From Emcibacteraceae bacterium (GTDB lineage: Bacteria > Pseudomonadota > Alphaproteobacteria > Sphingomonadales > Emcibacteraceae): DNA of 64,000 nt. This document shows positions 1-64,000 of the stretch, piece by piece. Location of the stretch: assembly GCA_021774795.1 (NCBI GenBank), contig JAJFIR010000053.1, positions 62,001-126,000 of the forward strand, given 5' to 3'. Within the stretch, counting starts at the first letter, position 1. The number at the start of each line of letters is the position of its first letter. Position numbers and translations under genes: made by a program. The notes below the pieces were generated by a model that ran no database searches, was not told where the DNA came from, and saw nothing but the letters and a program-made list of their open reading frames with translations.

Positions 1-266
1 TTGGCCAGTGGCTGACCAAGCGGCTCAAGAGACATATCAAGATTACGCTCGCCCTTCGGACGACCAAAGTGAGAAACAACAATGACCCGGGCCCCTTGCT
101 CCGCGAGCGTGGTAATTGTCGGTGTCACGGAAAGAATACGCGTATCGTCCGTAACAATGCGGTGTCCTTCATCATCCAGTTTCATCGGGACGTTAAGATC
201 GGCACGAACAAGCACGCGCTTATTTTTAAGCACGCCCAGGCTTTTAATATTTTTGAAGGCCGCCAT
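1..266 (-). CDS. pgk: Phosphoglycerate kinase, N-terminal part (cut by left edge)
   Basis: Phosphoglycerate kinase makes ATP from 1,3-bisphosphoglycerate in glycolysis and runs in reverse in gluconeogenesis or the Calvin cycle; it is cytosolic. Only the first 88 residues are inside the window. They contain the two N-terminal family signatures that bind 3-phosphoglycerate, RADLNVP (residues 21-27) and SHFGRPKG (65-72). The ATG shares its A with the last base of the gap stop codon (TAATG arrangement), so translation is probably coupled to gap. Order on the minus strand is tkt, gap, pgk, a common alphaproteobacterial arrangement. The nucleotide-binding C-terminal domain lies beyond base 1. Confidence 0.93.
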
Positions 267-1273
267 TAGCCGAGGCTATGCATTACTTTGGCGGTATCAG
301 ACATGCGGTTAGCAAAACCCCATTCATTATCATACCATGTAAGGATGCGAACCAGATTGCCTTCCATCACGGATGTTTGTGATGCATCGAAGCTTGAACT
401 ATGAGCATCGTGATTAAGATCTATAGAAACAACCGGCTCGTTGATATAGGCTAGTACCCCTTTAAGGCGGCCGTTTGCAGCTTCTTCGATTGCTGCATTT
501 ATTTCATCTTCGGTTGTGTTTCTTTTTGCAACGAATGTCAGGTCAACGAGCGATACATTTGGGGTTGGTACGCGAATTGATGTTCCGTCCAACTTACCTG
601 CAAGTTCCGGCAAAACAAGACCAACAGCGCGCGCTGCACCGGTTGATGTTGGTATCATGCTGAGACCGCAGGCCCGGGCGCGACGTGGGTCAGAATGCAA
701 CGTATCAAGTACCCGTTGATCCCCCGTATAGGCGTGAACCGTTGTCATGATACCTTTTTCAATGCCAACCGCGTCGTGCAGCACTTGCGCAACGGGTGAA
801 AGGCAGTTTGTTGTGCAGGAAGCATTTGAAACAACTGTATCGCTGGCATCTAGTGTCTCGTGATTTACGCCGTAAACGATGGTTTTGCTGACACCGGAAG
901 CAGGTGCAGAAATAAGTACTTTTTTCGCTCCGGCATCAATATGCGCGGATGCTTTATCCTTATCTGCAAAAAAACCTGTGCATTCATAGACGATATCAAC
1001 ATCAAGTTCGCCCCACGGAAGGTCAGCAGGGTTGCGCTCAGCAGATACACTGATTTTATCGTTACCAATTATGATATGATTACCATCAACTTTTACGTCA
1101 AATGGAAACGGGCCATGAACACTATCCCTTTTTAGAAGATATGCATTCATTTCCACATCACCAAGATCATTAATTGCGACGACATCAATATCGTCACGAC
1201 CAGATTCGTAAATTCCACGAAGGGCGAGGCGGCCAATACGACCAAATCCATTAATTGCGACACGAATTGCCAT
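266..1273 (-). CDS. gap: Glyceraldehyde-3-phosphate dehydrogenase, type I
   Basis: Oxidises and phosphorylates glyceraldehyde 3-phosphate to 1,3-bisphosphoglycerate with NAD(P). At 335 aa it has the usual length. The Rossmann motif NGFGRIG is at residues 8-14. The catalytic cysteine is Cys153 in SNASCTTNC, and the partner histidine is His180 in [16 protein letters not shown] at the end of the second beta strand is typical of class I enzymes; cofactor preference cannot be settled by eye. A GGAGAAAA ribosome site precedes the ATG. It lies 20 bases after tkt and overlaps the pgk start by one base, so the three genes look like one operon feeding triose phosphate and pentose phosphate interconversion. 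Confidence 0.97.
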
Positions 1274-1293
1274 GATATTTTCTCCAGTTTAAA

Positions 1294-3267
1294 TTATATT
1301 TTTTCTTTAATAGCGGCGACAAGTTTTTCTTTAGTCACGCCAAAATGTTTGTAAAGGTCTTTCGCAGGTGCAGATGCACCAAATTCATCTATGCCTATTT
1401 TAACGCCGTTTCGTCCAACATATTTTCCCCAGCCATAAGTTGATCCCGCTTCTATCGAAGCATATACTTTTGAATTACCTAAAACCTGATTTTGATATTC
1501 AGTGCTTTGCGCATCAAAAAGGTCCGTTGAGGGCATGGAAACAACGTTTGTATTAATACCTTCTGCTTCGAGTTCAGTTTGAGCTTTGATGGCAATTTCC
1601 ACTTCTGAACCGGTGGCGATAATGGTGGCAGTTGCGTCGCCACTCGCTTCTTTAATCACATAACCGCCTTTAGCAGAAAGATTATCTTCCGTGTGCTCTA
1701 ATCTCGCTTGTTTCAACCCCTGACGAGTGAGTACCAGGATTGAAGGTGTGTCTTTATTTTCAAGTGCAACAAGCCAACATTCCGCTGTTTCGATGGCATC
1801 GCACGGACGCAACACATTGACATTCGGCATCGCCCGAAGCGACGCAAGATGCTCGATCGGTTGATGGGTCGGACCATCTTCACCCAAACCAATACTATCA
1901 TGAGACATCACATATATGACCTGTTGTTTCATTAACGCGCTTAGACGTATAGCGGGCCGACAATAATCGGTAAAGACCATAAATGTACCGCCGTAAGGCA
2001 CAAATTCACCGTGCAGAGCCATGCCGTTCATCGCGGCGGCCATTCCAAATTCACGCACACCATAATACATGTACCGCCCGGAGAAATCGTCAGCCGTTAT
2101 TGGCGTAAGGTCTTTGGTTAACGTCATATTTGATCCGGTAAGATCCGCCGATCCGCCGATGGTTTCCTTGCATATAGGATTGATGATTTCGAGTACCATT
2201 TGTGATGCAATGCGCGTCGCTGGTCCAACAGGGTTTTCTGCTATATCTTTTTTGTAAGCATTAATAGCGGGGATGAGCTCAGCTGGAATATCTTTATTTA
2301 GGCACCTTTTAAAATCTGCTTTAACATCGGCGTCCAGTTTTTCAAATTTTTCCTTCCATAATTTTGAAATATTTGCACCTTTGGCACCCGCACCTCTCCA
2401 TGCATTTAGAATATCATCAGGAACGATAAATGCATCATGGTGCCAGTTTAAAAATTCTCGCGCCGCCATGATTTCTTCTTCACCCAGCGGCGCTCCATGT
2501 GTGGCTGAAGTGCCTCCCTTATTGGGTGCGCCGTAACCGATTATTGTCTTGCAAGCAATTAATGATGGCCGCGCGTCATTTTTGGCGGCTGTTATTGCCG
2601 CTTCGACGGCATTGGTATCATGGCCGTCAACGGCAATGGTATGCCAGTTGGACGCTTCAAACCGTTTAAGTTGATTATCGGAAACAGTCATCGCCGTTTC
2701 ACCGTCGATACAAATGCTATTGTCATCCCAAAGTACGATTAATTTCCCGAGCTTTAAATGACCGGCTTGCGAAATGGCTTCGTGCGAAACACCTTCCATC
2801 AAGCATCCGTCACCAGCTATGACATATGTGTGATGATCAATAACGTTGCCCATGCGTGCCGCGCTTAGTTTTTCGGCAATAGCAAATCCTACCGAGGTAG
2901 CCAGCCCCTGACCCAGCGGTCCTGTGGTCATTTCGATACCGGGAGCCTCCCCCAATTCAGGATGTCCTGCACATGGATGGTGCAATTGTCGGAAATTCTT
3001 TATGTCTTCAATAGTCGGGTTTTTGTAACCGGTCAGATATAGCAGAGAATATATCAACATCGATCCGTGACCGGCAGACAGGATGAACCGGTCGCGGTCA
3101 GGCCAGTCGGGCCAGTCGGGATCATATTTTAAAAATTTGGTAAATAATACGGTGGCCACATCGGCCATTCCCATCGGCATTCCCGGATGTCCAGATTTTG
3201 CTGCCTGAACTGCATCCATGCTAAGAGCACGAATAGCGTTTGCCATTTCCTTATGTGACACTGTCAT
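1294..3267 (-). CDS. tkt: Transketolase
   Basis: Thiamine-diphosphate enzyme that moves two-carbon units between sugar phosphates in the non-oxidative pentose phosphate pathway or Calvin cycle. With the ATG at 3267 the protein has 657 residues, normal for the family. Seen in order are SGHPGMPMG (His27, active site), the diphosphate/metal motif AGDGCLMEG (152-159) and the second-half segment REFGMAAAMNG with the catalytic glutamate. The reading frame also has a TTG at 3282, five codons earlier, but ATG 3267 begins the expected MTVSHKEMANAIR start, so I prefer it. First gene of tkt-gap-pgk. A terminator-like hairpin lies about 40 bases upstream in the leader. Confidence 0.96.
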   Translation of the reverse strand: MTVSHKEMANAIRALSMDAVQAAKSGHPGMPMGMADVATVLFTKFLKYDPDWPDWPDRDRFILSAGHGSMLIYSLLYLTGYKNPTIEDIKNFRQLHHPCAGHPELGEAPGIEMTTGPLGQGLATSVGFAIAEKLSAARMGNVIDHHTYVIAGDGCLMEGVSHEAISQAGHLKLGKLIVLWDDNSICIDGETAMTVSDNQLKRFEASNWHTIAVDGHDTNAVEAAITAAKNDARPSLIACKTIIGYGAPNKGGTSATHGAPLGEEEIMAAREFLNWHHDAFIVPDDILNAWRGAGAKGANISKLWKEKFEKLDADVKADFKRCLNKDIPAELIPAINAYKKDIAENPVGPATRIASQMVLEIINPICKETIGGSADLTGSNMTLTKDLTPITADDFSGRYMYYGVREFGMAAAMNGMALHGEFVPYGGTFMVFTDYCRPAIRLSALMKQQVIYVMSHDSIGLGEDGPTHQPIEHLASLRAMPNVNVLRPCDAIETAECWLVALENKDTPSILVLTRQGLKQARLEHTEDNLSAKGGYVIKEASGDATATIIATGSEVEIAIKAQTELEAEGINTNVVSMPSTDLFDAQSTEYQNQVLGNSKVYASIEAGSTYGWGKYVGRNGVKIGIDEFGASAPAKDLYKHFGVTKEKLVAAIKEKI

Positions 3268-3296
3268 TTTATTAAAACACAACCTTCAATTATTTA

Positions 3297-3328
3297 TTAA
3301 AAATAACCCCGAAATCGCCCGAGGTTAT
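3297..3328 (-). promoter_or_regulatory. Terminator-like hairpin in the tkt leader
   Basis: Read on the minus strand, ATAACC-T-CG, an 8-base loop and CG-G-GGTTAT form a stem with one mismatch, directly followed by a run of T. The T run ends about 30 bases before the tkt ATG. Because the neighbouring gene is divergent, a transcript crossing this hairpin must be headed for tkt, so it may act as an attenuator, or the inverted repeat may be a DNA operator. Which one cannot be decided from one sequence. Confidence 0.4.
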
Positions 3329-3543
3329 AATCTATCAATTTGCACCTTTTTATCTCAGCCGCACAATGGACTTTCTAAGCCGCAGGGTCAATATTCTATT
3401 GTTAAAAACAACAGATTTTATGCCTTCTTTCATCTTTTTTTGCATCAAAAGATTATTCTCCTTCTTTTTGGTGGATTTTTTCGGCGAAATGTTGATAGTT
3501 TATAAGTCCACTTGGGATTAACTTCATTAGAACGGGATTTAGA

Positions 3544-3861
3544 ATGTCGCCAAAAACAAAAAGGCTATCTGCGGATAAAACGGTTATGGCATTAGAAGAA
3601 GTGCTGGCAAGACTGGAACGGGCAATTCTTACAAAACAGGCAAAATTAAAGACGGGTTCTAGCGAACAAGCGGATTTTATCCACCAATTGGAAAAGGAAA
3701 ACCGTGCCCTATCCCGTGAATTGGAAGTTGCGAGAGACAACGTTGAAAAATTGGAAGAACGCATAGAACAACTTGAAGAAGCGGGCGACTCGGCTGAAAA
3801 AGATATTGGTGTGATGGTTCAGCAGCTTGACGCATTGATTGCGCAGCAAAATACACATTAA
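3544..3861 (+). CDS. DUF4164 family coiled-coil protein
   Basis: A 105-residue, highly charged protein that appears almost entirely helical, with heptad-like spacing from about residue 15 to the C-terminus (for example VEKLEERIEQLEEAG). No signal peptide or membrane segment is visible. The length, composition and position just before zapA match the alphaproteobacterial DUF4164 family. Function is not established; the fixed neighbourhood with the Z-ring protein ZapA suggests a link to cell division, which is inference only. It is divergent from tkt, and a promoter is expected in the 276-base gap between them. Confidence 0.8.
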   Translation: MSPKTKRLSADKTVMALEEVLARLERAILTKQAKLKTGSSEQADFIHQLEKENRALSRELEVARDNVEKLEERIEQLEEAGDSAEKDIGVMVQQLDALIAQQNTH

Positions 3862-3887
3862 TCAATAAAGTAATTAAAGGTAATTTT

Positions 3888-4202
3888 ATGGGACAAGTAT
3901 CGGTAACATTTAATAATCAGGAACATCATCTCGCTTGCCAGGACGGCGGTGAAGAACGACTTGCTATGCTGGCTGACTATATCGAGGAACGTGCACAGTC
4001 CCTTGTAGGAAGGATGGGTCCGGTTGGTGATACTCGTCTTTTATTGATGACCGCCATTATGATAGCGGATGAACTTGATGATCTTAATAACGGCGAATTG
4101 CCGACTAACGCGGCAGCAGAAGCAGAAGTTAAGCGCATGGATGTTGCTATGGGTAAGGCAGTTCTCAGAATTGAGGAACTTGCCAGAACTCTCGAAGCTT
4201 AA
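3888..4202 (+). CDS. zapA: Cell division protein ZapA
   Basis: ZapA binds FtsZ at mid-cell and promotes bundling of Z-ring protofilaments. The 104-residue product has the family layout: an N-terminal beta region (GQVSVTFNNQEHHLAC) followed by EERLAMLADYIEERAQSL and a C-terminal helical stretch used for coiled-coil dimerisation. An AAAGG site precedes the ATG. It is 26 bases after the DUF4164 gene and is followed by 6S RNA and fthC, the order familiar in alphaproteobacteria. Confidence 0.92.
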   Translation: MGQVSVTFNNQEHHLACQDGGEERLAMLADYIEERAQSLVGRMGPVGDTRLLLMTAIMIADELDDLNNGELPTNAAAEAEVKRMDVAMGKAVLRIEELARTLEA

Positions 4203-4280
4203 ATTTATTCTTCTCGTCTAAATTTTTTAAAAACCAAACTTGCCATTGCTGTTCTCGCCAAGAAGTTTTACAAACGTAAC

Positions 4281-4437
4281 AGCGGGTACTGTTCTGTTAG
4301 TGCCTTATATTATCCCCGGGGCGATAATTCTCTATCGGGAGCTGCCTCTGTTTTGGCCGTGGCCTTATTATGCGGTGCCCACCTATACTAATTAGGTTCT
4401 GGAGGATACAAATCAGTCACGGCAAAATGGTCCCGCA
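4281..4437 (+). ncRNA. ssrS: 6S RNA (ssrS)
   Basis: 6S RNA mimics an open promoter and sequesters sigma-70 RNA polymerase in stationary phase. The zapA-fthC gap is the standard location of ssrS in proteobacteria. The 261-base gap here has no reading frame but strong complementarity. Outer GCGGG (4282-4286) pairs with CCCGC (4432-4436). An inner arm TTTTGgCCGTG pairs with CACGGCAAAA with one bulged base. A terminal hairpin has ACCTA/TAGGT arms. The bases between outer and inner arms leave the large bubble the family needs. Ends are estimated from the closing stem, about 157 nt in total. No primary-sequence search was possible. Confidence 0.75.
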
Positions 4438-4463
4438 CTCTTATCTGGAAATAAAATCTGAGC

Positions 4464-5039
4464 ATGCTTCAAAAGAATGAACTTCGTGAAAAATCACTAA
4501 AAATTCGTAAAAAAGCTGAAGAAGGTGATGACGGAATGGCCGCACGTCTAGTCGCCTCAAAGATCATTATGTTGCCGGAACTTGATGAAGTTCGAACGGT
4601 GGCAGGCTACATACCCATTAAAAACGAACTGGATTGTCTCATTATTCTTAAAGCATTGCATGCTGCTTTTTTTCCAGTTGCACTGCCAACCATTGTAGCA
4701 AAAGATAAATCTCTGGATTTTCATGCCTGGGGGATGGATACTGAGCTTACAGACGGACCTTTCGGTACAAAACAATCGACAGGTAGTAAGGTAACGCCGG
4801 AGATAATCCTTGTTCCGCTCGTTGCCTTCGATCTAAAAGGGGGAAGGATCGGTTATGGCGGTGGTTTTTACGACCGAACAATCAAAAGGCTAAAGGAAAA
4901 TAATAATTGCCTTATGACGATAGGCGTTGCATATGAAGCGCAACAGGCGGATGATATTCCGATGGAAACCCACGATCAGCGATTGGATATGGTGATTACA
5001 GAAAAACAAGTTTACAGATTTAGTGACTTAGAAAGTTAA
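4464..5039 (+). CDS. fthC: 5-formyltetrahydrofolate cyclo-ligase
   Basis: Converts 5-formyl-THF to 5,10-methenyl-THF using ATP, returning a storage or inhibitory folate to the active pool. The 191-residue protein shows the family features: an N-terminal helix beginning LQKNELREKSLKIRKKA, a substrate-site region VAGYIPIKNELD, and the C-terminal signature RIGYGGGFYDRTI with the ATP-binding glycines. Its position just after 6S RNA is conserved in proteobacteria and the two are often co-transcribed. The next gene starts four bases after its stop. Confidence 0.94.
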   Translation: MLQKNELREKSLKIRKKAEEGDDGMAARLVASKIIMLPELDEVRTVAGYIPIKNELDCLIILKALHAAFFPVALPTIVAKDKSLDFHAWGMDTELTDGPFGTKQSTGSKVTPEIILVPLVAFDLKGGRIGYGGGFYDRTIKRLKENNNCLMTIGVAYEAQQADDIPMETHDQRLDMVITEKQVYRFSDLES

Positions 5040-5043
5040 ACGA

Positions 5044-5862
5044 GTGAAAATAATATATTTAGGTGATATTTTAGGGCGCAGTGGGCGCAAAATTGTTACA
5101 GATAAACTTCCGGAAATTAGTGAAAAGCTCAAAGCTGACGCTATTATAGTGAACGGGGAAAATGCCGCAGCCGGATTTGGTATCACTGAAAAAATTTCGA
5201 AAGAATTATTTGGTCTGGGTGTTGATGTTATTTCGACCGGTAATCATATTTGGGATCAAAAAGACACTAAGCGCTATATAAATACTGAACCGCGTCTTAT
5301 CCGACCCATAAACTTTCCCAGCGGAACGCCTGGAAAGGGATCGATTATCATTGAAGACAAACGGGGCAGACGTATTTTGGTAATCAATGTGATGGGGCGT
5401 GTATTTATGGACCCCCTTGATGATCCATTTAAGGCCGTAGATGATGAACTTAAAAAACATCGGCTTGGCTCAACTGTAGATTTTATCCTTGTTGACATTC
5501 ACGCCGAGGCCACATCAGAAAAGATGGCCATGGGACAATATCTGGATGGCAGAGTATCGTTTGTCGTTGGCACCCATAGCCACGTTCCGACGGCGGACGC
5601 TCAGATTTTTGATGGCGGTACAGCTTACCAAACTGACGCGGGCATGTGCGGGGACTATAATAGTGTTATTGGTATGGACAAAGTGGAACCCATTAATCGG
5701 TTTACCAAAAAATTACGCGGTGAAAGGTTTTCACCGGCATTGGGCGAGGGCACACTTTGTGGTGTTTATGTCGAATCCGACAATAAAACCGGTCTCGCGA
5801 CGCGCATTGAACCGATCAGAATAGGCGCCCGCTTGAAAGAAGCATTTCCCGATAAATTGTAA
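5044..5862 (+). CDS. YmdB-like metallophosphoesterase (TIGR00282 family)
   Basis: Dinuclear-metal phosphoesterase of the TIGR00282/YmdB family; characterised members hydrolyse 2',3'-cyclic nucleotides or cAMP. Length is 272 residues. Metal ligands expected for the family are visible: Asp8 (YLGDILGRSGR), Glu39-Asn40 (VNGENAAAG), Asn67-His68 (STGNHIWDQ), and C-terminal HAEATSEK and GTHSHVPTAD histidines. The start is GTG at 5044, four bases after fthC, so the two are probably co-translated. The true substrate here is unknown. Confidence 0.88.
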   Translation: MKIIYLGDILGRSGRKIVTDKLPEISEKLKADAIIVNGENAAAGFGITEKISKELFGLGVDVISTGNHIWDQKDTKRYINTEPRLIRPINFPSGTPGKGSIIIEDKRGRRILVINVMGRVFMDPLDDPFKAVDDELKKHRLGSTVDFILVDIHAEATSEKMAMGQYLDGRVSFVVGTHSHVPTADAQIFDGGTAYQTDAGMCGDYNSVIGMDKVEPINRFTKKLRGERFSPALGEGTLCGVYVESDNKTGLATRIEPIRIGARLKEAFPDKL

Positions 5863-5959
5863 AAGTTATTCACAAATGGCAATGGTTGGTTTATCAAGGG
5901 TTTGTTTAGCTAATTATCAAGAATATATACCTTTTTAGGAAAGTTTAAGAGAGAAGAAG

Positions 5960-6709
5960 ATGGCAGGCCATTCAAAGTTTAAAAATATTATGCACCGAAA
6001 GGGAGCGCAGGATAAAAAGCGTTCTTCCTTATTTAGTAAGTTGTCAAAAGAAATCACTGTAGCTGCAAAAATGGGCGGCCCGGATGTGGATTCAAATGCA
6101 CGCCTCAGATTGGCAGTACAAAATGCCCGTTCTTTAAGTATGCCTAAAGATAATATCCTTCGTGCTATCAAAAAGTCAGAAGGCGGAGATAGCGAAAATT
6201 ACGATGAAGTTCGTTATGAAGGGTTCGGTCCGGGCGGCACGGCAATTATTGTAGAGAGCTTAACAGATAATCGCAATCGCGCCGTAACTGATATTCGTAC
6301 CGCTTTTGCAAAAAACGGCGGTAATTTGGGTGAGGCAGGCAGTGTGTCCTATCAATTTGACAAAGTAGGGGAAATCGTCTTTGAGGAAAGCCAGACTTCA
6401 GCAGATGATATGTTCGAAATGGCGCTTGAGGCGGGCGCAGAAAATGTTGAAACTGACGGTGATATTCATGAAATTATTTGCTCTATGGAGGATCTACAAT
6501 CTGTGTCTTCAGCACTGGAAAGTTCAACCGGCGAAGAGCCAAAATCTGCGAAACTTGTTTGGAAAGCTCAGAATACTATTGAACTCGACCTTGACGGAGC
6601 GACTAAGCTAATGAAAATGATTGATGCATTGGACGATTTAGATGATGTGCAAAATGTATATGGTAACTATGAAATTCCTGACGATGTGATGGAGAAGCTC
6701 GGCGCGTGA
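5960..6709 (+). CDS. yebC: YebC/PmpR family transcriptional or translational regulator
   Basis: YebC-family proteins act as DNA-binding regulators in some bacteria and help ribosomes through difficult sequences in others. The 249-residue product has the standard start [18 protein letters not shown] and the three-domain acidic body, with the conserved [14 protein letters not shown] and LTDNRNRAV segments in the middle. A purine-rich AGAGAAGAAG precedes the ATG. It lies immediately upstream of ruvCAB, a very common bacterial arrangement, and its TGA overlaps the ruvC GTG by two bases. Confidence 0.96.
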
Positions 6710-7269
6710 CAATAGCAAGACAGCGTTTGATAGGATTTGACCCCGGTCTTCGTAAAACGGGATGGGGCATTATTGACGTTGATGGTGCTCGCTTAAATCA
6801 TGTGGCTAATGGAATAGTTAAAACTGATAATGAGCTTTCACTAGCGGAACGATTGGTGCAACTTTATGATGGGCTCAGTCTGGTGATCACGGAGTGGGAA
6901 CCGGTATCGGCAGCAGTCGAAGAAACCTTTGTTAATAAAAACCCCAGTTCCACATTGAAGTTGGGACAAGCAAGAGGAATATCTTTATTGGTACCGGCCA
7001 TATCGGGTCTGCCTGTCTCTGAATATTCGCCCAATCATATCAAAAAATCAGTGGTAGGTTCCGGTCATGCCGGTAAAGAACAGGTCAAAGCCATGTTAGG
7101 TATATTACTCCCTGGTGTTAAGATAAATGGCGAAGATGCAGGGGACGCACTAGCGGTCGCAATATGCCACGCCCATAGCGGTGGTGCTCACGGTCGAATA
7201 AGTGATGCTTTAAATAAAGTCTCCGGCCAAAAAGGAGCGCAGATTATTATGAAGGGAAATAACGGGTGA
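6706..7269 (+). CDS. ruvC: Crossover junction endodeoxyribonuclease RuvC
   Basis: RuvC cuts Holliday junctions symmetrically during recombination repair, working with the RuvAB branch-migration motor. The 187-residue protein carries the RNase-H-like acidic site: Asp12 in [12 protein letters not shown], the glutamates of [15 protein letters not shown] (72-73), and the C-terminal cluster [14 protein letters not shown]. It starts with GTG overlapping the yebC stop (GTGA) and its own stop overlaps the ruvA start the same way, so ruvC and ruvA are translationally coupled. It is slightly longer than the usual 170-175 residues at the C-terminus. Confidence 0.96.
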
Positions 7270-7865
7270 TTGCCAAACTGAGGGGAATATTGGATAGTTT
7301 TGGTGAAGATTGGTGCATCGTTGATGTGGGCGGCGTTGGCTATTACGTATTTTGCTCGTCCAGAACGTTAAACAAATTAAATGGAGTTGGTGACGAAGCA
7401 AATCTGTTGATCGAAACCCATATTCGCGAAGATCATTTTCATTTGTTTGGTTTCGCAACTGAATTGGAACGAGATTGGTTCAGGATGCTTCAAACAGTAC
7501 AGGGGGTCGGTGCAAAAGTTGCGCTGGCCATACTTTCGGCCGTTGGTCCCGATGAACTTTCAAATTCAATAGCTGCTCAAGACAAAACTGTCGTTGGCCG
7601 CGCCAGCGGTGTGGGGCCAAAACTTGCGACACGAATTATTCACGAACTCAAAGATAAAGTGGCAAAATTTGTAGTGACGCCGGTCCAGGATGGCAGTGGT
7701 AAGGCGGTTGCAGGAAGTTCTCAGTCCGATGCTGTTTCGGCTCTTGTCAATTTAGGGTATAAGCAGGCAGAAGCTTATATGGCGGTCACAAGGATTTCAG
7801 GTGAAGGTGCAGAGGATAATGTTCAAAGGCTTATTCGTCTGGCATTGAAGGAGCTTGGTAAATGA
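7266..7865 (+). CDS. ruvA: Holliday junction DNA helicase subunit RuvA
   Basis: RuvA binds the four-way junction and loads RuvB hexamers for branch migration. The 199-residue product has an OB-fold N-terminal domain ([16 protein letters not shown] and [14 protein letters not shown]), a tandem helix-hairpin-helix region ([16 protein letters not shown] and [19 protein letters not shown]), and a flexible linker to a C-terminal RuvB-binding domain ([14 protein letters not shown]). GTG start overlapping the ruvC stop; its TGA overlaps the ATG of ruvB. Confidence 0.96.
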
Positions 7866-8917
7866 GTGACCAAGAAAATGAAGATCGCTTGATCACAGGT
7901 AATGAAATCCATACTGATGTTGACATTTCACTAAGGCCATCGACACTTGCTGAATTTATTGGTCAAAGAAAAGCGTGTGATAATTTAAAAGTGTTTATTG
8001 AAGCCGCAAAAGTGCGCGGTAAACCACTTGATCATGTTTTATTTTTTGGACCGCCCGGACTAGGTAAAACGACATTAGCCCAGATTATGGCGCGCGAACT
8101 TGGCGTAAATTTCCGGGCAACCGCTGGGCCAGTTATTTCTAAATCCGGTGATTTGGCAGCACTTCTCACCAATCTGGAAGAAAACGATATTCTATTTATT
8201 GATGAAATTCATCGTCTAAATCCGGCTGTCGAAGAAATTCTATATCCGGCGATGGAAGATTTCCATCTTGACCTGATCATCGGGGAAGGACCGGCGGCAC
8301 GCTCGGTAAGGATTGATTTGCCACCTTTCACTTTAGTCGGAGCCACTACACGTTCAGGGCTTCTGACCACGCCGTTGCGTGACCGTTTCGGTATTCCCAC
8401 CAGGCTTAATTTTTATGATCCAAATGATCTGGAAAAAATTGTCAGCCGCGCGGCCCGCGTCTTAAATGTAGAAATGACAAAAGACGGCGCACTGGAAATT
8501 GCCCGACGAGCGCGTGGTACGCCAAGGATCGCAGGCAGGCTGCTAAGGCGGGTTAGCGATTTTGCTCTTGTTGCGGGTAGTGGGCCAATTAATGCTGAAA
8601 TTGCCGATAGTGCTTTGGAGCGACTGGAAGTAGATGCCCGCGGACTGGATGCAATGGATCATAAATATCTTAAATGTATTGGCGGAAATTATGGTGGTGG
8701 CCCCGTCGGCATAGAAACTTTGGCTGCCGCTTTAAGTGAACCCCGCGACGCCATAGAAGATATCATTGAGCCATATTTGATGCAGATGGGACTTGTTCAG
8801 CGCACCCCTCGTGGGCGTATGCTTTCGCCGCAAGCGTTTGAGCATGCGGGACTTAAACCACCGAAAAATTTTGATAGTTCACAGTTAAACCTGCTTGATA
8901 ACGAAACAAAAAAGTAA
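7862..8917 (+). CDS. ruvB: Holliday junction branch migration ATPase RuvB
   Basis: AAA+ motor that pumps DNA through the RuvA-bound junction. At 351 residues it is of normal length. The Walker A motif GPPGLGKT spans residues 63-70 and Walker [10 protein letters not shown] begins at 111; sensor 1 is VGATTRSG and the arginine-finger segment is PLRDRFGI. The C-terminal winged-helix domain is visible ([18 protein letters not shown]). The start overlaps the ruvA stop (ATGA) and the next gene begins two bases after its stop. Confidence 0.97.
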
Positions 8918-8919
8918 AA

Positions 8920-9366
8920 ATGACTGAAATTTCGCCACATTCTGGAATTATTAAACGAAATGTACATTATTTTCCGTTACGTGTTTATTACGAAGATACT
9001 GATATCGGTGGTGTTGTGTATTACGCGAATTATTTTAAGTTTATGGAGCGTGCACGTTCGGAAATGTTAAGAGTTCTAGGTGTTGATCAAGCAAAGATGT
9101 TAGATTATAACAATTTAGATGATGTAAGTTTCGTTGTTAGGTATGCGGAAATCGAATTTAAAGCACCAGCCCGTTTTGACGATAGTTTGACAGTAACAAC
9201 AGAAATTTTGAAAGTGGGTGGTGCCAGTATTGTTATGAAACAAAATATATTAAAAGCCGAGGAACCTTTGGTAGAGGCCATAATCAAGGCGGCGGTTATC
9301 GGTGAAGACGGCAAAACCAAAAGAATGCCTAAATCTATTTTAAGTAAATTAGAATTAATAAATTAA
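8920..9366 (+). CDS. ybgC: Tol-Pal associated acyl-CoA thioesterase YbgC
   Basis: Hotdog-fold thioesterase that in enterobacteria hydrolyses short-chain acyl-CoA and is always the first gene of the tol-pal cluster. The 148-residue protein has the 4-hydroxybenzoyl-CoA thioesterase signature RVYYEDTDIGGVVYYANY, including the catalytic Asp in EDTD, followed by KFMERARSEML. No membrane segment is seen. It sits between ruvB (2-base gap) and tolQ (21-base gap), linking the recombination and envelope genes into one transcription unit. Its role in envelope maintenance is not clearly established. Confidence 0.93.
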   Translation: MTEISPHSGIIKRNVHYFPLRVYYEDTDIGGVVYYANYFKFMERARSEMLRVLGVDQAKMLDYNNLDDVSFVVRYAEIEFKAPARFDDSLTVTTEILKVGGASIVMKQNILKAEEPLVEAIIKAAVIGEDGKTKRMPKSILSKLELIN

Positions 9367-9387
9367 GTAATTTATAGGGACACACGA

Positions 9388-10116
9388 ATGGAAGAAGAAA
9401 CAAGTAATGTCATTGAAGCGGTAGATTTAGGAACGACTGTTCCTGATTTTTCGCTGTTTGGCATGTTTGCTCAGGCAGATTTTATTGTGCAGTCGGTAAT
9501 GATTATTTTGCTCGCAGCATCAGTTTGGTGCTGGGCAATTATTTATGATAAAATTAAACGCCTTCGCGCCGTAGCTGAACGTGCGGATCAATTTGAGGGT
9601 GAATTCTGGTCAGGTAATAGCCTGGAAGACCTATATGAGCGTACACGGCATAACCCGGATCACCCGCTTGCAATGCTTTTTGTGTCCGCTATGCGTGAAT
9701 GGCAGCGATCAACCGCCAGCAGCGGCGGTAAAATAGCGATGGGCGCACAGGAAAGAATTTTTCGTGTGATGCATGTGACAGTTAGCCGTGAAATGGAAAG
9801 ACTTGAACATTATTTAAGTGTACTTGCTACAGTTGGCTCAACCGCGCCTTTTGTTGGCCTCTTTGGCACGGTTTGGGGCATCATGAACAGCTTCCAGTCA
9901 ATCGCGTCATCAAATAATTCTTCGCTTGCAGTTGTCGCGCCCGGCATTGCCGAAGCTCTCGCGGCGACCGCAATGGGTCTTGTTGCGGCGATCCCTGCAG
10001 TGGTTGCCTATAATGTTATTTCAAATGATTTGGGACGGTACGCAAACAGGCTTGAAAGTTTTGCAGAGGAATTCGGTACAATTTTATCTCGTCAAATGGA
10101 TGAGGGGGGGCACTGA
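9388..10116 (+). CDS. tolQ: Tol-Pal system proton channel protein TolQ
   Basis: TolQ and TolR form the inner-membrane proton channel that energises TolA for outer-membrane constriction during division. The 242-residue protein shows three membrane segments in the MotA/TolQ/ExbB pattern: one near residues 29-50, then two in the C-terminal half around the conserved stretches TVGSTAPFVGLFGTVWGIM and ALAATAMGLVAAIPAVVAY. The intervening cytoplasmic loop carries RIFRVMHVTVSREMERLE. Its TGA overlaps the tolR ATG. Confidence 0.95.
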   Translation: MEEETSNVIEAVDLGTTVPDFSLFGMFAQADFIVQSVMIILLAASVWCWAIIYDKIKRLRAVAERADQFEGEFWSGNSLEDLYERTRHNPDHPLAMLFVSAMREWQRSTASSGGKIAMGAQERIFRVMHVTVSREMERLEHYLSVLATVGSTAPFVGLFGTVWGIMNSFQSIASSNNSSLAVVAPGIAEALAATAMGLVAAIPAVVAYNVISNDLGRYANRLESFAEEFGTILSRQMDEGGH

Positions 10117-10550
10117 TGCAAATGCAAGGAGGTGGCTCTGGTCGCCGTACAGGTTTCTCAAAAAGACATCGGCAAATGAGCGAAATAAATGTCACGCCTT
10201 TTGTTGATGTGATGCTTGTTCTGCTTGTGGTGTTTATGGTAACGGCTCCGCTTCTTACGGTGGGGGTTCCCATTGATTTACCGAATTCGCAAGCCAACAA
10301 TTTACCGGAAAATAATACACCATTATCCATAACCATAGACGATCAGGGGAAAATATATCTTCAGGATGAAGAAGTTGACCTCGGCCAGTTGGTGGCCCGT
10401 ATTACAGTAATTTTTGAAAATCGCAAAGAAGATCGCATTTATGTCCATGGTGATGAAGGCGTTAGTTATGGCCGTGTCATGAAGGTAATGGGATTATTAA
10501 ATGGTAACGGGTTTTCCCGTGTGGCTCTTGTAACGGATACTGAAAGGTAA
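10116..10550 (+). CDS. tolR: Tol-Pal system protein TolR
   Basis: ExbD/TolR family partner of TolQ, anchored by a single N-terminal helix with a periplasmic domain. The 144-residue protein has the family hallmark EINVTPFVDVMLVLLVVFMV at the membrane segment, where the Asp in FVDV is the proton-conducting residue. The periplasmic part follows, with LPENNTPLSITIDDQGKIYL and the ending GFSRVALVTDTER. ATG overlaps the tolQ stop; tolA begins six bases after the tolR stop. Confidence 0.95.
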   Translation: MQMQGGGSGRRTGFSKRHRQMSEINVTPFVDVMLVLLVVFMVTAPLLTVGVPIDLPNSQANNLPENNTPLSITIDDQGKIYLQDEEVDLGQLVARITVIFENRKEDRIYVHGDEGVSYGRVMKVMGLLNGNGFSRVALVTDTER

Positions 10551-10556
10551 TAAATA

Positions 10557-11372
10557 GTGCGCGCTGCGATTATCATATCGGTTATTTTCCATTGCTCAGT
10601 ATTGATCTTTGCATCGATGGATATACCGTTTTTGCGTAATGAAGAGTTTCGCCCAATGACTATTATTCCGGTGGAAATGGTAAAGATCGCTGATGTAACT
10701 AACGTAAGGGAAATTGTCAAACAGCCTGAGCCGCTAAAGGATAAACCTGAGCCGCCCAAAAAACCGCAGGAACGTCGCGCCGAACTTCCGCCACCACCAC
10801 CAAAAATGGCCTCAACCATGCCACTGCCCACTCAAAAAGTGGAGGAAAAACCAAAACCGCCGGTTAAAAGAGCTGTGGCACCATCGGTTTCGCCAAAGTC
10901 AAAACCGAAAGTACCAAGTCGTTTCAGCGCGGACAGGGTAGCAGCATTGCTTAATAAAATTGAACCGGCACCCGCACCAAGTGAAAAACTCGTTGAAAAA
11001 TATGCTCAGCAAAATCAACAAATGAGCGCACTGGATCTACGATTGCAAACGATCAGCATTGCGGATGCGGTTAGAAAAAGAATATACGATAACGGTTGTT
11101 GGAATGTTGTTTCCGGTGCCATCGATGCCAGTAACTTAAAGGTAACAGTTTCAATGCGGCTCACGCCCGATGGTAATTTGGCCCGCCCACCAGAAGTGAT
11201 GAATAGTGCCCGTGACAATAACGTTAATGAAGGCGCGTTTAGAACAGCAGCAGAAAGTGCGCTTCGTGCTGTACGTAAGTGCGTGCCTTATGATATGTTA
11301 CCTAAAGATAAATATGATCTGTGGCAGGAAATGCAGATTAATTTTGACCCGAAAGACATGCTTACGGGGTAA
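10557..11372 (+). CDS. tolA: Tol-Pal system protein TolA
   Basis: TolA is anchored in the inner membrane by one N-terminal helix (IIISVIFHCSVLIFASM), spans the periplasm and contacts TolB and Pal at the outer membrane. A Pro/Lys/Glu-rich middle region (about residues 60-125) is followed by a C-terminal TonB/TolA domain from about residue 165, where NGCWNVVSGAID and VRKCVPYDML supply the two conserved cysteines. At 271 residues it is shorter than the E. coli protein because the helical linker is short. Start is GTG at 10557, placed by the gap to tolR and the membrane anchor that immediately follows. Confidence 0.88.
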   Translation: MRAAIIISVIFHCSVLIFASMDIPFLRNEEFRPMTIIPVEMVKIADVTNVREIVKQPEPLKDKPEPPKKPQERRAELPPPPPKMASTMPLPTQKVEEKPKPPVKRAVAPSVSPKSKPKVPSRFSADRVAALLNKIEPAPAPSEKLVEKYAQQNQQMSALDLRLQTISIADAVRKRIYDNGCWNVVSGAIDASNLKVTVSMRLTPDGNLARPPEVMNSARDNNVNEGAFRTAAESALRAVRKCVPYDMLPKDKYDLWQEMQINFDPKDMLTG

Positions 11373-11406
11373 GTTTTAAAAATAAAAAAGTATTTGGAGA
11401 AATAGT

Positions 11407-12747
11407 GTGAAAATTCTTAATATTGCGTTGTTGGCTATGATGGCTTTGATTATGGGAACACTTCCTTCGAGTGCGATCATCGTGGTCGATGTTAATCAGG
11501 GACATGTCAACCCGCTTCCCATTGCACTTACAGATTTAGTCGGAAGTGATCAAGAAATAACGTCAAGTGGATCAGTCAGGGAAATAGGTCAAAAAATCAC
11601 TCAGGTAGTGACAGCGGATCTGGCAAGATCTGGTCTTTTTAATACATTGGATCAAAAAGCGTTTATTAATTCTGCGAACGGAAACACCAATCCGCAATTC
11701 GCCAATTGGCGAGCGATTGGAGCGCAAGCCCTGCTTACGGGTACAGCGGTTCTCGACGAAGACGGACGGGTCCGTGTTGAATTTAGATTATGGGACGTTC
11801 TTGCCGGAACTCAAATGACCGGACTTCGATTTTTTACGTCGCCAAAAAACTGGCGCCGGATCGCCCATCTTATTGCAGACACCATTTATAAGCGTCTTAC
11901 GGGCGAAGATGGTTATTTTGACACACGCATCGTTTACGTATCTGAGAGCGGGCCTTATCTAGACCGTATCCGGCGCCTTGCGATCATGGATCAGGACGGA
12001 TTTAATCATAAGTTTCTTACGGATGGTTCATACATGATCCTTAACCCTCGTTTCTCACCGACGGCGCAAGAAATTACCTATCTTTCATTTTATAATGATA
12101 CCCCAAGGGTTTACCTGTTTAATATTGATACCGGGAAATCTGAAATGCTTGGCGAATTTGAGGGAATGACCTTTGCACCACGTTTTTCACCGGATGGCAA
12201 GCAGGTTATAATGTCAAAGGCGGAGCGTGGAAATTCTGATATATTTGCAATGGAACTCAGTACAAGAAGAATAACAAGACTTACAGAACACTCTGGCATT
12301 GACACATCCCCTAGTTATTCACCGTTTGGGCGTTATATCACCTTCAATTCAGATCGCGGCGGGTCTCAGCAAATATATGTGATGGATAGCGACGGAGGTG
12401 ATATTAAAAGAATTAGCCGTGGCAACGGTTTATATGCCACACCCGTTTGGTCGCCACGCGGCGACCTTATTGCCTTTACGAAACAAACAGGTGGAAAATT
12501 TTATATTGGTGTTATGCGTCCCGACGGAACAGGAGAGCGAATTTTAACAGAAAGCTTCTTTGAAGAGGGCCCTACCTGGTCACCGAATGGACGGGTGTTG
12601 ATGTATTATCGAAAGTACCCTTATGACAATCGCGGCGGCGGCGGTGATACTCAATTATGGTCGATTGATCTTACTGGATATAATGAAAGACAGGTTATAA
12701 CGCCACTAGACGGTTCTGACCCCGCGTGGTCGCCGTTAATGGATTGA
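11407..12747 (+). CDS. tolB: Tol-Pal system translocation protein TolB
   Basis: Periplasmic beta-propeller protein that exchanges between Pal and TolA. It has 446 residues and a signal peptide (about residues 1-23, [12 protein letters not shown] then IIVVD). An N-terminal anticodon-binding-like domain ([12 protein letters not shown]) is followed by a C-terminal six-bladed propeller built from repeated WSPxG, YSPFGRY and FSPDGKQ modules. GTG start with TTTGGAG ribosome site. The stop is followed by a 214-base gap with an independent promoter for pal. Confidence 0.95.
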
Positions 12748-12813
12748 TAATAATATAGTGATATTAATTAGTTAAATGTTAGTGTTAATCGGCTAAATAG
12801 CTATGAATGTTGC

Positions 12814-12842
12814 TTGATTCCTTGCGAATCTATGTTTATAGT
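12814..12842 (+). promoter_or_regulatory. Candidate sigma-70 promoter for pal
   Basis: TTGATT (12814-12819) and TATAGT (12837-12842) are separated by 17 bases, close to the consensus. It lies in the 214-base gap between tolB and pal and would start transcription near base 12849, giving a 5' leader of about 110 bases. Pal is usually needed in greater amounts than the inner-membrane Tol proteins, which fits a separate promoter here. Confidence 0.55.
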
Positions 12843-12961
12843 CGAAATTAATTATATGGGTCGAGGTATTGTATCTTTGCGTATACTTGCCAATTCTTAT
12901 GGGGAATGGCGTAAGTTTTTGGAAAAAAAGAATAATTATTTATAAAGTGAAGGACCACTAA

Positions 12962-13486
12962 ATGCTAAAAAACAAATTTTATGCAAAATTTTTACTAATG
13001 ATTGGCGCGGCACTTGTTTTAAGTGCGTGTGCGAATACAAATGACAGTGCAATGGATGAAGCACCGGTGCCTGTTGAAGCAACACCGCCACCAGCACCAG
13101 CACCAACCCCTGTTGAAACAGTTCAAATTGATCCGCTTTCACAGGAAGCATTGGATATGGTCATGGGGGGCATTGAAGGTGCAATGGTTCACTTCGCTTA
13201 TGACCGTTATGATGTTGATGCAACCGCCCGTAATATTCTTCAAGCGCAGGCCAATTGGATGCAATCCAATAATGTAAATGTTATTGTTGAAGGCCATTGT
13301 GACGAGCGCGGGACGCGCGAATATAACTTGGCACTTGGTGATCGTCGTGCAAATGCAGTTAAAAATTATCTTGTAGCGATGGGTGTTAACGCATCACGTA
13401 TTCGTGCAGTAAGCTATGGTAAAGAACGTCCGGTAGACATGAATGACCATGCTAAAAACCGCCGCGGATACACACGCGTAAATTAA
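12962..13486 (+). CDS. pal: Peptidoglycan-associated lipoprotein Pal
   Basis: Outer-membrane lipoprotein that binds peptidoglycan and pulls the outer membrane inward at division. The 174-residue precursor has a type II signal peptide ending in the lipobox LSAC, so Cys23 would be lipidated. A short Pro/Ala-rich linker follows, then an OmpA-type domain from about residue 75 (MVHFAYDRYDVD, VEGHCDERGTREYNLALGDRRA) with the peptidoglycan-binding Asp and Arg. GAAGGA precedes the ATG. An intrinsic terminator follows the stop. Confidence 0.96.
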   Translation: MLKNKFYAKFLLMIGAALVLSACANTNDSAMDEAPVPVEATPPPAPAPTPVETVQIDPLSQEALDMVMGGIEGAMVHFAYDRYDVDATARNILQAQANWMQSNNVNVIVEGHCDERGTREYNLALGDRRANAVKNYLVAMGVNASRIRAVSYGKERPVDMNDHAKNRRGYTRVN

Positions 13487-13507
13487 TTTTATAATTATTT
13501 GAAAAAT

Positions 13508-13544
13508 GCCCGTGCGACTAACATTGTCCCACGGGCTTTTTTTT
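13508..13544 (+). terminator. Rho-independent terminator after pal
   Basis: GCCCGTG (13508-13514) and CACGGGC (13530-13536) form a perfect 7-bp stem with a 15-base loop, followed immediately by eight T residues. It lies 22 bases after the pal stop and would separate tol-pal from cpoB-tilS-ftsH, or trim read-through to lower levels. Confidence 0.88.
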
Positions 13545-13589
13545 AATCGTTACGATGCAGAATGAATTAAGAAAGATTTGGAGTTTTAA

Positions 13590-14465
13590 ATGTCCGGCAA
13601 CATTTTAAAGATGAATAAAGCAACCGCAGTTATTTCGCTGTCATTATTTTTATCGGTTGTAATATTAATAACCACAACTCATTCTTCATCCGCCCAATCG
13701 ACCAGACAACGTTTGACCGCAATTGAAAAACAACTAAACGCCATCCAACGCCAGGTATTTACTCCGGGAAGCAGGTTCCAATCAGGCGATGCAGCTTCCG
13801 CCCCCGCTGTGGGTGGTGGTGCGATCTCGCCGTCGGAAGGGGGTCTTGTTGCTGACATGAATATCAGAATTTCAGAGCTGGAAATGCAAATTCGCCAATT
13901 AACGGGCCAATTGGAGCAAGCGGGATTTAAAGTGGACAGCATGATCCAAAAATTGGAAACAATGGAAAAAGATTACGAATTTCGCTTGGCTGACATTGAA
14001 AGAAATGGTGGGAGCAGCGATAGAAATGTCGCTACAGATATCGCACCGTCCATTCCTGTTGGGCCACCGATCACAGCCGGATTATCGCCAAAACAGCAAT
14101 ATGATCACGCCTACGGACTTGTTTCAAGCGGGCAATATGATGCCGCTGAAATTAGCCTACAGCAATTTCTTAGAGCAAACCCAGAAGATGAACTTGCGGG
14201 TAATGCACAATATTGGCTTGGCCAGACATATTATGCGCGTGGTAATTACGGTGTCGCAACAAGGACGTTTCTTGAAGGGATGAGTAAATATCCGGAAAGT
14301 CCCAAGGCACCGGCATTCTTGTTGAAAGTCGGAATGTCGCTTACTAATCTTGGAGAAAAACAGGAAGCTTGCGAAGTATATCGCGAGCTGGATAGTCGTT
14401 TCCCCAATAGCGCAGAAAATACGAGGATGCGCCCGGCAGAGGAAAGAAAAGCCGGATGCGGCTAG
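13590..14465 (+). CDS. cpoB: Cell division coordinator CpoB (YbgF)
   Basis: Periplasmic tol-pal accessory protein that in E. coli links peptidoglycan synthesis with Tol-driven constriction. The 291-residue precursor has a signal peptide (hydrophobic core ISLSLFLSVVILI, probable cleavage after SSAQS). A coiled-coil trimerisation region follows (residues about 40-130, TRQRLTAIEKQLNAIQRQV and ISELEMQIRQLTGQLEQA), and then C-terminal TPR repeats (KQQYDHAYGLVSSGQYDAA, QYWLGQTYYARGNY). Its last ten bases overlap the start of tilS. Confidence 0.93.
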   Translation: MSGNILKMNKATAVISLSLFLSVVILITTTHSSSAQSTRQRLTAIEKQLNAIQRQVFTPGSRFQSGDAASAPAVGGGAISPSEGGLVADMNIRISELEMQIRQLTGQLEQAGFKVDSMIQKLETMEKDYEFRLADIERNGGSSDRNVATDIAPSIPVGPPITAGLSPKQQYDHAYGLVSSGQYDAAEISLQQFLRANPEDELAGNAQYWLGQTYYARGNYGVATRTFLEGMSKYPESPKAPAFLLKVGMSLTNLGEKQEACEVYRELDSRFPNSAENTRMRPAEERKAGCG

Positions 14466-15793
14466 GGCAAGAGGCAGATTACCTCCCTCTAACATTTGAA
14501 GAATTTAACGAAATAATGTGCGGCTTGAACATAGGTGCGCCAAGTAAGGTTGCTATTGGTGTATCGGGCGGCAGCGATAGTATGGCACTTTCATTTTTGC
14601 TGAACGATTGGTGTAAAGCCGCCGATATTGAATTAGTCGCGCTGACTGTGGATCACGGTTTGAGGGAGACATCGACAAAAGAAGCCTCACAGGTTGCAAA
14701 ATGGTTTCTGGACGAAAATATTGAACATCATACTCTCACTTGGCGGGGGCATAAGCCCGAAAGTAATATCCAGAATGCGGCCAGGAACGCACGTTATGAG
14801 TTGATGGGTAGGTGGTGCGCAACAAATGATATCGCGCACTTGTTTCTGGCTCATCATCAAGATGATCAGGCGGAAACCTTTCTTATTAGATTATTTAGAG
14901 GTAGTGGTGTCGATGGCCTTTCTGGTATGGGGCGGATAGTGCCCTTGCCTTTGCAAGACACACGATTTGATATGCCGCATTTATATCGACCACTACTTAA
15001 TATCCCAAAAAAAAGGCTCACTGAAAATTTAAAGTTAAAAGATCGTGGGTGGATTGAAGACCCCAGTAATCAAAATACGAATTTTGCCCGTGTCAACGTT
15101 CGAAATCTGATTAACACATCAACTATTGACGGCCTAAACAGCCAGAGGATTTCATTGACCGCAGAAAGGTTGAACCGGGTACGCGGTTTTCTGGAAGATG
15201 CAACAGGCGGGGCTGATTCGTTGTATGTCGTGTATCATAAACTTGGTTATGCTGTTTTAGACGCAGGTTTTCTGGAAAAATTACATGAGGAAATCTCGCT
15301 ACGATTACTCAGTTTAATTTTAAAAAAAATAGGCGGTGGGACCTATGCCCCGCGGTACCGGAAACTGATTTCTTTTTACGAAAAGTTGAATAATAAAGAT
15401 TTTCACGGACAAACTATTTCGGGATGCAATGTTTTTCCGGGATCCCAAAATCAAATTATCTTCGTAAGGGAAGAAGGTAATATTGAAGAAGATATTGTCA
15501 TAACGGATACGGAACAATACCTGTGGGACAATAGGTTAATAGTGAACTTATCTGGCGTTTCCGGCACCCTTAAAAGAATAACGGATAATGATTTAGCGGA
15601 AATAAAGGTGAAGTACCCCGAATTTAAAAATAAACTAAAAGCGGCAATAGAATATCCGAATTTGCGCAATAGAATTCTGTATACATTGCCTTGCTTTATT
15701 AGAGTTGATCAAAAAATAATTTTTCCCGAAATCATTGCGGATGAGCTAGATATGCCAGAACTGGATAAATTTTCGGCTGTTTTTAAGAATTAA
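14456..15793 (+). CDS. tilS: tRNA(Ile)-lysidine synthase TilS
   Basis: TilS attaches lysine to C34 of the CAU-anticodon tRNA-Ile so that it reads AUA, an essential step. The 445-residue protein has the PP-loop ATP pyrophosphatase motif VSGGSDSMAL near residue 38, then VDHGLRETSTKEA and the conserved AHHQDDQAETFLIRLFRGSG segment. The C-terminal part is more divergent, as in the family. The ATG chosen overlaps the end of cpoB by ten bases; no later methionine precedes the PP-loop closely enough to be a better start. AUA codons are frequent in this AT-rich window. Confidence 0.92.
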   Translation: MRLGQEADYLPLTFEEFNEIMCGLNIGAPSKVAIGVSGGSDSMALSFLLNDWCKAADIELVALTVDHGLRETSTKEASQVAKWFLDENIEHHTLTWRGHKPESNIQNAARNARYELMGRWCATNDIAHLFLAHHQDDQAETFLIRLFRGSGVDGLSGMGRIVPLPLQDTRFDMPHLYRPLLNIPKKRLTENLKLKDRGWIEDPSNQNTNFARVNVRNLINTSTIDGLNSQRISLTAERLNRVRGFLEDATGGADSLYVVYHKLGYAVLDAGFLEKLHEEISLRLLSLILKKIGGGTYAPRYRKLISFYEKLNNKDFHGQTISGCNVFPGSQNQIIFVREEGNIEEDIVITDTEQYLWDNRLIVNLSGVSGTLKRITDNDLAEIKVKYPEFKNKLKAAIEYPNLRNRILYTLPCFIRVDQKIIFPEIIADELDMPELDKFSAVFKN

Positions 15794-15937
15794 AGCATCG
15801 TTTATTGTGGAAATCTGATAAAAAGAGCTAACATATATAAAAATATAGGAATCTAACTTGTTTCAAATGAAATCACACCTATCTATTAAGGATGGAACAA
15901 TAAGTTTAATTTCTTCATCTAATAAAAGGTTTAATGC

Positions 15938-17857
15938 GTGGACAATATGAAACGTAATTTTGCATTCTGGATAATAATACTAATTTTGCTACTCGCACTG
16001 TTTAGCGCTTTCAAAGGGCCGACCGGTAGCGATAATCGTCAGGAAATATCCTATTCGGAGTTTTTGGCAGGAATTGACTCTGGCAATATTACGACTGTTA
16101 CCATTCAAGAAAATAATATTGCGGGACAAATGACCGACGGCCAAACGTTTCAAACTTATGCGCCGGATGACGCAACGTTGATCGATAAGCTTAGTGCCAA
16201 AGGGGTTAATATAAATGCTAAGCCAATGGATAGTAGCCCGCTATGGGTTATTCTTTCTAGCTGGCTGCCCTTTGTAATACTAATCGGTATCTGGATTTTC
16301 TTTATGCGCCAAATGCAGGGCGGCAACGGAAAAGCGATGGGCTTCGGTAAATCAAAGGCGAAACTTCTTAATGAAATGTCGGGCCGTGTGACTTTTGACG
16401 ATGTGGCCGGTATTGAAGAAGCTAAAGAAGAACTTGAAGAAATAGTCGAATTTTTAAAAGATCCGAGTAAATATCAGCGATTGGGTGCTGTTATTCCAAA
16501 GGGTGCTCTTTTGGTTGGGCCGCCGGGTACTGGTAAAACACTCCTTGCCCGTGCTATTGCCGGTGAAGCGAATGTGCCTTTTTTCACTATTTCGGGTTCA
16601 GATTTCGTTGAAATGTTTGTCGGCGTCGGCGCAAGCCGCGTGCGTGACATGTTTGAGCAAGGCAAAAATAACGCGCCTTGTATTATCTTTATTGATGAAA
16701 TTGATGCCGTCGGTCGCCACCGTGGTGCCGGCCTTGGCGGCGGTAATGACGAACGGGAGCAAACGTTGAACCAGCTTCTTGTTGAAATGGATGGCTTTGA
16801 AGCTAACGAAGGTATTATTTTGCTTGCGGCGACCAACCGTCCTGATGTTCTTGATCCAGCACTTCTTCGTCCCGGCCGTTTTGACCGTCAAGTTGTTGTA
16901 TCTAATCCTGATATATTGGGCCGTGAAAAAATCCTCAAGGTTCATATGAAGAAAGTGCCTTTGGCGGCCGATGTTGAACCTCGGGTTATCGCACGTGGCA
17001 CACCCGGATTTTCCGGTGCCGACATTGCAAACCTTGTTAATGAAGCAGCTTTACTTGCTGCACGTAAAGGAAAACGCGTCGTAACGATGGAAGATTTTGA
17101 GCAATCCAAAGATAAGGTGATGATGGGTCCTGAACGTCGGTCCATGGTGATGCAGGAAGAAGAACGAAAACTAACGGCTTATCATGAAGGCGGACATGCT
17201 CTTGTCGCAATACATTGCCCGGCGTCTGATCCGATCCACAAAGCCACCATTATTCCACGGGGCCGCGCACTTGGTATGGTGATGAGACTTCCTGAGCATG
17301 ACCAGCTATCGCGAAGTCGTGAAAAAATGCATGCTGATCTGGCGGTGGCGATGGGTGGCCGCGTGGCAGAAGAATTGATATTTGGTTATGATAAAGTCAC
17401 CTCCGGTGCGTCGTCAGATATTTCCTACGCGACCAAGATGGCGCGCGCTATGGTTATGCAATGGGGGATGAGTGACAAACTTGGCCCCCTTGAATATGGC
17501 GAAAACCAGCAAGAAGTTTTCCTTGGTCATTCGGTGGCGCAAAGTCAGAATATATCGAGTGCTACGGCAAAAATAATTGATGAAGAAATTCGTGAAATAG
17601 TCGACAGCGCATACAAAAGAGCCACGAAAATCCTTAAAGGCAATATCGACGATCTTCATAAGCTAGGAAAAGGCCTACTTGAATATGAAACGTTAAGTGG
17701 CGACGAAATTAAAGATTTGCTGGCCGGTAAGAAGGTTCAAAAGGAAGTTGACGACGATGATAAAACTGACACGAAGCCTACGGCTTCCGTGCCATCGACA
17801 AAGAAGCCAAAGGATAAGGGTGATAATATTGGTAGTGACCCGGTTCCAGAAAGCTAA
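15938..17857 (+). CDS. ftsH: ATP-dependent zinc metalloprotease FtsH
   Basis: Membrane-anchored AAA+ protease that degrades regulatory and damaged membrane proteins, including RpoH in many bacteria. It has 639 residues. Two transmembrane segments (about 8-25 and 103-122) flank a periplasmic domain. Walker A GPPGTGKT is at 194-201, Walker B is [15 protein letters not shown], and the second region of homology includes [21 protein letters not shown]. The zinc-binding HEGGH is at 416-420. The GTG start at 15938 gives the family-like beginning [13 protein letters not shown] with AAAAGG upstream. The C-terminal tail is Lys/Asp-rich. rpoH is also in this window. Confidence 0.97.
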
Positions 17858-17868
17858 CTTGCCGTTCA

Positions 17869-18960
17869 ATGACAATGAACCATACTAAATTTTATGTTCA
17901 GCCCCTGGGTTTACTCAGGGGCTTTTGCGCAACTAATGGAACGTTTAAATGCATTGCTGGCGGGAATATTTATTTTTCGGCAGTAAAAATAATTGAGCGT
18001 TCAAGTGATCATATTTCGGAAGACTTTGTCTATGTTGACGCATTGGATGATTACTTATCACACCAATCACAAGAAAAAATTAATTCAATCAGGTCTACTC
18101 TTGAAAATATTAGCGGCCCACGTGCCGCACTACATTTTCAAAATGGACTTGAGCTGAACTGGCAAAAACCAGTTATCCAAGGAGTTCTTAATATTACGCC
18201 CGATAGCTTTTCGGACGGCGGAAAATTTGAAGATCTCACGAACTCGCTATCTCAGGCGGAAATGATGATTGGGGCAGGCGCCGGTATTATTGATGTTGGC
18301 GGCGAGTCTACGAGACCGGGTGCCAGTCCAATTTCGATTGAAACGGAAAAATCGCGGGTGAAGCCGGTCATTAAAGAATTATCGAAGAAAAATTGTGTTA
18401 TCTCAGTCGATACTAGAAACGCTGCTGTTATGACTGCTGCTATTGACGCCGGCGCATCTATTGTTAATGATGTTAGCGCATTAAATCACGACAGTGAAAG
18501 CATCAATGCCGTAAAACGTTCACACGTTCCTGTTATACTGATGCATACCAAAGGCACACCAGAAGATATGCAGGATAATCCCGAATATATAAATGTGGTA
18601 TTGGAGATTTACGATTATCTAAAAAGTCGAATTGAACTTTGTGTCACCGCTGGAATTTCTATAGATAAAATCATTATTGACCCCGGCATAGGTTTTGGTA
18701 AAACAGTAGAACATAATTTGCAGATAGTAAGAAATTTGGCATTGTTCCATGGCTTGGGAGTGCCAATTCTGATCGGTGTGTCGCGAAAAAATTTCATCGG
18801 CAGAATAACAGAAGAAAAAACGCCATCTAAAAGAGTCTACGGTTCTATTGCAGCTGCACAAATTTGCCTTGATCAGGGTGTCCAAATTATAAGAGTGCAC
18901 GATGTTGAAGAAACCACCCAGGCTTTATCTCTGTGGAATGCAGCCGGAACAGTAAAATAA
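17869..18960 (+). CDS. folP: Dihydropteroate synthase with N-terminal extension
   Basis: Condenses 6-hydroxymethyl-dihydropterin diphosphate with p-aminobenzoate in folate synthesis; the target of sulfonamides. The catalytic TIM barrel begins near residue 100 with GVLNITPDSFSDGG (residues 105-118) and continues with DVGGESTRPGA, SVDTRNAAV and the C-terminal GVSRKNFIG. The 363-residue length is about 80-100 more than E. coli FolP. The extra N-terminal part (FYVQPLGLLRG, AGGNIYFSAVKIIER) resembles the extension I recall for alphaproteobacterial FolP. ATG 17869 or 17875 are both possible; neither has a clear ribosome site. A terminator-like hairpin falls in codons 11-20. Confidence 0.92.
   Translation: MTMNHTKFYVQPLGLLRGFCATNGTFKCIAGGNIYFSAVKIIERSSDHISEDFVYVDALDDYLSHQSQEKINSIRSTLENISGPRAALHFQNGLELNWQKPVIQGVLNITPDSFSDGGKFEDLTNSLSQAEMMIGAGAGIIDVGGESTRPGASPISIETEKSRVKPVIKELSKKNCVISVDTRNAAVMTAAIDAGASIVNDVSALNHDSESINAVKRSHVPVILMHTKGTPEDMQDNPEYINVVLEIYDYLKSRIELCVTAGISIDKIIIDPGIGFGKTVEHNLQIVRNLALFHGLGVPILIGVSRKNFIGRITEEKTPSKRVYGSIAAAQICLDQGVQIIRVHDVEETTQALSLWNAAGTVK
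17900..17926 (+). terminator. Terminator-like hairpin inside the folP start region
   Basis: AGCCCCTG (17900-17907) and CAGGGGCT (17916-17923) form a perfect 8-bp stem with an 8-base loop, running into TTTT. It starts 42 bases after the ftsH stop, where an ftsH terminator would be expected, yet it lies inside the folP reading frame and encodes part of a conserved-looking N-terminal segment. It may terminate part of the ftsH transcripts and so act as a partial polar element on folP. Confidence 0.6.
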
Positions 18961-19057
18961 TATTTTTTTCAATTTTCTTTAATATTCAGCTTCTATTAAC
19001 ATACTATTGGTATTACCGATGTATAGATAATTTCAAAATAAGAGACGACAAACAATA

Positions 19058-20413
19058 ATGACTAGAAAATATTTTGGAACCGATGGTATTCGCGGGACGG
19101 CGAATGAAGGAAAAATGACTGCTGAGATCGCGATGCGTGTCGGTATGGCGGCGGGTCGGCATTTTACGCGCGGCGAACATCAACACCGCGTTGTAATCGG
19201 TAAGGATACACGGCTTTCCGGATATCTTCTTGAGCCTGCCCTGACGTCTGGATTTATTTCAATGGGCATGGACGTTGTCTTGCTTGGTCCAATGCCAACA
19301 CCTGCCGTCGCTATGCTTACGCGGTCCCTCCGTGCCGATCTTGGGGTGATGCTGTCGGCCTCTCATAACCCGTTTCATGATAATGGTATTAAACTTTTTG
19401 GTCCCGATGGCAATAAGCTTTCCGACGAGATAGAATTGGAAATCGAAAAAAGAATGGATAACGGGTATGATCAGCATCTTGTTGCTTCGGCGGAGCTGGG
19501 TCGGGCTCAACGACTTAATAACGCGGTCGGTCGCTATATAGAATTTGCTAAAAATACGTTCCCAAAACATTTGCGCCTTGATGGCCTAAGAATAGTGCTC
19601 GATTGTGCCAATGGTGCAGCTTATCGCACAGCACCTAGTGTGTTATGGGAATTGGGTGCAGAGGTTATAACGATCGGTACGTCTCCTAACGGTACAAATA
19701 TAAACGATAATTGCGGCTCCACCATGCCTCAAACCATGTGTGAAAAGGTAGTTGAAACGCGGGCAGACATTGGGATCGCGCTCGATGGTGATGCAGACAG
19801 GCTAATAATTTGCGACGAAAAAGGCAAAATAATCGATGGTGATCAAGTTATGGCGACCATTGCAACGAATTGGCACGAAAATAATCGTTTAAATGGCGAC
19901 GCGCTTGTCGCGACCGTGATGTCCAACCTTGGACTTGAAAAATATATGGAATCTATTGGCTTGAAGCTCGAAAGAACACAAGTCGGCGACCGATATGTGG
20001 TCGCTGCGATGCAGCGGATGGGCTGCAACATTGGCGGAGAACAATCGGGTCATATTGTATTAAGTGACTTTAACTCCACGGGGGACGGGTTGGTGGCAGC
20101 ACTTCAAGTGCTGGCGGTGCTCACAGAAAAGGGACGTCCGGTAAGCAATTTGTTTAAATCTTTTGATCCCTATCCGCAACTTCTGAAAAATGTTCGTTAC
20201 AGTGGTGATGTTGACCCGCTCGAAGATAGTCATGTTAAACAAGCGATCAGCGACGGCGAAAGTAGCCTGAATGGCAATGGCCGTGTGGTAATTCGCAAAT
20301 CCGGAACAGAGCCTCTCATAAGAGTTATGGTAGAAGGCGATGATGATAAATTGATCAACAATGTAGCGCGGGATATTGTCGCATCCGTTCAGTCGACAGT
20401 TCAAAGTGATTAG
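19058..20413 (+). CDS. glmM: Phosphoglucosamine mutase
   Basis: Interconverts glucosamine 6-phosphate and glucosamine 1-phosphate on the path to UDP-GlcNAc for peptidoglycan and lipopolysaccharide. The 451-residue protein has the phosphoserine loop [13 protein letters not shown], with catalytic Ser102 at the same number as in E. coli. The metal-binding loop DGDADRLI and the C-terminal phosphate-binding [12 protein letters not shown] are present. The start [13 protein letters not shown] is typical. A 97-base gap separates it from folP, and thiD follows after three bases. ftsH-folP-glmM is a widespread gene order in proteobacteria. Confidence 0.97.
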
Positions 20414-20416
20414 CGC

Positions 20417-21211
20417 ATGAAGGGTCGCGTTTTAACAATAGCGGGGTCGGATTCTAGTGGTGGTGCCGGTATTCAAGCCGACATCAAAACCATATCAACA
20501 CTCGGCTCTTATTCTATGTCGGCTATTACGGCCATAACTGTGCAAGATACTAACATGGTTAGCGAAGTTTTCCCCATTCCCGAGCATATTGTCAAAGGGC
20601 AAATTGCTTCGGTTCTGGGTGATATCGGTGTGGACGCTGTTAAAACCGGTATGTTAATGTCTCCGAATATCATTTTGACTGTCGCAACTGAGCTTAGAAA
20701 TCATAACAGTCCTATTCCATTGGTTGTCGATCCGGTAATGATGTCGACCAGCGGTCATATGTTACTGAAACCCCATAGTGTGAACGCCATAATTGACGAA
20801 ATATTACCGATTGCAACTTTACTTACTCCAAACTTAGCCGAAGCAGCCAAAATCACCAATGTGGAACTACTGAAGAATATGGATGATATGCGCAGCGCGG
20901 CTTATAAAATACTTAAAATGGGTCCCAAGGCAGTTTTAATAAAAGGCGGGCATCTAAAGGGCGATATTTTAACTGATTTGCTCGTTACACCGAATATGGA
21001 AAAAATATTTTCCTCTTTAAGGGTGCCGGGTAAGGATACCCATGGAACAGGTTGCACTTTAGCTTCCGGCATTGCAACGGGCTTGGCGCAAGGAATGCCA
21101 CTCGAAGATGCTATTGCCCGCGCACATGACTTTGTTCATAAAGCATTGGAGCATGCTCCTGGCTTTGGTCATGGCCGCGGTCCTTTAAATCACTTAGTTT
21201 CTATTGAATAA
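20417..21211 (+). CDS. thiD: Hydroxymethylpyrimidine/phosphomethylpyrimidine kinase ThiD
   Basis: Ribokinase-fold enzyme that phosphorylates HMP and HMP-P for thiamine diphosphate synthesis. At 264 residues it is of normal length. The start LTIAGSDSSGGAGIQADIKT is the ThiD N-terminal signature. VDPVMMSTSGH, LTPNLAEAA, and the ATP/catalytic-site segment DTHGTGCTLASGIA follow in order. It is three bases after glmM, so it is probably co-transcribed. Thiamine diphosphate is the cofactor of the transketolase at the left end of the window. Confidence 0.94.
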   Translation: MKGRVLTIAGSDSSGGAGIQADIKTISTLGSYSMSAITAITVQDTNMVSEVFPIPEHIVKGQIASVLGDIGVDAVKTGMLMSPNIILTVATELRNHNSPIPLVVDPVMMSTSGHMLLKPHSVNAIIDEILPIATLLTPNLAEAAKITNVELLKNMDDMRSAAYKILKMGPKAVLIKGGHLKGDILTDLLVTPNMEKIFSSLRVPGKDTHGTGCTLASGIATGLAQGMPLEDAIARAHDFVHKALEHAPGFGHGRGPLNHLVSIE

Positions 21212-21295
21212 AAGCCCCCTAGACTACAGACGTAATAATATATAGTATCAGCTCATAAAAAATTGAAATACATGTTTTTGTGAGGGACGATTATT

Positions 21296-23728
21296 ATGTT
21301 AAAAATAAAACCAGTGTTGTTTGGAATATTAGGTGGGGTTCTATTTACAATTGCCGTAAATGCTCAAACCATAGAGCAAGCAAATGATAAATTCCGTCAG
21401 CTCAACGAATATCTACCGACGTCAAATGTATACAGGACCGCATCGGGTGCGCCCGGTCATCAATATTGGCAACAGCAGGCTGATTATAAAATTGATGTTA
21501 CCTTGAATGACGATAATCAGACATTAACCGGCTCTGCCACGATTACATATTATAATAATTCGCCGGATGCACTTAAGTATATTTGGATGCAAATGGATCA
21601 AAACCGTTTTGAGTCTAAATCAATGGATCAACTCAGTCGCGTCACACCCAAAAACACCACTGAAATGACAATGGAACGTTTTAGAAAACATGTTGAAGAA
21701 CAGGTATTTGATGGTGGCTATAAAGTAACCGCACTAACCGATAGTGGAGGGGCTGCCCTCAGTTCAACGACTGTCGGATCAATGATGCGTATCGATTTAC
21801 CGACACCGTTGGCAGCGGGGCAAAGAACTGAATTTACGATAAATTGGTGGTATAATATTCCTGACGCTCGGAAATTCAAATTATCTCGCCAAGGCTATGA
21901 ACACTTTCCGGATGATAATAATAAGATCTATGAAATTGCTCAATGGTACCCGCGGGTTACGGCCTATTCCGACTATGAAGGGTGGCATAATAAAGAGTAT
22001 CAGGGGAGCGGTGAGTTTACCTTGGAATTTGGCGATTATGATGTGACCATCACGGCACCTGCTGATCATATTGTCGCGTCAACCGGCGTTCTTCAAAATG
22101 ATGCGGAAGTTCTGACGCCTGCGCAAAGAGACCGGTTAATCGAGGCACGTACTGCGTCCGAACCAATGTTCATTGTAACGCCTGATGAAGCGGTCGCTAA
22201 TCAAAGTAGCCGCTCTTCGGAGACAAAATCATGGCATTATAAAGCAGAGACTGTGCGGGATTTTGCTTTTGCTGCTTCGCGAAAATTTATTTGGGATGCT
22301 ATGGGCTACCGGATGAAAGAAAACGGCAAAACCGTTATGGCAATGTCGTACTATCCGATGGCCGGTCAACCGCTTTGGTCTGATATTTCAACGCAGGCTG
22401 TTATGCACACTTTGCAAGTTTATAATAAATATTCACTCACATATCCTTACCCTGTTGCTCTTTCCATTAACGGGCCAATTGGCGGTATGGAATATCCGAT
22501 GATTTCATTTAATGGTGCACGGCCAACAATACATGATGATGGCACCAGGACCTATGGTCGCGCTACTAAGCACGGCCTTATCGGCGTTATTATTCACGAA
22601 GTTGGCCATAACTATTATCCGATGATCATCAACTCTGATGAACGTCAATGGACATGGATGGACGAAGGTATGAATACTTTTGTGCAAAATTTGGCGCACC
22701 AGGAGTGGAAAGATGATTATCCACTGGGGCGAATTGATCCGAGAAATATTGTCAACTACATGACAAGCACGAACCAAGTTCCGATCATGAGTAACGCTGA
22801 ATCGGTAATTCAAAAAGGTAATAACGCCTACGCCAAGCCGGCGACGGCATTTAATATATTGCGAGAAAGTATTCTTGGTAAAGAATTATTTGATTTTGCG
22901 TTCAGGGAATTCGCACAGCGCTGGAAATTTAAGCGGCCAACGCCTGCCGATTTTTTCCGTACAATGGAAGATGCCAGTGGTGTTGATCTTGACTGGTTCT
23001 GGCGTGGATGGTTTTATACGACTGACCATGTGGATATGTCGCTCGATAATGTGCGCCACTTTACGATCAATACCCAGGACCCTGATGTTGAAGAAGCGTT
23101 CAAGCGCCGCAAAGAGATGGAAAAAAGAACGCATCCCAGCTATTTCAGCAATGACGAGCTACCTAAACGGATTGATGAATTCCCTACTATTAAAGATTTC
23201 TACAATGATAATGATGAATTTACCGTTACCAATAAACTGCGTAATAAATATCATGAACTGATCGCCGGACTTGAAGATTGGCAAATAGAAATGCTCAACA
23301 ATAATAGCAATATCTATATGCTCGATTTTAGTAATGTGGGTGGCCTGTTAATGCCGCTTTATGTAGAAGTTGAATATGAGGACGGCACTAAAGAAGAGCA
23401 TCGTTTGCCGGCGGAAATCTGGAAATTGAACTATGAACATGTGACGAAAATGATTGTCACTGACAAGAAGATCGCTTCTGTCGTTCTTGATCCCAAGTAT
23501 GAAACGGCTGATACTGATATGCACAATAATTTTTATCCGCGTCGTATTGTCGAATCGCGATTTGATCTTGTGAAAGAAAAAGCACGGGATCGTCGGGACA
23601 TGCTTAAAGAAAATGCAGAGGAAGTAAAATCTCTGGAGGACTATAAAAAGGAAGAAGCCGATAAGGATGCGGAGAATAAAGAAAAATCTGTTGAAAATTT
23701 CAAAAAATATTTGGAAGAAACCAGATAG
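21296..23728 (+). CDS. Secreted M1-family (gluzincin) metallopeptidase
   Basis: An 810-residue protein with a signal peptide (hydrophobic core VLFGILGGVLFTIAV, cleavage near NAQ-T), so periplasmic or outer-membrane exposed. The zinc site is HEVGH at residues 434-438, with the third ligand Glu457 in WMDEGMN, the HEXXH-X18-E spacing of M1 aminopeptidases. GGMEYPMISF just upstream corresponds to the exopeptidase GxMEN region but reads GMEYP, as in many bacterial M1-like proteins of unknown substrate. The last 50 residues are Lys/Glu-rich and helical. It ends on the first base of the next gene's start codon. Substrate unknown. Confidence 0.88.
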   Translation: MLKIKPVLFGILGGVLFTIAVNAQTIEQANDKFRQLNEYLPTSNVYRTASGAPGHQYWQQQADYKIDVTLNDDNQTLTGSATITYYNNSPDALKYIWMQMDQNRFESKSMDQLSRVTPKNTTEMTMERFRKHVEEQVFDGGYKVTALTDSGGAALSSTTVGSMMRIDLPTPLAAGQRTEFTINWWYNIPDARKFKLSRQGYEHFPDDNNKIYEIAQWYPRVTAYSDYEGWHNKEYQGSGEFTLEFGDYDVTITAPADHIVASTGVLQNDAEVLTPAQRDRLIEARTASEPMFIVTPDEAVANQSSRSSETKSWHYKAETVRDFAFAASRKFIWDAMGYRMKENGKTVMAMSYYPMAGQPLWSDISTQAVMHTLQVYNKYSLTYPYPVALSINGPIGGMEYPMISFNGARPTIHDDGTRTYGRATKHGLIGVIIHEVGHNYYPMIINSDERQWTWMDEGMNTFVQNLAHQEWKDDYPLGRIDPRNIVNYMTSTNQVPIMSNAESVIQKGNNAYAKPATAFNILRESILGKELFDFAFREFAQRWKFKRPTPADFFRTMEDASGVDLDWFWRGWFYTTDHVDMSLDNVRHFTINTQDPDVEEAFKRRKEMEKRTHPSYFSNDELPKRIDEFPTIKDFYNDNDEFTVTNKLRNKYHELIAGLEDWQIEMLNNNSNIYMLDFSNVGGLLMPLYVEVEYEDGTKEEHRLPAEIWKLNYEHVTKMIVTDKKIASVVLDPKYETADTDMHNNFYPRRIVESRFDLVKEKARDRRDMLKENAEEVKSLEDYKKEEADKDAENKEKSVENFKKYLEETR

Positions 23729-24258
23729 TGAAACTTAGAAGTTTTTCTAGATTTCTGATTATAATTATGACCCTGTGCGTGGCTGACCTTAGTCACGCAC
23801 ATCGTTTTTATGCCTCTTTTTCGCAAATTGATATGCAGTCTGAAAAAGGTACTATTGAAATAACGCACCGACTTTTCACTCATGATATTGAAGATCTTTT
23901 AATTCGGTATCAAGGTGGGGCGGGGGAGCTCGACGATGATGTGATCGAAAAGTTTTTACAGAATTACATCATTCAAGCTTTCGCTATTTATAATCCAGAG
24001 GGAGAAAGCATTCCTTTAAACTGGATTGCTATTGAAGTGACGTTAAATGATATTTTTGTTTATCAAGAAGCACCGCTCGAAAAGAATCAGCAAACATTGA
24101 TCATCGCTAACAGGATATTAATGGATTTATTTGAAGACCAAAGCAACACTGTGAACTTAAAACTTGATGGTAAAGTGAAGAGCTATACCTTTCATAAGGA
24201 TAGCGAATTGTACCAAATATCATTTAGTGGCCGTACAGGTAACGTGCCATTAAATTAA
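23728..24258 (+). CDS. DUF6702 family secreted protein
   Basis: A 176-residue protein with a signal peptide (FLIIIMTLCVADLSHA then HRFYASF). The mature part starts HRFYASFSQIDMQSEKGTIEITHRLFTHDIEDLL, followed by LEKNQQTLIIANRILMDLFEDQSN and a C-terminal beta region. This matches my recollection of the DUF6702 family, which often sits beside an M1-type peptidase. The GTG start shares a base with the stop of the upstream peptidase gene, so the two are translationally coupled and probably act together outside the cytoplasm. Function is unknown. Confidence 0.75.
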   Translation: MKLRSFSRFLIIIMTLCVADLSHAHRFYASFSQIDMQSEKGTIEITHRLFTHDIEDLLIRYQGGAGELDDDVIEKFLQNYIIQAFAIYNPEGESIPLNWIAIEVTLNDIFVYQEAPLEKNQQTLIIANRILMDLFEDQSNTVNLKLDGKVKSYTFHKDSELYQISFSGRTGNVPLN

Positions 24259-24307
24259 TAAGTTCGAATACATCAAACTCCTCATTGACATTTAGAAGAA
24301 CCTCTCT

Positions 24308-24367
24308 ATATTCCGCCGTGGGCTAACCCTCCCCAACGAGGGTCAGCTATTCTGGAAGGAATAGGAG
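24308..24367 (+). promoter_or_regulatory. serC RNA leader motif
   Basis: A structured leader directly before serC, the place and type of element described as the alphaproteobacterial serC motif. The first hairpin is GGCT-a-ACCCTC, loop CCCAAC, GAGGGT-c-AGCT (24321-24348). The second is TATTC (24348-24352), loop TGGAAG, GAATA (24359-24363), abutting the AGGAG ribosome site at 24363-24367. Structure around the ribosome site suggests control of translation. The GGAATA strand could instead pair with TATTCC at 24309-24314, giving an alternative fold. Ligand or trigger is unknown. Confidence 0.72.
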
Positions 24368-24374
24368 AAACATT

Positions 24375-25532
24375 ATGTTACCAGAAAAGAAACCAGCGTC
24401 GCCGCTATTTTCGTCAGGACCTTGTGCGAAACGCCCGGGTTGGACGACTGAGAATTTGGAAAATGCCCCTTTGGGCCGCTCTCATCGCGCCACTACTGGA
24501 AAATCCCGCTTAAAAGAAGCCATTGATAGAACTCATTCGATGCTTGGTTTGCCGAAAGATTATCTTGTCGGTATTGTGCCGGGATCTGATACAGGTGCTG
24601 TAGAAATGGCGATGTGGTCAATGCTCGGCCAGCGCGGCGTTGATATGCTTGCCTGGGAAAGCTTCGGCAGTGGTTGGATTACCGACGTTACAAAACAGCT
24701 CAAGCTTAACGATGTTCGCAAAATCGAGGCACCATACGGCCAGCTTCCGGATTTATCGCTTGTTGACCCGGGACGAGATGTCGTGTTTACGTGGAACGGC
24801 ACAACATCGGGCGTCAAAGTGCCAAACGGTGACTGGATCGCTGATAATCGTGCTGGTCTTACTATTTGTGATGCTACTTCAGCGGCATTTGCAATGGAAC
24901 TGCCATGGTCGAAGCTAGATGTAGTTACGTTCTCCTGGCAAAAAGTAATGGGTGGCGAGGGTGCACATGGTATTCTTATATTGTCACCGCGCGCGGTAGA
25001 AAGACTGGAAAATTATACGCCGTCCTGGCCATTGCCAAAAATTTTCCGCCTTACAAAGAACGGTAAACTGATCACTGGTATATTTAAAGGGGCAACTATA
25101 AACACACCTTCAATGCTGTGTGTTGAAGATTATCTTGACGCTCTTGGCTGGGCGGACAGCATAGGCGGCCTTAAAGGACTAATGCAACGATCAGAAGATA
25201 ACTTAAAGGTTCTAAGTAGTTGGGTTGAAAAAACCGATTGGGTTGATTTTCTGGCGGACGACCCGGCAACGATATCCAATACGTCAATTTGTTTGAAAAT
25301 CATCGCGCCATGGTTCCTGGACCTAAGTGACGAGGACCAGACTGCGGCGGCGAAAAAAGTCGCCACTATTTTGGATGAGCGAGATGTCGCCTATGACATT
25401 GGGTCATATCGTGATGCACCGGCAGGTTTGCGTATCTGGGCAGGTTCGACCATTGAAGCAACTGATCTTGAACAATTGACCCCGTGGCTTAATTGGGCAC
25501 ACGACGAAGTGCGTTTAGCATATACAACATAA
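24375..25532 (+). CDS. serC: Phosphoserine transaminase
   Basis: PLP enzyme converting 3-phosphohydroxypyruvate to phosphoserine, the second step of serine synthesis. The 385-residue protein belongs to the longer SerC subgroup found in alphaproteobacteria. It begins [17 protein letters not shown], has [15 protein letters not shown], and places the PLP lysine at Lys190 in [13 protein letters not shown]. It is followed after 34 bases by serA, which makes its substrate, so the operon covers the first two steps. The RNA leader immediately upstream probably regulates both. Confidence 0.95.
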
Positions 25533-25566
25533 ATAATTATTTTACTTATATTGAAAGGAATACCTT

Positions 25567-27144
25567 ATGGTTAAGGTCCTTATCTCTGATAAATTAAGTC
25601 CGCTCGCTAAAGATATATTCGAACGCCGCGGCATTGAGGCAGACCAAATTGTTGGTCTTACAAAAGAAGAATTAGAAACAAAGATTCATGAATATGACGG
25701 CTTGGCAATCCGATCAGCAACAAAAGTTTCTCCAAAAATACTGGCGGCTGCCAAGAACTTAAAAGTTGTTGGTCGTGCTGGTATTGGTGTTGACAATGTT
25801 GATATTCCGGCGGCGACAAATAATGGTGTTGTCGTAATGAACACGCCATTTGGTAACAGTATTACGACAGCAGAGCATGCCATTGCTATGATGTTTGCGG
25901 TTGCCCGTCAAATTCCGGAAGCAAGTGCCTCGACACATGCCGGAAAATGGGAAAAGTCACGCTTTATGGGTGTCGAGCTTACTTCAAAAACACTGGGTAT
26001 AATTGGTTGCGGCAATATAGGTGCAATAGCAGCAAACCGCGCCATCGGCCTAAAAATGAAGGTGATTGCATTTGATCCATTCTTATCCGAAGACCGCGCC
26101 GACGAAATCGGTGTGGAAAAGGTGGAACTTGATGAACTATTGGCTCGCGCAGATTTTATTTCCTTGCACACGCCGCTAACTGATAGCACACGCGGAATAT
26201 TGGGGATGGAAGCATTTGCGAAAATGAAAGATGGCGTAAGGATTATTAATTGTGCACGTGGTGGTCTGATCGATGAAGCCGCTTTAAAGCTAGCTTTAGA
26301 TAACGGAAAGGTTGCTGGCGTTGCTCTCGATGTTTTCGAAGTGGAACCGGCAAAAGAAAATGCGTTATTTGGGTACGAGAATGTTGTCGCGACACCACAT
26401 TTGGGTGCTTCCACAGCAGAAGCGCAGGTTAATGTAGCGGTACAGGTCGCAGAACAAATGGCAGATTACCTCCTTGATGGTGCAGTGACAAATGCGCTTA
26501 ATATGCCAAGCTTGACGGCGGAAGAATCGAAAAGACTTAGCCCATATATGTCGCTTGTAAAGCAGCTGGGCGGTTTTGTTGGTCAACTTACGGCAGACGC
26601 CATTAAAGAGATCAAAATTGAATATCAAGGTGATGTTATTGAGCTAAACGTCCGCCCGCTTACGGCGATCGTGGTTGAAGGCTTATTAAGCCCTCTAATG
26701 GATAATATTAATATGGTCAATGCACTTAACATTGCGAAAGAACGCGATATCGACGTTATAGAAAGCAAGAATGAAGGCGAAGGGGATTATAATACTCTTG
26801 TAACAGTGACTGTCCTTACCGATGCTAATAAATTTACCGTCGCCGGCACTTTATTTGCTGATCGCAGACCACGTATCGTGCAGATTGACGACATTCGCGT
26901 TGAAAGCGAACTAGCCAACAATATGATTTTTGCTACCAATAATGATCAACCCGGTTTTATTGGCTCACTAGGTTCAATTCTTGGTGAAGGAAATTTAAAC
27001 ATCGCGACATTTAACCTTGGTCGCCACAACGAAGGTGGTCGTGCACTAGCGCTTGTTGCCATCGACCAACCGGCATCAAATGATGTAATTTCAAGAATTG
27101 AAAAGCTAGATCAAGTACGCCGTGTAAAAGCGTTAAGTTTTTAA
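25567..27144 (+). CDS. serA: D-3-phosphoglycerate dehydrogenase
   Basis: Oxidises 3-phosphoglycerate to 3-phosphohydroxypyruvate, the committed step of serine synthesis. The 525-residue length is that of the long SerA class. It contains a substrate domain ([16 protein letters not shown]), an NAD-binding domain ([15 protein letters not shown]), and the catalytic region with [11 protein letters not shown] and [12 protein letters not shown]. An intervening domain and a C-terminal ACT domain follow ([21 protein letters not shown]) that usually senses serine. TTGAAAGGA precedes the ATG. An intrinsic terminator closes the serC-serA operon. Confidence 0.97.
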
Positions 27145-27181
27145 AATAGTAGAAACTGTATCCAAAACTTTCTACTTTTTA

Positions 27182-27208
27182 GGAGGGCAGTAATGCCCTC
27201 CTTTTTTT
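27182..27208 (+). terminator. Rho-independent terminator after serA
   Basis: GGAGGGCA (27182-27189) and TGCCCTCC (27194-27201) form a perfect 8-bp stem with a GTAA loop, followed by seven T residues. It is 37 bases after the serA stop and a textbook intrinsic terminator. Confidence 0.95.
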
Positions 27209-27252
27209 GGTCCGGAATCAGTTCAATTCTGTATATTTATAACCTTTTCATA

Positions 27253-27281
27253 TTGGGATTTGATAATATTGGTGATATAAG
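27253..27281 (+). promoter_or_regulatory. Candidate sigma-70 promoter for hisZ-purA
   Basis: TTGGGA (27253-27258) and TATAAG (27276-27281) with 17-base spacing, between the serA terminator and the hisZ start. Transcription would begin near 27288, about 36 bases before the hisZ ATG. Confidence 0.5.
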
Positions 27282-27323
27282 CACTGCGAAACTTAGAAAC
27301 TTAATTAATGCGACACTCTGATA

Positions 27324-28472
27324 ATGCTTGAACCAAATGAAACGGCTCTCCTTCCCGAAGGATTGCATGATAGTCTAGTGGGTGATGCCGTCCAGGAAAT
27401 CAAAGTCGTAGACAAGCTTTTAAACTCGTTTAATTCTCACGGTTATGATTTGATATTGCCGCCGCTGGTGGAGTTCGAAGAAAGCCTTCTGCTTGGCCCC
27501 GGTAAGGCACAATCAAGAAATATGTTCAGATTGATGGATCCCACCTCTCAACGTATGATGGGGGTGCGCACAGATATGACTGGTCAGGTGGCACGCATAT
27601 CGCACGCCCGGCTTGGGAATTCTCCGCGACCTTTGCGGTTAAGCTATGCTGGCGAAGTGCTTCGGGTCAAAGGAACCCAGCTTCGCCCGGAACGTCAATT
27701 TAAGCAAGCCGGTGTAGAACTCATTGGCTCGAACACGACGCAGGCCTACGTAGAAATTATTCTTTTAGCGTATAATTCTTTAACAGAAATTGGTGCTGAA
27801 AAACTAAGTGTCGATCTAGCGTTGCCGCTTTTGGTTCCCGCCATCTGTGAAGGACTTAACTTAAATAGTGAACTTTCAAAATCAGTGCGTCATGCTTTGG
27901 ACGCGAAAGATATTGGTGGACTTGCAAATATCGAAGGTGAAATTGGTTTGATCAGCCGCTCTCTATTAGAAGCCGTCGGAACAGCCGACAAATGCATAAA
28001 GGTTCTTGGTGAGCTAAACTTGCCAACAACAGCGCGCGATATGTGTGAAGAATTGGTTATCTTAGTAAAAAGATTAAAAAATGTAGCCCCGGATTTGATG
28101 ATCACAATAGATCCTGGCGAATATACGGGTTTTGAATATCAAACAGGAATTAGCTTTTCGTTATTTGCAGGAGGTGTTCGCGGCGAACTTGGTCGTGGTG
28201 GTCGATATATCGTTAATGCCCAATTGGGTGAGGGGGAATCTGCCACTGGCTTTTCTCTCTACTTGGATAGTTTAATGCGAGCGATTAATGGTTTTGAGCA
28301 AGCCGAGAAAGTTTATGTACCTTTAGGTACAGATCGGGATAATATTAGCAAATTGCAAGCAGAAGGATTTAGAACCGTTCAAGGACTTGTGAATGAAGAA
28401 GATAATGTCATTGAAGCACGCCGAATGGAATGTGATTATGTGTGGTTAAATGACCATATGGAAAAAATTTAG
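27324..28472 (+). CDS. hisZ: ATP phosphoribosyltransferase regulatory subunit HisZ
   Basis: HisZ is a histidyl-tRNA synthetase paralogue that lacks aminoacylation and activates short-form HisG in the first step of histidine synthesis. The 382-residue protein begins LPEGLHDSLVGDAVQEIK, like a class II synthetase core. It has the motif-2-like region MMGVRTDMTGQVARI and RPLRLSYAGEVLR, and a C-terminal GVRGELGRGGRYI segment. It lacks the C-terminal anticodon-binding domain of true HisRS. hisG is not in the window. purA follows after 33 bases, an adjacency seen in many alphaproteobacteria. Confidence 0.9.
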   Translation: MLEPNETALLPEGLHDSLVGDAVQEIKVVDKLLNSFNSHGYDLILPPLVEFEESLLLGPGKAQSRNMFRLMDPTSQRMMGVRTDMTGQVARISHARLGNSPRPLRLSYAGEVLRVKGTQLRPERQFKQAGVELIGSNTTQAYVEIILLAYNSLTEIGAEKLSVDLALPLLVPAICEGLNLNSELSKSVRHALDAKDIGGLANIEGEIGLISRSLLEAVGTADKCIKVLGELNLPTTARDMCEELVILVKRLKNVAPDLMITIDPGEYTGFEYQTGISFSLFAGGVRGELGRGGRYIVNAQLGEGESATGFSLYLDSLMRAINGFEQAEKVYVPLGTDRDNISKLQAEGFRTVQGLVNEEDNVIEARRMECDYVWLNDHMEKI

Positions 28473-28484
28473 AATACCTGATGA

Positions 28485-29828
<1,344 letters not shown>

Positions 29829-29865
29829 AATATTTAATGAGGCTTTGGCTTAAGTCAGACTCTAG

Positions 29866-30561
29866 TCAGGAAGCCAACTTAGAATACCAGCCATGAATAA
29901 GAAGGGTTTGGAAAAATAATATGGGTGTCTCAAAGCCGCTCGCTGCGATGATTGACCCAACTTCCTGAGGTGGCAGTAACGCAACATTGCGAAAGGCACA
30001 ACTTTTTTCCACTTGCTCAGCCGGCATTCCGGAATAGTTCATTGTCCGCCGCCAAACCTTAAAAAGGCTTTTGTAATCCGAAGCAGAAATATCGGACGCC
30101 AAATCAGCGTTTACCAAATAGCCCTCCGGGCGAAGCCGTGCAGCGATTTCACAAAAAAAATCACGACGCTGATCCGGCTCCATAACAAAATGAGAAACCA
30201 AAATAGACGTTGCGGCATCAAAAGCCTCCGAATTGGTAAGCGTATCAAGATAACCTTCATGGAAAGTACATCGCGGTGCGATGCCTTCCTCCTCTGCGCG
30301 TTGACGACAAATGTCCATCATGGCAGCCGCAGGCTCAACGACTGTGAATCGCCATTCTGGAAATTCTTGGCCAAGGGCGATTAATTCAGATCCGGTTCCA
30401 GAGCCGACACACAATATACGAGCGTCGGCAGGAAGTTCCCCGAGTACCATGCTCATACAAAAATGAAGAGCATCTTTCATAGGAGCTAATTTATATCTTT
30501 GTTTGTCAAAGGAAGAGGCGCGTGTCCGGTCAGAAAAAATAGACGGTATTTGATCTTTCAT
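29866..30561 (-). CDS. Class I SAM-dependent methyltransferase
   Basis: A 231-residue cytosolic protein with a Rossmann-type methyltransferase core. Motif I is ARILCVGSGTGSELIAL near residue 60, followed by the acidic end of the second strand in FTVVEPAAAMMDICRQRA, and a later SILVSHFVMEPDQRRDFF segment matching the motif after post-I. No catalytic motif identifies the substrate. It lies 27 bases downstream of rpoH on the same strand and may be read from the rluD-rpoH unit. Confidence 0.82.
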   Translation of the reverse strand: MKDQIPSIFSDRTRASSFDKQRYKLAPMKDALHFCMSMVLGELPADARILCVGSGTGSELIALGQEFPEWRFTVVEPAAAMMDICRQRAEEEGIAPRCTFHEGYLDTLTNSEAFDAATSILVSHFVMEPDQRRDFFCEIAARLRPEGYLVNADLASDISASDYKSLFKVWRRTMNYSGMPAEQVEKSCAFRNVALLPPQEVGSIIAASGFETPILFFQTLLIHGWYSKLAS

Positions 30562-30588
30562 TACGTGATCCGTGACTGAAGTGTAAAA

Positions 30589-31482
30589 TTAATGGTCGGT
30601 GGTATTGGTACCATCTTCATCAGCGGCATTTTGCATTGCCAGCTGCAGTTTTTCGAAAGCGCGCGCTTCTATCTGGCGCACCCGTTCTCTACTAATATTA
30701 TATTCCAGGCTCAATGTTTCCAAAGTTTTTGGACTTTCGCTTAAACGGCGTTCCGTAATGATATGTTGCTCGCGTTCGTTTAAATTATGCATAGCGTCGG
30801 CCATAAGCCCGCGGCGGTACTGCAATTCTTCGCTGTCGGAGTACGCTGTTTCCTGATCCGGTGTGTCTTCGTCCACAAGCCAATCCTGCCACTCACCTTC
30901 AATATCGGCACGCATTGGCGCATTAAGTGAATGATCACTGCCGGCCATACGGCGGTTCATTTGCACCACTTCTTCTTCTTTTACATCAAGTCTAGTTGCA
31001 ATTTCTTTTACCTGATCAGGATGTAGGTCACCTTCATCAACGGCTTCAAGCTGTCCTTTAATGCGGCGAAGGTTGAAGAATAGTTTTTTCTGTGCTGCTG
31101 TTGTTCCGATTTTTACCAAAGACCATGAACGTAAAATATATTCATGGATTGATGCCTTAATCCACCACATAGCATAAGTCGCAAGTCGAAATCCTTTGTC
31201 AGGATCAAATCGTTTAACGGCTTGCATCATGCCGACATTGCCTTCGGAAATGAGATCACCTACGGGAAGGCCATATCCGCGGTACCCCATAGCAATTTTA
31301 GCCACGAGACGAAGGTGGGAGGTCACAAGTTTATGTGCAGATTCAGTGTCGCCATGCTCTGTCCAAGCTTTAGCCAACATAAATTCTTCATCGGGTTTAA
31401 GCATTGGAAATTTTCGAATTTCGTGAAGATATCGTGTCAAACTGCCGTCTGGCGAGATTGTAGGTAAATTATTATTTGCCAT
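30589..31482 (-). CDS. rpoH: RNA polymerase heat-shock sigma factor RpoH (sigma-32)
   Basis: Directs RNA polymerase to heat-shock promoters. The 297-residue protein has region 2 (GDLISEGNVGMMQAVKRFDPDKGFRLATYAMWWIK, split here as GDLISEGNVGMMQ and KGFRLATYAMWWIK). The RpoH box QKKLFFNLRRIKG follows; it distinguishes this family from RpoD. Region 4 has ERRLSESPKTLETLSLEYNI and SRERVRQIEARAFEKL. A GAGGGAT site precedes the ATG. It lies 65 bases after rluD on the same strand, an order common in alphaproteobacteria. FtsH, which degrades RpoH in many bacteria, is encoded elsewhere in the window. Confidence 0.97.
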   Translation of the reverse strand: MANNNLPTISPDGSLTRYLHEIRKFPMLKPDEEFMLAKAWTEHGDTESAHKLVTSHLRLVAKIAMGYRGYGLPVGDLISEGNVGMMQAVKRFDPDKGFRLATYAMWWIKASIHEYILRSWSLVKIGTTAAQKKLFFNLRRIKGQLEAVDEGDLHPDQVKEIATRLDVKEEEVVQMNRRMAGSDHSLNAPMRADIEGEWQDWLVDEDTPDQETAYSDSEELQYRRGLMADAMHNLNEREQHIITERRLSESPKTLETLSLEYNISRERVRQIEARAFEKLQLAMQNAADEDGTNTTDH

Positions 31483-31547
31483 TTTGAACCATATCCCTCA
31501 ATTAATTATCTTATTCATTTGATTATGTACTAACATTAGGGCGCTTT

Positions 31548-32588
31548 TTAGACGCCTTCCAACGCGTTTATCAATTGTTTCATATCATTTGGTAATTCTG
31601 TTTTAAATGTCAAGGGTTCCTTGGTAACAGGATGCTTAAAACCGATCAAATAAGCGTGAAGTGCTTGTCTGTCAAATTTGTTAATGGCGTCTTTAGCGGC
31701 ATCGGAAAAGTTTTTTTGTGGATTGTTTCTGCGACTATAAAGTGGATCACCAACAAGTGGGTGCCCTATTTGTGCCAAATGAACGCGAACTTGATGTGTA
31801 CGTCCCGTCTCCAAGCGACATTCTACCAACGATAAACTCGGTGGTAATCCCTGTAAAACATTTTTTCGGGATGTTATTTTCCGTGGTGGTTCAAGCCTTT
31901 TAATGACTTTATAATGGGTAATGGCTTCTTTACCGCCTTCTCTAACCGCTATTTTTAGCCGGTTCTTGTGATCGCGCCTGAGCGGTAAATCAATCGTTCC
32001 ACTTGCGGGGTTTGGTACGCCCCATGTTATTGCATAATAGGCGCGCTCTAAGCTGTGTTTTGCAAATTGTCTGGAGAGGCCATTATGCGCCGCATCTGAC
32101 TTTGCAGCGACCATCAATCCACTGGTATCTTTGTCAATTCTATGAACTATTCCGGGGCGCTTGACGCCATTGATACCGGACAAGCTATCTCCGCAGTGGT
32201 GTATAAGTGCGTTTACCAGTGTACCCGTGTGGTTTCCAGCGGCAGGATGAACCACCATTCCAGCGGGTTTATAGAGAACAATAAGATGATCATCTTCGTA
32301 CCGAATATCTAAGGGAATATCTTCTCCCTCCGGTTTCGCATCAACTATTTCAGGAATTTTGACAGAAAACACGTCTCCGGGTTTGACCCGGTGCGAAGGG
32401 TCGTCTATTTTCACCCATAGATTCTGTTTATCTGCGCTAGCTTTCGAAACATATCCTTCAATGATCAGGTTTTTAAGGCGCGAGCGGCTCACATTATCCA
32501 GCTTTAAGCTGAGGAATTTATCAAGGCGTAAACCTTTTTCTTCTTCCTCAACCAATGCTTCATATTTATTAGGTGTGTCTATAATCAT
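31548..32588 (-). CDS. rluD: 23S rRNA pseudouridine synthase, RluD type
   Basis: Isomerises uridines in helix 69 of 23S rRNA (positions 1911, 1915 and 1917 in E. coli RluD). The 346-residue protein has an N-terminal S4 RNA-binding domain (GLRLDKFLSLKLDNVSRSRLKNL, read as RLDKFLSLKL then VSRSRLKNLI). The catalytic RluA-family motif HRIDKDTSGL is at 149-158 with Asp152 as nucleophile. GRTHQVRVHLAQIGHPLVGDP is at the C-terminal half. Its ATG overlaps the ATG of the divergent small gene by two bases, so the two genes have no intergenic space. Confidence 0.92.
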   Translation of the reverse strand: MIIDTPNKYEALVEEEEKGLRLDKFLSLKLDNVSRSRLKNLIIEGYVSKASADKQNLWVKIDDPSHRVKPGDVFSVKIPEIVDAKPEGEDIPLDIRYEDDHLIVLYKPAGMVVHPAAGNHTGTLVNALIHHCGDSLSGINGVKRPGIVHRIDKDTSGLMVAAKSDAAHNGLSRQFAKHSLERAYYAITWGVPNPASGTIDLPLRRDHKNRLKIAVREGGKEAITHYKVIKRLEPPRKITSRKNVLQGLPPSLSLVECRLETGRTHQVRVHLAQIGHPLVGDPLYSRRNNPQKNFSDAAKDAINKFDRQALHAYLIGFKHPVTKEPLTFKTELPNDMKQLINALEGV

Positions 32589-32949
32589 GTCAAAAGAACC
32601 AATGCCAAAAAATTACCGATTACTCAAGGGAATAGTGATCACTCTTGGTATATTAATTATTGTTATGGTGATTATTCTTATTGTTGCATCCATAATGAAA
32701 TATAAAGATCAGAAACGCGCAGAAGAAAACATGGTTACAAAATATCAAGAAAATAACGTGGCTCAGCAATCACCTTCGCAACCGTTTACTATGACGCTGT
32801 CTCTTGAACCCGATCAGGAAATTATTAGTTCACAAGGTGGAGAAAATGGCGTTCTTGTTAGTATAGGTAAAAACGGCAAAGTAGATCAATTTATTTTAAT
32901 CGATATGAACGGCGAGATAGCGGGCACTATTAACGTGAGCAAAAATTAG
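32587..32949 (+). CDS. Small single-pass membrane protein, DUF6476-like
   Basis: A 120-residue protein with one strong membrane helix near residues 15-37 (GIVITLGILIIVMVIILIVAS), a charged juxtamembrane segment and a periplasmic C-terminal domain of about 70 residues (TMTLSLEPDQEIISSQGGENGVLVSIGKNGKVDQFILID). The size, anchor and location divergent from rluD resemble alphaproteobacterial DUF6476 proteins; I am not certain of the family. The frame is open further upstream, but that part lies antisense to rluD; ATG 32587 with AGGTG upstream is preferred, and ATG 32602 is also possible. Its stop is three bases from the stop of the convergent DUF3253 gene. Confidence 0.7.
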   Translation: MSKEPMPKNYRLLKGIVITLGILIIVMVIILIVASIMKYKDQKRAEENMVTKYQENNVAQQSPSQPFTMTLSLEPDQEIISSQGGENGVLVSIGKNGKVDQFILIDMNGEIAGTINVSKN

Positions 32950-32952
32950 GTT

Positions 32953-33270
32953 TCAACGGTCTTTTACCGGTAGCGATAACTTGATTAACCCTTTCATCTT
33001 GTTGGGGTCAATCGGTTTACCACGACGAAGAATGCTAATGCGCCCTGCGCGGGCAAGCGATTTTGCTTGCTGTTTTACGGCGAGTAAATATTTCCGCCAT
33101 ATATCATCGGGATCAGTGTCTTTGGCTCTGTCTTTTGCAATTCTAATTGCAATATCGTTAGGGCTGATAATTTTTCCGTCCGCAACTGCGTCTAATATAT
33201 AAAGCCGAACAGGGTCTTCCTTGTTTTCAACTTCTTCATTATGTTCGTTCTTATCTATCATGGATGCCAT
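32953..33270 (-). CDS. DUF3253 domain-containing protein
   Basis: A 105-residue soluble protein. Residues 20-95 match the winged-helix-like DUF3253 pattern: an initial helix (RLYILDAVADGKIISPNDIAIRIAK), then DDIWRKYLLAVKQQAKSLARAGRISIL and the strand pair RRGKPIDPNKMKG. DUF3253 members are small, often conserved in alphaproteobacteria, and uncharacterised; a nucleic-acid binding role is inferred from the fold only. Tail-to-tail with the small membrane protein gene. Confidence 0.78.
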   Translation of the reverse strand: MASMIDKNEHNEEVENKEDPVRLYILDAVADGKIISPNDIAIRIAKDRAKDTDPDDIWRKYLLAVKQQAKSLARAGRISILRRGKPIDPNKMKGLIKLSLPVKDR

Positions 33271-33355
33271 CTATCATGATTTTATATCAGATGCACTATA
33301 TTTTAATCATCGGAACAATTATAAACGTAATCATAAAAACTATAGAGATTAATTT

Positions 33356-33979
33356 ATGTCACTGATTTATTTATTATGGGGTATATTTATCGGCCTCATT
33401 ATGGCGGCACCAATTGGCCCGGTAAATGTTATTTGCATAAGACGAGCCATGACACGCGGATCTATGAATGGGTTCGTTGTTGGAATGGGTGCTGCGTTAG
33501 CGGACGGACTCTTTGGCACGTTGGCGGCCTTCGGATTGACCAGTATCACTCGAATATTGGATAATCTTAGTGGCTGGATTGAAATTGTTGGCGGGATCGT
33601 ACTTATTGTTATTGCTTTAAATCTTTGGTTTAGCCATCCGCATATTCTGGATACTCAAGATACCTATAAGGACCGTATCAAGGCGGCGACGGGTACTTTC
33701 TTGCTCACCATGACAAACCCGATGACTGTTTTGGGGTTTGTGGCTTTATTTGTTGGATTGGGGTTGGGTGACATGGGACAGAATTATGCAAATGCCGCGT
33801 TCATTTCCGTGGGAATTTTTATAGGTTCAGGTCTCTGGTGGGCCATTTTATCACTTTGTGCAGCGAAGGTGTCGGAAAAACTCTCGGATCATCACCTTTC
33901 AAGGATTAATAAAGTGTCCGCCATAATAATTTTCACTTTTGGCACCGTTGCTCTTATTAACAACTTGTTTTTCCTCTAG
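33356..33979 (+). CDS. LysE/RhtB family exporter
   Basis: A 207-residue integral membrane protein with about six hydrophobic segments, beginning LIYLLWGIFIGLIMAAPIGPVNVICIRR. The APIGPVNVICIRRAM segment at the end of the first helix is the LysE-family signature, and FLLTMTNPMTVLGFVALF is the conserved middle motif. Family members export amino acids or related small molecules; the substrate here cannot be told. Its 3' end overlaps the 3' end of cysQ on the other strand by 23 bases. Confidence 0.87.
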   Translation: MSLIYLLWGIFIGLIMAAPIGPVNVICIRRAMTRGSMNGFVVGMGAALADGLFGTLAAFGLTSITRILDNLSGWIEIVGGIVLIVIALNLWFSHPHILDTQDTYKDRIKAATGTFLLTMTNPMTVLGFVALFVGLGLGDMGQNYANAAFISVGIFIGSGLWWAILSLCAAKVSEKLSDHHLSRINKVSAIIIFTFGTVALINNLFFL

Positions 33980-34748
33980 CGATAAACGAACCATTTAGGA
34001 AGTTTGGTTTGCCATATAAGAACGGTGAACCATCAGGTTTGGTGAGGCTTCCACCCGCTGCGGTTAAAATTGCATGACCAGCAGCACTATCCCACTCCAT
34101 TATCGGGCCAAATCGTGGATAAATATCAGCTTCACCAGCGGCAACCAAACAAAACTTGAGCGAACTTCCTACCGCATGAATATTTTTTATATCATTTTTT
34201 ATTATATATTCTTCGGTTTTAGCATCTTTGTGAGATTTGCTGGTTAAAACTTTAATCCCTTCATCGGGGACCTCCCGAACGTTAATAGTTTGCTCTTTAC
34301 TTAATATGTTGAAATTTAACACTCGTTGAACGGAAGATAAATCTGCTGATTTCGTATAGTATAAGGTTTCTAACGCTGGCGCGTAAATAATACCAAATAC
34401 CGGATGACCATTTTCAATTAAAGCAATATTGACGGTAAATTCATTCCCACCCGCGACAAACTCTTTCGTACCGTCTAATGGATCAACCAACCAGAATATT
34501 TTGCCGATCTCGGGTATATTCCCCTCACTTACACTTTCTTCGGCGATTATCGGAATGCCGGGTGCCAGTTTCTGTAAATCCCCGATTATAATTTTTTCTG
34601 CGTCTTTGTCCGCCATAGTAACCGGCGATAAATCTTTCTTATAAGTTAATCCAAGATGATCATCATGGATTTCCATAATTCTCTTACCGGCGATTAACAC
34701 CGTTTTGCGTAATTCATCGCAATATAGGGAATAGGTAGCTTTATCCAT
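33957..34748 (-). CDS. cysQ: 3'(2'),5'-bisphosphate nucleotidase CysQ
   Basis: Inositol-monophosphatase-fold enzyme that removes phosphate from 3'-phosphoadenosine 5'-phosphate, the by-product of sulfate assimilation. The 263-residue protein has the metal-binding motifs IIAEESVSEG (first Glu), DPLDGTKEFVAGGNEFTVN (the family's DPLDGT plus the CysQ-type KEF) and WDSAAGHAILTAAGG at the C-terminus. It is convergent with the LysE-family gene; a 92-base gap separates it from the divergent chpT. Confidence 0.92.
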   Translation of the reverse strand: MDKATYSLYCDELRKTVLIAGKRIMEIHDDHLGLTYKKDLSPVTMADKDAEKIIIGDLQKLAPGIPIIAEESVSEGNIPEIGKIFWLVDPLDGTKEFVAGGNEFTVNIALIENGHPVFGIIYAPALETLYYTKSADLSSVQRVLNFNILSKEQTINVREVPDEGIKVLTSKSHKDAKTEEYIIKNDIKNIHAVGSSLKFCLVAAGEADIYPRFGPIMEWDSAAGHAILTAAGGSLTKPDGSPFLYGKPNFLNGSFIARGKTSC

Positions 34749-34840
34749 GCTTAATTGTTTCGAAATTTGGGTTGTCGTTTTCGTTCTGCCGAGTATTATA
34801 TGAACCTAGTATATTATCTCGTAATAAAGAAAGTTAATTT

Positions 34841-35467
34841 ATGAAAGAATTAGATTTTGCAGCATTATTATGTTCCCGCCTTTGCCATGATTTAATCAGT
34901 CCTGTTGGTGCCATTTCTAATGGTATAGAAATTCTCGGCGAGGAAGAAGACGAAGAAATGCGCGTTGAAGTCATGAAACTTATAGAACTTAGTGCGTCGC
35001 AAACATCTAACCGACTTAAGTTTTATAGATTAGCATTTGGGGCTGCCGGCGGCGTTGCATCACGCGTGCCTGTTAGAGCTGTCCACAGTGCTGCTGCATC
35101 CCTGTTTGAAGGAACGCCAATAAATTTGCAATGGAATTCTGAAGTTGGTGAAATAAGTAAAAATATTGTTAAGCTAGTTCTGAATTTAGTCCTCATAGCA
35201 AGTGAAAGTTTAATTCGGGGTGGGGATTTAACTGTGAACTTGGCAGAAAACAGAGGCGAAATTAATATTACCGTTTCAGCAACGGCAGAGCGATATATTA
35301 TGCAAGAAAAAGTTATCAAGATGCTTTGCGGTGAAATAACTAATACCGAAGGTGATCCAAAAATTGCGCCTGCGTACCTCGTCGCAAATGTCGTGGAAGA
35401 ATTAAACAGCAAAATAGAATACTTACCTGAAAGTGATAGTAGTTTCGCACTTAAAGTGAATATTTAA
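34841..35467 (+). CDS. chpT: Histidine phosphotransferase ChpT
   Basis: ChpT passes phosphate from the hybrid kinase CckA to CtrA and CpdR in the alphaproteobacterial cell-cycle phosphorelay. The 208-residue protein has the dimerisation helix with the phosphorylated histidine (CSRLCHDLISPVGAISNG, His16). A degenerate ATPase-like C-terminal domain without a nucleotide-binding G box follows (SASQTSNRLKFYRLAFGAAGG, VKLVLNLVLIASESLIRGG). In this window it lies upstream of the chemotaxis operon and a few kilobases from ctrA, its expected partner. Confidence 0.9.
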   Translation: MKELDFAALLCSRLCHDLISPVGAISNGIEILGEEEDEEMRVEVMKLIELSASQTSNRLKFYRLAFGAAGGVASRVPVRAVHSAAASLFEGTPINLQWNSEVGEISKNIVKLVLNLVLIASESLIRGGDLTVNLAENRGEINITVSATAERYIMQEKVIKMLCGEITNTEGDPKIAPAYLVANVVEELNSKIEYLPESDSSFALKVNI

Positions 35468-35536
35468 TGCAGAAGTTAATTTAAATTTCTTTTCTTTTCT
35501 GGACTATAATTAAAAAAAAATCGAAAGCTTTACTAC

Positions 35537-35550
35537 ATTTTAACCAATTT
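35537..35550 (+). promoter_or_regulatory. TTAACCA-type CtrA-like half site upstream of cheA
   Basis: ATTTTAACCAATTT lies 52 bases before the cheA start and is repeated exactly (14 of 14 bases) upstream of fliI at 42653-42666. It contains TTAACC, the core of CtrA recognition sites. Only one TTAA half is present here. A TATAAT at 35503-35508 lies just upstream, without a good -35. The 134-base chpT-cheA gap otherwise shows nothing I can name. Confidence 0.4.
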
Positions 35551-35601
35551 CCTAGAGATTAGGTATAGGGGAAACCTTAGTTTAATGAAAAGGTAGTAGG
35601 T

Positions 35602-38600
35602 ATGGATGATTTGCTAAGTGAATTTCTAACAGAAACGTTTGAAAGTATTGAAGTAGTCGACGTCGAATTAGTGGAGCTTGAAAAAGATCCAAATAATAAA
35701 TCGGTCTTGGATAATATTTTCAGATTAGTTCATACAATTAAAGGGACTTGCGGATTTTTAGGACTGCCACGTCTGGAGGCAGTTGCCCATTCAGGTGAAA
35801 ATGTTCTCGGTAAATTCCGCGATGGCGAAATGGATGTCACGCCGGAAGCGGTTACATTAATTTTGAAAGCTCTTGATCGTATAAAAGAAATTTTAGTTGG
35901 TCTTGAGGAAACGCAGGAAGAACCGCAGGGCGATGACAGTGCCATCATTAATGATTTAAATGCCATGGCTGAAGGTAAATATACTGGTCAAAACGAAGTA
36001 GAAGAACCTCTGGCAGTGGTGCCTGAGGTTGAAGCACCAATTGAAGTGACGGATGAGCGTCCGACTGTTCCGGGTGAAGTAACACTCGATGAACTCGAAG
36101 CCGCATTTCTCGCTGCGCCTGGCCCGGAAGAAGAGGCAGTATCAGAAACTGAAGTATCCCAATCTGAGAATAAGCTGGACAATATTGGTGGAGCTGAGAC
36201 AATAGCGGTTCTTTCACATCTTTTTCACAATCGAATTTCTTCTGATTTATCGTTAAAGAATTTACTCGATAATTCTGATCTGAGGAAAAGCAAAAAGGCT
36301 GTTGAAGAATTTTTTCTATCTTCTTTGAAGCAAGAGCAATGTGACGAAAGTATAGTAGAAAAGTCATTTTCAAACTTTATAAGCAATGGAATTACAGAAG
36401 AACAGATCGGTAAAACTGCTGCACAACTATCAAGCGTCCTCGAAGAAATGAAAATTTCACCGCTGGGAGCCGAATTTGTTGTTGAAATTTATCGGCAAAG
36501 TTCTGTGACGATGCTTGGCGCAGTAACAAAGAGCCTAAAGCCAGGCAATGAGGTAAAAAAACCTGAAGAAGCGGCAAAAGCCGGTAAAGCGAAAGAAACC
36601 AGTATTGCCAACCAATCTATTCGTGTGGCAGTCGATGTATTAGATAATTTGATGAACATGGTTAGTGAGTTGGTTTTAACCCGTAATCAGCTTATGCAAA
36701 TCTCACGTCGTACTGGCGGAGATAGCGAATTTAGTGTTCCTCTTCAACGCCTTAGCCAATGTACTACCGAATTACAAGAAGGTGTTATGAAGACCAGAAT
36801 GCAACCCATTGGAAATGCTTGGTCGAAATTGCCAAGAATTATTCGTGATTTACAATTGGAACTTGGTAAGAAAATCGAACTTCAAATGCTTGGAGCTGAT
36901 ACGGAACTTGATCGCCAGGTTTTAGAACTTATTAAAGATCCTCTAACGCATATGATTAGAAATTCCGCAGATCATGGAATTGAAACAATAGAAGACCGTA
37001 TTGCGGCCGACAAAAAAGAAACCGGTACCATCCGCCTTAACGCATTTCATGAAGGTGGGCAAATAATCATCGAAATATCTGATGATGGCGCTGGACTGCC
37101 TGTTGAACGCCTAAAAGCAAAAGCATTGTCAAATAATCTTGCAACGGCAGAAGAAATTGACGAAATGTCAGATCAGCAGATCCAAAGATTCATCTTCCAT
37201 GCAGGATTCTCAACGGCGCAAACTGTAACCAGTGTTTCTGGTCGTGGTGTCGGAATGGACGTTGTTCGGACAAATATCGAAAAAATTGGTGGCACGATTG
37301 AGTTAAAATCTACCGAGGGTAAAGGAACAACTTTTAGTATTAAAATTCCACTTACGCTTGCCATCGTTTCTGCTCTTATCGTTAAGTCTGGTGATGATAG
37401 ATATGCAATCCCCCAAATTAGTGTGCTTGAACTAGTAAGAGCATCCAAGGAATCCAGTCACAAAATCGAATATATAAATTCTACACCTGTGCTTAGATTG
37501 CGTGATCGTCTGCTTCCGCTATTGAACCTGAATAAAATATTGGGTTTTGAAGAAGAAGTAGATATGGAAGAGAAAGTCGATAGTGAGCCATCCGAAATTG
37601 CAACATCGGACGACTTTATAATCATTACACAAGTTGGCGACTTTACATTCGGTATTGTTGTGGACCAGGTATTTGACACTGAGGAAATTGTTGTTAAGCC
37701 TGTCGCTCCAATTTTACGGGATTTATCAGTATTCTCTGGAAATACAATTTTGGGAGACGGGACCGTTATAATGATCCTTGATCCAAATGGTATTGCCAAT
37801 GAGGCAAGTGAAGTAATGACTGACTTGGCTGATCAAAGAGCAGAAGAGGAGGAAGACAAAACAGTCTCAAAAACTGATGACAGAGAAGCTGTTTTATTGT
37901 TCCGTGCTGGAGGAGATACTATGAGAGCGGTTCCACTTGCTCTGGTTTCCCGACTTGAAGAAATAGATGTGAGCAAGATCGAAGTATCTGAGGGCGCAAA
38001 AATGGTTCAATATAGAGGCAAGTTAATGCCACTTGTTTTGATCAATGATCAATATGATCTCAAAACGGAAGGGCGACAATCAATGCTCGTATTCACCGAT
38101 GATGATAAGGCAATGGGGATTATCGTTGATGAAATAACCGACATTAAAGAAGATCACATAAATGTCGAACTTAATTCGAAAGCAATTGGGCAATTAGGCA
38201 CAGCGATTATTGATGATAAAGCAACAGAAGTCATTGATATTGCATATTATTTTGAAAAAACGTTTAATGATTGGCAGCTTGGCGGAGAGCATATACCTGC
38301 AGAAACCAGCTCTAAGCGTAAAAGTATCTTACTGGTAGATGATAGTGCATTTTTCCTTAATTTATTGAAGCCGCTTCTAACAGCGTCTGGCTACAAGGTA
38401 ACACTTGCTACTACGGCTAGTGAAGCATTAGAAATGCGCGAACAGGGTTTGCGTTTTGACCTGATTGTTAGCGATATTGATATGCCGGAAATGAATGGAT
38501 TTGAATTTGCTGAAGAAGTGCGGGATGTAGGGCCATGGCAAGAAATACCAATGGTTGCGCTATCAGCTAATAATTCAGAAGCGAGATCTAAACGCGGCAA

Positions 38601-38697
38601 AGAAGCGGGGTTTGATAATTATGTCGAGAAATTGGATCGAGATACGTTGATCAAGGCCATAGAAGAACAAATATGTGAGCAAGAAACTGCTGCCTAA
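35602..38697 (+). CDS. cheA: Chemotaxis hybrid histidine kinase CheA with globin-like insert
   Basis: Central chemotaxis kinase of 1031 residues, much longer than the usual 650-700. Order of domains: Hpt (1-105, phospho-His44 in RLVHTIKGTCGFLG); an acidic linker (106-190); a helical segment at about 191-310 that resembles a truncated globin; dimerisation (335-400); HATPase (N box HMIRNSADHGIE at 450-461, ISDDGAGLP, GRGVGMDVV); a CheW domain (about 583-735); a second CheW-like domain (about 760-890); and a C-terminal receiver (907-1025, Asp958). The globin-like part aligns without gaps over 55 residues to the start of the 2/2 globin consensus (IGGAETIAVLSHLFHNRISSD) but has no F-helix histidine. 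First gene of cheAWYBR. Confidence 0.95.
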   Translation: MDDLLSEFLTETFESIEVVDVELVELEKDPNNKSVLDNIFRLVHTIKGTCGFLGLPRLEAVAHSGENVLGKFRDGEMDVTPEAVTLILKALDRIKEILVGLEETQEEPQGDDSAIINDLNAMAEGKYTGQNEVEEPLAVVPEVEAPIEVTDERPTVPGEVTLDELEAAFLAAPGPEEEAVSETEVSQSENKLDNIGGAETIAVLSHLFHNRISSDLSLKNLLDNSDLRKSKKAVEEFFLSSLKQEQCDESIVEKSFSNFISNGITEEQIGKTAAQLSSVLEEMKISPLGAEFVVEIYRQSSVTMLGAVTKSLKPGNEVKKPEEAAKAGKAKETSIANQSIRVAVDVLDNLMNMVSELVLTRNQLMQISRRTGGDSEFSVPLQRLSQCTTELQEGVMKTRMQPIGNAWSKLPRIIRDLQLELGKKIELQMLGADTELDRQVLELIKDPLTHMIRNSADHGIETIEDRIAADKKETGTIRLNAFHEGGQIIIEISDDGAGLPVERLKAKALSNNLATAEEIDEMSDQQIQRFIFHAGFSTAQTVTSVSGRGVGMDVVRTNIEKIGGTIELKSTEGKGTTFSIKIPLTLAIVSALIVKSGDDRYAIPQISVLELVRASKESSHKIEYINSTPVLRLRDRLLPLLNLNKILGFEEEVDMEEKVDSEPSEIATSDDFIIITQVGDFTFGIVVDQVFDTEEIVVKPVAPILRDLSVFSGNTILGDGTVIMILDPNGIANEASEVMTDLADQRAEEEEDKTVSKTDDREAVLLFRAGGDTMRAVPLALVSRLEEIDVSKIEVSEGAKMVQYRGKLMPLVLINDQYDLKTEGRQSMLVFTDDDKAMGIIVDEITDIKEDHINVELNSKAIGQLGTAIIDDKATEVIDIAYYFEKTFNDWQLGGEHIPAETSSKRKSILLVDDSAFFLNLLKPLLTASGYKVTLATTASEALEMREQGLRFDLIVSDIDMPEMNGFEFAEEVRDVGPWQEIPMVALSANNSEARSKRGKEAGFDNYVEKLDRDTLIKAIEEQICEQETAA

Positions 38698-38735
38698 CTT
38701 CTTAAGTATAATAAGTGAGTTTTAAAGGATTAGAG

Positions 38736-39188
38736 ATGAACGAATTAAATAAAAATGATTTTGTTACAATATGGTTAGATGGCCAAATGTGTGGGATACC
38801 GGTTTTACAAGTTCACGATGTGTTATCGACACAAGTAATTACTAAAATCCCGCAGTCGCCGGATTGGGTAGCGGGTGTATTAAATTTGCGAGGCCAAATT
38901 GTCACGGCGATTGATTTACGTAAAAGATTAGAGCTGGGAGAGCGTGAGGACGACGAAGATAATATGAATGTTGTAGTGGAATATGAAAATGAGCCATACA
39001 GCCTGATTATTGATAAAGTGGGGGATGTATTATCTCTCTCTGAGGAATTCTTCGAGCGAAATCCCGTTACTTTGGAAGCTTGTTGGCAAGGCATTTCTAG
39101 TGGAATTTTCCGCCTCGAAAATGATCTTCTCGTGATATTGGATATTGAAAAACTGCTCAGTTTTGAAGAATCGAAGATTGCCGCATAA
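38736..39188 (+). CDS. cheW: Chemotaxis coupling protein CheW
   Basis: Adaptor connecting chemoreceptors to CheA. With ATG 38736 it has 150 residues; AAGGA sits six bases upstream of this ATG. An in-frame GTG at 38715 lies seven codons earlier but has no ribosome site. The two SH3-like subdomains are visible: WLDGQMCGIPVLQVHDVL, then VAGVLNLRGQIVTAIDLRKRL, and later LIIDKVGDVLSLSEEFFERNP. It lies between cheA and cheY in the same direction. Confidence 0.93.
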   Translation: MNELNKNDFVTIWLDGQMCGIPVLQVHDVLSTQVITKIPQSPDWVAGVLNLRGQIVTAIDLRKRLELGEREDDEDNMNVVVEYENEPYSLIIDKVGDVLSLSEEFFERNPVTLEACWQGISSGIFRLENDLLVILDIEKLLSFEESKIAA

Positions 39189-39229
39189 AAATTAGATGTA
39201 AAAACTAAACTAAACTTTTGGAAATAGAA

Positions 39230-39595
39230 ATGAAGTCATGTCTCGTGGTTGACGATTCTAAGATTATTAGAAAAGTCGCAAGAAGAATATTGGAGGAGCT
39301 GAATTTTGATATTCAGGAAGCCGTTGATGGTCAGGATGCGCTAGACAACTGCAAAAGCGCGATGCCTGATGTTGTGTTACTTGATTGGAATATGCCAGTG
39401 ATGAATGGCTTGGATTTTCTAAAAGCTTTAAGGAAAACAGAGGGCGGAGCGGAACCTGTAGTCGTTTTTTGTACAACAGAAAATGATATGTCACATATTA
39501 GCGCGGCGATTTCAGCGGGTGCAGATGAGTATATCATGAAGCCATTTGATCGCGAGATTATTGAATCAAAATTTGTGCAAGTTGGATTATTATAA
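39230..39595 (+). CDS. cheY: Single-domain response regulator CheY
   Basis: Receiver-only protein that carries phosphate from CheA to the flagellar switch. From ATG 39230 it has 121 residues (an in-frame TTG exists four codons upstream; GGAA just before the ATG favours the latter). The acidic pocket is VVDDSK, the phosphorylation site is in VVLLDWNMPVMNGLDFL, the switch threonine is in VVFCTTEND, and the lysine is in YIMKPFD. The next gene, cheB, starts 16 bases after the stop. Confidence 0.94.
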   Translation: MKSCLVVDDSKIIRKVARRILEELNFDIQEAVDGQDALDNCKSAMPDVVLLDWNMPVMNGLDFLKALRKTEGGAEPVVVFCTTENDMSHISAAISAGADEYIMKPFDREIIESKFVQVGLL

Positions 39596-39611
39596 AGTGA
39601 ATACTGTTCCA

Positions 39612-40745
39612 ATGGAAAAAAGTAGTGTGGGAAAAGATAATAAAAGAGCGGCTCCATACCAAGTAATGTTAGTTGACGACTCTTCCGTGATCAGAGGTGT
39701 GCTATCCCGATGGTTAGCAGCAGACCCGGCCATTGAAATTGTAGCCAGCGTTGCCAACGGACAAGCTGCCGTCAATTCTATAGATCGTGTTGATCCCGAG
39801 ATAGTGGTTTTGGATATCGAGATGCCTGTAATGGACGGTCTAACCGCGTTGCCGTTAATTTTGAAAGCAAAGCCCGATGTGCAGGTATTGATGTCCTCTA
39901 CACTTACGTCAAAAAATGCTAAAATCAGTTTGCAAGCCATGTCGCTCGGTGCCGCAGACTATATCCCGAAACCCTCGACGAATAGGGAAGTAATTTCATC
40001 ACAATCCTTTCAAGACGAAATTATCGGAAAAATTAAGGGTTTGGCGGAGAGTAAAAGAAAGCAGCTTGGTCTGGCTCTCTATAAAGAAGGTAGAACCAAG
40101 AACACCGCGACAAAGCCGCCTGATAAGCTTAAAAAAGAAATTAATTTACATAGTCAATCATTAACGATGCCGAAAATTATAGGCATAGGCAGCTCTACCG
40201 GCGGGCCACAAGCATTGCTTAAATTTTTAAGTGGTATAAAGGATGATCTCAAATTGCCGGTTGTGATTACACAGCATATGCCTGCTGCATTTACTAAAAT
40301 TTTGGCCGGTCACTTAACGAAAGCGACAGGACTTAACTGTTCAGAAGCCACGGACGGGATGATATTAGAGGGTGGTCGCGTTTATATCGCGCCCGGAGAA
40401 TATCACATGGTCGTTTCAAAAGAGGACGACAGGTACTATTTGAGACTTAATCAAGAAGCACCTGAAAATTTTTGTCGTCCTTCTGTCAATCCCATGTTTA
40501 AAAGCCTGACCCAGGAATTTGGTGCGTCAGTTCTTGGTGTAATATTAACGGGAATGGGGCATGACGGACTAGAGGGTAGTAAAATAATTGTTGATGGAGG
40601 TGGTACTATTATCGCACAAGATGAAGAAACCAGTGTTGTGTGGGGAATGCCCGGTGCGGTTAGCGAGGCGGGTATTTGTTCCGCAGTTATGCCTATCGAT
40701 CAATTAGCGTCTAAAGCTCAACGAATAGTTCAGGGAGACCGATGA
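39612..40745 (+). CDS. cheB: Chemotaxis glutamate methylesterase/deamidase CheB
   Basis: Removes methyl groups from chemoreceptors when phosphorylated by CheA, giving adaptation. From ATG 39612 it is 377 residues. An N-terminal receiver (MLVDDSSVIRG, VVLDIEMPVMDGLTALP, PKPST) is joined by a linker to the esterase domain with the Ser in GIGSSTGGPQALLKFL, the His in VVITQHMPAAFTK and the Asp in GVILTGMGHDGLEG. The start is uncertain: the frame is open back into cheY, and GTG 39597 is an alternative; no clear ribosome site decides. Its TGA overlaps the cheR ATG. Confidence 0.94.
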   Translation: MEKSSVGKDNKRAAPYQVMLVDDSSVIRGVLSRWLAADPAIEIVASVANGQAAVNSIDRVDPEIVVLDIEMPVMDGLTALPLILKAKPDVQVLMSSTLTSKNAKISLQAMSLGAADYIPKPSTNREVISSQSFQDEIIGKIKGLAESKRKQLGLALYKEGRTKNTATKPPDKLKKEINLHSQSLTMPKIIGIGSSTGGPQALLKFLSGIKDDLKLPVVITQHMPAAFTKILAGHLTKATGLNCSEATDGMILEGGRVYIAPGEYHMVVSKEDDRYYLRLNQEAPENFCRPSVNPMFKSLTQEFGASVLGVILTGMGHDGLEGSKIIVDGGGTIIAQDEETSVVWGMPGAVSEAGICSAVMPIDQLASKAQRIVQGDR

Positions 40746-41593
40746 TGCGATCAGAAGATTTTGAACTAATCAGCGGACTTCTCAAACAACGTTCCGGATT
40801 AATATTACCCGCCGATAAAGTGTATTTATTGGAAAGCCGTCTTACGCCGATAGCCCATAAAAGAGGATTGGAAACTCTTGATGACCTCGTTAACGAGGTG
40901 CGCTTAAAGCGCAAAGAAGACTTACTTGTTGAAATTACAGAAGCGATGACAACCAACGAGTCATTTTTCTTTCGCGACAATAAACCGTTTGACTTATTTA
41001 AAGATACGGTTATGCCGCAGCTGATTGAAAGCAGAGCAAATCAAAAGCGGATTAGAATTTGGTGTGCTGCTGCATCGACTGGTCAAGAGCCATATTCCCT
41101 GGCAATTATTTTGAAAGAAATGGCAGCAAAACTGGTGGGCTGGAAAGTCGAGATAGTTGGCACCGATATTTCTCAGCAGGTTCTGGATAAAGCAAAAGAG
41201 GGTATGTTTTCGCAATTTGAAGTCCAACGGGGTTTGCCAATTCAATTATTGATCAAATATTTTAACCAGGTTGGCGATTTATGGCAAATATCTGACGATA
41301 TAAAAACCATGGTAACTTATAAAATGTTCAATCTATTGGAACCCTTTTCATCGCTGGGTTCGTTCGATGTAATTTTCTGCCGAAATGTTCTTATTTATTT
41401 TGATCAACCAACAAAAACGCAGGTTCTTGAGAAAATGAGAAAACTCATTCCGGACGATGGCACTCTTTTCTTAGGTGCTGCCGAAACTGTTCTCGGGATT
41501 ACGGATCAATTTAAACCCGTTCAAGGGCAACGCGGATTATATTCTACATCTAATGCTACCGATGATTTGATTGGTAAGTTAAAAGCTGTCTGA
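40742..41593 (+). CDS. cheR: Chemotaxis protein methyltransferase CheR
   Basis: Uses SAM to methylate glutamates on chemoreceptors, opposing CheB. The 283-residue protein has the N-terminal all-helical domain (SGLLKQRSGLILPADKVYLLESRL), then the Rossmann domain beginning with TNESFFFRDNKPFDLF, the SAM motif IRIWCAAASTGQEPYSLA, the acidic EIVGTDIS, and the late motif FDVIFCRNVLIYFD. It starts with ATGATG overlapping the cheB stop, so the first or second ATG may be used. An intrinsic terminator follows. Confidence 0.96.
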   Translation: MMRSEDFELISGLLKQRSGLILPADKVYLLESRLTPIAHKRGLETLDDLVNEVRLKRKEDLLVEITEAMTTNESFFFRDNKPFDLFKDTVMPQLIESRANQKRIRIWCAAASTGQEPYSLAIILKEMAAKLVGWKVEIVGTDISQQVLDKAKEGMFSQFEVQRGLPIQLLIKYFNQVGDLWQISDDIKTMVTYKMFNLLEPFSSLGSFDVIFCRNVLIYFDQPTKTQVLEKMRKLIPDDGTLFLGAAETVLGITDQFKPVQGQRGLYSTSNATDDLIGKLKAV

Positions 41594-41619
41594 GGATTAT
41601 AAAAATAAATCAAAAAAAA

Positions 41620-41657
41620 GGGCTCACATTCAATAGAAAGTGAGCCCTTTTTTTTTT
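41620..41657. terminator. Bidirectional terminator between cheR and ctrA
   Basis: GGGCTCAC (41620-41627) and GTGAGCCC (41640-41647) form a perfect 8-bp stem with a 12-base loop. On the plus strand it is followed by ten T residues; on the other side it is preceded by a run of A, so it also works for the convergent ctrA transcript. It lies between the cheR stop and the ctrA stop. Confidence 0.93.
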
Positions 41658-41677
41658 ATTAGTAGGAAGAGTGTGTT

Positions 41678-42382
41678 TTAGCCCGTAGCAGCTATTGATG
41701 ATCCATCTTCCTCCGGATCACGAAGCACATAGCCACGACCCCAAACGGTTTCAATATAGTTCTCACCGCTGATTGAGGCGAGTTTTTTTCGTAATTTACA
41801 AATAAACACGTCAATAATTTTAAGTTCTGGTTCGTCCATACCGCCGTAAAGATGGTTTAAGAACATCTCTTTGGTAAGTGTCGTTGTTTTACGAAGAGAA
41901 AGCAGCTCAAGCATTGCGTATTCCTTGCCTGTAAGATGAACACGTTGACCGTCGATTTCCACTGTTTTCTTATCCAAATTAACTGATAGTTTTCCTGTTC
42001 TGATAATGGACTCTGCGTGCCCTTTAGAACGACGAATTATCGCCTGAATGCGAGCCACTAATTCTTCTTTATAGAAAGGTTTTGTAAGATAATCATCTGC
42101 ACCAAAACCAAGCCCTTTGACTTTATTTTCTAGCTCAACCATGCCTGAGAGAATTAAAATTGGTGTAGTCACTTTTGATAGGCGAAGTTTTTTCAAAACA
42201 TCGTATCCGTGCATATCCGGCAGATTTAAATCTAATAGAATGATGTCATAATCATATAATTTCCCTAGATCTATACCCTCTTCTCCCAAATCAGTGCTAT
42301 AAATGTTAAACCCCTCGGCTGAAAGCATTAATTCGATACTTTTCGATGTGGAAGGATCATCTTCTATGAGTAAAACCCGCAT
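41678..42382 (-). CDS. ctrA: Cell-cycle master response regulator CtrA
   Basis: OmpR-type response regulator that controls flagellar, chemotaxis, division and replication genes in alphaproteobacteria. At 234 residues it matches CtrA closely: receiver [20 protein letters not shown] with phospho-acceptor Asp51 in [36 protein letters not shown], and a winged-helix domain ending [35 protein letters not shown] and GRGYVLRDP. CtrA is normally phosphorylated through ChpT, whose gene is at 34.8 kb, and restrained by SciP, at 57.6 kb. Divergent from fliI across an AT-rich gap with TTAACC sites. Confidence 0.95.
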
Positions 42383-42717
42383 TTTCAGGCTCCTTTCTTT
42401 TTATTATTAACCATTTCTTGGCTTTGTTAACTATTTAACGTTAACCATTCTTAACACATCTGGTTAATAAATAGTTACCAATTTGAGAATTATTGCCATT
42501 CTATAACATGATATTAATCATTATTGCTAAATAATAAATATTACGTTAGGAGTTAAGTATATGATAATAAAAAATAAAATATATAATTATAAAAAAGATA
42601 GATAGTGAAAATTAAAAAATAAATAAAGTTAATTTTTATGTAAATAATTTAGATTTTAACCAATTTTAAGCGTATAATTCGATATAATTTATCAGAATCT
42701 AAGGATTAATTACACCA
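42383..42717. promoter_or_regulatory. AT-rich ctrA/fliI intergenic region with CtrA-like sites
   Basis: No convincing gene in this 335-base divergent gap. Near ctrA (about 42400-42470) there are six TTAA cores, two of them as TTAACCAT; one pair reads TTAACCATTCTTAA. Near fliI, 42656-42669 reads TTAACCAATTTTAA. Both pairs have a 6-base spacer rather than the 7 of the Caulobacter consensus. They could mediate CtrA autoregulation and fliI control. A 14-codon ORF (ATG at 42561) with AGGAG eight bases upstream and a GANTC site (GAATC) before fliI are also present. The middle is nearly pure A/T. Confidence 0.5.
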
Positions 42718-44073
42718 TTGCACACTTTAAAAACTGAAATAGACCGAATCCAGTCAAATAAGATATACGGACGCGTTGTAGGCATTCAAGGATTGCTGGT
42801 TGAGGTTGCCGGCGCGCAGCGTAGTATGAGTATTGGATCGCGCGTTAATATTCTTTCAAGGACAGAAAAAATTATCCCTTGTGAGGTGGTTGGCTTTCGA
42901 CTGGATAGAGCACTTCTAATGCCTTACTCGGTATTAGAAGGCGTGGGTGTGGGATGTAAAGCTTTTATTGATAGCGATGTTGCGCATGTGCATCCCTGCG
43001 ACGCTTGGTTAGGGCGCGTGATAAATGCTATGGGAGAGCCAATTGACGGCAAAGGACCTATTAAACTGGGTACTGTGGCATATCCAATTCGTAATACGCC
43101 ACCACCGGCACATCTAAGAGGACGCGTAAAGGGAAAGATGGATTTGGGCGTTCGTTCCATCAATACTTTCGCAACATGTTGCAAAGGCCAGCGTATGGGG
43201 ATCTTTGCCGGATCCGGTGTGGGTAAATCAATATTGCTCTCGATGTTTGCAAGATATACCGCTTCCGATGTTACGGTGATTGGCCTTATTGGTGAACGGG
43301 GCCGCGAAGTACAGGAGTTTCTGGAAGATGATTTGGGAGAGGAAGGTCTAAAGAAAAGTGTGGTAATTGTGGCGACGTCTGATGAAACAGCTTTAATGCG
43401 TAGGCAAGCTGCATACCTTACATTGGCGGTGAGCGAATATTTCAGGGATCAGGCGCGTGACGTATTATGTCTTATGGATAGTGTGACCCGTTTTGCGATG
43501 GCACAAAGAGAAATTGGCCTTGCCGGCGGTGAACCGCCAGCGAGTAAAGGTTATACGCCAACCGTATTTTCTGAACTTCCTAAGTTGCTCGAAAGGGCGG
43601 GGCCAGGGGTTGATCATGGTTCTATAACCGGACTATTTACGGTCTTGGTAGAAGGAGATGATCATAATGAACCGGTTTCTGATGCCGTCCGGGGAATTTT
43701 GGATGGTCACATAGTACTCGATCGATCTATAGCTGAACGCGGACGTTTTCCTGCGGTTAATGTGCTGCGGTCCGTAAGCCGCACGATGCCGGGATGTAAT
43801 AGCGACGAAGAAAACGAGCTTTTAACAATCGCTCGTAAATATTTGGCAGATTACAATGACATGGAAGAAATGATCAGGCTGGGCGCATACCGGCCTGGTG
43901 CAAACCGCGATATAGATGAAGCAATTTATTTTCATCCTGAATTAGAGGGGTTTTTGTCGCAGACCAAGGATGAGCAAAGTAATTTAGATTCTGGATACGA
44001 GTTGTTAAGTAATATACTGCATAATCGGTCTGGTATTGAAGAGAGTATAGTATCAGAGCAAGAATCTGAATAA
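42718..44073 (+). CDS. fliI: Flagellar protein export ATPase FliI
   Basis: Hexameric ATPase of the flagellar type III export apparatus, related to the F1 beta subunit. The 451-residue protein begins with the N-terminal beta barrel ([19 protein letters not shown]). Walker [11 protein letters not shown] ends at Lys170-Ser171. [19 protein letters not shown], Walker [33 protein letters not shown] (here as [13 protein letters not shown] and [12 protein letters not shown]) and [15 protein letters not shown] follow. The start is TTG at 42718: an in-frame TAA sits six codons upstream and the next methionine is too far inside. AAGGA lies 12 bases before it. fliJ follows. Confidence 0.95.
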
Positions 44074-44109
44074 TTTTGAGTTTATGCGTAGAAATAAAAG
44101 AGTAGTGAT

Positions 44110-44544
44110 ATGGCAAATGGTTTGAGTGGAATTGTTAGATTACATAAATGGCAGGTAGATGAAAAACGCCGCCAAATTGCTGAACTTGAAGTAATGAGAA
44201 GTGATCTTGAGAAAAAGCTCAATAAACTTGATTCAGATCTTAAGGATGAGCAGAAGAATGTTGCCAATTCAAATGTGGTTGATATTAACTATGCTGGCTA
44301 CGCCGCTGCCGTTATGAAACGTCGCGAAAATATTGAAGCGTCAATAACAGAAGTGAATGTTTCGATTGAAAATATGAAAGATGATCTTGCTGACGCTTTC
44401 AAAGAGCTTAAAAAATATGAAATTGTAGAACAAAGAGCGGTCGAAAGAGAATTGCACGAACAGAAAAAGCGCGAGCAAGACCGTCTCGATGAAATTTCAC
44501 TTAATATGTTCCGCATGAATAGGCAGGCTAAAACTCAAAAATAG
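44110..44544 (+). CDS. fliJ: Flagellar export chaperone FliJ
   Basis: A 144-residue all-helical, highly charged coiled-coil protein (for example RLHKWQVDEKRRQIAELEV and VERELHEQKKREQDRLDEI). The length, the coiled coil, and the place directly after fliI identify it as FliJ, the soluble stalk that couples the FliI ring to FlhA. Sequence conservation in this family is poor, so context carries much of the call. It converges with the small gene at 44560, 15 bases away. Confidence 0.85.
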   Translation: MANGLSGIVRLHKWQVDEKRRQIAELEVMRSDLEKKLNKLDSDLKDEQKNVANSNVVDINYAGYAAAVMKRRENIEASITEVNVSIENMKDDLADAFKELKKYEIVEQRAVERELHEQKKREQDRLDEISLNMFRMNRQAKTQK

Positions 44545-44559
44545 TGTCATTTTCTATTT

Positions 44560-44862
44560 TCAGCTTCCCGGTTGTTTGTCTTCTATCTTAACAACTATTC
44601 CCTGATGATTATATTGTACTTCAAGCCATTTGGGTACAAGCTCATTTTGTACATCTTCAATCACTTTAAATAACATTTCTTCCGGCGTTGGCCATTCGAT
44701 AGCTAATTGTGAGTTTAAGTATTTTTTCGCAGATTCATGGTCCGCCACCAAACGATCAGGAATATATCGGAGCAAGATTACTGGCACAGAGTCTAATTCA
44801 ATTGAAATGATCCAATTTTTTCTGATATCGGGATTAGAATAAGTATTAATCAGCGTAACCAT
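44560..44862 (-). CDS. Conserved-looking small protein of unknown function
   Basis: A 100-residue protein without signal peptide or membrane segment. It starts VTLINTYSNPDIRKNWIISIEL, has ILLRYIPDRLVADHESAKKYL in the middle, and ends with NELVPKWLEVQYNHQGIVV and IEDKQPG. The mixed alpha/beta pattern and the well-defined end look like a real globular domain. It is the last gene of the long minus-strand flagellar operon; its ATG shares one base with the stop of the FliK-like gene, suggesting coupled translation. The C-terminal pattern loosely recalls T-fold enzymes such as QueF; that is a guess. I do not recognise the family. Confidence 0.7.
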   Translation of the reverse strand: MVTLINTYSNPDIRKNWIISIELDSVPVILLRYIPDRLVADHESAKKYLNSQLAIEWPTPEEMLFKVIEDVQNELVPKWLEVQYNHQGIVVKIEDKQPGS

Positions 44863-47210
44863 TATATTTTTTTCTCTACAGAATTTTTATGTATCATCGC
44901 TTCGATAATTTTTATTACGGATATATCGGCTGGCTTATTATCTATAATCACCATTTCACCGGCGAAATCATTCTTCTTTAATGCTTCGGTATATCGCTCA
45001 GTTAATTTTGTTTTGATCGAAAATGGAATTTGGTCTTTGGATTTCAAAATAAGATCAAGTCGCTTTTTCTTTAATAGACCATCAAGCAGCAATGTTCCAA
45101 GTTGGCTAAAATTAAGCTCTAGAATAAAGCGGGTGGCTTTTACCTTTTGTTTGTTATCGCTATTTCCCCCTTTTTTCTGCCTGTTTTTATCTTCTTCAAC
45201 TATTTGTTTGGTCAGCATTGGTATTGCGGAAATATCAGGTCCGTTTTGCTGTGGTATTAAATGGGGCCGCCACTCACCCGCAGGTGTGTCAGCACCCATT
45301 CGCGCTATTCTTGAAAAATCATGATCTATCCGGTCAATTATTTTACCCGCCCCCAATTGTTTAATTTTTGAAGACACTTCGGGCCCCAACCATGTTCTCG
45401 CTGGTTGTGGAGCTTTTAAAGCACTTAAGAAAAAGAACATTGTGCTTGTTAATTGTTGCGGATTTAGCATGTTTGGAATGCGGCTTGACAATATGGCAGC
45501 CATATTCGTGGCCGTGGAGGAATGGAGGACACTTAAAGCCAAACCAATGCTACCCCAATCCTGGGGTAACTGTTCTATTTCCTGGGGCGCAAAATTTTCA
45601 ATTTTTTGAGTTAGTTCCGTCGAAATTTGGCTGATCTGATTTGTAGTATCGCCTGCGGTATTGGCGGTACTGACTTCTGGCGCATTTGAAAGTCCGGATG
45701 CAGAAGCCGTTGTTGTTATTGTGGCTGACGCTGGTATATCTGTTTTGCTTAATGGTTCAGTATTTTGTGCTAGCGAAGAATTTGGTTGAACTGTAAAGCT
45801 GACGACTGTTCCAGGGACTAAGGGAGTATTACTCTTAAACTTCATGACGGAAGTTGGTGTCGCGAGATAATAACTGTTCTTTTTATTTGCGGGTGCTGTG
45901 AATGTACCGGGTCCGTTTTTCATGTTGTAGGGTGTATTAGTCTGTTGCGCAGCATCTCCAGTTAGTGCTGTGGTTTGAATATTGGCGGAGAATTTTTGAG
46001 TAGTATCGACTATTATTCCGGAAATAATCGTATCTTTAACACCATGTGACTTGATTGCACTATCCACAACACTATTTGACGGTGCGTTCTCCGTCGTTGT
46101 TGGTGTTGCGGGGTTCGCTACGGTCTTAACAGATGACCGAGCACTAGCAGGACTATCTGGAATTTGGGAATTCGTTATCGTCGTGACACCCTCAGCACTA
46201 TTCATATTATCCGGTATTGCAATGGCAGCTACATTGATTGTTAAATTTTGCCCTACTTGCACATAATCAATTGGTGTCAGTGCATTAATTTCTCTAATGA
46301 CCGCTTCAGGAAGCCCCGCAGGTAAAGGAATAGGCGACTTTGGTATAGTTTTGATCACTTGTACATTTATATTCTGCCCTAATATTTGTTCAAGTAAAGG
46401 TTGGGAAATGGCTGTCTCTGCGGAAGTTCGGGTGGGTGGAAGATTACCCAATTCCTGAATAAATACGCTCGGTGAAATCTGCTCAAGGTTTGGTGCAGTG
46501 CTTTCAGTAGAGTTTAAAGATTTAGAACCATATACGGTATAATTGGGGGCTGATGTGGGTAACGGCAAATTATCTAATTTATCGGCGATTTCACGGGCCA
46601 TGCGCTCCGCTTTATAGAGTGTTGTCGCTTGATATTGTGACCGGATATCATTTAATGGCGTTGAGGTTTGCGCCTGATCCGAGAGTTTTTGCGCTATGCT
46701 ATGCTCGGTATGTTTACCAAGCTCGGTGAGCGTTAAAGTAACTGGTAAAACAACCGGGTTGCGGTTTGTACTTTCGTCTATTGGCGGACGGACGATCACT
46801 GCTTTAATTTCTTTATCTATCGTGAGGACTTTGATTTCCAAGCTGGTATCTTTTTGGATTTTCTTAAATTCTTCGCGTTTATAATCTTCTATCTGCTGAT
46901 CATCCAACTTCACTAAATAAGTGCCTACTTCAGATGCGATTACCGTGCGGCCTTCCGCATCAGTGCCGTGAACGGTGGCATTAAAATAACTGCCTGAATC
47001 GAGCTTGGCGAGGGTCGAAGCCAATGTCACCGCCGGGTCGTGTTGTGCTAGCTGTTTTTCAGGCTCTAACTCGGCTGTGTTTTTCCCGGTTTGTTGTTCA
47101 TCAGATTGCTTATTGGAAGCACTTTGGTCAGAGGACGCACTTAGCCTACTAACGCGAGTGCTGGTATCCTGCGTTTGAACATCGGCTGGCGGTTGTGTTA
47201 TCTCACTCAT
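44862..47210 (-). CDS. FliK-like flagellar hook-length control protein (first copy)
   Basis: A 782-residue protein, mostly low-complexity Thr/Ser/Ala/Asn/Gln-rich sequence (residues about 160-590), with an ordered C-terminal domain from about 600 (QISTELTQKIENF, RTWLGPEVSSKIKQLG). It ends in a segment like the FliK substrate-switch domain (ATRFILELNFSQLGTLLLDGLLKKKRLDLIL). FliK is a ruler that sets hook length and switches export specificity. A second, more classical FliK gene is at 60.2 kb beside flgD, so this one may be a divergent paralogue. It lies in the fliF-flhA operon, 49 bases after flhG. Assignment by domain look and context. Confidence 0.65.
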   Translation of the reverse strand: MSEITQPPADVQTQDTSTRVSRLSASSDQSASNKQSDEQQTGKNTAELEPEKQLAQHDPAVTLASTLAKLDSGSYFNATVHGTDAEGRTVIASEVGTYLVKLDDQQIEDYKREEFKKIQKDTSLEIKVLTIDKEIKAVIVRPPIDESTNRNPVVLPVTLTLTELGKHTEHSIAQKLSDQAQTSTPLNDIRSQYQATTLYKAERMAREIADKLDNLPLPTSAPNYTVYGSKSLNSTESTAPNLEQISPSVFIQELGNLPPTRTSAETAISQPLLEQILGQNINVQVIKTIPKSPIPLPAGLPEAVIREINALTPIDYVQVGQNLTINVAAIAIPDNMNSAEGVTTITNSQIPDSPASARSSVKTVANPATPTTTENAPSNSVVDSAIKSHGVKDTIISGIIVDTTQKFSANIQTTALTGDAAQQTNTPYNMKNGPGTFTAPANKKNSYYLATPTSVMKFKSNTPLVPGTVVSFTVQPNSSLAQNTEPLSKTDIPASATITTTASASGLSNAPEVSTANTAGDTTNQISQISTELTQKIENFAPQEIEQLPQDWGSIGLALSVLHSSTATNMAAILSSRIPNMLNPQQLTSTMFFFLSALKAPQPARTWLGPEVSSKIKQLGAGKIIDRIDHDFSRIARMGADTPAGEWRPHLIPQQNGPDISAIPMLTKQIVEEDKNRQKKGGNSDNKQKVKATRFILELNFSQLGTLLLDGLLKKKRLDLILKSKDQIPFSIKTKLTERYTEALKKNDFAGEMVIIDNKPADISVIKIIEAMIHKNSVEKKI

Positions 47211-47259
47211 CTCAATATTCCATAATGACTGAGTTTACTTTGGCTAAGTGTACACCATT

Positions 47260-48030
47260 TTATAGCTTTTTAGCAATTTCCATTACATTTTCCCCCGCAC
47301 TGCTTTGTGGGTATTTACTTAGTAAAGGTGTTTGAGAACGAATTGCGTTGGCGACATGTATGTCTCTACTTATTATTCCAAGTAGCTTTGGTGAGATATT
47401 AAGGAAATTTTGACATACTTTGAGAATTTTTTCGTAGGCGCGCCGTCCTTCAGTTTTGCTATCCGCCATATTCACAACAATGTTAATTTTGGCATCATTA
47501 TTTCGCATATTATGTAATTTGATAAAGGCATATGCATCCGTGAGGGACGTCGGGTCACCCGTGATAACAACGATTACTTTGTCTGACGCACGCGCCAGCG
47601 TCATGACTGAATTTTCAACGCCTGCTCCCAAGTCCATAATGGTATAATCATATTCTTCGGCTAAATTACAAATACTTGCACCTAAATCAATAAGCCGTTC
47701 CATTTTCAGGGAAGCAAGTGCACCGCTACCAGATTGACCGGATATAATGTCGAAGTCCAGCCCCGAATCTTCTTGTTTATATACGGCTTGTGATAATGTT
47801 ATTTCATTTGAAATTACTTGCCCAAGATCATGCGGAGGCATTAGTCCTAGCTGGATATCTACATTTGCCAACCCAAAGTCACAATCAAAGAGAAGAGATT
47901 TACTTTTTCTCTGCGCGAGAGCATGACATAATGTTGATGCAAACCATGTCTTGCCAACGCCCCCTTTTCCAGATGCGATGGTAATTAAATTATGCTGCAA
48001 TTTTTCAGTACCAGTTGCTGAAATATTCAT
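47260..48030 (-). CDS. flhG: MinD-like ATPase FlhG (FleN)
   Basis: ParA/MinD-family ATPase that limits flagellar number and works with FlhF. The 256-residue protein has the deviant Walker A SGKGGVGKT (residues 20-28), the second motif LLFDCDFGLANVDIQLGL, and TIMDLGAGVENSV. The C-terminal half includes ASDKVIVVITGDPTSLTDAYAFIK and IVVNMADSKTEGRRAY. It lies four bases after flhF, the usual partner. Confidence 0.93.
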   Translation of the reverse strand: MNISATGTEKLQHNLITIASGKGGVGKTWFASTLCHALAQRKSKSLLFDCDFGLANVDIQLGLMPPHDLGQVISNEITLSQAVYKQEDSGLDFDIISGQSGSGALASLKMERLIDLGASICNLAEEYDYTIMDLGAGVENSVMTLARASDKVIVVITGDPTSLTDAYAFIKLHNMRNNDAKINIVVNMADSKTEGRRAYEKILKVCQNFLNISPKLLGIISRDIHVANAIRSQTPLLSKYPQSSAGENVMEIAKKL

Positions 48031-48034
48031 ATTC

Positions 48035-49066
48035 TCATTCTCTCTTAAACGTAAAATTCTTTTTTTCGGGAATGCGGGTTAACAGTTTTGCCAACTTAAC
48101 GGCATCAAGTGTTTCAATCCCATCACCCAAATACGGCGTAATACCGACGCCCGCAAAGGCCATCTTCCCGTTTTCAGCGATTGTCAGCATGCTTGCATAA
48201 CGGCGGGCCACATCTATCTTTGTTGTAATAAATCGTTTCACTCCTAAAGCGGCATAGGTTTCACTGATTTCCCTTGCTTCGTAGGGGTCAATGCCTGCAG
48301 AGCAAACCAGTATGGCTTCACAATCAGTGGCTGCTAAGAAATCGTGTAATTCTTCCATTTCTCGTTTGCTGTATGGGTTGTAACCCATCGTATCAATGAG
48401 AATTACATCATTATCTTTTTGAGCGGTCTTTATTGCTACATTAAGGTCTTCTGGTTTTTCAGCTTCTGTCAGATGAACTTTTAGGACACTTGCGTAACCC
48501 TCCAGTTGTGCAAGCCCACCGGTTCTATATACATCTGTGCTTATAAGCTGAACTGCCTTTCCTGCGAGAACATACTGGCTGGCGATTTTCGCTGCCGTAA
48601 TCGTTTTTCCGGCACCCGGTGGCCCGATCAGCATAATCGGTCTTTGCGCAATAGCGTCAGTGATAGGTTCAAAATGAAACATGCTGTCAAGCGCAGACGC
48701 AAGGGTAAGCTCGGGTGTTTCACATTCAAGTGACTGTCCAAGGTCTAATAATCGCAATTTAATGCTATCGGCAAGGCCGTGATGGTTCAAGCTGCTGACA
48801 AGGTCAATGGCTTCGCCGGAAATAAATTCTTCTTCAAGTTCACGCAGCGATTTTTTTATTGGAGAAGAGTGGGGCCTTGGTGCCGCATTTGTATGCGGGT
48901 TAATTTTTGGTGCTGGGGCTTCTATCGCGGCAGTAACTTTTACCGTTTTTTTCCCGTTCAAGTTCTGCTCGGTAGTATCAATAATGACGGCATCATCACC
49001 TAAAGATTTGCGCACAAGCCTTAAAGCTTCATCCATGCTATCAGCACTAAAGATCTTAAGCTTCAT
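48035..49066 (-). CDS. flhF: Flagellar biosynthesis SRP-type GTPase FlhF
   Basis: SRP-family GTPase that fixes flagellar position. The 343-residue protein has the N-terminal B domain (MKLKIFSADSMDEALRLVRK), a proline-containing linker, an N domain, and the G domain with MLIGPPGAGKTITAAKIA (P loop at 148-155), LISTDVYRTGGLAQLEGYA, and VILIDTMGYNP. It lies between flhA (65-base gap) and flhG (4 bases), the arrangement of polar flagellates, consistent with one or few polar flagella. Confidence 0.94.
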   Translation of the reverse strand: MKLKIFSADSMDEALRLVRKSLGDDAVIIDTTEQNLNGKKTVKVTAAIEAPAPKINPHTNAAPRPHSSPIKKSLRELEEEFISGEAIDLVSSLNHHGLADSIKLRLLDLGQSLECETPELTLASALDSMFHFEPITDAIAQRPIMLIGPPGAGKTITAAKIASQYVLAGKAVQLISTDVYRTGGLAQLEGYASVLKVHLTEAEKPEDLNVAIKTAQKDNDVILIDTMGYNPYSKREMEELHDFLAATDCEAILVCSAGIDPYEAREISETYAALGVKRFITTKIDVARRYASMLTIAENGKMAFAGVGITPYLGDGIETLDAVKLAKLLTRIPEKKNFTFKRE

Positions 49067-49131
49067 AAGTGAGGTTCCAGATTTCGTTTAATTAATTGAT
49101 TTCTTTATAACAATATTATGTGGAAAAAGCA

Positions 49132-51231
49132 CTATATCTGTCCTAAAGTTTTGATCTTTACTTTCGGATGAATTTCATTCTGAGAAAGAACAACTGTAGC
49201 GGGTCTGAACCGTTCGATTATCGAACGAACGTAGGGGCGGATTGTCGGGCTGGTGAGTAGAACCGGCAGTTCTCCCGAATGGGCTTGATCTTCGAATGTC
49301 ATTCTCACCAATCCGATAAATTCCTGAAGCTTGCTTGGTGCCATAGCAAGTTGTTTTTCTTCACCGTTACCCACTAATGCTTCTATGAAATTTTGTTCCC
49401 ACTCTGGTGTTAAACTAATCAGCGATACGACACCGTCAGCGTCAGCATTTTCGTGGCTAATTTGACGCGCTAGTCTTGTACGTACATGTTCCGTAACCAT
49501 AATGATATTTTGTGTATATCCGCTGGCTTCGGATATACCCTCCATAATGGTTGGAAGGTCTCTGATTGAAATGCGTTCACCAAGCAGGTTTTGTAATATT
49601 CTTTGAACGCCGCTTTGCGATATCTGCGAAGGAATAAGATCTGCCACCAGTTTCTGATGTTCGCTGGGAAGATCATCAATTAATTTTTGTACTTCAGCAT
49701 AAGAAAGAAGTTCAGACATATTATCTTTTATGACTTCGGTAATATGCGTTGTGATGACCGTTGCCGCGTCTACAACTGTATATCCTCTGAACGACGCTTC
49801 TTCCTTCATGCTGCTGTCCACCCAAACAGCGGGTAGGCCAAATGCGGGTTCAGTGGTCGCCTCTCCTTGCAGCGCGACTTCTTCGCCGCGCGGATCCATA
49901 ACCATAAGCATATTTGGGCGAATATCACCGCGGCCGCTTTCCGTTTCTTTTAATCTAATCACATAAGTATTGGCCGGAAGTTGCATATTATCAAGAATAC
50001 GAACCGAAGGCATAACAAAGCCCATTTCGGAGGCCATTTGCCTTCTGAGTGCTTTAATCTGGTCGGTTAATCTAACACCTGTTTCATCGTTAATTAAGGA
50101 AAGCAGACTGTAGCCCAGTTCTAACCTGATAGGATCGATTAGCAGCGCGGTGGTAATCGGTTCTTCTACCGGTTCCGCATCAGCCGCCGTTTTATCCTCA
50201 AGCGCAACAACTTCCGCATCTGCAAATTTGGTTTGCTGTCGAGATATGGTCACAGCAATGGATGTGAGCAGGGCAGAAAATACAGCAAAAGGAAGAAACG
50301 GAATGCCCGGAAGCAATGATAAGCTGAACAGTAATCCAGCTGTTACAAATAGTGCTTTGGGATGATCAGATAATTGTCCGAAAAGTGCTTTATCCGTTTT
50401 GCCGGTAAGGCCAGCTTTGGTTATTAATAACCCAGCCGCCGTGGACACGATTAGGGCGGGGATCTGGCTGACTAAACCGTCACCAATTGTAAGCAGAGTG
50501 TAGGCGTTTGCTGCATCCTCAAAAGACATACCATTTTGCGCGACACCAATGATGATGCCGCCGATAATGTTGATAAAAGTAATCAATAATCCGGCAACTG
50601 CATCACCACGAACATATTTGGACGCTCCGTCCATTGCGCCAAAAAAAGTACTTTCGTCTTCAAGGTTTTTACGGCGGGTCCTTGCCTGATCTTCATCGAT
50701 AAGGCCAGATGATAAATCAGCATCTATCGCCATTTGCTTGCCTGGCATCGCGTCCAAGCTAAACCGCGCTGCAACTTCAGCTATTCTGCCCGATCCCTTG
50801 GTAATAACCATAAAGTTCACAATAAGAAGGATCGAAAATACAATGATACCAATAACGTAACTTCCGCCCATGACAAATGATCCGAATGCCTGAATAACGT
50901 TACCCGCAGCATCACCACCGGTGTGACCTTCGGATAGGATCAGTCGCGTTGATGCCACATTCAGTGACAATCTGATCATTGTAGAAATAAGCAATACTGT
51001 CGGAAACGAGTTAAAATCCAGTGGCCTTTCAATGAATAAACAAGTCATCAAAACCATGATGGAAAAAGTAATCGATATGGCCAAACAAATATCTAGTAGC
51101 CACGGGGGTAAGGGAAGAAATAACACGATCAGTATACAAGTGACACCAAGTGCCATCAGGATATCGGACCTCCCGGATAACAAGCCTGGAATACCATTAC
51201 CTGCTGTATTATTTACAGAAGTATCACTCAT
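49132..51231 (-). CDS. flhA: Flagellar export gate protein FlhA
   Basis: Major export-gate protein of the flagellar type III system. The 699-residue protein has eight membrane segments in the first about 330 residues, including LPLPPWLLDICLAISITFS and the conserved FHIPEP-like loop region RFSLDAMPGKQMAIDADLSSGLID. A soluble C-terminal domain follows (GYSLLSLINDETGVRLTDQIKALRR, LPTIMEGISEASGYTQN) that docks substrate-chaperone complexes. It starts 19 bases after flbD on the same strand. Confidence 0.96.
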   Translation of the reverse strand: MSDTSVNNTAGNGIPGLLSGRSDILMALGVTCILIVLFLPLPPWLLDICLAISITFSIMVLMTCLFIERPLDFNSFPTVLLISTMIRLSLNVASTRLILSEGHTGGDAAGNVIQAFGSFVMGGSYVIGIIVFSILLIVNFMVITKGSGRIAEVAARFSLDAMPGKQMAIDADLSSGLIDEDQARTRRKNLEDESTFFGAMDGASKYVRGDAVAGLLITFINIIGGIIIGVAQNGMSFEDAANAYTLLTIGDGLVSQIPALIVSTAAGLLITKAGLTGKTDKALFGQLSDHPKALFVTAGLLFSLSLLPGIPFLPFAVFSALLTSIAVTISRQQTKFADAEVVALEDKTAADAEPVEEPITTALLIDPIRLELGYSLLSLINDETGVRLTDQIKALRRQMASEMGFVMPSVRILDNMQLPANTYVIRLKETESGRGDIRPNMLMVMDPRGEEVALQGEATTEPAFGLPAVWVDSSMKEEASFRGYTVVDAATVITTHITEVIKDNMSELLSYAEVQKLIDDLPSEHQKLVADLIPSQISQSGVQRILQNLLGERISIRDLPTIMEGISEASGYTQNIIMVTEHVRTRLARQISHENADADGVVSLISLTPEWEQNFIEALVGNGEEKQLAMAPSKLQEFIGLVRMTFEDQAHSGELPVLLTSPTIRPYVRSIIERFRPATVVLSQNEIHPKVKIKTLGQI

Positions 51232-51250
51232 TTATTTTTCTTTTCCCATA

Positions 51251-52624
51251 TCACAGCGTGTTTGGCTGTCCTTCGCGTGGACTTGGTACCGGTACGCCCT
51301 CTGACATATAAATATTTAGCTTGTTTCTCAACGTTCTGATCGAAATACCAAGAATGTTTGCTGCATGAGTTCTATTGCCCAAACAGTGTTTTAATGTATC
51401 GATGATTAAGTCTCGCTCGACGTCTGAAACTGTTTTTCCAACCATACTTGCGTCTGCAAGGGGTTCAGTACCTTCTGGTGCGGCGACTCCGCCTTTATTA
51501 GATTGACTTTGTATTGCCATATGGGGTTTGCCATCCGGCAACAATATATCGTGCTTGCCAATTTTATGCCCCGCGGTAAGTAAAACGGCGCGGTGTAACG
51601 TGTTTTCGAGTTCCCTAACGTTTCCTGGCCATGAATGATTGATAAGAACCTGCATGGCATCATCAGAAACATCCTTTTCGTCAAGGGCGTTAAATTCGGA
51701 ATATTTCTTCGCGAAATGCTTGCAAAGTACTCTTATATCCTCTGGTCTTTGGTTGAGTGGCGGTATGTGTAAGTTGACGACATTCAGGCGAAAATGTAAG
51801 TCTTCGCGAAAACGACCTTCTTTTATTTCTTCCTTTAGATCACGATTTGAAGTAGCAAGAATTCTCAGGTCGACTTTAACGGGGCCACTGCCGCCTACTC
51901 GGTCAATTTCGCGCTCCTGAATGGCCCGCAATAGTTTTGCTTGAAGACGAACGTCCATTTCACTGATTTCGTCCAGAAATAGTGTGCCGCCGTCCGCTTC
52001 TTCAAATTTACCAATCCGTCTTGCAACGGCACCGGTGAATGATCCTTTTTCGTGGCCAAATAGCTCTGATTCAAGTAGATTCTCTGGAATAGCCGCGCAA
52101 TTGACGCTGATGAACGGTTTATTTGCCCTGCGGCTTTTGCTGTGGACATAACGTGCCATAACTTCTTTACCAGTTCCGCTTTCGCCGGTGATCATTATGC
52201 TTGCTTCGCTTGGCGCGATTTGATCAGCTAGACTGACCACTTGCATCATAACCCGGTCACGATAGATAAATTCATGATCATCTGTTGAAATAGCCGTTAA
52301 AACAGCAGCAATAAGCTCAGGGTCTGGTGGAAGAGGGATATATTCTTTTGCGCCCGCGCGTATCGCCGCAACGGCCTCATCTGAATCGTTGCCGACACCG
52401 CATGCAACAACAGGAGTTGATATTCGTTCCACTTCCAGCTGATCTATTAAGCCCTTGATATTGAGTTTTATATCAACCATCAAAAGGTCGGCACCTTTTG
52501 AACGGATTAGTTTAAGGGCTGTTTCCTCGTCAGCGGCATGCGTAACTTTTGCGCCGTTGTTAATGGCGATTTTTGACGCAGTACTTAATTGATCTTGTAG
52601 TGAACCAACAATGATCAGACGCAT
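51251..52624 (-). CDS. flbD: Sigma-54-dependent flagellar activator FlbD
   Basis: Bacterial enhancer-binding protein that in Caulobacter activates late flagellar genes from sigma-54 promoters and represses fliF. The 457-residue protein has a degenerate receiver domain (Asp51 kept in LLMVDIKL, but the usual conserved Lys is replaced: YIPLPP), a AAA+ domain with GESGTGKE (147-154), sigma-54 contact loop GSFTGA (194-199) instead of [14 protein letters not shown], and a C-terminal Fis-type helix-turn-helix ([20 protein letters not shown]). Position between motA and flhA in a fli operon resembles the Caulobacter cluster. Likely targets in this window are the two sigma-54 promoters near 62.2 kb. 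Confidence 0.9.
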
Positions 52625-52642
52625 AAATATATCCCTATCATA

Positions 52643-53404
52643 TTAATCAAAATAAGCAATTCTTTGATATTGCGGCAACATAGCATTCAGTTGGATTTCC
52701 AAACGACGGGGATTTTCTTCGCGGCCGATTGAAAGCACACCAACCATATAAAGCGAATTCATAACAGACTCGTTCTGATAATTTCTTTCCGCCTTGCTAG
52801 CGAGCGGAAGCAGCACCATATGTGCCAAAACCGCGCCATAAAATGTTGTCAGTAAGGCCACTTGCATTGCAGGACCAATTGTACTTGGATCGCTCAGGTT
52901 ACCAAGCATCTGCACAAGTCCTATCAATGTCCCGATGAGACCCATAGCAGGCGCGACTTCGGCGGCTCGCCTCAGCAGATCAACACTTTTTGATTGAATG
53001 CTTGATGTGTAATTGATTTCTTTTTGAAGTATCTTTTCGATATCGTCAGGTTTGGTGCCATCGACGGTCAGGTTAAGACCTTTTTGAAGAAATGGTTCAC
53101 GGTCCATACCTTTAGCCACATTTGCCATCGCGAGCATACCTTCCGATCTGGCGCGTTCGGCTATCTGGATCATTGAGACGCCTACGTCCTGCGGATTATG
53201 AGGTTTATAACCAAGCATTCTAAATAACGCGCCGGGTATATTCATTAAATCTTTCAATGAAAAACTGACGACTGTAATCGCAACTGTGCCTGCTATAACA
53301 ATAAGAATTGAGGGAGGGTTTATAAACGCCATTGGTGTTCCGCCAATGAATATGGCTGATATCACAAGGATAAACCCTAAAACTATGCCGAGAAGTGTAA
53401 TCAA
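52643..53404 (-). CDS. motA: Flagellar stator protein MotA/PomA type
   Basis: Inner-membrane stator subunit that with MotB/PomB conducts ions to drive rotation. The 253-residue protein has four membrane segments: two near the N-terminus (TLLGIVLGFILVISAIFIGG, PPSILIVIAGTVAITVVSF), and two around AAEVAPAMGLIGTLIGLVQML and MQVALLTTFYGAVLAHMVLLPLA. The short cytoplasmic loop and the start resemble PomA-type, possibly sodium-driven, stators; ion choice needs the MotB partner, which is not in the window. Nine bases separate it from fliN. Confidence 0.9.
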   Translation of the reverse strand: MITLLGIVLGFILVISAIFIGGTPMAFINPPSILIVIAGTVAITVVSFSLKDLMNIPGALFRMLGYKPHNPQDVGVSMIQIAERARSEGMLAMANVAKGMDREPFLQKGLNLTVDGTKPDDIEKILQKEINYTSSIQSKSVDLLRRAAEVAPAMGLIGTLIGLVQMLGNLSDPSTIGPAMQVALLTTFYGAVLAHMVLLPLASKAERNYQNESVMNSLYMVGVLSIGREENPRRLEIQLNAMLPQYQRIAYFD

Positions 53405-53413
53405 AATATCACC

Positions 53414-53752
53414 TTAATCTTCTAATTTAATGATTTCCGTCATGGTTATTCCGAGCTTTTCTTCAACAAGTACAACTTCGCCACGGGCAACTAAGCGGTT
53501 ATTTACGAAAATATCGACAGCTTCTCCCACTTTTCTATCCAATTCAAGAACAGCACCAGGGCCAAGTTGTAGCAGTTTGGAGACTTGCAAATTTGTTTTC
53601 CCCAGCACTGCCGAAACCCTTACCGGAACGTCATAGATTGCCTCTAGTCTTACTTCTCCGTCTTGACCATTTTCGTCTTCAGGTGTCTCCGCAGGACTGT
53701 CTGGCTCCTCTAATTCTTGCCAGTCCACATTTTCTGTATCCGACATTAGCAT
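53414..53752 (-). CDS. fliN: Flagellar motor switch protein FliN
   Basis: C-ring protein that takes part in switching and in docking export cargo. The 112-residue product has an acidic N-terminus and a SpoA domain: AIYDVPVRVSAVLGKTNLQVSKLL, LGPGAVLELDRKVGEAVDIFVNNRL, ARGEVVLVEEKLGITMTEII. ATG 53752 has AAGGA four bases upstream; a second ATG at 53746 is also possible. FliM is not encoded in the window. It lies between fliH and motA in the fliF operon. Confidence 0.94.
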   Translation of the reverse strand: MLMSDTENVDWQELEEPDSPAETPEDENGQDGEVRLEAIYDVPVRVSAVLGKTNLQVSKLLQLGPGAVLELDRKVGEAVDIFVNNRLVARGEVVLVEEKLGITMTEIIKLED

Positions 53753-53820
53753 TTTGTCCTTAATTTTTTGTTATCTAAAAGCATAATTGCCTAATATTAC
53801 TAATATTATCACTTACTTGA

Positions 53821-54495
53821 CTACGATAATTCAGAATTTTCGGAAAAATCGTAACTCTGGTGCTCTCCGTTTACTTCTGAGTGCTGGGTATGGGCACCAT
53901 TATTTGTTGAAGCAGCATCAATATAAGTTTGTACAACTTCATCGATCGATTTCATTACGCCTTCAAAATCTCTTTCCGCACCGCCATCGGCCCATTCAAC
54001 CCTGCAATCACTAATATTGCCCATATCTTCACTTACGAGAACGATTTGACCGTTATAATCACTCGCTGCCTGTAATGTTTCTATTTTTTTTCTTAATAAG
54101 GGCAACATTTTATCATCCAACCTGATCACCATTCTGGGTTCAAGCGGGTTATTTTTTAAACATTCTTGGACCAGGTGTTCTATTTCGTCCATCGGTCTAC
54201 TTTGGACCATGGCGGGAGCTAATTTCTTGACAATTGACAGGACGAGCATTGTCGCGTTTTTTTCCATTGCCAATACTTGATTTTCATGGCGCTCTACAAT
54301 TATGGCCACGGAGTTTTTGATGTTCTCAAGCAATAACTCACTATTCTTCTCCATTGACTGGAGGGATTCTACATATCCTTGTTCTTTACCCTGCGCAAAA
54401 GAATCATCACTTACCTTCCGCAGTTTACCACTATATGTTCCGGCTAAACTCTCATCCGAGAAGTCGTCATCAAATGTAAATTTGACTTTTTCCAT
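53821..54495 (-). CDS. fliH: Flagellar export ATPase regulator FliH
   Basis: Peripheral stator-like protein that binds FliI and links it to the C ring. The 224-residue protein is acidic and helical (SFAQGKEQGYVESLQSMEKNS, ESEELLLENIK-type repeats), with a C-terminal FliH/HrpE-like domain (LVLSIVKKLAPAMVQSRP, EPRMVIRLDDKMLPLLRKK, DCRVEWADGGAERDFEGVM). The last motif, DCRVEWADGG, is a good family marker. It is encoded between fliG and fliN. Confidence 0.88.
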   Translation of the reverse strand: MEKVKFTFDDDFSDESLAGTYSGKLRKVSDDSFAQGKEQGYVESLQSMEKNSELLLENIKNSVAIIVERHENQVLAMEKNATMLVLSIVKKLAPAMVQSRPMDEIEHLVQECLKNNPLEPRMVIRLDDKMLPLLRKKIETLQAASDYNGQIVLVSEDMGNISDCRVEWADGGAERDFEGVMKSIDEVVQTYIDAASTNNGAHTQHSEVNGEHQSYDFSENSELS

Positions 54496-54505
54496 TAATT
54501 TTTCC

Positions 54506-55522
54506 CTAATATACCAGCTCGTCTTCGCCTTTATTGTCGGAAAGTATTATTTCTCCGGTATCGGCGAGGTCTTTTGCAACTGCGACAATTTCCATTTGTG
54601 CTTCATCAACATCCTTAAGTTTAACCGGCCCCATGGCCTCCATATCTTCCTTAAGGATTTTAGCCGCCCGTTCGGACATGTTGCTAAAGAATAAGTCGCG
54701 AATTTTGTCAGATGCCCCCTTCATTGCAAGGCCAAGGCGATCTTTATCGATACCTCGCAGCAAAGTCTGACAACCTGTAGCATCCAGATTTTGCAAATCT
54801 TCAAAAGTAAACATGAGCGCTCGGATACGTTCAGCACTTTCGCGGTTGCGATCTTCCAACGAGGTCAAAAAACGAGCTTCGGATGCGCGGTCAAGATAAT
54901 TGAAAATTTCTGCTATGGTTTCGTGGCTGTCCTTGCGACTTGTGCGTGCCAGATTATTCATAAATTCTATGCGCAACGTACTTTCTACTTTGTCGAGGAT
55001 ATCTTTTTGCACAGGCTCCATCTTGAGCATGCGATTTACCACTTCCATTGCAAAATCGTCGGGCATGACACTTAAAACGGCCGAAGCATGTTCCGGTTTG
55101 ATTTTTGACAAAATAACCGAAACAGTTTGTGGGTATTCGTTTTTCAGATAGGTGGCGAGGACCACTTCATTAACATTTCCAAGTTTATCCCACATCGTCC
55201 GGCCGGCAGGACCTCTTATTTCGTCCATGATCTGCCCGACCCGGTCATCAGGCAGCATTTTATTTAAAAGGCGTTCTGTATTGTCAAAACTTCCTGTCAA
55301 CGAACCGACAGAAGAAACGCCATTGGCAAACTCTAGAAAAAGTTCTTCAACTACGTCTGCATCAACAGTTCCTAATGAAGACATCGCAAGCGATAATTCT
55401 TTAATTTCTTCGTCGTCAAGAAGTTCCCAAATTAGTGAACCGTGTTCCTCACCCAGTGCTATCATTAGCGCCGCAGCTTTATCGTAGGAATTCAAGTCTG
55501 TGATTTTTGAAATATTATTCAA
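54506..55522 (-). CDS. fliG: Flagellar motor switch protein FliG
   Basis: C-ring torque-generating protein. The 338-residue product shows the three FliG domains: an N-terminal domain contacting FliF ([21 protein letters not shown]), a middle domain with the EHPQ-like surface ([21 protein letters not shown]), and a C-terminal charged helix domain ([20 protein letters not shown], and [27 protein letters not shown] split across [14 protein letters not shown]). It starts five bases after the fliF stop. Confidence 0.95.
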
Positions 55523-55527
55523 TTCAT

Positions 55528-57261
55528 TTATCCGTATAACCAGCTTCTAACGACCGCGACGGATTCGTCCGGGTGCCGCTCTACGAGTTCCCCGACTTTC
55601 TTCAGGGTGGTTGCTTGAATTCTGCCTTCAACAGCCGCCACGTCAATCGCGGCTTCCATACCTTGCTGTTGCGCCACTTCACGGGCCGATATGCGATCTT
55701 CTCTTCTAATAACCGGCGGTGCGACTTCATTTGCTGGCGGTGCCAGAGCAGCGGTACCTCCCGATGCATCGCCGGCGGCAATTTGGTGTTGTCCCGCATA
55801 TGCCGGATCCGCAGAAGTTAATTGATGCTGCATTTCACTGCCGCTAGGCGCGGTTGTCATATAAGAGATTAAAGGACGTAGCCCAAATAAAATCAGCAAA
55901 ACAGATACTATGAACAATGTGGTAATTTCCGCTACGCGCATAATGTCAATATTATTCATGTCAATCATGCTTTTTTCAACCGCTGCTTCACCAAAATCTA
56001 TTGGCGCGAAGGCCATATTGATAACACTCACCGTGTCACCACGGTCTTCATCAAACCCCATGGTCGATTTTACTAGTTCCTCGATTTGCGCAATTTCATC
56101 TTCCGATCTCGGTTGATATGTTTGTGGTGTGACCGTTCCATCTTCGCCAGTCTCTCCGCCTTCATATCGACCATCCACGAGCACGGCGACAGATAGTTTT
56201 TTTATGGTTCCGGCTTCATTAACTAACGTGCTTATGGTCTTGGAAACTTTGAAATTGGTTATTTCTTCTACCATCGATTCATTACCCTGGCTCCTAATTT
56301 CAGGGCCGGTATCATCGGTAATGCCAGCATTTGGTAAATTATTTGCTACCGATATTTCGCCTTCATCCGCGTTTTCAGTATCGCTGCTGTTTTGTTCGCG
56401 TGTTGTAGAGGATAGAACCACTGAACCATCCGGATCATAAACTTCCGAATTACTGGTCATGCGGTTCATATCGAGTTCGGCCGTGACTTCGGCTCTTACT
56501 TTACCTAGTCCGACCGTTTTGCTTATAAGTTCTTCAATTTGGGTGCGCAATCGGCTTTCAAGTGAAATTTTCTTTTCTTCAAGTGACGTCGCAAGGCCAC
56601 CAAGTTCACTTTCGGAGGAACTACGTGCAAGTAACGAACCTTGTTGATCCACTATAGATATACGTTCCTGTTGTAATTCGGGTACGGCTGCCGCCACGAG
56701 ATTTTGAATCGCGATGATTTGGCCCCTGCTTAATCGACCACCTCTGGTTTTGATAAAAATCGATGCTGAACCTTCCCGGCTCTCGTTGGTAAATAAGCGT
56801 CTCTGAGGAAGAACCAGATGAATTCTGGAACTTGAAACCTTTTCGATCGAGTTAATCGTTCTTGCCAGTTCACCTTCCAGAGCTCTAAGTCGGTTTATGT
56901 TTTGAACAAAACTTGTCGTTCCCAGGTTATCCTGACTATCAAAAATTTCGTACCCAATTGAACCACCAGTATTGAGACCTTGTGCTGCTATATCCATTCT
57001 TAATCGTGAAACTTGATTTTCCGGTACTAAAATAGTACTTCCGTCACCGACCAATTCATACGGTATATTTTGACCTTCCAAATTTTGCACGATTTGAGAG
57101 CTGTCAGCCAGGTCTAGGCCGCTAAAAAGAAGCGACATTTGCGGTGTAGAAAGCCGCATTGTTAGAAATACAAAAAAGCCTATGGTTATGAGTGCCACGG
57201 TGGCCATTGCGGCCAATCTTGGAGCACCTAATGTTCTGAAGAAAACTGCTAAACTATTCAC
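55528..57261 (-). CDS. fliF: Flagellar MS-ring protein FliF
   Basis: Forms the MS ring, the inner-membrane base of the flagellum. The 577-residue protein has an N-terminal membrane segment ([19 protein letters not shown]), periplasmic ring-building motifs ([44 protein letters not shown] split as [40 protein letters not shown]), a second membrane segment ([20 protein letters not shown]), and a C-terminal tail ending [21 protein letters not shown] that binds FliG. First gene of the long minus-strand fli-flh operon; upstream sequence holds a palindrome that could be an operator. Confidence 0.95.
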
Positions 57262-57534
57262 TATATAATTCCTTAAGAATGTTGATCAAGATACTATTCT
57301 TATCTGTATCTAACTGATTCCTAGTATATTTTTCATTTTGAGCTGATTTCTTCAACTTAAGTTATGACGATTGTATCAGCCCTTTAGTAAACAGGAAGTT
57401 AATACTAGGCAGATATTGCCTAGTTTAAAAAAATTATCAAGCCACTTTCCGGAAAATAGTGCTTTTTTAGCGAAAATTCGACAATATCATCTATCTATAG
57501 TTGTGTTCGTTAACCGTATGAATCGTTTAAGTAT
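57262..57534 (-). promoter_or_regulatory. fliF upstream region with CTAGGCA palindrome
   Basis: The gap between the sciP terminator and the fliF start has no believable gene. It contains a perfect inverted repeat, CTAGGCA-GATAT-TGCCTAG (57405-57423), about 144 bases upstream of the fliF start. No GG-N10-GC sigma-54 signature is present on the minus strand. In Caulobacter the fliF promoter is bound by CtrA and by FlbD at an ftr site, so this palindrome is a candidate operator. A plus-strand frame at 57371-57583 crosses the terminator hairpin and is not considered coding. Confidence 0.45.
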
Positions 57535-57567
57535 AAAAAAAACCGTGGAAAGTGTTTTCCACGGTTT
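57535..57567 (-). terminator. Rho-independent terminator after sciP
   Basis: On the minus strand AAACCGTGGAAA, loop ACAC, TTTCCACGGTTT form a perfect 12-bp stem (57540-57567) ending in a run of eight T (57535-57542). It lies 44 bases downstream of the sciP stop and separates sciP from the fliF operon. Confidence 0.92.
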
Positions 57568-57610
57568 TCATAAATTCAAATAATTTAAAATTATTTCATT
57601 ACTTTTAGGG

Positions 57611-57910
57611 TTAATGATGCTGGATTTTACTTTTGTCCTGGCGATAATCCTGAACTCTTGTAGTTCGAAGACCTAAAAGTCCATCTTCATCAATGGCGCG
57701 TTGCCATGATAAAAACTCCTCTACCGACAACGTATATTTGCGGCAGGCATCTTCCAACGAGAGAAGGCCACCCCTAACAGCCGCAACTACTTCTGCCTTG
57801 CGTCTAACGACCCAGCGCTTGGTATTTGGCGGCGGTAAATCCTTTAATGTAAGCTGTTCTCCAGTTGGCCCAACAACTGAATCTGCCTGTAGCATATTTT
57901 TCATACTCAT
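57611..57910 (-). CDS. sciP: CtrA inhibitor SciP (DUF1153 family)
   Basis: SciP is a helix-turn-helix protein that binds CtrA at promoters and blocks CtrA-dependent transcription. From ATG 57910 the protein has 99 residues (an in-frame TTG at 57919 lies three codons upstream, with GGAG just before it). The family core is clear: GPTGEQLTLKDLPPPNTKRW, VVRRKAEVVAAVRGGLLSLE, DACRKYTLSVEEFLSWQRAI and GLLGLRTTRVQDYR. The position between flgE and fliF is the one I recall for Caulobacter sciP. Confidence 0.93.
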   Translation of the reverse strand: MSMKNMLQADSVVGPTGEQLTLKDLPPPNTKRWVVRRKAEVVAAVRGGLLSLEDACRKYTLSVEEFLSWQRAIDEDGLLGLRTTRVQDYRQDKSKIQHH

Positions 57911-58040
57911 ATTACGCAATTTCTCCGGTACATTGTTTGTTGAGGAAAATAATACGACAAGATTTTAAAAAAATGATTAATGAACAGCGTAAATTTGTTG
58001 TGAATGAAATATAAAATTTTATCATATCCCATTATGAAAC

Positions 58041-58076
58041 AAGAAAAGCCCCTTGAAATTTCAAAGAGCTTTTCCA
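58041..58076 (-). terminator. Terminator-like hairpin after flgE
   Basis: On the minus strand AAAAGC-TC-TTTGAAATTTCAAGG-GGCTTTT forms an interrupted stem: AAAAGC with GCTTTT outside, CTTTGAAA with TTTCAAGG inside (one G-U pair). It lies about 20 bases after the flgE stop. The T stretch is short (CTTTTCTT), so termination may be incomplete. Confidence 0.55.
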
Positions 58077-58091
58077 TTAGTGTGTTGTATT

Positions 58092-59471
58092 TTAACGTTT
58101 AATTCTGTTTAACTCATCTAACATTTCGTCTGCTGTTGTGATGATTTTAGTGCTCGCAGAAAATGCTCTTTGTACAGTAATTAAATTTGTAAACTCTGAC
58201 GCAAGGTCAACGGTGGATGCTTCCAAGGTTGACGGTGCCACAAAACCGGCTCCACCTTTACCGGCCAATTTAAGGTCTCCTGAACCGGATTGATCGGAAA
58301 TAGTGTAACTATTTCCTTGTCTTCTTGTAAGACCATCCGGGTTTTGGAATGTTGATATTGGCAGGACAAACACGTCTCTTGCCAATCCGTTATTAAAGAG
58401 TGCTGTTATTATGCCTTCTTCATTCACGGATACACCGATCACACTACCGAATTTAGCACCGTTTGTTGTTGTTGAAATCACAGTTGATTCACCAGCAAAT
58501 TCTGAAATACCATCACTTTGTCCATCTGTTCCCAGATTAAAAGTAATCAGCCCTGGATCAGCTCCGCCAGCCCAGTTTACGGTTAGCGGTGCTAGCAGTG
58601 CGGCAGATGTACCTGCCGCATTAATTGTGCCGTCCCCGTTAAAAGCGATCTGACCGGTTGCAACTTGGCCGGTACCCGCTAATGGCTGGACCCCAAGGTC
58701 AGTGGGCGGGCTGACAAAAATTTCTGCGTTCCACAGATTGTCAGATTGCTTGATTGCCGCGAATGTCATGGTATGAAGTCCGCCTTTGGCATCATACACC
58801 TGCATGCTGGTCTGGAAATCCGGTTTTGTGCCCTGGGTGGCCGGAATAATACCCTGGGAAACATCGGCGTCATATCCTGCCATTGAACCTGCTACTGTAG
58901 CTGGGTTATAAGTAGCACCTGTGATTGCCGCACTTAAAGGCTGTGAAGATTGTAAATTCGCACGAATAGCGGCGGTTGTTGTTGCCTCAGCAGTAATCGT
59001 GAAGTTTGATACATTGATAGGTTTTAAATTACCGATATTAACAGTTGGTGGTTGACCATTTGCATCAAGTTCATATCCTTGAAGATATAGACCGGCTGTG
59101 TTTTGGAGAAAACCATTATCATCAGGCGTGAATGATCCCGCACGTGTATATGATATAGTAGCGTCAGCATTTTGGCTATCTTCTTGGTTTGCGACAACAA
59201 AGAAGCCTGCGCCATCAATACTAAGATCGGTTGCCGAAGATGAACCCTGCAACAGCCCTTGATGACTGATGAGTGCTTGCGGTTTTGCAATAACGCCACC
59301 TGGTGAATATGATGACGAGTTTGATTCCGTCACCAATGATGAAAATTTGGCGGTTGTTCCTTTATATCCTACCGTATTGATATTTACGATGTTGTCGGAA
59401 ATCATGCCCATCGCGCTACTATTTGCGGAAAGACCGGACACGCCGGAGAAAAGTGATGCGTAAAGACTCAT
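58092..59471 (-). CDS. flgE: Flagellar hook protein FlgE
   Basis: Building block of the flexible hook. The 459-residue protein starts SLYASLFSGVSGLSANSSAM, then the rod/hook family motif DNIVNINTVGYKGTTAKFSS. The middle is a variable exposed domain rich in Ala, Thr, Gly and Asn. The C-terminus is ASTVDLASEFTNLITVQRAF followed by SASTKIITTADEMLDELNRI, the other half of the coiled-coil D0 domain. AAGGAG lies upstream of the ATG. It is the last gene of fliK-flgD-flgE. Confidence 0.95.
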   Translation of the reverse strand: MSLYASLFSGVSGLSANSSAMGMISDNIVNINTVGYKGTTAKFSSLVTESNSSSYSPGGVIAKPQALISHQGLLQGSSSATDLSIDGAGFFVVANQEDSQNADATISYTRAGSFTPDDNGFLQNTAGLYLQGYELDANGQPPTVNIGNLKPINVSNFTITAEATTTAAIRANLQSSQPLSAAITGATYNPATVAGSMAGYDADVSQGIIPATQGTKPDFQTSMQVYDAKGGLHTMTFAAIKQSDNLWNAEIFVSPPTDLGVQPLAGTGQVATGQIAFNGDGTINAAGTSAALLAPLTVNWAGGADPGLITFNLGTDGQSDGISEFAGESTVISTTTNGAKFGSVIGVSVNEEGIITALFNNGLARDVFVLPISTFQNPDGLTRRQGNSYTISDQSGSGDLKLAGKGGAGFVAPSTLEASTVDLASEFTNLITVQRAFSASTKIITTADEMLDELNRIKR

Positions 59472-59546
59472 TTTGGTACTCCTTATCTATAAAATGTCAA
59501 AAATATTAGACATATGTTTCGTTATATTGATTATGCGTTTCACGCT

Positions 59547-60227
59547 TCATTCAGTACCGTTTTCTTCAGGTAAGGGTTTTTGTTCAAAAATTTCTTTGAC
59601 AGAAAGCACATTTACAGGTGCTGTCAAAAGGCCATTTGCGGCGAGTAAGACTTGACCGTTTACTGTCTCCAGGCTCTCCACAATTCCTTTCGAATAAATA
59701 TTGGTTTCAATTTCTTCCTCATTACCGGATATTGATTCGACCTCCAAAGTATAAATTTCTTTCGGCGTTCCTTCTTTTGGTGTCCAGGAGAATTCATGTA
59801 AGCCGGCCCCAAGTTCACCATTCTCTTCGTACACTTTGATGCCATTTGTATCCTTAACGGTAATTTTCGTACTGCTGGATGGCGCTGCTAACGCATACTC
59901 CCAACGCACGGTTCCATCTTCGCGTACACCGGCTTTATCGGAACTAATTGTAACTTCTTTACCCAGATAACCCACAGTGTTCGTTGCACTGAGTGATTGA
60001 TTTTGCGTAATTATGCTTTCCAGGTTTTTATTTGTAGCGATGGATTGTTCGACCCCGGTAAACGCTACTAATTGCTGAGTAAACTGATTGGAATCCATTG
60101 GTGCTAGTGGATCTTGATATTGTAGCTGCGTCGTAAGAAGATTGAGAAAATTATCAAAATCCTCTGCCAAAGTAGCCGCAGAATTAGCAGCGGCTGTTGG
60201 TTGTCCCGTTAAAGCAGAAATATCCAT
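59547..60227 (-). CDS. flgD: Flagellar hook cap assembly protein FlgD
   Basis: Hook-capping scaffold needed for FlgE polymerisation. The 226-residue protein has the N-terminal FlgD signature NFLNLLTTQLQYQDPLAPMD followed by SNQFTQQLVAFTGVEQ, and a C-terminal pair of domains (LGKEVTISSDKAGVREDGTV, and FlgD Ig-like HEFSWTPKEGTPKEIYTLEV). AAGGATAAAAA precedes the ATG. It lies 13 bases after fliK and 75 bases before flgE on the same strand. Confidence 0.94.
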   Translation of the reverse strand: MDISALTGQPTAAANSAATLAEDFDNFLNLLTTQLQYQDPLAPMDSNQFTQQLVAFTGVEQSIATNKNLESIITQNQSLSATNTVGYLGKEVTISSDKAGVREDGTVRWEYALAAPSSSTKITVKDTNGIKVYEENGELGAGLHEFSWTPKEGTPKEIYTLEVESISGNEEEIETNIYSKGIVESLETVNGQVLLAANGLLTAPVNVLSVKEIFEQKPLPEENGTE

Positions 60228-60240
60228 TTTTTATCCTTCT

Positions 60241-62106
60241 CTATACACTAATGTCTATGGCTTGGTTGGAATAACCCACGCGTACTTCTTGCATCGAAGC
60301 CATATTTGACATTTCATCTTGAATATTTTCGTTATGTACGGAACCATTAAATCCCGCGAACTTTTGTCCATTATTCTGATCGCCTTGTTTCATAAGCGAA
60401 AAATTCAAATTCTTATTCGTTAAATTGATGCCAGCATCCTGTAATGCTTTTTCAAGGCTAGCCTGATCCCGTTGAAGCATGGTTAATGTTTTTTCACTTT
60501 CAACAGACATTGAAGCTTGCATTTTTCCATCAGCCATAAATTCAATGCGAATATCAACTTGCCCAAGTTCAGCAGGTTTCAACGAAATACTGAAATTATT
60601 CTGCCCGTTAGTAATATTTTTGCTGATGGCAACGCTTATCTGCTCATTGATCATTTTGGGGGTGATTGAAGCCTCAGGTTTAACCAATGACGATAAATTG
60701 GTAATATTTTTGTTTATGTTAATCTCTTGCGCACCGAGAACGCTCCCGCTTAATAAATTGGGTTGCCCGTTTAAATGCGAGTTTTGCGGTAGCAGTTGAT
60801 CTAATCTTTGGTTGCTTACATCCATCGGTAGTAAAATATCACTCTTCACTGCATTATTTAACGTCGGTTTAGATGAAGAGGAAGCTTGGACACCGTTAGC
60901 AGCGATATTTCCAGAACTTTTCGCTGTTGCCGTGGAGCTGTTATTTTTTGAACTACCATTTTTGTTGATTGCAGCGGTATTTTGGTTGCCTGCTTGACCC
61001 TGCGCTATGGCCGCAGCCGTTAATGCAACATTTTGCGCCACGGCAACCTCAGGAGCGGCTTTTTTAACGGCAAATTGGGCTTGGGTTGCGGTTGTAGCAG
61101 AAATCTCAACATTTGAAATTATGATTTCTGGCGCGTCTGATGCTGTAACAACTGTCTGTGGATCAACGGTCGTTTGATTTTTGTCAGGCGATGTAGTCAT
61201 CACATTGCCGGATGTTAATGTGTGAAACTGCTCAGTCGATGATTGGTTTTCGACAGCACCTTCTTTTGAAACCGCCTCTACTTGAGCGTTCGCCCGACTA
61301 CTGGCAATCGTTATTTGTGGATTGGAAGCTATGGCCGTGCTTACATCGTTAGGTTTTGTAGAATTCGTCACAATGTCAGATGGTTGAACAGATGATTTTG
61401 AATTATCGGATGGACTATCAGGTACGGGTTTACCGTTTACCGGGTTGGCAATTGGGTTGATCGTTTTTGCATTCGTCGCTGCCGGTATAACTTGTTCGCT
61501 GTTGTTAGCCGCGCCGCGACCCTGTGCCACGGAACCGTAAATATTGTTTTTCCCGGCATCGTCATGGGCGGTCAAAATATTTGTTACGGAAGAAGTGTCT
61601 ACGGCGACTTTTTTATGCTCTGAAAGATTAACTCTTTCGGAACTTGAATTTGTCTTAGTTCCTTCGACTGAGTTGGTGATGACTTCAGTCTTATCAGATT
61701 TCTCAATTTCCGGTACTGTCATCGCTATTTCAAAGGTCTTGGAAGTATTTTGCTTTTTACTGCCATTATCGTCGGTGACACTTTCTTCTACATTTGCGAA
61801 TGAAGATTGATCATTTTTGCTTGGTGACGGAATTTGAATACTTGTTTCACTATCATTATATTTACCAGAGTTCCTGGTCGTCGCACTATTTTCAGGGAAT
61901 TCTTCTTTTCGTTCCCTATTGGTGCTTACCGCATGATGGTCATCTAGGTGCTCAGGAAAGGTCTTATCATTTTTGTCATTGGACATATTTGAACGCTTCT
62001 CAGGGCGGCCCACTTTTTCTATTGAAGTACCTAAATCAGTGGTGCGTTCAACGGCACGGGCAGGGGCCGGAAGTTCTTTAAATAATATGTCAACGCTCGT
62101 TGTCAT
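60241..62106 (-). CDS. fliK: Flagellar hook-length control protein FliK
   Basis: Molecular ruler that ends hook growth and switches export to filament proteins. The 621-residue product is mostly low-complexity Ser/Thr/Asn/Lys sequence (residues about 1-470). It has a well-conserved C-terminal Flg_hook domain: NNFSISLKPAELGQVDIRIE, then ADGKMQASMSVESEKTLTML and LEKALQDAGINLTNKNLNFS. It is the first gene of fliK-flgD-flgE and lies 30 bases downstream of the predicted start site of a sigma-54 promoter. A second FliK-like gene is at 44.9 kb. Confidence 0.93.
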   Translation of the reverse strand: MTTSVDILFKELPAPARAVERTTDLGTSIEKVGRPEKRSNMSNDKNDKTFPEHLDDHHAVSTNRERKEEFPENSATTRNSGKYNDSETSIQIPSPSKNDQSSFANVEESVTDDNGSKKQNTSKTFEIAMTVPEIEKSDKTEVITNSVEGTKTNSSSERVNLSEHKKVAVDTSSVTNILTAHDDAGKNNIYGSVAQGRGAANNSEQVIPAATNAKTINPIANPVNGKPVPDSPSDNSKSSVQPSDIVTNSTKPNDVSTAIASNPQITIASSRANAQVEAVSKEGAVENQSSTEQFHTLTSGNVMTTSPDKNQTTVDPQTVVTASDAPEIIISNVEISATTATQAQFAVKKAAPEVAVAQNVALTAAAIAQGQAGNQNTAAINKNGSSKNNSSTATAKSSGNIAANGVQASSSSKPTLNNAVKSDILLPMDVSNQRLDQLLPQNSHLNGQPNLLSGSVLGAQEININKNITNLSSLVKPEASITPKMINEQISVAISKNITNGQNNFSISLKPAELGQVDIRIEFMADGKMQASMSVESEKTLTMLQRDQASLEKALQDAGINLTNKNLNFSLMKQGDQNNGQKFAGFNGSVHNENIQDEMSNMASMQEVRVGYSNQAIDISV

Positions 62107-62146
62107 CTTTTAAGTTATGTCCAAATTGTTTAACTCGGTCCATTAA

Positions 62147-62164
62147 ATGCAAAAAGTGGGCCAG
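62147..62164 (-). promoter_or_regulatory. Sigma-54 promoter for fliK-flgD-flgE
   Basis: Minus strand reads TGGCCCACTTTTTGCA: GG of the -24 element (62162-62161), exactly ten bases, then GC of the -12 element (62150-62149), with TTGCA fully matching the sigma-54 consensus. The start site would be near 62137, about 30 bases before the fliK ATG. Expected to need an activator such as FlbD. Confidence 0.85.
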
Positions 62165-62341
62165 ATTCAAAAAACACGATAACATATTGAAAACATTAAA
62201 TTATATTAATAAACATTAATTGATAGAATTGACAAAGGCAAAAAATTCCTAAGATGAATACGACGTTTTTACCTATCAGTTCTCTAAATAACGCGTCTAC
62301 ATCATTCCTCTTTATATGGGGAATTTAGCCACTTCTGGGAA

Positions 62342-62358
62342 TTGGCCCCAACCTTGCA
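62342..62358 (+). promoter_or_regulatory. Sigma-54 promoter for flgK
   Basis: TTGGCCCCAACCTTGCA: GG at 62344-62345, ten bases, GC at 62356-62357, matching the -24/-12 pattern with TTGCA. It points right toward flgK; the start site would be near 62369, leaving a leader of about 225 bases before the flgK ATG. Together with the minus-strand promoter 180 bases away it makes a divergent pair. The 487-base gap 62107-62593 otherwise holds a candidate small ORF and a GGCAAC-A-GTTGCC palindrome at 62541-62553. Confidence 0.85.
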
Positions 62359-62465
62359 TGTAACAGGAGGAATAAAAAGTAAAAGATATATTTGAGATTT
62401 ATGCAACAAAGTGAGTTATTTTTTTAAATTATCTTATTTAACAATAGGTTATATCGACACGAAGA

Positions 62466-62605
62466 TGATTAGGATCAGCAAGGAAATATCGCGTAAAGAC
62501 GCTGCTTTGATACGCAGTTTGCGTAATTTATTCCATTTCGGGCAACAGTTGCCTAGCTATAAGGTCGAGAAAATATTGATCGGAGAAGTGCACCATGACT
62601 ATTAG
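62466..62605 (+). CDS. Candidate small ORF overlapping the flgK start
   Basis: From ATG 62466 the frame encodes 46 residues beginning MIRISKEISRKDAALIRSL, basic and predicted helical, with RNLFHFGQQLPSYKVEKIL in the middle and ending GEVHHDY. The frame is open to a GTG at 62411 (64 residues). It lies downstream of a sigma-54 promoter and ends 12 bases inside flgK, an overlap typical of coupled genes. No good ribosome site is visible for either start, and I do not recognise a family, so it may also be a chance ORF in a long leader. Confidence 0.35.
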
Positions 62606-64000
62606 TGCCATTATAAATAATTCGCTTACCGGACTTTTCACCAGTCAAGCAGCATTGCGCACAATTTCTGATAATGTTTCCAATGTGAATACACCAGGAT
62701 ATGCCCGTAAAGTTGTTAGACTTGACCCTAGACTGACCGGTTCTCAAGGTGCAGGCGTTCAGATTTCCGGTATTGAACGAGTTGTCGATAAGTTTTTGGA
62801 GAAATCAGTATATACTACTACGGCGGACGCCGCGCGTTATGAACTGGAAAACACTTTCCACGCCCGCATTCAAGCATTGCTTGGTCGCCCTGATGTGAAC
62901 AGTTCATTAAGTGGTAAAATCAATGATGTTTTCAATTCAATTTCTGAACTGGCGTTAAATCCATTATCAACCATATTAAAAGAGGGCATGGTCTCACGGC
63001 TTAATGCATTTGGTGATGAAATCGGCATGCTCGGTGAGAATATGCAGAATATGCGCCTTGATGCCAGCTCACAGATTGCTGAAACCACGGCGAAAATTAA
63101 CAGTCTTTTAAAAAGAGTAGATTTTTTAAATCCGTTGATCGTCAAAGAAACGGTATCAACTGGCGATGCGGGGTCCCTTATAGAACAAAGAGCGCAAGCA
63201 TTAAGCGAGCTATCGGAACTTATCGACATAAACATTATTGAAACAGGTAACAATAAAATTGATATAAGTACCAAGTCCGGTGTCTATCTGATTGGAAATG
63301 TCCGCAGGGAATTACAGTATAATTCACCTGGAATTGTAACATCTTCGACGCCATTTCCACCAATAACAATTCATAATGTCGACCCCACCACCGGTAATAT
63401 ATCTTCGACCGGACTGACGTTGGATGAAAATGTTTCGAGCGGTGAATTATTCGGTTTATTGAATTTAAGAGATAATGAACTTGTCGCCATGTCTGAAGAA
63501 CTTGGCGCACTTGCCAGCGGTATGCTGAACGAATTCAACCGCGTTCATAATGAAAATAGTGCGGCACCCGCACCAAATGCACTCATTGGTAATAACAGCG
63601 GAATGTTGTCGACTGATCCACATAATTTTACCGGAGAAAGCACATTTGCTGTGACGGATGCCAATGGAATCTTGGTAGACAATGTTACAATAGATTTTGG
63701 AGTAACTGGGCCCAATTTTTCCGACGTGATTACGGCGGTTAATGCAGGATTAGCCGGAAATGCAACGCTCGCTCTTAATAACGGCGTCATGAGTTTTACC
63801 GCAACAGCAGGGACAAACGGTGTATCAATTTCGCAAACCACCGGCAACGAAAGTGACCGTTCGGGTCGCGGGTTTTCACATTTTTTTGCGATGAATGATT
63901 TGGTAGAAGCGAGATCAAATGGTCAATACAACACCGGAATTACAGGTGTTGACGCCCATGGGTTTAATGGTGGCGGTACCATTCATCTTGAGATAAAAGG
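62594..64000 (+). CDS. flgK: Flagellar hook-filament junction protein FlgK (HAP1), cut by right edge
   Basis: FlgK caps the hook and joins it to the filament. The first 469 residues are in the window. The N-terminus AIINNSLTGLFTSQAALRTI then SDNVSNVNTPGYARKVVRL is the rod/hook/HAP family D0 signature with the NTPGYARKVV motif typical of FlgK. The following helices (RIQALLGRPDVNSSLSGKIN, FNSISELALNPLSTILKEGM) and the variable domain also fit. GGAGAAG lies six bases before ATG 62594. The C-terminal D0 half is beyond the edge. The gene is divergent from fliK and has its own sigma-54 promoter. Confidence 0.93.

Follow-up and report, generated by a model that had tools for sequence, protein, structure and literature searches.

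The window, the whole stretch of 64,000 nucleotides analysed here, comes from an Emcibacteraceae bacterium (Alphaproteobacteria; contig JAJFIR010000053.1) and contains a che cluster. This opens with an HPTransfase gene (PF10090) that we presume to be ChpT and continues with cheA, cheW, a cheY-like gene, cheB and cheR, next to a gene for a CtrA-like response regulator (Table 1). A sequence-only reading of this DNA had assigned the segment 36172-36531 (+) to CheA residues 191-310 and placed it as an insert between the Hpt and dimerisation domains, where P2 would be expected. The 1031-aa CheA open reading frame (35602-38697, +) contains the segment in frame, and the Pfam layout, Hpt - globin - P3 without P2, agrees with that placement. 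In Escherichia coli CheA, P2 lies between the phosphotransfer and dimerisation domains. We take PF07194 and PF09078 to be the P2 accessions and P2 to be an alpha-beta fold; neither accession is listed for the window CheA at E<=10 in a Pfam scan, and the predicted model has no strand between Hpt and P3, on which grounds we rejected P2 as the identity of the insert. By its predicted domain layout (Hpt, P3, P4, two CheW stretches and a C-terminal REC) the window CheA is an F5-class CheA, following the description of the class in the available text of PMC10782961. It shares the two CheW stretches, the C-terminal REC and the lack of P2 with that class, for which Rhodospirillum centenum, Azospirillum brasilense, Caulobacter and Azorhizobium are named there.

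Table 1 Features of the che cluster and of its CheA in the window.
Feature	Position	Strand	Evidence
ChpT-like histidine phosphotransferase gene, head of che cluster	34841..35467	+	PF10090 HPTransfase, E 1.5e-21
cheA, 1031 aa	35602..38697	+	Hpt - globin - P3 - HATPase - CheW (two stretches) - REC, without P2
Hpt (P1), residues 3-96	35608..35889	+	PF01627, E 3.5e-16
Linker motif PGEVTLDELEAAFLAAPGPE, residues 157-176	36070..36129	+	Invariant columns; lone predicted helix 162-171 between low-confidence stretches
Truncated-globin (2/2) domain, residues 191-312, without haem ligands	36172..36537	+	Pfam, profile searches, predicted model
Clade-specific near-invariant residues His206 (B7), Leu207, Arg211 (B12), Lys231 (E8)	36217..36294	+	50 order sequences
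His209, globin B10 (Tyr in the genome's standalone trHb and in haem-type domains)	36226..36228	+	Alignment
Phe256, proximal F8 (His in the standalone trHb and in haem-type domains)	36367..36369	+	Alignment
P3 dimerisation domain, residues 337-398	36610..36795	+	PF02895, E 1.1e-17
P4 ATPase domain, residues 446-585	36937..37356	+	PF02518, E 9e-20
CheW-like (P5) domain no. 1, residues 591-734	37372..37803	+	PF01584, E 4.6e-31; two CheW stretches in CheA by Pfam
C-terminal receiver (REC), residues 909-1021	38326..38664	+	PF00072, E 3.6e-20
cheW	38739..39188	+	PF01584, E 1.6e-31
cheY-like single receiver	39230..39595	+	PF00072, E 3.8e-29
cheB	39615..40745	+	PF01339, E 8e-60
cheR	40742..41593	+	PF01739, E 6.9e-62
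CtrA-like response regulator adjoining che cluster	41678..42382	-	PF00072 and PF00486

Sequence comparison and predicted structure together identify residues 191-312 as a group-1 truncated (2/2) globin (trHb). Truncated-globin homology had been proposed for the insert on the strength of features that include a GG motif, Phe208, an Arg and an Asp. These residues (Arg211 and Asp215 for the last two) and the noted His209 are all present; the end of the domain lies near residue 312 rather than 310. The PF01152 (Bac_globin) profile scores the isolated 120-aa segment at 25.8 bits (E 1.3e-5; cut-off 21) and the whole CheA at 21.5 bits, matching residues 193-241. At E<=1 it matches 13 of 21 order homologues and misses the other 8. 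Because the match covers the first half of the domain only, and because of the 13/21 figure, this evidence taken alone is thin. A profile built from 21 CheA inserts, however, finds solved group-1 trHbs, the best at E 1e-14 over 112 positions, and the window insert scores 37 bits against a profile made from 29 standalone alphaproteobacterial trHbs. With search size set to 1000, this second profile finds 37 of the 38 order domains at E<1e-3, the remaining one scoring 1.3 bits. Shuffled segments (1,900 in all) reached at most 7.8 bits against the standalone profile and reversed segments at most 4.2 bits, far below the insert, and a chance match to globins was rejected on this basis. Against a profile drawn from 17 CheA globins at class level, ten of them haem-type (as defined below) and seven degenerate, hhalign gives the order inserts 99.5% over 115 columns.

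An AlphaFold2 model of the window segment, computed with 34 relatives, has a pLDDT of 88.5 and eight helices in globin order with 2/2 topology and no strands. Its best structural match by VIA-align is 1dlw (Z 15.4, 112 residues, rmsd 2.4), most other group-1 trHbs score Z 13-14.5, and all 50 entries listed are globins. Foldseek gives a probability of 1.00 with modest E-values (best 1.3e-3). A profile search and a predicted structure had both been named as checks on the globin assignment, and both bear it out: matches lie above the Pfam cut-off and reach solved globins, and the predicted topology is that of a trHb and not of P2. Helices G and H span residues 266-282 and 287-312 in the model, so that the stretch EEMKISPLG, previously read as G/H helices, does fall in the G-H region but is predicted to form the G-H corner, not helix H.

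Since trHbs come first in both the insert-profile search and the structure comparison, the insert is not closest to 3/3 protoglobin-type sensor globins. Protoglobin (PF11563) is absent from the Pfam matches listed for the window CheA; it matches 6 of the 17 sequences of alignment set A4, with a best E of 1e-6. The insert had also been likened to the non-haem globin of RsbR, a stressosome protein that carries a STAS domain. The analogy stands in idea, both being haem-less globin folds in signalling proteins, but the RsbR N-terminal domain (PDB 2bnl) is structurally farther from the insert than the trHbs are (Z 9.9) and RsbR is absent from the 32 sequence matches of the insert profile; sequence kinship is to group-1 trHbs.

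In a model of residues 1-409 (pLDDT 78.4, pTM 0.37), three low-confidence stretches separate four helical elements: Hpt, a lone helix at 162-171, the globin at 191-312 and P3. No strand is predicted from Hpt to P3. pLDDT falls below 50 at residues 131-151, 175-188 and 314-342 and is 90-96 in the globin blocks. The low-confidence stretches flanking the globin are probably flexible linkers.

The globin is widespread in the order of the window. From 60 genomes searched we obtained 45 countable CheA orthologues, leaving uncounted four other, distant CheAs (L049-L052) and one at a contig end (L047). Thirty-eight of the 45 carry the domain, 22 of 24 in the family of the window and 16 of 21 in other families; among the matches listed (the best 80 of 117 relatives), Emcibacter and Pseudokordiimonas are carriers, as are Kordiimonas (K. 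laminariae), Eilatimonas (E. milleporae DSM 25217) and Rhodothalassium (R. salexigens DSM 2132). The other seven lack the domain cleanly, the full-length ones being in frame, and one of them (L020, with the same protein length and identity as L255) belongs to the genus of the window, so that the domain is dispensable.

Haem-ligand positions were assigned from an alignment anchored on L031 (G000:C49:188030-188362), a standalone group-1 trHb of the window's own genome that has Tyr at B10 and His at F8. L031 adjoins a reading frame that by eye looks ferredoxin/reductase-like. Loss of the haem ligand had been claimed for the window domain, and the alignment agrees: B10 is His209, so that the B9-B10 Phe-Tyr pair of group-1 trHbs is here Phe208-His209, F8 is Phe256, and residues 210-310 contain no histidine, as the sequence-only reading had noted. 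The survey of homologues proposed alongside that reading extends the result to the order. Among the 38 order domains B10 is His in 22, Ala in 11, Ser in 2 and Cys, Leu or Glu in one each, and Tyr in none; the Kordiimonas domains have Ala or Ser. F8 is Phe in 22, Leu in 9, Ile in 3, Met in 2 and Gly or Cys in one each, and His in none; ten domains have a His six columns further on. Position E11 holds Met, Phe or Val in 32 of 38. In all, the haem-related positions that have drifted in the order are Tyr B10, Gln E11, the GGP turn, Tyr248, Gly250, His F8 and two helix-G His. We infer from these residues that the window globin carries no haem; with both ligands replaced, it should fold without it. 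Compared with group-1 trHbs (PF01152: MtbHbN, Chlamydomonas THB1, Paramecium Hb and L031), the insert shares the profile, the GG motif, B9 Phe, E14/E15 Phe, helix order and length, but it lacks F8 His, B10 Tyr, E11 Gln and the GGP turn and is embedded in a kinase.

The main addition to the earlier reading is that CheAs of other Alphaproteobacteria appear, from their ligand residues, to carry a haem-type version of the domain at the same site. We defined haem-type domains by B10 Tyr together with F8 His, so their uniformity at these two positions is by construction. Ten of 61 aligned CheA-embedded domains are haem-type, in 9 genomes from 7 families of the class, and 7 of the ten have Gln at E11. 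Eight lie at the same Hpt-P3 site (G117, G149, G153, G181, G253, G265, G284 and G362) and two inside the first CheW domain (G117 and G139). In these last two genomes a second, haem-type trHb splits the Pfam CheW (P5) match (L112 residues 694-829; L114 residues 645-780); at the usual site G117 has a haem-type domain and G139 a degenerate one. The thirteen other class domains include none with Tyr at B10, and F8 His is missing from twelve of them, all but the first domain of L114. Four of the thirteen have a gap at F8 with a His some columns off, so their ligand state depends on the alignment. Class and order counts together indicate that the B10 Tyr/F8 His pair is kept or lost nearly together.

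Of three haem-type neighbourhoods examined, that of G362 (L307) reproduces the gene order of the window, ChpT-CheA-CheW-CheY-CheB-CheR with CtrA beside it. The order is absent from the other two (G181 and G149), in which CheA and CheW are adjacent and the rest is different or farther away. Azospirillum sp. B510 has the same che cluster order as the window, with a CtrA-annotated gene beyond it, but its orthologous CheA has no globin match. At class level, 72 of 93 CheAs fetched are without globin, and the domain occurs in 20 of 92 genomes (12 of 57 families). The 92 comprise genomes from 89 high-scoring matches of a globin-bearing query, some skipped, and three from a globin search (G117, G139 and G253), so that 20 of 92, drawn mainly from best matches of such a query, is not a prevalence.

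Several further loci were noted in these searches. G284 has two CheA loci (L127 and L172), one with a haem-type and one with a degenerate globin; its estimated contamination of 10% means that it may be a mixture. Two proteins, L113 (955 aa) and L125 (cut by a contig end), have an N-terminal trHb with intact ligands followed by repeated PAS-like blocks, and L113 has an MCP-like C-terminus; with domains named by eye, L113 is a candidate soluble aerotaxis receptor. Four long-frame matches from outside the class (L302-L305), among those listed from a 398-genome phylum search, look by eye like trHb genes that stand alone and whose frames read through, and not like CheA. L115-L121, L123, L124 and L217 are duplicates of other loci.

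In trees the domains of the order group together (99/95 on 10 rows; 99 on 21 rows). In the best tree they fall on the side of other degenerate CheA domains, with haem-type domains and then standalone trHbs further in, though the joining branches are weak. A single clade of all same-site CheA globins is neither rejected nor established (AU p 0.26), and a grouping of haem-type and degenerate CheA domains without the order is likewise not rejected (p 0.25); long branches make these trees, which leave out L017, L045, L135, L177 and others, near-copies among them, uncertain. On a CheA-core tree restricted to orthologues of the window CheA (FastTree, 135 rows) globin presence is patchy and the three states need 16 changes, a pattern compatible with one gain and many losses, several gains, or transfer. 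Given the haem-binding nature of the trHb family, the haem-type state presumably came first, and the window form looks like a haem-free state of a haem-type CheA-globin fusion.

By codon comparison, the globin domains of the order relatives are under purifying selection. Globin dN/dS is 0.05-0.14 in six usable order pairs (L009/L015, L008/L009, L006/L017, L026/L027, L030/L034 and L014/L018; not all independent), in which it is 0.00-0.04 for Hpt, 0.01-0.07 for the core and 0.04-1.15 for the linkers; the linker value is below the globin value in one of the six. Three pairs were saturated at synonymous sites, including the window's own L001/L003. A haem-type pair gives a globin dN/dS of 0.08, and for three degenerate pairs from elsewhere in the class the values are 0.03, 0.12 and 0.55 (L133/L134). 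Five residues that are not the haem-type consensus are near-invariant in 50 order sequences: Val203 (98%), His206 (98%), Leu207 (92%), Arg211 (92%) and Lys231 (98%). The 50 rows contain many close relatives and omit L045 and L296, the comparison set of 23 haem-type rows counts L031 twice and omits L139, and the helix labels in Table 1 are counted from B10 and E7. These near-invariants arise although the order sequences (alignment A3) are 14-53% identical to that of the window.

A second conserved element lies upstream of the globin. The linker motif (P)GEVSLEELEAAFxAAPGPDD is near-invariant in the order, occurring in 45 of 45 CheAs with or without globin, and weakens the idea of the globin as a simple substitute for P2. 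Outside the order the pattern, which was written from the order's sequences, is found in 0 of 21 globin CheAs versus 21 of 72 globin-less ones (Fisher p 0.003, uncorrected for kinship). Loci of Methylobacterium, Microvirga and Sneathiella are also among the matches listed. It is a candidate docking motif of P2-less F5 CheAs.

We give moderate credence to the reading that a group-1 trHb sits at the P2 place of an F5 CheA, descends from a haem-type forebear, has lost its ligands and now acts as a docking module. Tethered between two flexible linkers, the globin would act by docking; force transmitted to the kinase by a rigid helix is unlikely with such linkers. In a haem-type CheA, phosphotransfer would be tuned through the globin's choice of partner, which would shift with the O2/NO state of its haem; possible partners are CheY/CheB, ChpT or, within CheA, P1, P4 and the C-terminal receiver. 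In the window CheA the gas switch would have been lost and the fold retained by selection, with His206, Leu207, Arg211 and Lys231 on helices B and E as the putative docking surface. The window domain is thus read as, most probably, a module for docking or regulation on a tether. On the other side, the 72 of 93 class-level CheAs without globin mean that a docking aid at the Hpt-P3 site is not required, and the linker motif at 157-176, rather than the globin, may be the real docking site.

The retained fold could instead serve a new ligand: a haem-free globin binding another small molecule (lipid, quinone or redox cofactor) in the old haem pocket would give the kinase a receptor-independent input. 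The predominantly hydrophobic residues at F8 (Phe 22 and Leu 9 of 38) and E11 (32 of 38), and a pocket that changes while related domains stay under purifying selection, are consistent with such binding. We nevertheless consider it unlikely, because pocket positions vary (H, A, S, C, L or E at B10), which is unlike one specific pocket, whereas three near-invariants are polar or basic residues on helices B and E. Docking is preferred on this ground, and also because a domain with disordered linkers on both sides is unlikely to pass a rigid-body signal.

Somewhat less probable again is that haem sensing was lost and the fold persists as a relic or spacer without a specific role. Repeated clean losses (7 of 45 order CheAs) would fit a relic, as would a globin dN/dS that in the six usable pairs exceeds those of Hpt and the kinase core, the value of 0.55 in L133/L134 and the order domain that scores 1.3 bits against standalone trHbs. 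The low dN/dS of 0.05-0.14, the intact helices in predicted models and the 98% conservation in the order of residues that differ from the haem-type consensus argue against it.

We regard it as highly improbable that haem is still bound through unusual ligands, such as His209 at B10. In its favour are the B10 His of 22 of the 38 order domains, the near-invariant His206 and, in ten domains, the His six columns after F8, but F8 His is found in 0 of 38, no His follows residue 209 in the window domain, the haem-type E11 Gln, GGP turn, Tyr248 and two G-helix His are also gone, and Kordiimonas domains have Ala or Ser at B10. That the insert is P2 or an unrelated helical bundle matched by chance has a negligible probability: the half-length PF01152 match, 0.5 bit above cut-off for the whole protein, the 8 of 21 order members missed and the best Foldseek E of 1.3e-3 are outweighed by the profile match to a solved trHb (E 1e-14, 112 positions), hhalign 99.5% over 115 columns, Z 15.4 with globins only among 50 entries listed, the far lower shuffles and the absence of strands.

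Globins are attached to chemotaxis proteins elsewhere. In the portions of the sources available, HemAT is a globin-coupled aerotaxis receptor (PMC13401364) and a Corallococcus coralloides PAS-Bac_globin-MCP protein has its globin on a receptor (PMC6194562); in the window CheA the globin is likewise chemotaxis-attached, but inside the kinase and without haem ligands. Fusions of trHbs described in the accessible part of PMC7082302 (protein kinase and nitrate reductase, with an antibiotic monooxygenase in the reference list) also place a 2/2 globin module in a larger protein, and the 'protein kinase' fusion is given there without CheA being named. The CheA survey of Berry, Andrianova and Zhulin (PMC10782961), covering 13,673 sequences, gives P2, receiver and CheC/CheX as auxiliary domains in the text available; its main text does not contain 'globin' or 'heme', and in that text no globin is mentioned for the studied F5-class CheAs. 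Domain family and kinase class are thus both known, and we found no description of their combination, a globin inside CheA, in the open-licence literature.

With less than even confidence, we propose that CheA is a gas sensor in several alphaproteobacterial lineages, a haem globin at the P1-P3 site, and in two genomes another within the CheW domain, letting O2/NO set phosphotransfer without a receptor, and that in the order of the window it was converted to a haem-free docking or ligand domain with conserved His, Arg and Lys. The kinase may sense gas directly, or an old gas sensor may have become something else. If this proposal is true, CheA, described in the abstract of PMC10782961 as lacking a sensor (input) domain, would have a built-in one, and the transition from haem to haem-free globin would be traceable. 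The existence of CheA globins with and without haem ligands makes direct gas input to the kinase testable, and a single orthologous gene that exists in haem-type, haem-free and domain-less forms offers a way to see what a globin does after giving up its haem.
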